Shown: positions 1 to 26,178, numbered from the stretch's first letter. The stretch: DNA of 26,178 nt from a virus (IMGVR_UViG_3300037193_000179:1-26178); one strand, 5' to 3'. Made by a program: numbers and translations. The notes: generated by a model not told the origin, from the sequence alone.

Positions 1-465
1 CTCTACGTGCTCGCGGACTACTCCGGCCGGTACTCGCCGGGCCAGTGGGCCGACCGGGCGGTGGCTGCCTTTGACGAGTTCTCCTGCGACGCGATCGTGG
101 CGGAGAAGAACTACGGCGGCGACATGGTGAAGCACACCCTCGAGAACAGCGCGGCCGGGCGGCACGTCCTGGCCGACGTGAAGTTGGTCGAGTCCCGGCG
201 CGGCAAGGCGCTGCGGGCCGAGCCGGTCGTGGCCCTGTACGAGAAGGGCAAGGTCCACCACGTCGGTGAGCGCGGCAGCCTCTCCGAGTTGGAGGACGAG
301 CAGACCGAATGGGTGCCCGGCGAGGGCGACTCCCCCAACCGTGTCGACGCCCTGGTTCACGGGGCCACCAACCTCTACCGGCACATCGCTCCCGCGATGA
401 TCGCGGACCCGAACACGCTCCTGCGTCGCCAGTCCCCGATGAGCCGCCACCTCCGAGCGATCTAG
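1..465 (+). CDS. Terminase large subunit, C-terminal nuclease part (5' end outside window)
   Basis: This is the C-terminal part of the large terminase, the ATP-driven motor that packages DNA into the prohead and cuts it. The reading frame is open from base 1, so the ATPase domain lies upstream of the window. What remains looks like the RNase H-fold nuclease domain: an LYVLADYSG strand, then AIVAEKNYGGD with the acidic residue at 103-105, and near the end SPNRVDALVHG, whose Asp (346-348) fits the last metal-binding acid of terminase nucleases. It ends with TAG at 463-465, and a membrane protein gene and the portal gene follow, the usual neighbours. The domain call rests on these motifs and gene order, not on an alignment. 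Confidence 0.88.
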   Translation, partial: LYVLADYSGRYSPGQWADRAVAAFDEFSCDAIVAEKNYGGDMVKHTLENSAAGRHVLADVKLVESRRGKALRAEPVVALYEKGKVHHVGERGSLSELEDEQTEWVPGEGDSPNRVDALVHGATNLYRHIAPAMIADPNTLLRRQSPMSRHLRAI

Positions 466-468
466 GAG

Positions 469-485
469 AGTTCAGTGACTGAACT
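469..485. promoter_or_regulatory. 17-bp palindrome, copy 1 (putative repressor operator) over an RBS and start codon
   Basis: AGTTCAGTGACTGAACT, perfect, central base G on the plus strand. It begins within the AGGAGAG ribosome-binding region of the next gene, and the GTG start (475-477) lies at its centre. A bound protein would sit on the translation start region in DNA; in mRNA the arms could pair and hide the start. This is the only copy that overlaps a translation start. Confidence 0.85.
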
Positions 486-819
486 GTTCGGCCTGTCCCC
501 GTTCCTGCTGGTGCTCGCGATCGTCGTCACGATCCTGAGCGCCGGGCGCACCGCGCGCCTGATCGGCTTTGACGAGTACCCCCCGATGGTGTGGCTCCGC
601 GACCAGTGGGACCGCCGCTTCGGGGACGAGGGCTGGGGGAAGTTGATCCACTGCCCGTTCTGCTCCGCCCCCTACCTGTTCGGCGGCATCACCGTGTGGT
701 TCCTGCTCGCCTACGGGTACGGCGGCGACCTGGCGCAGTTGCTGTGGTGGTTCATTAACGGCATCTGGGGCTTCTCGTACCTGTCGAGCATCCTCGTCGC
801 GTACGACCAGCCCGAGTGA
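475..819 (+). CDS. DUF1360-type small membrane protein
   Basis: A 114-residue protein with a hydrophobic N-terminal helix (about residues 5-24) and two more hydrophobic stretches (about 66-82 and 87-108), so probably an inner-membrane protein with two or three spans. Between them are a basic/aromatic loop and a CPFC pair (Cys60, Cys63). Arrangement and motif resemble DUF1360 proteins found near terminase genes in actinophages; their function is unknown. The GTG start follows AGGAGAG (464-470) and lies in the centre of a 17-bp palindrome, so expression of this gene may be specially controlled. The fit to DUF1360 is by eye. A lysis or superinfection-exclusion role is possible, but nothing in the sequence decides it. 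Confidence 0.75.
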   Translation: MTELFGLSPFLLVLAIVVTILSAGRTARLIGFDEYPPMVWLRDQWDRRFGDEGWGKLIHCPFCSAPYLFGGITVWFLLAYGYGGDLAQLLWWFINGIWGFSYLSSILVAYDQPE

Positions 820-883
820 CCGACTGACCCAGGAACCGGGCAGGGAGGGTCTACCCTGATCCCAGCGACCGACGAGGAGAGCC

Positions 884-2725
884 ATGCCCCGCACCCGCAA
901 GACCGAAGCCGTCATCCCGACGACCTCACTCGTCGCGTCTGCTGTCCGGTACTCCGGCAAGGCCGCGCGCATCTACCGCCCGAACCAGGAGTGGCAGAAG
1001 GAGTGCTACCGGCACTACGAGATTTGCGGTGAGGCCCGCTTCGCCGCCAACTTCTACGGCCACGCTATGAGCCGCGCACGGCTGTACGTCGCTCAGCGGG
1101 GGACGACCGACAAGGTGGACCGGATCGAGGACGGCCCTGCCTTCGAGGTGCTGGCCGACCTGTTCAACGGCAAGGACGGCCAGGCGCAGATGCTCAAGGC
1201 GCTCGGCATCCACCTCACCGTCGCCGGTGAGTGTTACCTCGTCGGCCGGACGGTCAACGGCCAGGACGCCTGGGAGATTGTCTCCATCCTCGAGATGAAG
1301 GTCTCGGGCGACAAGTGGACCATCGTCTACGGCGACGGCATGGCCGACGTGAAGTTGACCGACGAGGACGTGGTCATCCGAATCTGGAACCCGAACCCGG
1401 CCCGCCGCATCGAGGCCGACTCGCCGTTCCGCTCGCTCCTCCCGGTGCTCACCGAGATTGAGTGGGCCACCCGCAACATCTTCGCTCAGACCAGCAGCCG
1501 CCTGGCCGGTGCGGGCATCCTGTTCATGCCGCAGGGCATGTCGTTCCCGAAGCCTCCGCCGCAGGAGGGCCAGGAGCAGACGACCTCCGAGGACGAGTCC
1601 GAGGCCAGCCTGTTCATGCGGACGCTGGCCGACGCCATGCTCACGCCCATCGAGGACCCGTCGTCCCCGAGCGCCATGATCCCCGTCGTCGTGACCGCGC
1701 CCGACGACGCGATCGACAAGGCGAAGTTGATGCACTTCTGGTCCAACTTGGACGAGAAGGTGCTCGAGATGCGGGCCTCCGCGATCAACCGCTTCGCGGA
1801 CGGCATGGACCTCCCGCGCGAGCAGATCATGGGCATGTCCTCGAACAACGGCACCGGGGGCGGGACCAGCAACGGCGTCTCCCACTGGGGCGCGTGGCAG
1901 GTCGAGGAGTCGACCATCAAGATGTTCCTCGAGCCGATGCTCGAGTTGGTGTGCAACGCACTCACGGTCGGCTACCTCCGCCCGCTTCTCGAGGACGGGG
2001 ACGGGGGAGACGAGGAGACCGGGCTCCCCGCCCCGACCCGTGTCGAGGAGTTCATCCACTACGACACCTCGGCGCTGCGCCTGCGCCCGGACCGCTCCGA
2101 GGAGGCGATCAGCCTCTGGGACCGTGGCCTGCTCAAGACGAGCACTCTGCTGCGCGAGACCGGCTTCGACGTGTCCGACATGCCGGACGACACGGAGTTC
2201 AAGACCTGGCTGCTGCGGAAGATCGCCAGCGGGTCGAACACCCCCGAGCAGGTGGCCGCTGCCGCGCGCGCTCTCGGCGTGGACCTGCCGTCCGACACCA
2301 ACCCGGCCGCGCAGCCGAACGAGGCTCCGCCGCCGCCGTCGTTGGAGGACCACCCCTCGCGGCCCAGGACGCCCGGCGAGGACCGGCCGCTGCCCGCACC
2401 GGACGCTGCCGCCGCTGCCGTGCTGGCGGCGTCGGACGCCCTGGTGTGGCGTGCGCTTGAGAGGGCTGGGAACCGCATCCGGCAGAACGCCGGGATCAAG
2501 CCGCCCGGCGTCCCGTCGTACGAGATGCACACGCTCGTGCAGGTCAACGGCACCGCCGACTCGGTGCTGAACGACGCCTGGTCGTGCGCGCCGCAGGTGC
2601 TTGAGGGCATCTGCGACGTGGACACCACAGTTCAGTCACTGAACTCCTACGTGCGTGCCCTGTTCGCTGAGCAGGCCCCGCACACTCGCGACCGGCTGGC
2701 TCGGTGGTTGGAGGCGTCGCGATGA
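884..2725 (+). CDS. Portal protein
   Basis: A 613-residue protein immediately downstream of the terminase, of the size and composition of actinophage portal proteins, which form the dodecameric DNA channel at one head vertex and dock the terminase. Visible features are a YRPNQEWQKECYRHY segment leading to a mixed alpha/beta core, a Gly/Asn/Thr-rich loop (about residues 322-332), then a helical stretch with EEAISLWDRGLLKTSTLLRE, and a Pro-rich low-complexity linker (about 475-510) before the C-terminal part. ATG 884 follows GAGGAGA (874-880). The stop overlaps the next gene as ATGA. Residues 583-587 (VQSLN) are encoded by a copy of the 17-bp palindrome, inserted without breaking the frame. Identity rests on size, position and overall pattern. 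Confidence 0.88.
   Translation: MPRTRKTEAVIPTTSLVASAVRYSGKAARIYRPNQEWQKECYRHYEICGEARFAANFYGHAMSRARLYVAQRGTTDKVDRIEDGPAFEVLADLFNGKDGQAQMLKALGIHLTVAGECYLVGRTVNGQDAWEIVSILEMKVSGDKWTIVYGDGMADVKLTDEDVVIRIWNPNPARRIEADSPFRSLLPVLTEIEWATRNIFAQTSSRLAGAGILFMPQGMSFPKPPPQEGQEQTTSEDESEASLFMRTLADAMLTPIEDPSSPSAMIPVVVTAPDDAIDKAKLMHFWSNLDEKVLEMRASAINRFADGMDLPREQIMGMSSNNGTGGGTSNGVSHWGAWQVEESTIKMFLEPMLELVCNALTVGYLRPLLEDGDGGDEETGLPAPTRVEEFIHYDTSALRLRPDRSEEAISLWDRGLLKTSTLLRETGFDVSDMPDDTEFKTWLLRKIASGSNTPEQVAAAARALGVDLPSDTNPAAQPNEAPPPPSLEDHPSRPRTPGEDRPLPAPDAAAAAVLAASDALVWRALERAGNRIRQNAGIKPPGVPSYEMHTLVQVNGTADSVLNDAWSCAPQVLEGICDVDTTVQSLNSYVRALFAEQAPHTRDRLARWLEASR
2629..2645. promoter_or_regulatory. 17-bp palindrome, copy 2, inside the portal gene
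   Basis: AGTTCAGTCACTGAACT, perfect, central base C. It lies in the last tenth of the portal gene and is read as A-GTT-CAG-TCA-CTG-AAC-T, giving VQSLN. Confidence 0.85.
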
Positions 2726-5418
2726 CCCTCTCCCTCACCCTGAGCCGTGAGGAGTTCGCGGCCAAGCGACGCACGCAGCAGGCGGAGATGGAGGAGGCCC
2801 TCCGTCCGCACGTACGTCGTGCCGTTGACCTGCGCAAGAACACGGACGGGTGGCGGGAACTGCTCAACGTCACCGAGACGCTGTACCGGGAGGCGTACCG
2901 CCAGGAGTACGGCGAGACGCCGATCGACTACCCGCGCGGGTTCCGCCAGGAGATGCTCGACACCCTGCGCAAGACCAAGCGCCGCGACGCTGCCTCGGTC
3001 GAACGGATCGCCACCTGGCTCGCGACCCACATCATCGCCGCCGCCACCGAGCAGGCGGCGCTGGACGACCCCGAGGAGTTGGCGCTCGAGTGGGTGACCA
3101 TGCACGACGACGACGTGCGCCACACCCACCGGGCGGTCGACGGCGTGATCCGGCCCATCGGCATCCCGTTCCGCGTGGGTGGTCACGACATGATGCGGCC
3201 GGGCGACACCTCGGCTCCGATCGAGTTGTGGATCAACTGCCGCTGCACCGTGCGGCCGACGTACTTGGAGGAGGCCCTGGTGGCTGCTGCTGACGAGGAG
3301 AAGGTCTCGACGCTGACGTGCATCGTCGCTGTGCCCAACGCCGAGGACGCGATTCACGCGATCGGTGAGGAGGAGAAGCATGCGACTGTCCTGTTCCTCG
3401 GGGAGTTCGACGGAGACCTCGAGACTGTCAAGGCTGCGACCGAGGGTGTCGCGGCCAGCCTGGTCCCGTTCGAGGCCCAGGTGTCCGGCAACGGTTCCCT
3501 CGGCCCGGACCGCGCGAAGGTCCTGTTCGTAGAGGCCGGGGGCCTGCAGGAGACGCGCGACCGGCTGCTCGACAACGACCTGCTGCGCGAGACACACATG
3601 ACGGCCGACACCCACCCCCACTTCGTCCCCCACGTCACGGTTACGTACGGGGAGGACGCGCCACCGGAGGTCACCGAGGTGGCTTCGATCGCGTTCGATC
3701 GGCTCGCCGTGTGGCACCGTGGTGAGCGTTACGAGTACCCGCTAGGAGGCGGCGAGATGACCCAGCAGACCGACGAGAAGCCCGTCGAGGACGAGGCCCC
3801 CGAGGAGAAGCCCGTGGTCGAGGCTCCCGTCGAGGAGGCCAACGCTGTCCCGTTCTACAGCGTGCTCGCCCCCGAGGGCATCAAGACTGGCGACGGCCGG
3901 AAGTTCCGCGAGGGGTCGCTGACCCACCGCCCGCTGCCGCTGCCGCTGACCTGGCAGAAGATCAGCGACGACGGCCACAAGGGCAACGTCACCGTGGCGA
4001 AGATCGAGCGGGTCGCCAAGGTCGGCAACGAGATGCGGGCCACCGGTCACTTCCTGCAGATTCCCGAGGCCGACGAGGTGGTCGGTCTGGTCGCGGAGTT
4101 CGGGAAGTTCGGCGTCTCCGTCGACGCTGACGACGCCACGTTCGAGGTGAACGAGGACGAGGAGTGCGTGGAGTTCACCCAGGCTCGGGTGTCCTCGGCC
4201 TGCATCGTCTCCATCCCCGCGTTCGCGGAGGCGTTCGTCGCGCTGGGCGAGGCCCCCGAGGACTGGTTCCCCACCGAGGAGGAGCCCGCCGAGGGCGAGG
4301 TCCCGGCCGAGGTCGACACCGACCACGTTGCGCCCGAGGAGGAGGAGGACTCCCTCGCCGCCTCCATCGCGCGCATGCGGTCCCGCGCCGAGTTCGTGGA
4401 CACCGAGGACGGGCCGGGCTGGCTGACCCACCCGGTCGACACCGACCGTCTCCGCGACTACTGGGTGCGCGGTCCGGGCGCGGCCAAGATCAACTGGGGC
4501 ACGCCGGGCGACTTCAACCGGTGCCGGGTCAACGTGGCCGAGTACGTGAAGCCGCAGCACATCAACGGCTACTGCGCGAACCGCCACTACGACGCGCTCG
4601 GCTTCTGGCCGGGTCAGCGCCACGACGGCGAGACGACCCCGTTCGCCGCCGAGGCCCTGGGCGTGGAGGAGGACCAGGCCGAGGCCCTGTCTCTGGTCGC
4701 CGCTGGCGGCGGGTACTGCGCTCCGGCTGAGTGGTTCGAGAACCCCAACCTGACCGAGCCGACCCCGCTCACCGTCACCGACGAGGGCCGGGTGTTCGGG
4801 CACCTCGCGGAGTGGGGCACCTGCCACATCGGGTTCGCGGACCAGTGCGTCACTCCCCCGGAGTCCAAGACCGAGTACGCCTACTTCCTGACCGGCGAGG
4901 TTGCGCTGGACAACGGCAAGCGCGCGCGGTGCGGCAACATCACCATCGGCGGCGGGCACGCCAACCCGCGCCTCGGCATCCGGGCGGCGATCGCGCACTA
5001 CGACAGCACCTCGGCTGCCGTGTGCGACGTGACCTGCGGCCAGGACGAGCACGGCATCTGGCTCGCGGGCTGGGTCCGGCCGGGCGTCTCTGACGAGATG
5101 GTCACCGCGCTCCGGGCGTCCGGGGTGTCCGGCGACTGGCGGAAGGTGGCGGGCAACCTCGAGTTGATCGCCGCCCTGTCGGTCAACGTGCCCGGCTTCC
5201 CGATCCCCCGGCCCCAGGTCGCGGCTTCGGCGGACGGCCAGATCAGCCTCGTTGCGGCGGGCATCGTCCAGCCGAAGGAGGAGCAGGCCCCGGCCACCGC
5301 TGTCGACGTGGAGGCTCTCGCGACTCGGGTGGTCGAGATGCTCACCGAGCGTCAGGCCAACAAGGAGCGCATGGCCGCGCTCGCCATGAAGATCACCCCG
5401 CTGAACAAGGAGGACTGA
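2722..5418 (+). CDS. MuF / 2H phosphoesterase / prohead protease fusion protein
   Basis: An 898-residue multidomain protein starting at ATG 2722, which overlaps the portal stop as ATGA; an upstream in-frame GTG at 2704 is less likely. Domains by eye: (1) MuF head-morphogenesis domain, about 1-185, ending in the W..(D)..VR..H....DG block (124-141) and the NCRC signature (171-174); (2) a 2H phosphoesterase-like domain, about 195-340, with both hallmark HxT motifs, HAT 220-222 and HVT 304-306; (3) a prohead-protease-like domain, about 360-515, with likely catalytic His419 (DDGHKG) and Ser466 (FGVSVD), and a closing IPAFAEAFVAL segment; (4) a DYWVRG..KINWGTPGDF region, about 567-633; (5) a C-terminal region with GHLAEWGTCHIG (693-704). 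MuF/protease fusions are known in actinophages; the protease cleaves scaffold and capsid tails during maturation. The inserted 2H domain is unexpected. A strong internal start at 3757 may also give the protease separately. Confidence 0.85.
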   Translation: MTLSLTLSREEFAAKRRTQQAEMEEALRPHVRRAVDLRKNTDGWRELLNVTETLYREAYRQEYGETPIDYPRGFRQEMLDTLRKTKRRDAASVERIATWLATHIIAAATEQAALDDPEELALEWVTMHDDDVRHTHRAVDGVIRPIGIPFRVGGHDMMRPGDTSAPIELWINCRCTVRPTYLEEALVAAADEEKVSTLTCIVAVPNAEDAIHAIGEEEKHATVLFLGEFDGDLETVKAATEGVAASLVPFEAQVSGNGSLGPDRAKVLFVEAGGLQETRDRLLDNDLLRETHMTADTHPHFVPHVTVTYGEDAPPEVTEVASIAFDRLAVWHRGERYEYPLGGGEMTQQTDEKPVEDEAPEEKPVVEAPVEEANAVPFYSVLAPEGIKTGDGRKFREGSLTHRPLPLPLTWQKISDDGHKGNVTVAKIERVAKVGNEMRATGHFLQIPEADEVVGLVAEFGKFGVSVDADDATFEVNEDEECVEFTQARVSSACIVSIPAFAEAFVALGEAPEDWFPTEEEPAEGEVPAEVDTDHVAPEEEEDSLAASIARMRSRAEFVDTEDGPGWLTHPVDTDRLRDYWVRGPGAAKINWGTPGDFNRCRVNVAEYVKPQHINGYCANRHYDALGFWPGQRHDGETTPFAAEALGVEEDQAEALSLVAAGGGYCAPAEWFENPNLTEPTPLTVTDEGRVFGHLAEWGTCHIGFADQCVTPPESKTEYAYFLTGEVALDNGKRARCGNITIGGGHANPRLGIRAAIAHYDSTSAAVCDVTCGQDEHGIWLAGWVRPGVSDEMVTALRASGVSGDWRKVAGNLELIAALSVNVPGFPIPRPQVAASADGQISLVAAGIVQPKEEQAPATAVDVEALATRVVEMLTERQANKERMAALAMKITPLNKED
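3757..5418 (+). CDS. Possible separate prohead protease from internal in-frame start
   Basis: An in-frame ATG at 3757 is preceded by a full AGGAGG (3744-3749) with a 7-base spacer, one of the best ribosome-binding sites in the window. It falls in the linker between the 2H phosphoesterase domain and the prohead protease domain, just where a stand-alone protease gene would start. The shorter product would have 553 residues with likely catalytic His74 and Ser121. Nested starts in head protease genes are known (lambda C/Nu3 is a classic case, although there the nested product is the scaffold). Whether both forms are made cannot be told from sequence; this may be a relic of a gene fusion that kept its start signal. 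Confidence 0.5.
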   Translation: MTQQTDEKPVEDEAPEEKPVVEAPVEEANAVPFYSVLAPEGIKTGDGRKFREGSLTHRPLPLPLTWQKISDDGHKGNVTVAKIERVAKVGNEMRATGHFLQIPEADEVVGLVAEFGKFGVSVDADDATFEVNEDEECVEFTQARVSSACIVSIPAFAEAFVALGEAPEDWFPTEEEPAEGEVPAEVDTDHVAPEEEEDSLAASIARMRSRAEFVDTEDGPGWLTHPVDTDRLRDYWVRGPGAAKINWGTPGDFNRCRVNVAEYVKPQHINGYCANRHYDALGFWPGQRHDGETTPFAAEALGVEEDQAEALSLVAAGGGYCAPAEWFENPNLTEPTPLTVTDEGRVFGHLAEWGTCHIGFADQCVTPPESKTEYAYFLTGEVALDNGKRARCGNITIGGGHANPRLGIRAAIAHYDSTSAAVCDVTCGQDEHGIWLAGWVRPGVSDEMVTALRASGVSGDWRKVAGNLELIAALSVNVPGFPIPRPQVAASADGQISLVAAGIVQPKEEQAPATAVDVEALATRVVEMLTERQANKERMAALAMKITPLNKED

Positions 5419-5419
5419 G

Positions 5420-5566
5420 GTGCCCTGCAACTGCGGCAAGAAGAAGGTCTCGGGCAAGTGGACGTTCACGTCGGCCAGCGGCCAGACGACGACGTACGCC
5501 ACCGAGATTGAGGCGAAGGCCGCTCAGGTCCGAGCCGGTGGCGGTGGCACCGTCAAGCCCGCCTGA
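5420..5566 (+). CDS. Small Cys-containing protein of unknown function (CNCGKKK type)
   Basis: A 48-residue protein starting at GTG 5420, one base after the stop of the protease gene, with AAGGAGG (5407-5413) upstream. It begins MPCNCGKKK, followed by a short WTFTSASGQTTTY strand-like segment and an ATEIEAKAAQVRAGGGG helix-plus-tail. Very similar small proteins with an N-terminal CxCG and Lys run occur next to head genes in many actinophages; their role is unknown. The CxC and basic cluster could bind a metal or nucleic acid, but this is inference. It is the last plus-strand gene before the double hairpin and the opposite-strand cassette. Confidence 0.72.
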   Translation: MPCNCGKKKVSGKWTFTSASGQTTTYATEIEAKAAQVRAGGGGTVKPA

Positions 5567-5575
5567 CAGACACCT

Positions 5576-5607
5576 CGCCTGCGGACCCATCCCCCCGGCC
5601 GCAGGCG
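5576..5607 (+). terminator. GC-rich hairpin after the head gene block
   Basis: Perfect 9-bp stem (CGCCTGCGG, 5576-5584, with CCGCAGGCG, 5599-5607) around a 14-base C-rich loop, 10 bases after the stop of the preceding gene. There is no T run. It could be a terminator or an mRNA-stabilising hairpin; it sits just upstream of a stronger stem-loop. Confidence 0.45.
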
Positions 5608-5641
5608 GGGGCTATGCTGAGCACGCTGCGTGCAACGTGCA

Positions 5642-5674
5642 GAAGGCCCCCCGGTCTTGGACCGGGGGGCCTTC
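5642..5674. terminator. Strong bidirectional terminator between convergent genes
   Basis: A perfect 14-bp stem (5642-5655 with 5661-5674; GAAGGCCCCCCGGT and its complement) around a 5-base loop, CTTGG. It lies between the plus-strand head genes and the converging minus-strand cassette and can fold in either transcript. The flanking AAGG/CCTT ends are typical, but there is no long T run. A copy of the 17-bp palindrome starts two bases after it. Confidence 0.8.
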
Positions 5675-5675
5675 G

Positions 5676-5692
5676 AGTTCAGTGACTGAACT
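5676..5692. promoter_or_regulatory. 17-bp palindrome, copy 3, between convergent gene blocks
   Basis: AGTTCAGTGACTGAACT, perfect, central base G on plus (C on the minus strand). It directly follows the bidirectional terminator and overlaps the stop codon of the minus-strand holin-like gene by two bases. The flank reads ACTAC, as at the other intergenic copies. Confidence 0.85.
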
Positions 5693-5918
5693 ACCGGCGA
5701 CGTACCGCCTTGGCCGGGTTGGGGACGAACCAAGTAGCACCGCTGACGACGACCGCCGCCAGGATGACCATGAACCACTCGGAGGCGCTCATGCCCTCGA
5801 TGGTCTCGCGGCCCTGCAACTCGAAGTAGAGGGCGGCGAGGAAGGACAGGACACCGGCGACGATCGCCTTGTACGGCTGAGTCGGAGTCGGGGGCGGGGG
5901 AGTGACCGGAGTGCTCAT
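5691..5918 (-). CDS. Holin-like small membrane protein
   Basis: A 75-residue protein starting MSTPVTPPPPTPTQPYK, a Pro/Thr-rich N-terminus, then two hydrophobic segments (about residues 19-35 and 49-65) separated by a charged loop, and a basic tail ending KAVRRR. This is the layout of a two-span holin, which would form the membrane lesion that lets the endolysin reach the cell wall. The start ATG (complement of 5916-5918) overlaps the stop of the upstream nuclease gene as ATGA, so it is translationally coupled as the third gene of the cassette. Holins are too diverse to name from sequence alone; a role in lysis is inferred from size, topology and proximity to the amidase gene. Confidence 0.75.
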   Translation of the reverse strand: MSTPVTPPPPTPTQPYKAIVAGVLSFLAALYFELQGRETIEGMSASEWFMVILAAVVVSGATWFVPNPAKAVRRR

Positions 5919-6673
5919 GCGCGTGCTCGCTTTCTCGGGCGGAGAGTGACCTCGTGGAACGGGTGGTCGGAGTGCTCGGGCTTGACGAACTTCTGGCCCA
6001 GGTACACGAAGTCGTCCGGGTGCCAGAGTACGTACTCGATGGGTCGGGCGTCACCCCTCGGACGCGGGAGCAACTTCTTGTCGAACTGGCAGATCAGGCC
6101 GGAGCGGCGGCGGAAGGCCCGCTGCGGGGACCACCACCACGCCTTCGCGCTGCGCTTCATCCAGGCCCAGTTCAGGTCGCCCATGACGACGACCTTGTAG
6201 CCCTGCTTGCGCAGGCGGTTCACCCAGCGGGTGACCTCCTTGGTCGCCTCGATGAACTCGTCCACGCGGGGCAACTTCCACGGCGTGTTCTTGTCCTTCT
6301 GGACGTGGCTGTTGAAGTGCGTGTTGATGACGGCGAACTTCTCGTCACCGATCTGGAACTTGAGGCAGACTGCCGTGCGCTCCGGGGAGTCACCGATGCC
6401 GTCGCTGACGGTGCGCCGCTCGAAGTCGATCACCCGCACGTCGTCGTGGATGAGCACCGGGTTGTTGTGCCGGTTCCCCGGTCCCGCCCCGAACGACACG
6501 TAGCCCTTGCCGGGTGCGATCCGCTCGATCGCCTCCGCGAAGTTCCGCGCCTCGTTCAGCCCGACGACCTCCGCGCCCTGGCTCAGCAGTTTGCGGAGGT
6601 CCGACATGGCCTTCGGGTTCTCCCGCCAGATGTTGGCGGTGATGAAGTTCAGCACCTCTGCGCGGTCGCTCAC
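5915..6673 (-). CDS. Endonuclease/exonuclease/phosphatase-family protein
   Basis: A 252-residue protein carrying the set of residues expected for this metal-dependent phosphoesterase fold: an early FITANIW strand with Asn14, LNEAR with the metal-binding Glu41, NTHFNSH with His119, MGDLNW with Asp166 and Asn168, and the closing SDHPFHEV with Asp236-His237. Family members hydrolyse phosphodiester or phosphomonoester bonds in DNA, RNA, lipids or nucleotides; the substrate here is unknown. The start is GTG (complement of 6671-6673), overlapping the amidase stop, and its end overlaps the holin-like start. Being sandwiched between endolysin and holin genes is odd: it may act in host DNA breakdown or phage release, or be a passenger. 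No signal peptide is visible, so it probably acts in the cytoplasm. Confidence 0.85.
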   Translation of the reverse strand: MSDRAEVLNFITANIWRENPKAMSDLRKLLSQGAEVVGLNEARNFAEAIERIAPGKGYVSFGAGPGNRHNNPVLIHDDVRVIDFERRTVSDGIGDSPERTAVCLKFQIGDEKFAVINTHFNSHVQKDKNTPWKLPRVDEFIEATKEVTRWVNRLRKQGYKVVVMGDLNWAWMKRSAKAWWWSPQRAFRRRSGLICQFDKKLLPRPRGDARPIEYVLWHPDDFVYLGQKFVKPEHSDHPFHEVTLRPRKRARA

Positions 6674-7503
6674 TGGTCGAGGCCCCCCAGCACCGAGCGG
6701 ATGCCCGCCTCGACAGCGGCCTGCACCTCGACTCGGGTGATGCAGTCCGGGTTCTCTCCCACGGGGATCGCGCCGATCTGCGCCAGGATCGCGTCACGCA
6801 CACGGTCGGCGTTGGCGGCGATCGCCTTCTTGATGTTGCCCTCGTCGTTGAGCAGTCGCCGGAGCACGGCGTTGAGGGGCTGCGTCTCGTCGTCGGCAGC
6901 GCCCTTGCCCTTCGTGTCCACCACGATGCGGGCGTTGCCGACCTCCTCGCGGATGATCTTGCGGAGGTCGTCCAGTTCAGCCATGTCGTACTCGTCTCCC
7001 TTGAGTCGGGGGATCACCGCGTCGGTGACCTGCTTGATGCGGAGAGGACCAGGGCAAATCTTCGCCTGGTTGGTCCACTTGCCGGGCGACCCGAACTGAA
7101 TGTGCCACCCGATGCCTGCGCCGTCCCACTGTCGGGCGAGCCGGAGCGGAATGTCGTGCTTCGTGTTCAGCCACAGCAGCAGTCGCACGATCGTGTTGAT
7201 CTGCTCCGGCGTCCAGGGCTCGTACCCCGTGCCCTGCGTCTCGATCGAGATAGCGAACGGGTTCGCCAGGTAGTTCGCGTCGGCCTCCCATGACGTGTCC
7301 CGGTACTGGAACAGCGTGCCGTCCTTGGCGATGTGGAAGTGCGACTCGATGCCGCCAGAGCGGCCGTCGAAGTACGGCCCGAGGTTGTAGACGTTGCCGC
7401 CGTCCGAGTGGAGGATCGCCAGCCTGGGCCTGATGCGAGGGTCACTTGCAGGCGGCGGGATGAGCCACCGCTTGTCAGCGAAAGGGCAGAGAGCCATGCC
7501 CAC
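6670..7503 (-). CDS. Endolysin: N-acetylmuramoyl-L-alanine amidase (PGRP/Amidase_2 type)
   Basis: A 277-residue endolysin that should cut the bond between N-acetylmuramic acid and L-alanine in peptidoglycan. The N-terminal catalytic domain (about residues 20-165) shows the zinc ligands of the family: His32 in AILHSDGG, His133 in IGWHIQFG and Cys149 in AKICPG, with ESHFHIAKDGTLFQY and AISIETQG between them. The C-terminal third (about 170-277) is charged and helical, with no recognised cell-wall-binding repeat; it may be a coiled coil or a novel binding domain. I chose GTG (complement of 7501-7503), preceded on its strand by GAGAGGGG; an ATG two codons later is an alternative. First gene of the minus-strand cassette, reading away from the capsid gene. 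Confidence 0.9.
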   Translation of the reverse strand: MGMALCPFADKRWLIPPPASDPRIRPRLAILHSDGGNVYNLGPYFDGRSGGIESHFHIAKDGTLFQYRDTSWEADANYLANPFAISIETQGTGYEPWTPEQINTIVRLLLWLNTKHDIPLRLARQWDGAGIGWHIQFGSPGKWTNQAKICPGPLRIKQVTDAVIPRLKGDEYDMAELDDLRKIIREEVGNARIVVDTKGKGAADDETQPLNAVLRRLLNDEGNIKKAIAANADRVRDAILAQIGAIPVGENPDCITRVEVQAAVEAGIRSVLGGLDQ

Positions 7504-7681
7504 ACGCTACCCCTCTCGGGGGGAGTCAGCCGAGACTCGCCGAAGTTCAGTGACTGAACTACTACCCCCACCGGGGGGTCATGTGTGTATGGTTGCGAAC
7601 AGCACGTCCCAGTGGCCTTGGTGCCCGGTGACTCACACGCAGCCCGTGATGACGGAACCACTAGCCACCGAGGAGCATCCC
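7504..7681. promoter_or_regulatory. Divergent control region between endolysin and capsid genes
   Basis: A 178-base gap between the first gene of the minus-strand cassette and the capsid gene. Because the upstream plus-strand block ends in a bidirectional terminator and 1.8 kb of opposite-strand genes follows, both the endolysin cassette and the capsid operon probably need a promoter here (inference). It contains palindrome copy 4, a C/G hairpin (ACCCCC 7564-7569, GGGGGT 7574-7579), and TATGGT (7588-7593), a possible -10 for the capsid side without a good -35. The capsid ribosome-binding site GAGGAG is at 7670-7675. Confidence 0.5.
7544..7560. promoter_or_regulatory. 17-bp palindrome, copy 4, in the divergent region
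   Basis: AGTTCAGTGACTGAACT, perfect, central base G on plus, followed by AC. It lies about 40 bases upstream of the endolysin start and 122 bases upstream of the capsid start. This is the copy best placed to act as a classical operator on two divergent promoters. Confidence 0.85.
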
Positions 7682-9316
7682 GTGGACCAGTTCAAGGAGA
7701 TGAGCACCGAGGACCTGAACGGTCTCCGGGGCGAGAAGTACCAGGCGATCCAGGCGCTGTTCGCGCTCGAGGCCCCCACTGCCGCGCAGGTCACCGAGGC
7801 CGAGGCTCTCGGCGCTGACCTCGAGGCGATCGACTCCATCCTCACCGAGCGCGCCGCCGAGGCTCAGGCCCAGGCCGACAAGTTCGCCGCGCTCAAGACC
7901 AAGTTCTCGGAGCAGCCCGCCGAGGAGGGCGACGAGGAGGAGGTCGAGGAGGAGGAGTCCACCGAGGACCCCCACGACCCGGCCACCGCCGAGCCCGCCG
8001 AGGAGCGCAACGAGACGCCCACCCCGCAGGCTCGCAGCCGCTCCGTGCAGCGCCTCGCCAAGCGCACTCCGCGCCCGGCCGCTCCTGCCGCCGAGGGCAC
8101 CGGCCCGGTGACCATCACCGCTGCCGCCGACGTTCCCGGCTTCTCGACCGGCAAGAAGATCGAGGGCATGGCGGAGTTGGCGAAGGCCGCGCTCAACCGC
8201 ATGAAGGGCTTCACTCCTCCGAGCGGTGACGGCTCTCGCGAGGACCTGCAGAAGTTCGGCGTCGCCGCGCTGTCCCTGGACTACGCGGACGAGTTCACCA
8301 TCGACCGGGGCACCGACGACATGGAGGTTCTCCTCCGTGCCGCCAACGAGGGTCGCCTCAAGTCCGACCAGGGCGAGGGCTCTCTCGTCGCGGCCGGTGG
8401 CTGGTGCGCTCCGAGCGAGACGCTCTACGACCTGCAGGCCGACGAGTCGCTCGACGGCATCCTGTCGGTGCCCGAGGTCAACGTGAAGCGCGGCGGCATC
8501 CGCTACACCCAGGGGCCGCAGTTCGCGGACTTCTACGCCAACGCGGGCTTCATCCAGACCGAGGCCCAGGCGATCGCCGGGACCACGAAGCCCTGCTACG
8601 AGGTCGACTGCCCCGACTTCGAGGAGGTTCGTCTCGACGCGGTGGGCGTCTGCATCAAGGTGCCGATCCTCACCAACGCGGCGTACCCGGAGTTGGTGCA
8701 GCGGTTCACCTCCGGCACGCTGATCGCGCACCAGCACATGGTGAACGCCAACGTGATCGGCCGCATGGTCACGATCGCGGGCGCGGCCCGGTCCTTCACC
8801 GGCATGGGCTCCACCGTGGACGACACGCTCGAGGCTCTCGAGTTGGTCGCGATGCAGCGTCGGCAGAAGTACCGCCTGGCGTTCAACCGCTCGCTCGAGG
8901 TCGTCGTGCCGTTCTGGGTCAAGGGCGCGATCCGCGCTGACCTGGCCCGCCGCAACGGCCAGGACGCGGCTGCCGTCACCGACCAGCAGATCAACTCGTA
9001 CTTCACCTCGCGCAACCTGCAGGTGTCGTTCGTGTACGACTGGCAGGTGCTGGACGAGACCGCCGAGGTCTACCCGGCCACCTTCCAGGCGCTGGTCTAC
9101 CCGGCTGGCACCTTCGTGAAGGGCACCTCCGACGTGATCAACCTGTCGGCGGTCTACGACGCTGCGTCCCTGGCGCAGAACGTCTACACGGGCCTGTTCA
9201 TGGAGCAGGGCCTGCTGGTCGCGAAGATGCAGTACGACGCGGACCTCGTGACGCTGCCGATCTGCAACGCCGGTCAGCGTGGTGCCCTCAACATCGAGTG
9301 CGCCCCCGCCGTCTGA
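7682..9316 (+). CDS. Major capsid protein with scaffold-like N-terminal domain
   Basis: A 544-residue protein. Residues 1-65 (starting MDQFKEMSTEDLNGLRG) form an Ala/Glu-rich probable coiled coil, followed by a very acidic linker (EEGDEEEVEEEE, about 80-95) and a basic stretch with TPQARSRSVQRLAKRTPRP. This resembles the removable scaffolding (delta) domain of HK97-type capsids. The remainder, from about residue 155, looks like the capsid fold, with GWCAPSETLYDL, QTEAQAIAGTTKPCYEV and a long C-terminal part rich in hydrophobic strands. I chose GTG 7682 because GAGGAG (7670-7675) lies at the right distance; in-frame ATGs at 7589 and 7649 lack a convincing site. The protease needed for maturation would be the product encoded at 2722-5418, separated from it by the inverted cassette. 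Confidence 0.9.
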   Translation: MDQFKEMSTEDLNGLRGEKYQAIQALFALEAPTAAQVTEAEALGADLEAIDSILTERAAEAQAQADKFAALKTKFSEQPAEEGDEEEVEEEESTEDPHDPATAEPAEERNETPTPQARSRSVQRLAKRTPRPAAPAAEGTGPVTITAAADVPGFSTGKKIEGMAELAKAALNRMKGFTPPSGDGSREDLQKFGVAALSLDYADEFTIDRGTDDMEVLLRAANEGRLKSDQGEGSLVAAGGWCAPSETLYDLQADESLDGILSVPEVNVKRGGIRYTQGPQFADFYANAGFIQTEAQAIAGTTKPCYEVDCPDFEEVRLDAVGVCIKVPILTNAAYPELVQRFTSGTLIAHQHMVNANVIGRMVTIAGAARSFTGMGSTVDDTLEALELVAMQRRQKYRLAFNRSLEVVVPFWVKGAIRADLARRNGQDAAAVTDQQINSYFTSRNLQVSFVYDWQVLDETAEVYPATFQALVYPAGTFVKGTSDVINLSAVYDAASLAQNVYTGLFMEQGLLVAKMQYDADLVTLPICNAGQRGALNIECAPAV

Positions 9317-9328
9317 TCGTTCGTGAGT

Positions 9329-9358
9329 GCGGGGGTCGGTAGCCACCCCGGCCCCCGC
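9329..9358 (+). terminator. Hairpin after the capsid gene
   Basis: An 11-bp stem with one G-T pair (GCGGGGGTCGG 9329-9339, CCGGCCCCCGC 9348-9358) and an 8-base loop, 13 bases after the capsid stop. Without a T run it may be a partial terminator or an RNA-stabilising hairpin that keeps capsid mRNA abundant relative to downstream genes. Confidence 0.55.
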
Positions 9359-9383
9359 AGCACAACGAGAGGAGGTGGCGAAC

Positions 9384-10202
9384 ATGGTGACGACGGTTCG
9401 ATACCCCATCGCCCCCAGCACCACCCCGCGTAAGTCCACGCTCCTCGACGCCGCCACGGTCAGCGACGGCATCGAGTGGCTCGACGGTGCGGACCTGTTC
9501 GACTCGTACAACTGCATGAAGTTCCAGGCCGAGGCGGACTTCTGTGCGCCGAACGTCAAGGACTTCGACCAGGCTGCGGGCTGGGTCGACGGCTTCCGCT
9601 TCGCTGCCTACGGCGGCGTCGTGTGCCAGTCGGTCGGCCTGGACCGCTCTCGGCTGCAGTCCGAGGTCGAGCGCGTGTTCGGCGTCGGTGAGTCGACCGC
9701 CGTGGAGCGGGCGCTGATGAGCACCCGCTTCGTGGCGAACGCTGCCGACGAGACCGTGCCTGGCGAGTGGGACGCTCCGGTGGACCTCACGCCCGCGAGC
9801 GGTGCGGTTCACCCGCGTGTGGGTGTCGCGCTTCTCGAGGGCCACGCGGCCTCCGAGTACGTCGGCATCCCGACCCTCCACCTTCCGGTCACGATCGCCT
9901 CGGTGCTCACGGGCGTCGGCGCGATCGAGTGGGACGGGGACGTGCTCCGCACGAAGGTCGGCTCCACGGTTGTCGCGGGTGCGGGGTACGACTACCCGAA
10001 CACCGGCCCCACTGGCGCTGCGGCGGCGGAGGGCGAGAAGTGGCTGTACGCCACTGGTGGGGTCGTGGTCATGCGCGGCCCTGCGGAGATTCGAGAGGCG
10101 TTCGCGCACGAGGACAACGACGTGTTCGTCCTGGCCGAGCGAGGCTACGTCGCCGCTGTGGACTGCTACACGGCGGCAGTGAGGGTTCAGGTGACGGCAT
10201 GA
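9384..10202 (+). CDS. Head-associated structural protein of unknown role
   Basis: A 272-residue protein directly after the capsid gene. It contains GWVDGFRFAAYGGVVCQSVGLDR followed by a helix and ERVFGVGESTAVERALMSTRF, a pattern found in proteins encoded next to actinophage capsid genes; the C-terminal half is strand- and glycine-rich (PTLHLPVTIASVLTG, GGVVVMRGP). A virion role as a minor head, decoration or connector protein is likely from position, but I cannot assign one. ATG 9384 follows AGGAGG within GAGAGGAGGTGG (9367-9378). The stop overlaps the next start as ATGA, so the two are translationally coupled. Confidence 0.7.
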   Translation: MVTTVRYPIAPSTTPRKSTLLDAATVSDGIEWLDGADLFDSYNCMKFQAEADFCAPNVKDFDQAAGWVDGFRFAAYGGVVCQSVGLDRSRLQSEVERVFGVGESTAVERALMSTRFVANAADETVPGEWDAPVDLTPASGAVHPRVGVALLEGHAASEYVGIPTLHLPVTIASVLTGVGAIEWDGDVLRTKVGSTVVAGAGYDYPNTGPTGAAAAEGEKWLYATGGVVVMRGPAEIREAFAHEDNDVFVLAERGYVAAVDCYTAAVRVQVTA

Positions 10203-10579
10203 GCGACAAGACGATCTTCGTCCCCTTCGAGGGCGAGGCGCGCGACCGGGCGGTGCTGCTGCTCGAGGCGGCGGAGAAGAAGGACCTCCCCGCTTCTTCG
10301 GTGCAGACCACCCTCGGCGGGTTCCTCGTTCCCGAGGAGGTCGAGCAGGAGGCGTTCGGCGGCGAGTTCGCCAAGCGCCAGGCCGACAAGGAGGCCGCGT
10401 GGGAGAAGGAGATTGAGGACGCTCGGGACACCGAGTTGGAGTCTCAGCCCGTCACCCGCGAGGACACCGAGCAGGCCAACCGTGAGGCTGACCGCCAGGC
10501 GGACAACGACGACCAGGCCAAGAAGGCTCCCGCCAAGAAGGCGGCGGCGAAGAAGGCCACCAGCCGGAAGGAGGACTGA
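10199..10579 (+). CDS. Hypothetical protein with Lys/Ala-rich histone-like tail
   Basis: A 126-residue protein that starts in an ATGA overlap with the gene before it. Residues 1-60 (MSDKTIFVPFEGEARDRAVLLLEAAEKK onward) look like a small folded domain, including TTLGGFLVPEEV; residues 60-105 are highly charged and helical (KRQADKEAAWEKEIEDARD); and the end is KKAPAKKAAAKKATSRKED, a Lys/Ala/Pro repeat like histone H1 or HU-type tails of actinobacteria. Such a tail would be expected to bind DNA or another acidic partner. Its place between head protein and tail tube genes suggests a virion or assembly role. Function unknown. Confidence 0.7.
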   Translation: MSDKTIFVPFEGEARDRAVLLLEAAEKKDLPASSVQTTLGGFLVPEEVEQEAFGGEFAKRQADKEAAWEKEIEDARDTELESQPVTREDTEQANREADRQADNDDQAKKAPAKKAAAKKATSRKED

Positions 10580-10582
10580 CCG

Positions 10583-11464
10583 ATGGGCCAGTTCGCTCTT
10601 GTCCGGGGCCGCGCGCTCCGGGTGACCAAGTTGGACGGCTGTGGCTCCGTCGCCCTCGGGCCGGACTCTGTCGTCACGACCGAGGGCTTCATCTCGGTCG
10701 GCCTCACCGCCAACAACGAGGAGGGTGAGACCATCTCCGTCACGAACGCGGCGGGCAAGGTCTGCATCCTCGATGAGCCGTCTCCGACCTTCACGGGCTA
10801 CTCCGTGGAGGTGCAGTTCTGCGGCGTGGACCCCGAGTTGTTCCACCTGATGACGGGCCAGCCGGTCGTGCTCAACGCGGCCGGTACCGAGGTGGTCGGC
10901 TTCGGCGTCGACAGCGACGTGGACGTGGAGGGCCAGGGCTTCGCGCTCGAGATGTGGTCCAACGTCCCGGTCGCTGCCTGTGACGCCTCCGGGGCCAACT
11001 CGTACGGCTACTTCCTGCTCCCCTTCCTCAAGGGCGGCACCCTGGGCGACGTGACCGTGGAGAACGGCGCGATCAACTTCTCGCTCACCGGGGCCAGCAC
11101 CAAGGACGGGAACGAGTGGGGCGTGGGTCCGTACGACGTGGTTCGTGACGCTGGCGGCGCTGCTGGCCCGCTCAACGAGCCGATCCCGTCCACGCGGCAC
11201 CTGCACCTTGAGGTCACCACGGTGGCTCCCCCGCCGCTCACGGACGGCGCGGACGCTCTCGGCGTTCCGGCGACCGGCGCGACGGCTGGCAGCCCCGGCA
11301 CCATGACCCCGGCCAACTCGTACGCTCCGGCTTCGCTCGAGGACGCGGACAGCCTCACGGCTGACCCGAACACGGCGTGGACCACCGGGCAGTACGTCAC
11401 GCTGGGCGACGGCACCACGGCGCACTGGGACGGCACCCAGTGGGTCGCGGGCGTGGCCGACTGA
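10583..11464 (+). CDS. Major tail (tube) protein
   Basis: A 293-residue protein. Residues 1-205 are strand-rich with few charges, beginning MGQFALVRGRALRVTKLDGCG and including TFTGYSVEVQFCGVDPELFHLMTGQP and SYGYFLLPFL, as in major tail proteins of actinophage siphoviruses, which stack as hexamers into the tail tube. After a Pro-rich linker (about 212-230) a small C-terminal domain follows, with PANSYAPASLEDADSLTADP and TTGQYVTLGDGTTAHWDGTQW; this type of appended domain is common on actinophage tail tubes and would face outward. ATG 10583 follows AAGGAGG (10568-10574). It lies upstream of the head-tail connector genes rather than after them. A stable hairpin follows the gene, fitting high expression. 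Confidence 0.82.
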   Translation: MGQFALVRGRALRVTKLDGCGSVALGPDSVVTTEGFISVGLTANNEEGETISVTNAAGKVCILDEPSPTFTGYSVEVQFCGVDPELFHLMTGQPVVLNAAGTEVVGFGVDSDVDVEGQGFALEMWSNVPVAACDASGANSYGYFLLPFLKGGTLGDVTVENGAINFSLTGASTKDGNEWGVGPYDVVRDAGGAAGPLNEPIPSTRHLHLEVTTVAPPPLTDGADALGVPATGATAGSPGTMTPANSYAPASLEDADSLTADPNTAWTTGQYVTLGDGTTAHWDGTQWVAGVAD

Positions 11465-11478
11465 TCCACGACAGGCGC

Positions 11479-11515
11479 AGAGGCCCCGTCTCCCTTCACG
11501 GGGGACGGGGCCTCT
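11479..11515 (+). terminator. Stable hairpin after the major tail gene
   Basis: A 16-bp stem with one G-T pair (11479-11494 with 11500-11515; AGAGGCCCCGTCTCCC on the left) and a 5-base loop, TTCAC, 14 bases past the stop. Probably a terminator or attenuator that lowers expression of the connector genes relative to the tail tube. The T run is absent, as is usual in high-GC actinobacteria. Confidence 0.7.
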
Positions 11516-11534
11516 CCCGTGAGAGGCTGGTGCC

Positions 11535-12323
11535 ATGACTACGCAGGTCCCTGAGTACGGCGGGTGCCCCTGGCCCGTCGACACCGCGTGCTTCGATGAC
11601 GAGTGGAACGCGCTGAGCGAGCCGATCCGCGCGCGCTCCCTGGCCCTCGCATCCTCCACTCTCGAGCGCCTGACCGGTGGTCGAGTCGGCGGGTGCCCGG
11701 TCACCGTCCGGCCCTGCTCCGCGTCCGGGTGCATCCGGCAGGGCTGGGACCCGTTCGTGATGCGCCCCGCGTTCGTCCCGCTGAACTGGGCTGGCTCGTG
11801 GGTGAACTCCTGCGGCCACCGCACCTGCGAGTGCGAGGTCACCAAGGGCGTCCGACTGGCGCAGCCGGTCGGCCGGGTGGACGAGGTGAAGGTCGACGGC
11901 GTGGTCCTCGACCCGTCTGCGTACCGGGTGCTCGACGGGTACCTCGTCGCGACCGACCCCGAGTTCGAGTTCCCCGCAGTTCAGTCACTGAACTTGCCCG
12001 ACACCGAGCCGGGCACCTTCTCGGTCACGTACCTCAACGCCTACGAGGTCGACGCCAACGGGGCGTTCGCTGTCGCTGTGCTGGCGATGGAGTACGCGAA
12101 GGCTTGCACCGGGAAGAAGTGCCGCCTCCCGTCCAGCGTCACCTCGGTCAGCCGCCAGGGCATCACGCTCGAGATGACCCCCGGCGCGTTCCCCGGTGGG
12201 ATGACCGGCATCCGGGAGGTCGACTCGTACATCGCGCTGTGGAACCCCGGTGGGCTGCAGCGCGGCGCTACCGTGTGGTCGCCTGACCTCCACCGTCCCC
12301 GTGCCCAGGGAGGCCCCCGATGA
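11535..12323 (+). CDS. Head-to-tail adaptor
   Basis: A 262-residue Cys-rich protein (at least eight Cys) starting MTTQVPEYGGCPWPVDTACFDDEW, followed by a helix with RARSLALASSTLERLTGG, then a strand-rich middle (VGRVDEVKVDGVVLDPSAYRV) and a helix with VAVLAMEYAKACTGKKCRLP. This combination, an N-terminal helical part plus a ..V..V.VDG..L....Y.. segment, is typical of actinophage head-to-tail adaptors, which bind beneath the portal ring. ATG 11535 follows GAGAGG (11521-11526). Residues 149-153 (VQSLN) are encoded by a copy of the 17-bp palindrome, placed in a loop-like region before NLPDTEPGTFSV. The end overlaps the next gene as ATGA. Confidence 0.8.
   Translation: MTTQVPEYGGCPWPVDTACFDDEWNALSEPIRARSLALASSTLERLTGGRVGGCPVTVRPCSASGCIRQGWDPFVMRPAFVPLNWAGSWVNSCGHRTCECEVTKGVRLAQPVGRVDEVKVDGVVLDPSAYRVLDGYLVATDPEFEFPAVQSLNLPDTEPGTFSVTYLNAYEVDANGAFAVAVLAMEYAKACTGKKCRLPSSVTSVSRQGITLEMTPGAFPGGMTGIREVDSYIALWNPGGLQRGATVWSPDLHRPRAQGGPR
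11978..11994. promoter_or_regulatory. 17-bp palindrome, copy 5, inside the adaptor gene
   Basis: AGTTCAGTCACTGAACT, perfect, central base C, read in frame as VQSLN exactly as in the portal gene. Confidence 0.85.
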
Positions 12324-12724
12324 TCGTCCGCATGCAGTTCCGTCTCGCCAGCGCCGCTGAGTGGGAGGCGAGCAACCCGGTGCTGGTGGAGGCCGAGCCT
12401 GGCTACGACACCACCAACAAGGCGTTCAAGTTGGGCGACGGCGTGACCGCCTGGAACGACCTCGGCTTTCAGTCGGCCGACGTGGCGACCTTCCAGGGCT
12501 TCGCGGCTGCTGTGGCCGCTGGCGTGGCCGACGCGCAGACCGCTGCCACTACGGCCCAGGAGGCAGCCACGGACGCCCAGGAGGCATCGACCCGGCTGGC
12601 CGTCCCGCTGGTCACCACCGAGGAGCGCCCGGACCCGAGCATCACTCCCGGTCGCCTGATCTACGACACCACCCTCTCGACGCTGCTCATCGCGCGCGAC
12701 GGCGCGTGGGAGGCGATCGCCTGA
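12320..12724 (+). CDS. Small protein with Mtd-N-like domain and coiled coil
   Basis: A 134-residue protein. Residues 1-50 carry FRLASAAEWEASNPVL, then E.GYDT..KAFKLGDG, then TAWNDL, a pattern matching the small N-terminal domain of Bordetella phage Mtd and of many phage fibre proteins. Residues 60-95 are Ala/Thr/Gln-rich with a coiled-coil look (AQTAATTAQEAATDAQEAST). The end (LIYDTTLSTLLIARDGAWEAI) resembles the short closing strands found in fibre-type proteins. It lies within the head-tail connector genes, so a head fibre or connector decoration is possible. No reverse transcriptase or variable repeat is present, so a diversity-generating system is not indicated. Confidence 0.6.
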   Translation: MIVRMQFRLASAAEWEASNPVLVEAEPGYDTTNKAFKLGDGVTAWNDLGFQSADVATFQGFAAAVAAGVADAQTAATTAQEAATDAQEASTRLAVPLVTTEERPDPSITPGRLIYDTTLSTLLIARDGAWEAIA

Positions 12725-13230
12725 TGCCTCTGACCGAGAACCGCATCTGGTCGATGATGACCAGCCTGGCGGCGTGCCTGTGCGCGCAGATCAACGACGA
12801 GGCGAACGGCCTCAAGGGCGTGTGCTTCTGCGGCGTGCTGCCGGGCGAGGCGGTCCCGATGGACTACGTGGACGGCTGCAGCGACGAGGTGTGCGGCATG
12901 GCCTACGTCCGCATGAGCGCGCTGTACCCGTCGACCGGGGTCGGGATGATCAGCGAGCAGCCGGGCAACTGCAACGCGGGGATCGGCGTGGACCTTGAGG
13001 TGGGCATCCTGCGGTGCATCACCGGGATGGACGACTCCGGCAACCTCCCCACGGACGCGGAGATGTTCGAGGCGGTCCAGAGCCAGATCGCTGACGCCCT
13101 CGCGATGCAGCGTGCGATCCAGTGCTGCGAGGCTCTCCCGAGCAAGGACTTCATCCTGTCGTCGTACGCCCCGACCGGCCCGATGGGCGGCGTCTACGGC
13201 GGAACGTACTCCCTGTCGGTGGCGGTCTAG
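12724..13230 (+). CDS. Probable tail terminator / head-tail connector protein
   Basis: A 168-residue protein starting at an ATG that shares one base with the preceding stop (TGATG). It is Cys-rich (LAACLCAQ, GVCFCG, IQCCEAL) and has the layout of a family seen at this position in actinophages: an N-terminal helix, a loop with VDGC, then MAYVRMSALYPSTG, GIGVDLEVGILRC, a helical QSQIADALAMQRAIQCC, and a closing strand, YGGTYSLSVAV. This family is usually labelled tail terminator, the ring that caps the tail tube and joins it to the head. The assignment depends on pattern and order and could be swapped with its downstream neighbour. Confidence 0.62.
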   Translation: MPLTENRIWSMMTSLAACLCAQINDEANGLKGVCFCGVLPGEAVPMDYVDGCSDEVCGMAYVRMSALYPSTGVGMISEQPGNCNAGIGVDLEVGILRCITGMDDSGNLPTDAEMFEAVQSQIADALAMQRAIQCCEALPSKDFILSSYAPTGPMGGVYGGTYSLSVAV

Positions 13231-13812
13231 GTGGCGCGCTCGTCGGTCGTAGCGGTCGTCGTCTACGACTCGAAGTTGTTCAACCGCACCGGCACGATCG
13301 GCCGGTGGGCGACGGCACTCGAGGCCCGCTTCACCATGTACGCCAAGCAGGAGGCCCCGCAGCGATCGGGGGAACTCCGGGCGGGGATCAAGGGCCACGT
13401 CGCCCGCATCGGTCCGAAGCAGTTGCTGACCACCATCCGGTCCGAGGCGAACCACTCGCTGTACGTCCTGCGCGGCACGACCGGGCCGATCATGTCCCGG
13501 CGCATGTACGGCTTCCGGGGGCGGACGGGCCTGATGGTTCCTCGCGGTGCCGTGGGCGGGCGCAACCCGCTCAAGACCACACCTCGCGACTGGGACCGCC
13601 AGTGGCTGCGGGAGCACGGCTACATGCTGCGCGTCCGGGCGGGCAACGGCTACCCGGAGCGGTACGCGATCAGCGTGTCCGGCCAGGAGGCCAACCCGTT
13701 CTTCGCGCGCGCGGCTATCCGCACCGCCCGCCGCCACTCCTCGCTGCGCGGCTTCACGCCCGGTGGGGACGCTATGGCCGCTCCGTCGACGGTGGGCTTC
13801 CGGCTGCTGTAG
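13231..13812 (+). CDS. Probable HK97 gp10-like head-tail / tail completion protein
   Basis: A 193-residue protein starting with GTG immediately after the preceding stop and with no clear ribosome-binding site, so it is probably translated by coupling. It contains KQEAPQRSGELRAGIKG, which resembles the ..AP..TG.L..si... region of gp10-type connector proteins; LYVLRGTTGPI, which fits their Y...E..GT..... segment; and a closing ANPFFARAAIRTAR helix, also typical (..PFl..A......). It is basic throughout. A virion connector role is likely; the precise ring is uncertain. It ends two bases before a palindrome copy. Confidence 0.62.
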   Translation: MARSSVVAVVVYDSKLFNRTGTIGRWATALEARFTMYAKQEAPQRSGELRAGIKGHVARIGPKQLLTTIRSEANHSLYVLRGTTGPIMSRRMYGFRGRTGLMVPRGAVGGRNPLKTTPRDWDRQWLREHGYMLRVRAGNGYPERYAISVSGQEANPFFARAAIRTARRHSSLRGFTPGGDAMAAPSTVGFRLL

Positions 13813-13813
13813 C

Positions 13814-13830
13814 AGTTCAGTCACTGAACT
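13814..13830. promoter_or_regulatory. 17-bp palindrome, copy 6, just after a stop codon
   Basis: AGTTCAGTCACTGAACT, perfect, central base C, followed by AC. It begins two bases after the TAG at 13810-13812 and opens the longest gap of the tail region. Confidence 0.85.
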
Positions 13831-13907
13831 ACCCACCGGCCCGGCGAGTGTGCTGCGTAGTCGGTGGTGCGTAGGCTGTCCTCAAATCCACTAGTAAAGG
13901 AGCAGCC
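13831..13907 (+). promoter_or_regulatory. Possible promoter region for the tail genes
   Basis: A 77-base gap ahead of the chaperone genes. It holds TAGGCT (13872-13877), a fair -10 for an actinobacterial sigma factor, but no recognisable -35, then an A/T-richer patch and the AAAGGAG ribosome-binding site (13896-13902). Promoter activity is a guess from position. Confidence 0.3.
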
Positions 13908-14273
13908 TTGAAGGAGTTCAGCACCGCAGCCAACCGGGTCACCGAGGGTGACGAGCCGGAGCCGATCGAGTTCGGTCTCGACGGCGTGCTGTGCAAGGCG
14001 TACTACCCCAAGGACGGGCAGGTCGCGGTCCTCATGGCGACGGGCGGGAAGCACTCCTCCGACGCCGACCAGATCGCGGGCGTCATCAACTTCTTCGTCG
14101 GCGTCTTGGACGACGACAGCCACTCGTACATCGTCGGCCGACTGCTCGACCGCAAGGACCCGTTCGGTCTCACCGAGGTGCAGAACATCATCGAGTGGCT
14201 GATGGAGCAGTGGTCCGGCCGCCCTACCAAGTCGTCCGTAGGCTCTACGGACACGCCGAGCATTTCTGGGTAG
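13908..14273 (+). CDS. Tail assembly chaperone (short form)
   Basis: A 121-residue acidic protein upstream of the tape measure gene, in the position of lambda gpG-type chaperones that hold the tape measure during tail tube assembly. It starts MKEFSTAANRVTEGDEPEPIEFGLDG, has a helical middle (ADQIAGVINFFVGVLDDDSHSYIVGRL, EVQNIIEWLMEQWSGRP) and a short Ser/Thr-rich end, all common in actinophage chaperones. The start is TTG, chosen because AAAGGAG (13896-13902) has good spacing and no ATG or GTG lies nearby that would keep the N-terminus. Translation probably shifts to the -1 frame near codon CCT at 14223 to make a longer form. Confidence 0.82.
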   Translation: MKEFSTAANRVTEGDEPEPIEFGLDGVLCKAYYPKDGQVAVLMATGGKHSSDADQIAGVINFFVGVLDDDSHSYIVGRLLDRKDPFGLTEVQNIIEWLMEQWSGRPTKSSVGSTDTPSISG

Positions 14274-14509
14274 CGATCGACGGCTCGAACCCCGGCCTAG
14301 ACCTGCTGCGTCTGCCGATCGACCGCTTCCTCAACGTCGTACACCAGTGGTTCCGAGAGCACATACCGCACGACAAACTCGAGGAGTGGGAGATGATGTT
14401 GTCGGCCCCGCTGCCTGGACAGGCTCGGGCGAAGCCAACTCCCTTCACTGAGGAGGAGGAGGCTGCGGGGTTCATGGCTCTGTACGCAGCGCAGGGCGGG
14501 AAGGGGTAG
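13908..14509 (+). CDS. Tail assembly chaperone (frameshifted long form)
   Basis: The -1 frame stays open from the shift region to TAG 14507-14509, four bases before the tape measure start, and encodes a good helical protein without its own ribosome-binding site: VVRRLYGHAEHFWVAIDG, then LLRLPIDRFLNVVHQWFREH, then KLEEWEMML. Siphophages usually join two such frames by programmed -1 slippage (lambda G/GT). No textbook heptamer is present. The best candidate is C-CCT at 14222-14225, where a proline tRNA could move from CCT to CCC, giving WSGRP followed by YQVVRRLYG. The shift site is inferred; the joined product is supported by the open frame and position. Confidence 0.62.
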
Positions 14510-14512
14510 ACC

Positions 14513-17500
14513 ATGCCGATCGGTCGCGGCGAGAACATCGGTGACGCCTACATTCGCATCCACGCGGACGGGGCGAACATCGGTGACGACATTCGGGACT
14601 CGCTGCGAGGCGAGGACGACGCGATCCGTGGGGCTGGTGACGAGCACGGCGACCTCTACGCGGAGCACTTCGCGAAGTCCTGGGAGAAGCGCATCAAGCA
14701 GGGCGAGATGCGTGAAGCCTGGAAGAAGGGCATGGGCGACAAGCGCGCCGTGGACGAGTTCATCCACGGTGGCGTGTTCCGGGAGTTCCGGTCGAAGTTG
14801 GTCGCTGCGCACGGCGAAGTCGGTGCGCGGGCTGGAAAGAAGTTCGAGCAGGACCTGATCCGGGGCGTCGACTTCGACACCATCCGTCGCCGGATGAACA
14901 ACATCTTGCCGGAGATTGCGAGGGCTACCGACTGGGTTCTCGAGATGGAGGCGGAGCGGCACGCCGAGGCGCTCCGCATGAACGCCGCGTTCGACCGGGA
15001 GCGCATGGCCCGGATGCGCGCCACGCTGGACGAGGCGTACCGGATGAACCGGGAGTTCGACGCGGCCAACCTCAAGGCCCGCATGGACGCCGACAAGCGG
15101 TGGGAGTTGCACACTCGGCGTCTGGCCGACGACTTCACCGACATGTGGGAGGACGCCCACCGGATGAACGCCCGGTGGGACCGCCAGCGCATGAACACGC
15201 TGGCCGAGGCGTACCGGATGAACCAGCAGTTCGACCGGCAGCAGATTCGGCTGCAGCAGTGGGGTCGGATGCAGGAGGCCGCGTACGCCGAGGACCGCAT
15301 GCGCGACCTCAAGCGCCTGCAGACGCAGATGCAGTTGCTGCAGCGTGAGTCGGGGCAGTTGCTCAAGGGTGACCGCAACGCCATGAACAAGGCCGACCTG
15401 CTCGACCTGTCCCGCACCATCCACCGGGAGATGACCCGGCTCAACATCGACAACGCGCTGTGGAACGAGACCCTGCGCGACACCGACCGCGACCTCTACC
15501 GGGTGTCGCCGCGCTGGCGTGCGTTCAACGCGACCATCGACAACATCGCGGACTCGATGGGCCGGGGCATGGGCCGTGGCTCGCGCAACAACTTCCTCAA
15601 CCTCATCGGCTCGCTCGGTCGCGGACTGGTGCGGCTGGGCTCTCTGCCGTTCAGGGCGGCAGAGGGCATCGCCTCGATGGTCGGGGAGTTCAAGCGGCTG
15701 CAGGCGCTGGGTGCCGGTGGCCTGCGCGCGTTCGTCGGGTCCTTCCGGGCGCTGCCGGGACTCGCGGCTGGGCTGACCACGTTCGCCGCAGTGGCCGCAG
15801 GACTCATCATCGTCGTGCCCACGCTCATCTCGATCCTGTCCCTGCTCGCCGGTACGGTCACGGCACTGGCCGGGTCTCTCGCGTATGCGGCGGTCGGCGG
15901 CATCGCGGCGTTCGCTGCCCCACTGGCTCCGCTCATCGCCACCGTGGGCACCTTGGCCCTGGCGTTCACCGACCTGTCCGACGCGCAGAAGAAGGCGCTC
16001 AAGGCGGACACCAAGCCGCTGCGCGACTCGCTCGACGGGTTGCGCCAGGCTGCCCGTGGTCCGATCCTCAACGCGATCGGTGACCAGGCTCAGCGGCTGG
16101 CCCCGATCCTCGACCAGTTCCAGGGGTCGCTGCGCGGCATCTCGGCGGCGATCGTGGACGTGGGCGACTCGTGGCTCGACAGTCTCGAGAACTCGGACGG
16201 CTTCACCGACTTCATCGCGTCGATCCAGAACTTCCTGCCGGACGCCGTGCGCCGCCTCGGTGACATTGTGGGGCAGACCTCGGGCGGTCTCGGCGGTCTG
16301 TTCCGGGGCATGATCCCGTTCATGCGCGACGCGCTGCGCTACCTCGACAACCTCACCGCGCGGTTCTCGGAGTGGGCGAACAGCGCCAAGGGCCAGGCTG
16401 AAATCAAGGACTTCTTCGAGGACGCGAAGGAGTCACTCAAGGACGTGGGGTTCTTCGCCGGTCAGGCCAAGGACCTCGTGCTCGAGTTGCTCGGCGCGGG
16501 CAAGGGTGAGGGTGACTCCCTGTTCCGCTCGATGGGCGACCAGATTCAGGACTGGGTGGAGACGCTCCGCAAGGACCCCGAGATTCTGAACAAGTGGTTC
16601 CGGGACGCGGGCGACTTCGCGCGCGACGTGGGCGACGCTGCGGTGGCGGTCGGCAAGTTGGTCGACCTGCTCGACAACGACCTCTCGCGGGCTATGGCGA
16701 AGTCGGCGTTCGGGGACAGCACTGCCCTGCCCGCGTTCTTCCACGGGCTGTTCTGGACGAAGTTGATCGGCTTCATCCAGAACACCCGCGAGACCTTGGA
16801 GGTGTTCGCTGGCGGCGTCTCCGGCTTCTTCTCGGAGTTGAGGAAGGGGCCGCTCGGCAACCCGCTCAAGGGCTTCCAGCAGGGCATGCAAGACACCATC
16901 GACGCAATGAGCGCCGGGAAGGGCGCGGGGAAGGCGATCATCGGCACCTTCAAGGGTGTCGCTGACACGATCCAGGACGCGGGCGAGAAGGTCTCGATCT
17001 ACCGTCAGGCGCTCAAGGTGCTGCCGAAGGACGTGGTGACCAAGGTGCAGGAGATGGGCACCGACACCTCGCTCAAGGCGCTCAAGGAGTTGCACCGCCA
17101 GTACGACCTGACGCCGAAGCAGATCAAGTCGCTGGTGGCGCTGTCCGGTGTCGACCTGTCGAAGCGGCAGATGCGCGAGTTGATCAGCGGGCTGCAGGAG
17201 GTGGACCGCCAGAACCCGAAGCCGAGGGTCGACGTGGACACTTCGGGCGCGGGCGCGGCGCTGGACAACCTGCAGGCGCGGATCAACCGCATGTACGGCA
17301 AGACCATCGTGATCCGCACGCAGCACATGGAGGAGCGCATCGGCCTCCCCAGGACGGCGACGGGCGGCATCTTCGAGGGCATGCGCGGTGTCGGCATCCC
17401 CCGGACCATCGGCGAGGCTGGCCCGGAGGCGGTCGTGCCGCTGAACCGCCCGCTGTCCCAGGTCGACCCCTCGGTGCGCTGGCTGTCCGCGATCGCCCAG

Positions 17501-17650
17501 GGCCTCAAGGCTCCGGCTATGGCGAGTGGCGGTGTGGTCGGCGCGGGCAAGACGATCAACGTGGGTGGGCTGACCGTGGTCACGCCCAACGCGGACCCCA
17601 AGGCCGTAGCGCACGAGACGATCAACTCGCTCGTCGCGACCGGGTACTGA
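14513..17650 (+). CDS. Tape measure protein
   Basis: A 1045-residue protein, the longest in the window, following the chaperones as expected. It sets tail length and is probably injected with DNA; at roughly 0.15 nm per residue it suggests a tail around 150 nm (family rule, inference). The N-terminal third is charged and helical, with four repeats of the form (E/D)A-x-RMN-xx-(F/W)D at residues 152, 174, 214 and 232. A hydrophobic block at about 417-490 (FAAVAAGLIIVVPTLISILS and following) could form membrane helices. The C-terminus carries the common ATGGIFEGM...IPRTIGEAGPEAVVPLNRPL motif. ATG 14513 lies after GGGAAGGGG. Confidence 0.93.
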   Translation: MPIGRGENIGDAYIRIHADGANIGDDIRDSLRGEDDAIRGAGDEHGDLYAEHFAKSWEKRIKQGEMREAWKKGMGDKRAVDEFIHGGVFREFRSKLVAAHGEVGARAGKKFEQDLIRGVDFDTIRRRMNNILPEIARATDWVLEMEAERHAEALRMNAAFDRERMARMRATLDEAYRMNREFDAANLKARMDADKRWELHTRRLADDFTDMWEDAHRMNARWDRQRMNTLAEAYRMNQQFDRQQIRLQQWGRMQEAAYAEDRMRDLKRLQTQMQLLQRESGQLLKGDRNAMNKADLLDLSRTIHREMTRLNIDNALWNETLRDTDRDLYRVSPRWRAFNATIDNIADSMGRGMGRGSRNNFLNLIGSLGRGLVRLGSLPFRAAEGIASMVGEFKRLQALGAGGLRAFVGSFRALPGLAAGLTTFAAVAAGLIIVVPTLISILSLLAGTVTALAGSLAYAAVGGIAAFAAPLAPLIATVGTLALAFTDLSDAQKKALKADTKPLRDSLDGLRQAARGPILNAIGDQAQRLAPILDQFQGSLRGISAAIVDVGDSWLDSLENSDGFTDFIASIQNFLPDAVRRLGDIVGQTSGGLGGLFRGMIPFMRDALRYLDNLTARFSEWANSAKGQAEIKDFFEDAKESLKDVGFFAGQAKDLVLELLGAGKGEGDSLFRSMGDQIQDWVETLRKDPEILNKWFRDAGDFARDVGDAAVAVGKLVDLLDNDLSRAMAKSAFGDSTALPAFFHGLFWTKLIGFIQNTRETLEVFAGGVSGFFSELRKGPLGNPLKGFQQGMQDTIDAMSAGKGAGKAIIGTFKGVADTIQDAGEKVSIYRQALKVLPKDVVTKVQEMGTDTSLKALKELHRQYDLTPKQIKSLVALSGVDLSKRQMRELISGLQEVDRQNPKPRVDVDTSGAGAALDNLQARINRMYGKTIVIRTQHMEERIGLPRTATGGIFEGMRGVGIPRTIGEAGPEAVVPLNRPLSQVDPSVRWLSAIAQGLKAPAMASGGVVGAGKTINVGGLTVVTPNADPKAVAHETINSLVATGY
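14966..15235 (+). repeat. Four-copy RMN peptide repeat in the tape measure gene
   Basis: The ten-residue units EALRMNAAFD, EAYRMNREFD, DAHRMNARWD and EAYRMNQQFD start at bases 14966, 15032, 15152 and 15206. The spacing is uneven (22, 40 and 18 residues), so this is a diverged repeat in a long helix rather than a recent tandem duplication. Confidence 0.75.
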
Positions 17651-17660
17651 GGAGGAACAC

Positions 17661-19181
17661 ATGGCCTGGGACGGATACTTCGCCTACGACGGCAACGAGG
17701 TCATCAACGTCGCGCGCACTGAGGCGTACGCGAAGAACCTTGAGGTCGGCTGGTTCAAGCCGCTGTTCGAGAACGACGCCCTGCCCTTCATGCTGGGCGA
17801 CGGCCTCTCGTACAAGACGCCCCTGCTGGACGACGCGCCCTGGGTGGACTCGGACGTGCCGGACTCGCTGGACTTCCTCGGCGTCTACCCGCTCGAGGTC
17901 AACGGCATCGAGGACTCCACTCGCGAGGCGACCACAGTTCAGTCACTGAACGACGGTGGCGTGCCGGGGCGGCTGCGGCACGCCACCAAGACGCTGAACT
18001 TCAACACCATCCTGATCGGCACCACCGACGCTGCAGTGGAGTACGGCTTCCGCTGGCTCAAGCAGGCGCTGCTCGGCGGACCGTGCGGCCCCAGCGGGAT
18101 CACCGCGCACCTGGGTGCGGAGTTGTGCTACCTCGCGTCGGAGCCGGACATGGAGATTCCCGGCGAGACGGACCGGGGCGTCATGGCGCACTTCATCGGT
18201 GGCCGGTACATGAACGACGAGTGGGTGCTCAACGAGGACGTGGTGCTCTCCGGTGGGGGCGTGGCTCCGCTGCCCAACTACGAGTTCGAGGGCGGCACTG
18301 CGTACGTCACAGGCGGCTTCATCACCGACAAGCCGTGGCCCTTCGAGTTCGACGCCTCCTCGCGGCTGTCCGTCGACCCGGAGGAGTGCCTCACCCCGTA
18401 CATCAGGAACCTGCGCCGGGTGCTGTTCAACACCGGGCCTACCGTCACTTCCAAGCGCACGCTCTCGGGCGGGCAGGGCACCGTGTGGACGGTCCAGTTC
18501 ACCGCGACTGTCGGCAACCCCTGGGAGTTGAGCGCCGAGGTGCCGGTGATCCAGGGCTTCCTCGACCCGGAGGTGGCGATCCCGTGGGTGGGTGGCGTGG
18601 AGCCGGAGGGCGCGGTCATCGACCTCGACGGCTACGTCCATCCGGACGCCGACTGCGCGGAGGCGGTGTACCGGCCGATCTACGACCCGCTGTTCCCGGC
18701 CGTGGTGCCGCCTCCCGGCCCGCCGAACATTCCCCTGGGCAACTACTCGCCGCCGCTGTCGTGGCGGCGCAGGCAGTTCACCATCCCGCGCCAGTACGTC
18801 CCCCTGTGGGGCGAGGTGGTGCCGGTCATCAAGGTCCACGCCCGCACTGCCGACACTCGGAACCTCCGGGTGCGCTTCTACGCGGACCCGGACGGGACGG
18901 CTGATATCTCCGAGGACCCCTGCGCGTTCTGCGGCGATATCGTCATCTCGTACGTCCCGCAGGACCACACGCTCGTGTTCGACGGCGCGGAGCAGCGGGT
19001 GTACGTCGTCTCTCCGGGCGGCTCGAAGCGCCGGGCCGACAGCCTGGTGTACGCCACGGACGGCACCCCGTTCGAGTGGCCTGCCCTGTCGTGCGGCTTC
19101 GGCTACATCGTGACGCTCGACCTTCCACAGACGGCTGCGACCCCGGTCGTGGACCTGTCGCTGTTCTCTAGGGTGGTGTGA
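17661..19181 (+). CDS. Distal tail (Dit-like) minor tail protein
   Basis: A 506-residue protein immediately after the tape measure gene, the position of the distal tail protein that forms the hub ring at the tail tip. It starts MAWDGYFAYDGNEVINVART and has a strand-rich first part with LLGGPCGPSGI and CYLASEPD, typical of actinophage minor tail proteins of this position. The C-terminal 170 residues, after a Pro-rich linker (PPPGPPNIPLGNYSPPLSW), look like a beta-sandwich (RNLRVRFYADPDG), possibly a carbohydrate-binding accessory domain. ATG 17661 follows GAGGAGG (17649-17655). Residues 93-97 (VQSLN) come from the one imperfect copy of the palindrome. The end overlaps the next start. Confidence 0.78.
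   Translation: MAWDGYFAYDGNEVINVARTEAYAKNLEVGWFKPLFENDALPFMLGDGLSYKTPLLDDAPWVDSDVPDSLDFLGVYPLEVNGIEDSTREATTVQSLNDGGVPGRLRHATKTLNFNTILIGTTDAAVEYGFRWLKQALLGGPCGPSGITAHLGAELCYLASEPDMEIPGETDRGVMAHFIGGRYMNDEWVLNEDVVLSGGGVAPLPNYEFEGGTAYVTGGFITDKPWPFEFDASSRLSVDPEECLTPYIRNLRRVLFNTGPTVTSKRTLSGGQGTVWTVQFTATVGNPWELSAEVPVIQGFLDPEVAIPWVGGVEPEGAVIDLDGYVHPDADCAEAVYRPIYDPLFPAVVPPPGPPNIPLGNYSPPLSWRRRQFTIPRQYVPLWGEVVPVIKVHARTADTRNLRVRFYADPDGTADISEDPCAFCGDIVISYVPQDHTLVFDGAEQRVYVVSPGGSKRRADSLVYATDGTPFEWPALSCGFGYIVTLDLPQTAATPVVDLSLFSRVV
17936..17952. promoter_or_regulatory. 17-bp palindrome, copy 7 (one mismatch), inside the distal tail gene
   Basis: AGTTCAGTCACTGAACG: the last base is G instead of T, so 16 of 17 match. 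Central base C. It is read in the same frame as copies 2 and 5 (VQSLN, followed by Asp). Confidence 0.8.
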
Positions 19182-22100
19182 TGCCGCGCAAGGAGTTCTA
19201 CTTCGAGCAAGACTGGAAGCGATGGAAGGTCCCGAAGGGGATCGAGACAGTCCGGGTCTACCTCGACGGCGGCGGCGACAACGACGTGCCCGGTGGTCAC
19301 GTCGAGGGCGACCTGAACGTCAAGAACGTCAAGGAGTTGTACCTCCGCGTCGGCGCTGGCGTGCGCGACAACGACGGCGTGAAGGGCGGCGAGGAGCAGT
19401 ACGGCGGCGGCGGCGCTGGCGGTCGCGGCAAGGGCCGGGCTGGTGGTGGCTCGGGTGCTGGTGCCACCTCCATCCGGGCGAACTCCAAGAGTGGCCGCGT
19501 CGTCGCGGTTGCCGGTGGCGCTGGTGGCCCGTCTGGTGACGGGTCGCTCGGCGGTGTCGGTGGCGGTGGCGACGGCCAGGTGCGTGACGCCTGGAACCGG
19601 GGCAAGACCTCGCGCGCGCAGGGCGGCACGCAGTCGAAGGGTGGCGACGGTGGCCGCTCGCAGGTGTCCGGCTCCATGCGAGGCGAGGACGCCCCGAACA
19701 CCGTGCTCGGCCGAGGTGGTCAGGGCGGTCAGGAGACCGACCGCAACGACACATACGGCGGCGGTGGCGGTGGTGGCGGCTACCGGCCCGGTGGCGGTGG
19801 CGCTGCGGGCAAGATGGGCGTCGCTCCTGGCGGCGGTGGCGGTGGTGGCTCGTCGTACACCGGTGGCCTCAAGAACGCCGTCGCGGTGGCTGGCGCTGGC
19901 TCGGAGTCGACCGGCCGGATCGTGCTCGAGTGGGGCGAGCCGATGCCCGCCAACAAGCCGCCGAACCCGCCCGGCAACGTTCGCTTCCTGATCGACGGGA
20001 AGGAGAAGGCTGCCGAGAACGAGATGACCACGCGCTCAACTGGCGAGGTCACGATCATCGCGGAGCCGAGCGACCCGCAGGACTACCAGACGGTTCGCCT
20101 GTACGCACGCCTGAGCACGTCGAACGACCTGTCGACCGGCTTCACCGAGCACGAGACCAAGACGCTGCTCGGGTCGGGCACGCCGCAGTCGCTGACGTTC
20201 CGTGGGCTGACGCAGAACACGCTCTACTACGTCCACCTCTACTCGGTCGACTCGCTGGGCCTCATCTCGGAGAACTACAGCGGCATCTCGTTCTGGACCA
20301 ACCGCTCTCCGGCCGCGCCGGACCTGCGGCACCCGGACGAGAACTCGATGTGGACCGTCTCGGACCCCATCGACTTCGTATGGGACCACAACGAGCCGGA
20401 CTCGAGCATCATGCGGGCCTGGGAGTTGCGGTACCGGGCCTCCTCGACGCCCAACTCCCCCGCTGGTGGGTGGGTCACGCTCTCTGGTGCGCCCGGACCG
20501 GCCTACCCAGACCCTGGCACGGCCGAGGTGCCCGCTCAGCAGCACCGCTGGTGGCTGCAGGTGGCCCCCGGACCCTTCAAGGGCAACCTGCACTACGACT
20601 GGCAGGTCCGCACGTCCGACCCTGAGGGGCTCTGGTCGGAGTGGAGCGCCCCGAACTCCTTCTTCGTGGAGGGAACGTCCACTCCCCCCGCGCTGATCGC
20701 TCCTGTGGCCGATTCTGCCCTCGACGTGACGGTTCCTGCGACGTTCCAGTGGCTGTTCCGCGACCCCACGGCCGGTGACACCCAGTCTCGAGCCGACATT
20801 CGGTACCGCGCGGCGGGTACGCCGGACTGGTTCACGATCGAGGGCGACGGGGTGACTCCCGGTGCCTCCGGTCAGTGGGTCATCGAGCCCGAGACGTTCA
20901 TCGCGGGCGTCCGGTACGAGTGGCAGGCCCGCACGTACGACCAGGGTGGCGCTGTGCCGTCCGACTGGTCGGAGTCGGCGTACTTCTGGACCGTCCGCAC
21001 CCCTGGCTCGGCCAGTTCAGTCACTGAACTCGACCTGTTCAGCGACGTGAAGGGCGCGCTGGGCGTCGGCAAGCACCGGGTGTTCGTCTACGACCGTGGC
21101 GGCAAGGTGATGCGCGGGGAAATCACCCCGATGGACCGCATGACCTGGCACCGCAGGCGTGACGACATGGGCTACGCGATCATCAACATGAACGACTTCA
21201 CCGAGGAGTCGCTGAGCCTCCTGCGCGACACGATGTGCTGGGCTCACGAGTTGGTGATCTACCGCGACGACGAGCGGGTGTTCGAGGGACCGATCACGCG
21301 CATTTCCGACACCCCGAACGGCGTGGAGATTGAGGCCAAGGACGTTATGGCCTACGTCTACCGCCGCATCATGCGCCAGGGCTACAACGACACCAACCGG
21401 ACCATCCGGGGCGTGAAGTACGGCCCGCGCAGCGTCGTGGACCGCGCGGTGCAGATCGTGATGAACGCTCTCGCGCCCGACGACCCCAACGTGCTCGGCT
21501 ACCTGACCGCGTTCCGCTTCCCCGACGACGCGAAGCAGTCCCGCGTGGTGCCGGACTGGTCGCGCACGGCCTGGGAGGAGGTGGACGACCTCGCGGCGAC
21601 CGCTGGGCTCGACTACACGACGGTGGGACGCCGCATCATCCTGTGGGACACCCACCGGCCGATCGGCCGACTGCCGGAGTTGCGGGACAAGGACTTCGAC
21701 AGCCCTCCGGTCATCACCGAGTACGGCATGAGCCTCGCGACGACCTTCGGCGTGACCAACAACAACGGCATCTACGGCTACGTCGAGCGCAGTCGTGGTC
21801 CGTGGGGCCTGATCGAGCAGTTGGCGAGCGACTACGCCGAGGCGGAGGGCGCGGCCGAGCAGATCGTGACCGCCGAGCAGCGGGCGCAGAAGGAGGCGAA
21901 CCTCACCACCCAGGCGGAGCGCAACATCTCGAACCGGTGGCCCACGCCGATCATCGTGCGGGTGCCGGACAACTCGGCGCTGAGCGCGGAGGCCAACATC
22001 GGCATCAACATGCTGGTGCCCGGCGTGTGGATTCCCCTGCGCGCGAAGGGGTCGATCCGCGAGTTGGCGCAGTGGCAGAAGTTGGACTCGGTGACGGTCG

Positions 22101-22198
22101 AGCAGACCAGCCAGGGCGAGGCTGTTCGTGTCACGATGAGCCCGGCACCGAACGGTGGGCAGGACCCCGACGCCGACGCTGCAGCCGTGGAGGAGTGA
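19181..22198 (+). CDS. Giant tail tip protein: Gly-rich, fibronectin-like and ReqiPepy6 Gp37-like domains
   Basis: A 1005-residue protein starting at an ATG that shares one base with the preceding stop; a GTG three bases earlier is an alternative. Residues 1-60 are a short folded lead (YFEQDWKRWKVPKGIETVRVYLDGGG). Residues about 70-230 are extremely glycine-rich with runs of eight or more Gly, like the packed polyglycine domains of phage adhesins. Residues about 260-608 hold three fibronectin/Ig-like modules (NVRFLIDG, YYVHLYSVDSLG, YEWQARTYDQGG). Residues 612-1005, from SSVTELDLFSDVKG, resemble the ReqiPepy6 Gp37-like tail base protein (VFVYDRGGKVMRGEI, VIYRDDERVFEGPITRI). In many phages that last part is a separate gene, so this looks like a fusion; palindrome copy 8 lies at the junction. 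Confidence 0.78.
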   Translation: MPRKEFYFEQDWKRWKVPKGIETVRVYLDGGGDNDVPGGHVEGDLNVKNVKELYLRVGAGVRDNDGVKGGEEQYGGGGAGGRGKGRAGGGSGAGATSIRANSKSGRVVAVAGGAGGPSGDGSLGGVGGGGDGQVRDAWNRGKTSRAQGGTQSKGGDGGRSQVSGSMRGEDAPNTVLGRGGQGGQETDRNDTYGGGGGGGGYRPGGGGAAGKMGVAPGGGGGGGSSYTGGLKNAVAVAGAGSESTGRIVLEWGEPMPANKPPNPPGNVRFLIDGKEKAAENEMTTRSTGEVTIIAEPSDPQDYQTVRLYARLSTSNDLSTGFTEHETKTLLGSGTPQSLTFRGLTQNTLYYVHLYSVDSLGLISENYSGISFWTNRSPAAPDLRHPDENSMWTVSDPIDFVWDHNEPDSSIMRAWELRYRASSTPNSPAGGWVTLSGAPGPAYPDPGTAEVPAQQHRWWLQVAPGPFKGNLHYDWQVRTSDPEGLWSEWSAPNSFFVEGTSTPPALIAPVADSALDVTVPATFQWLFRDPTAGDTQSRADIRYRAAGTPDWFTIEGDGVTPGASGQWVIEPETFIAGVRYEWQARTYDQGGAVPSDWSESAYFWTVRTPGSASSVTELDLFSDVKGALGVGKHRVFVYDRGGKVMRGEITPMDRMTWHRRRDDMGYAIINMNDFTEESLSLLRDTMCWAHELVIYRDDERVFEGPITRISDTPNGVEIEAKDVMAYVYRRIMRQGYNDTNRTIRGVKYGPRSVVDRAVQIVMNALAPDDPNVLGYLTAFRFPDDAKQSRVVPDWSRTAWEEVDDLAATAGLDYTTVGRRIILWDTHRPIGRLPELRDKDFDSPPVITEYGMSLATTFGVTNNNGIYGYVERSRGPWGLIEQLASDYAEAEGAAEQIVTAEQRAQKEANLTTQAERNISNRWPTPIIVRVPDNSALSAEANIGINMLVPGVWIPLRAKGSIRELAQWQKLDSVTVEQTSQGEAVRVTMSPAPNGGQDPDADAAAVEE
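21014..21030. promoter_or_regulatory. 17-bp palindrome, copy 8, at a domain boundary of the tail tip gene
   Basis: AGTTCAGTCACTGAACT, perfect, central base C. It is read AGT-TCA-GTC-ACT-GAA-CTC (SSVTEL, residues 612-617), a frame different from the other intragenic copies, between the fibronectin-like and Gp37-like parts. Confidence 0.85.
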
Positions 22199-22199
22199 C

Positions 22200-23534
22200 G
22201 TGGGAGGCGCGAACAACTGGCGGGAGACCGTCACTGGCGAGGACTGGATGCGCTCGCAGGAGAAGCGCACGCTCCATGAGGAGCGCCGTCCTCGCGTCGC
22301 GACCGCCTCGGACATTCTCGGCCCGATCATGGGGCCGCTGGCTGCTCGAGTCTCCGACTGGAACCAGGCCGAGACCGCGTTCAACGGTCTGGTGTGGTCC
22401 GAGCCTGGCTCGCTGAACTCCCCGAACGACGCCGAGCACTGGATCGGGGAGGTCATCGCCCAGGAGGACGGCTTCGGTGTGCAGTTGGCGTGGAACTACC
22501 GCACGCCCGGCACGCCGCTGCTGTTCGTCCGCACGTTCGCGTCGACCGGCACCACTCGCACGTTCACGCCCTGGCAGCAGGGCGGTGGTGGTGCGCAGGG
22601 TGACGGCACGACGTGGCTCACCGGGGCCGGTGCTCCGGCCGGGAACATCGGTGAGGTCGGCAACTACTACATCAACACCACGACCGGCGAGTTCTACGAG
22701 AAGGTCGGGGACACGTCCTGGGCGCTGCGCGGATCGTTCCGTGGCCCGCAGGGCATCCAGGGCATCCCCGGCGAGAAGGGCGACACGGGCGACCAGGGCA
22801 TCCCCGGTCCCGAGGGTGACCCCGGCACACCCGGCTCTAAGTGGTGGACGAGCACGGCCGCGCCGGACGCTGCGCTGGGCATCGAGGGCGACTACCACCT
22901 GAACGTCACGACCGGTGACGTGTCGCTCAAGGTCGGCCCGCTGACGTGGAGCCTGCAGGGCAACATCAAGGGGGCGAAGGGCGACAAGGGTGACACGGGC
23001 GACGAGGGTCCGCAGGGACCTCCGGGCACGCTGGTCCCAGTGCAGGCTGAGCCCGACCCTGGCTGGCCCGAGGGTACCGTCTGGTGGGACACCGACGAGC
23101 CGGTGGAGGACGAGTTCACCTGGGCTCCGCTTGAAGTGTGGGACCCGCTCACCACGTATTCGGACGTGTCCCCGGTCAGTGTGGTGACGTACGACGGGTC
23201 GACCTGGCTCGCGACGGCTCCTTCGACCTCGGAGCCGCCAGGCACTGGGTCCTCGTGGATGCTCGTGGCTGAGCGCGGGCAGGACGGTGCTCCTGGCGAG
23301 GACGCCCCGATCGACCACACCCACGAGGCCGCCGACATTACGTCCGGCACGTTCGACGCTGCCCGCATCCCCACGCTAGACGCGAGCAAGGTGCAGTACG
23401 TACCGATCCGGCTGTTCTGGACCGGCAGTGCATGGCCCGCTCGCCCGGCTGGGGCCTACTCGGTCGACTGGATCGGACCTGCTGGCACTGCCGCTCCGCC
23501 GTGGACCTCCGTCGACACCTGGACTCAATACTGA
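22200..23534 (+). CDS. Collagen-like minor tail (fibre) protein
   Basis: A 444-residue protein from GTG 22200, with GGAGGAG (22189-22195) and a short spacer; this start gives MGGANNWRETVTGEDWM. Two collagen-type Gly-X-Y runs, at about residues 182-212 (GPQGIQGIPGEKGDTGDQGI) and about 258-277 (GAKGDKGDTGDEGPQGPPG), flank a small domain that itself has a copy before the first run: GEVGNYYINTTTGEFYEKVG and IEGDYHLNVTTGDVSLKVG are related segments. Near the end, DHTHEAADITSG is a motif common in tail fibres. Such proteins trimerise into fibres. It shares one base with the next gene. Confidence 0.82.
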   Translation: MGGANNWRETVTGEDWMRSQEKRTLHEERRPRVATASDILGPIMGPLAARVSDWNQAETAFNGLVWSEPGSLNSPNDAEHWIGEVIAQEDGFGVQLAWNYRTPGTPLLFVRTFASTGTTRTFTPWQQGGGGAQGDGTTWLTGAGAPAGNIGEVGNYYINTTTGEFYEKVGDTSWALRGSFRGPQGIQGIPGEKGDTGDQGIPGPEGDPGTPGSKWWTSTAAPDAALGIEGDYHLNVTTGDVSLKVGPLTWSLQGNIKGAKGDKGDTGDEGPQGPPGTLVPVQAEPDPGWPEGTVWWDTDEPVEDEFTWAPLEVWDPLTTYSDVSPVSVVTYDGSTWLATAPSTSEPPGTGSSWMLVAERGQDGAPGEDAPIDHTHEAADITSGTFDAARIPTLDASKVQYVPIRLFWTGSAWPARPAGAYSVDWIGPAGTAAPPWTSVDTWTQY

Positions 23535-24898
23535 TGACGTATACAGTCACTCTCTCCGAGGGCGGTGCCGACCGTCTCTCGACTGGTGGCGGCGGGGCTC
23601 GACACCTCGACGTTGCGCCGGACGGCACACTGTGGCGGGCCTACCGTCTCGCGGGCAACATGAACTTCTTCTACTCGAAGGACGGCGGCAAGTCGTGGAC
23701 GTGGACCTCCACGTCGACCACGTTCAACGGGCAGATCACGCACGCCGGTGACTTCTCCCTGTTCATCGACCAAGACGGCTACATGCATGTGGCCTATGCC
23801 CGCTACAACGCGGGCGGCAACGACGGGCGCACGATCCAGAACGCGGTGATCTACCGGCGCGGCACTCCGACCGGTGGCGGCACGGGCTGGTCGTGGAGTG
23901 GTGAGGTGGCGATCACCGGGCAGGACTTCTGGCACTGCCCGCAGGTTGTCGCGCACCGCGAGGGGACGGGCTGGAAGGTCCACACGCTCACGGCCTACAA
24001 CTGGGCCGGGGACAACCGGTCGATCCTGCACTACTGCCGGTTCAACGTGACGGCTGCTGGCGCGATCACGATGGACACCTCGACGTTCCTGCACGACTCG
24101 CCGGGCTCTACGGTCTACCACTCGCACCCATCGTTGGAGTTCCGACACAACGGCGACGGCAAGACGCCGCAGGTCATCGGCGGCGCTGCGAAGCCGGACC
24201 TGTTCATGTGCTGGACCTCCTCGAACGTCCTGCACTGGGGGAAGTTGTCGTACCTCGGCGGCGGGAACTGGGGGAACTTCTCCTACACCTACAGCAACCC
24301 CTCGACCGGCGTCGGTCGCGTGCAGGCGAGCAGCCCCTACATGGAGGGCCTCTACCAGCACCACCGATGGGCGAAGATGCTTTACGACGCCACGACCCAG
24401 CGGTACATGTTCGTCGGCATGCTGAGCAACGCGGCGGTGACCGCGCAGTACCTGTTCTGCGAGGAGTGGGACGCGAACGCAGCGAACCACTTCGGGTCCT
24501 ACCAGGCTGGCTACTCGGGGACGAGCCCGTACTTCTACTCGGGCAACGCGGCCCTGCTGCCTGACGGGAACGTCGAGGTCTGCGGTGTCGACGTGTGGAG
24601 CCCACCGAACAGTCGCCTTGCGAGGGTGATGGTCCGACGCCCTGCAGGCAGCAACACGAGGACTCTGCTCGACCATCAGGTGGTGGAGAGCGGCGGTCAC
24701 TCCGACCCGAACGTCTCGATGCTGCACTACCCGAAGGGCTCGGTGCAGTTGCTGTTCAACAGGGGCGGCAACGTCTACGGTGCGCAGAGGTCGCTATCGA
24801 ACCTGTGGATGAACGTGGGCGGGGTAGCGAAGAACGTGATCCGCTACCGCAACGTGGGTGGGACGCCGGTGCCGGTGACGATCAAGAAGGGAGCCTGA
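23534..24898 (+). CDS. Tail protein with Asp-box beta-propeller (sialidase-like fold)
   Basis: A 454-residue protein starting at an ATG whose A is the last base of the preceding stop. Residues 48-55, SKDGGKSW, are a perfect Asp box (S-x-D-x-G-x-x-W), the turn motif of sialidases and other BNR propellers. Repeating blade-like segments follow: FSLFIDQDGYMHVAY, HPSLEFRHNGDG...KPDLFMCWTS, HHRWAKMLYDATTQRYMFVG, GNAALLPDGNVEVCG and VSMLHYPKGSVQLLFN. It is placed among fibre genes, so it is a likely receptor-binding or glycan-processing tail protein. Glycosidase activity is not shown: the Arg triad of true sialidases cannot be confirmed by eye. The closing GGTPVPVTIKKGA is a common end for actinophage fibre proteins. 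Confidence 0.72.
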   Translation: MTYTVTLSEGGADRLSTGGGGARHLDVAPDGTLWRAYRLAGNMNFFYSKDGGKSWTWTSTSTTFNGQITHAGDFSLFIDQDGYMHVAYARYNAGGNDGRTIQNAVIYRRGTPTGGGTGWSWSGEVAITGQDFWHCPQVVAHREGTGWKVHTLTAYNWAGDNRSILHYCRFNVTAAGAITMDTSTFLHDSPGSTVYHSHPSLEFRHNGDGKTPQVIGGAAKPDLFMCWTSSNVLHWGKLSYLGGGNWGNFSYTYSNPSTGVGRVQASSPYMEGLYQHHRWAKMLYDATTQRYMFVGMLSNAAVTAQYLFCEEWDANAANHFGSYQAGYSGTSPYFYSGNAALLPDGNVEVCGVDVWSPPNSRLARVMVRRPAGSNTRTLLDHQVVESGGHSDPNVSMLHYPKGSVQLLFNRGGNVYGAQRSLSNLWMNVGGVAKNVIRYRNVGGTPVPVTIKKGA

Positions 24899-24899
24899 C

Positions 24900-25610
24900 G
24901 TGGCAGACCCCGGAGCCTTGAAGGTCCGCGTCGGCGGAGTCGACCGGGAGGTCACTCGTGGCCGTCGAGGCGAGCCCGGCCTTCCTGGCACCCTGACTGG
25001 CGAGGTGAAGATGTTCGCTGGGTCGGCAGTGCCACCCGGCTACCTCTACTGCGACGGGGCGTCATACCTGCGAGCCGACTACCCCGGCCTGTTCGCGGTG
25101 ATCGGCACGGCGTTCGGGGCGGTCGACGCCACGCATTTCAATGTGCCGGACTACCGGGACCGGGAGCCGCGTGGGTCCAAGACCATTGCGGACTCGCTGG
25201 GGAACGACGGGCTCGCGCTCGCCTCGCGGGCTGTGGCCCACGACCACGCGCACAGCCACTCCTCGTCGGCCAGCGTCGGCGGCGGGATCAGCAGCGCCGG
25301 GACTGGCACCTCTATCACGGGCGGCATCGCGGCCGCCGACACGAACCACAACCACACCGGCCCGGGAGACCACGGCAGCGTCAACAACTCCCCGACTTCT
25401 GGTGGCGCAGTTCGACTCACGACCACGGGGCACGGCTCTACCGGCCTTGTCGTGCAGGCTCCGGGCATCAGCCACGCCCACGGTCACACGTTCGCCATCA
25501 GCGACCCCGGCCACAGTCACGGGCATACCCTGAGCGTGACGCCTTCGATTACAGCCACGGCCTCTGGCGAGCACCCTCGTCAGGTCATCCACTTCATCAT
25601 CAAGACGTAG
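24900..25610 (+). CDS. Tail-collar domain protein with His-rich receptor-tip region
   Basis: A 236-residue protein from GTG 24900, one base after the preceding stop. After a short lead with RRGEPGLPG, residues about 34-90 match the phage tail collar domain (GEVKMFAGSAVPPGYLYCDG then YPGLFAVIGTAFG and FNVPDYRDR). The remainder is Gly/Ser/Thr-rich with many HxH pairs: HDHAHSHSS, TNHNHTG, ISHAHGHTF and PGHSHGHTL. In T4 gp12 and gp37, such HxH motifs in intertwined trimers coordinate metal ions along the needle. It is therefore likely a short trimeric tail fibre needing metal. The end (GEHPRQVIHFIIKT) is also typical of collar-type proteins. Confidence 0.85.
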   Translation: MADPGALKVRVGGVDREVTRGRRGEPGLPGTLTGEVKMFAGSAVPPGYLYCDGASYLRADYPGLFAVIGTAFGAVDATHFNVPDYRDREPRGSKTIADSLGNDGLALASRAVAHDHAHSHSSSASVGGGISSAGTGTSITGGIAAADTNHNHTGPGDHGSVNNSPTSGGAVRLTTTGHGSTGLVVQAPGISHAHGHTFAISDPGHSHGHTLSVTPSITATASGEHPRQVIHFIIKT

Positions 25611-25618
25611 GAGCAGCA

Positions 25619-26011
25619 GTGAGCACTTCGGTCCAGTGGTGGCCCGTCCGTCCGATTGACGAGAACTCGTTCACGGACATTCTCCCGAACAACCCGGTCG
25701 AGTCGATCAACTGGGAGGTCGACCCTCTGACCGGCCAGCCGATCCAGAACATGATCGTGACCTTCGGTGGCGACCCGCTCACCAAGATGCAGCGGTACGA
25801 GGTGATCCGCAGGATGCGGACGACCCCGGCGCAGGAGGCGCAGGAGAAGGCGGCAGTGAGCGCCTACCAGGCGATGACCGACTACATCAACCTCACCCGG
25901 ACGCCCACGAACGGTGAGGTAGTCGCCCGCGTGAAGGCGAACACGATCATCCTGCGCGAACTGGTGAAGCAGGCGTTCCCGATCGCGGCTAAGGAACTCC
26001 TTGGTCCGTGA
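25619..26011 (+). CDS. Hypothetical protein in the tail fibre module
   Basis: A 130-residue protein starting at GTG 25619, with AGGAG overlapping the preceding stop (25609-25613). It begins MSTSVQWWPVRPIDENSFTDI, has a short strand-like middle with WEVDPLTGQPIQNMIVTFGG, and a helical C-terminal half (QEAQEKAAVSAYQAMTDYINL, ANTIILRELVKQAFPIAAKEL). I do not recognise the family. Its place after the collar protein would fit a fibre assembly chaperone or a small virion protein, but this is only position. Confidence 0.65.
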   Translation: MSTSVQWWPVRPIDENSFTDILPNNPVESINWEVDPLTGQPIQNMIVTFGGDPLTKMQRYEVIRRMRTTPAQEAQEKAAVSAYQAMTDYINLTRTPTNGEVVARVKANTIILRELVKQAFPIAAKELLGP

Positions 26012-26091
26012 TGCCGTACGCTGAGCGAAGCAGGACGGCCACCGAGTTCAGTCACTGAACTACGGCGGAGCCAAGATGGAGGAGGAACCAT
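26012..26091 (+). promoter_or_regulatory. Intergenic region before the Cys-rich protein
   Basis: An 80-base gap containing TACGCT (26017-26022), a weak possible -10, then palindrome copy 9, then a long purine ribosome-binding region, GGAGGAGGA (26078-26086). If the -10 is real, the palindrome would sit just downstream of the transcription start, as for a roadblock or operator. Confidence 0.3.
26045..26061. promoter_or_regulatory. 17-bp palindrome, copy 9
   Basis: AGTTCAGTCACTGAACT, perfect, central base C, followed by AC. Intergenic, 30 bases upstream of the next start codon. Confidence 0.85.
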
Positions 26092-26178
26092 ATGGCTAGG
26101 TGCGGGTGCGCCAACGACCGCTGCGACTGCGTGATCGTCGCAGGTAACTGGATCACGATTTACGGCTCCGGCACCAAG
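26092..26178 (+). CDS. Small Cys-rich protein, N-terminal part (runs off the window)
   Basis: The frame is open to the last base, giving 29 residues that start MARCGCANDRCDCVIVAGN. Proteins with this CxC....CxC N-terminus followed by a V..G..I.I.G.G segment are found at the end of actinophage tail modules and are often called minor tail proteins. The paired CxC could bind a metal ion. ATG 26092 follows a strong GGAGGAGGA. Full length and domain content cannot be seen. Confidence 0.68.
   Translation, partial: MARCGCANDRCDCVIVAGNWITIYGSGTK

Follow-up and report, generated by a model that had tools for sequence, protein, structure and literature searches.

A 2H phosphoesterase domain between the MuF and prohead protease domains of a phage head protein, and its possible part in counter-defence

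What would an enzyme domain of the 2H phosphoesterase type do inside a viral head protein? The question is raised by a 26-kb virus fragment (IMGVR_UViG_3300037193_000179, 26,178 nucleotides; this whole stretch of DNA is referred to as the window), which carries a head-tail module with the terminase end, a portal gene, a gene for a multi-domain fusion protein, a major capsid protein gene and more head and tail genes. A first-pass annotation of the window had placed the 2H domain in the fusion protein, and the domain was followed here by profile searches, structure prediction and comparison with relatives.

The fusion protein and its 2H domain

The fusion protein (2722-5418, plus strand as are all domains and motifs below; 898 aa) is laid out as MuF, 2H, prohead protease (ProA), D3 and CTD, and its open reading frame overlaps the stop codon of the portal gene (884-2725, plus strand; PHROG 776, 8e-138). 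The MuF-like head morphogenesis domain (aa 1-186; 2722-3279) was assigned from PHROG 2468 (1.4e-17), PHROG 3517 (4e-16) and an alignment, in which a WINCRC-type motif is invariant; its match to PF04233 (E 9e-5, 23.6 bits) is below the cut-off of 29.6. The protease domain (aa 372-520; 3835-4281) is identified by structural match and conservation, with a nearly invariant His419 (3976-3978) and an invariant Ser466 (4117-4119). It resembles T4 gp21 (5jbl, Z 10.4) and the herpesvirus assemblins of pseudorabies virus and VZV (Z about 8.4; 4v08, 8.4), and the domain order MuF, 2H, protease of the first-pass annotation was right. Pfam Peptidase_S78 gave no match for the window protein and matched three of 31 members weakly (best E 0.016). 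Two conserved domains follow: the small D3 (aa 570-640; 4429-4641; PHROG 6439, 1.3e-23) and CTD, a conserved head-protein domain (aa 668-832; 4723-5217) matched by PHROG 18402 ('head maturation protease') and by nothing else in the other searches made.

The major capsid protein (7649-9316, plus strand; PHROG 777, 6.5e-142) is likely to be what the protease chiefly cuts. Between the fusion and capsid genes lie two minus-strand genes, for an endonuclease/exonuclease/phosphatase family enzyme (5915-6673; PF03372, 2.2e-9) and an N-acetylmuramoyl-L-alanine amidase (6670-7503; PF01510, 1.3e-13). A 15-bp near-palindrome, GTTCAGTSACTGAAC, recurs throughout the head and tail genes in nine copies that vary only in the centre base (at 470, 2630, 5677, 7545, 11979, 13815, 17937, 21015 and 26046), where a search of the window with three mismatches would yield 0.63 hits by chance; it was not found in any other locus fetched, and the copies are perhaps repressor or stoperator-like sites of the window phage.

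The closest named relatives are actinobacterial phages (Arthrobacter phages MellowYellow, Beagle and Tank, Microbacterium phages of cluster EG, and Curtobacterium phages), whose homologues share 31-42% protein identity across most of the fusion protein. A profile of the full fusion protein found no relatives in prokaryotic genomes, and a profile of the 2H domain found six there, all distant.

The 2H phosphoesterase domain comprises aa 193-345 (3298-3756); the earlier estimate of its extent, 3310-3740, had the location right and the limits slightly too short. PF13563 (2_5_RNA_ligase2) matches these residues with E 5.6e-10 and 39.9 bits, above the cut-off of 27, which bears out the proposed 2H phosphoesterase identity, and it matches 76 of 77 relatives at E <=0.01. 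PHROG 2659, 'RNA ligase', also matches the region (7.6e-14); 'RNA ligase' as a gene name was rejected, as the match is to 2H and not to a nucleotidyltransferase ligase. Head genes with a 2H domain are often annotated in this way (Kithara gp23, Phlop gp17, EMoore gp13, CricKo gp6), a misnomer for a phosphodiesterase.

Both HxT motifs reported at residues 220-222 and 304-306 are there: HAT at 3379-3387, and HVT, in the form PHVT, at 3631-3639. In an alignment of 23 diverse sequences, only P16, H31, T33, V78, P114, H115 and T117 are invariant, that is, the two HxT motifs and three other residues. The catalytic H, T, H and T are retained in 102, 102, 103 and 103 of 103 distinct relatives, the sole exception being a distant locus that is probably misaligned, and all four are intact in each of 38 distinct relatives that were gathered without the PHxT search pattern, i.e. 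free of motif bias, at a median identity of 30% to the window. Invariant HxT motifs amid about 30% identity are the pattern of a working enzyme, and the predicted catalysis is likely intact, as judged from sequence.

Structure prediction with AlphaFold2, based on 77 aligned sequences of the window and of virus contigs, yielded the two-lobed 2H fold that the first-pass annotation had led us to look for (mean pLDDT 90.2, pTM 0.86). Against solved structures, the model scored highest with Thermus 1iuh (Z 14.3), followed by YjcG (13.1), Arabidopsis cyclic phosphodiesterase (12.9), Usb1 (12.8), LigT (12.3), the rotavirus VP3 phosphodiesterase (11.9), the phage BCSR5 phosphodiesterase (11.2), Acb1 (7t26; 10.4) and the penguinpox cGAMP phosphodiesterase (9.8). 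The fold does not separate substrates, with LigT, Usb1, the plant cyclic phosphodiesterase and rotavirus VP3 scoring at least as high as Acb1, and the Z-scores were dropped as a guide to substrate, the 2H folds being too alike. When the 2H profile was compared with the sequences of solved structures, the top match was the penguinpox enzyme (E 9e-6), and Acb1 matched weakly (0.035). Among the 77 members, Pfam LigT_PEase matches 41 and Pfam Acb1 (PF23474) matches eight (best 4.7e-5); the window domain itself has no match to PF23474 at E 0.01.

Gain and loss of 2H between MuF and protease

The comparison drew on 123 proteins, from virus contigs and named phages, in which MuF and protease form a single chain. 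Between the two domains, 75 of these fusions have 2H (gap of 169-356 aa); the remaining 48 (about 40%) mostly have no more than a short acidic linker of 19-128 aa, the exceptions being three that carry an intein-like insert. For 84 of the fusions a tree was built from the MuF, protease and C-terminal domains with 2H left out; it implies 16 changes in the presence of 2H, 12 of them forced by well-supported branches, though the tree was a quick one and the count is soft. One sister pair (L035 with 2H, L139 without) has a support of 100 and end branches of about 0.1.

The domain is also found at other positions of the head module. In Gordonia phage Phlop it is a separate gene between the protease and capsid genes, in a Micromonospora plasmid record and a Nocardia contig it follows the protease domain within one protein, and in CricKo and Tanis it adjoins the terminase; in a tree of the 2H domains, grouping broadly follows arrangement. 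Judged by this in-and-out history and these other positions, 2H is an insert that is dispensable for head building and yet keeps company with head genes.

Other inserts and neighbours were seen in these modules. L112 and L122, both without 2H, have a different small segment in the slot (L122 has RNAIQAIGRAKDPAKAKAHIRSRKSSLG, and L112 resembles it), and L110 has a segment of this kind beside its 2H; in L142, L143 and L144 the invariant NCRC motif of MuF is interrupted by an insert, apparently intein-like, of about 260 aa. In Gordonia phage EMoore (L026), whose head module also has 2H, a gene for a HIT-family nucleotide-binding protein (2988-3350; PF01230, 6e-10) lies directly behind the MuF gene, and the MuF protein of Phlop is annotated as an ADP-ribosyltransferase fusion; the head modules of such phages seem to collect nucleotide enzymes. 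In two Gordonia loci (L018, 1268-3298; L026, 634-2988) MuF and protease are separate, and several hundred residues of the MuF proteins (677-785 aa) fall beyond the MuF match.

The toggling also bears on whether 2H might serve the head protein structurally or as a binding module, for instance by keeping RNA, nucleotides or the protease in position, with its chemistry incidental. Such a role would suit a domain that sits within a head protein of an essential type, and that adjoins head genes in most loci; we consider it improbable, given the share of fetched fusions that do without 2H, the at least 12 switches on the tree, and catalytic H and T residues that stay constant while the remainder drops to about 30% identity. 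Frequent turnover of the slot together with HxT invariance favours 2H as an accessory conflict enzyme, apparently under catalytic selection, over a part of the head architecture.

Candidate cutting sites in the linkers

A motif, [LI][TV]A[AS][AG], is concentrated in the linkers between domains. It was first spotted by eye on the same data as were used for the counts, and occurs in 29 of 45 linkers between MuF and 2H (0.8 after shuffling; in a relaxed form, 41 of 45 against 6.6), in 51 of 72 between D3 and CTD (3.5 after shuffling) and in 69 of 84 stretches from CTD to the end of the protein (6.3 after shuffling). Within MuF, ProA, D3 and CTD it is near or below the chance level; 2H itself runs counter to this trend (16 of 45 against 3.1 after shuffling). 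An unbiased count of 4-mers in the linkers placed LVAA, SLVA, LVAS and LTAA near the top, preceded by words typical of the beginning of D3. The motif is similar to the (V/L/I)-x-A/S at which assemblins cut; proteases of the T4 gp21/SPN3US gp245 type cut after Glu motifs.

The window protein has three such candidate protease sites: LVAAA in the disordered linker between MuF and 2H (aa 186-190; 3277-3291), SLVAAG between D3 and CTD (aa 657-662; 4690-4707) and SLVAAG after CTD (aa 842-847; 5245-5262). Each lies within or borders a stretch of pLDDT <50 (aa 187-194, 636-663 and 833-860, respectively). The enrichment supports a putative self-cutting of the polyprotein by the fused protease at these candidate sites. 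On the C-terminal side of 2H, ahead of the protease, the motif is found in only 12 of 45 sequences (relaxed form, 21 of 45 against 7.8 after shuffling), and the window protein has no site there. With a site before 2H and none after it, a cut would part MuF from a 2H-protease piece and would not free 2H; release of free 2H is therefore not claimed for the window.

The motif is also present in the major capsid protein, in 78 of 78 distinct homologues (14 of 78 after shuffling), mostly as ITAAADVPGF and SLVAAGGWCAP; the window sites are ITAAA (8114-8128) and LVAAG (8384-8398), both on the plus strand. In this protein the motif may be a structural rather than a cutting signal. Comparison of the capsid protein with solved structures, as single sequence and as profile, gave nothing at the thresholds used, and two capsid structure papers gave no cleavage site for this family.

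We tentatively put forward, as a possibility that we hold to be somewhat short of even, a head polyprotein that cuts itself and has a slot for interchangeable enzymes; its assemblin-like protease would cut the linkers and the capsid-protein sites and would free 2H as a counter-defence phosphodiesterase, or part it from MuF, in the procapsid; the arming of the particle would in this way be linked to capsid maturation.

Possible function and comparison with known systems

The reading that we prefer, with a probability of roughly 0.4, is that 2H is a catalytically intact passenger of the head-assembly polyprotein that is packaged, ejected and hydrolyses an immune nucleotide messenger in the next host. 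Its starting point is the 2H fold with both HxT motifs in the flexible slot between MuF and protease, a passenger that the comparison shows to be often gained and lost while its host protein stays, and whose catalytic residues are kept for as long as it is present. As part of the MuF/protease protein, 2H would enter the procapsid, where the protease would cut at [LI][TV]A[AS]/[AG] linkers, as the motif statistics suggest for at least the one between MuF and 2H; 2H would then stay in the head, enter the next host with the DNA, and there hydrolyse an immune second messenger (cyclic di- or trinucleotides of the CBASS kind, or oligonucleotides akin to them) in time to forestall the cell death that it triggers. 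The predicted attachment of 2H to the protease in the window counts against such a packaged enzyme; in better-known phages, protease pieces exit the head.

A nucleotide signal as substrate is the leading choice and, on sequence evidence, our best guess. The cyclic-nucleotide target is suggested by the weak profile likeness to the penguinpox cGAMP phosphodiesterase and Acb1, together with Acb2 in cluster EG: this CBASS sponge is encoded by other members of the cluster, to which several relatives found here belong (PMC13348362), and this suggests that the phage group is under CBASS-type pressure. The candidate places of action are the next host, after ejection, and the producing cell. Acb2 is also in keeping with action in the producing cell, where late head proteins would trigger CBASS-type defences and the fusion to the protease would put the antidote at the trigger; an interaction between a prohead protease and a CBASS sensor has been reported (PMC12409349), 2H is made together with the late head genes, freestanding 2H still adjoins protease, capsid or terminase genes, and the window protein, which has no site for release on the protease side of 2H, fits as well. 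For this purpose, however, a gene on its own would suffice, as T4 has in Acb1, and the fusion to MuF would be unneeded; nor is this phage group known to have an immune trigger. We regard action in the producing cell as rather unlikely.

We rate as unlikely, and slightly more so, that 2H acts on RNA ends, opening 2',3'-cyclic phosphates or trimming or cleaving RNA like Usb1, and so repairs, or else damages, RNAs of the host or the phage that defence nucleases have cut. The best structural matches are LigT/ThpR-like enzymes and Usb1, Pfam LigT_PEase matches far more members than Acb1 does, and an RNase role was proposed by Iyer et al. 2017, by parallel with MuF-PBECR fusions (PMC5512222). Against an RNA repair role, no Rnl2-type ligase, RtcB, KptA or AAA_33/PNK-like kinase gene was found in 17 complete phages with 2H, where positive controls were detected, in a count that leaves out T4-type Rnl1, whose search had no positive control. 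There is no sign in these sequences of a phage-coded RNA repair route, though host enzymes could still finish a repair.

If the packaged counter-defence reading is true, several groups of actinophages carry a ready-made anti-immune enzyme within their capsid-maturation machinery, and such enzymes hide behind the names 'capsid maturation protease', 'portal' and 'RNA ligase'. Since 2H comes and goes so often, there are closely related natural phages that differ in whether they have it, on which counter-defence can be compared, and the motif predicts, for mass spectrometry, where these proteases cut. The parts most worth following are the in-and-out history and the cutting-site hypothesis.

The reading of a 2H domain in a head protein is not new in kind. 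Fusions of 2H with MuF and with portal proteins have been published, and packaging, injection and action on RNA or immune nucleotides were proposed for them (Iyer et al. 2017, PMC5512222; Iyer et al. 2022, PMC9503650); the idea of an injected effector is thus already in the literature, and is a reasonable one for the window protein. The fusion of 2H with MuF is common to those proteins and to the window protein. In the latter, 2H has MuF on one side and a prohead protease on the other, all within a single chain that carries candidate sites for cutting; the order MuF, 2H, prohead protease is not named in the text sections considered. Acb1, an anti-CBASS 2H nuclease (PMC9117128), shares the 2H fold and the HxT/HxT tetrad; it is a small freestanding protein, whereas the window domain is fused and has no match to the Pfam family. 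The avipoxvirus cGAMP phosphodiesterase (PMC11410667; PDB 9bkq, 9ciw), the best profile match, has the family-typical W.PHVT.GY stretch in common with the window domain, but belongs to an animal virus, is freestanding and has a lower Z-score than the LigT-like enzymes.

Fusions of MuF-like and capsid maturation protease domains in actinophages (cluster EG and others; PMC7302621, in the portions considered) have the same gene place and fusion as in the window; their Arthrobacter, Microbacterium and Curtobacterium homologues are 31-42% identical to the window protein, the records are labelled protease, portal or RNA ligase, and a 2H domain is not mentioned in those portions. With T4 gp21 and SPN3US gp245, which remove propeptides from internal head proteins destined for ejection into the host (PMC10052503), the window ProA shares the protease fold; there, protease and targets are separate genes, whereas the window has one polyprotein and a different candidate motif. 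New here are the repeated in-and-out history of 2H, the lack of RNA-repair partner genes in the 17 complete phages, and a candidate cut motif concentrated in the interdomain linkers and the major capsid protein.
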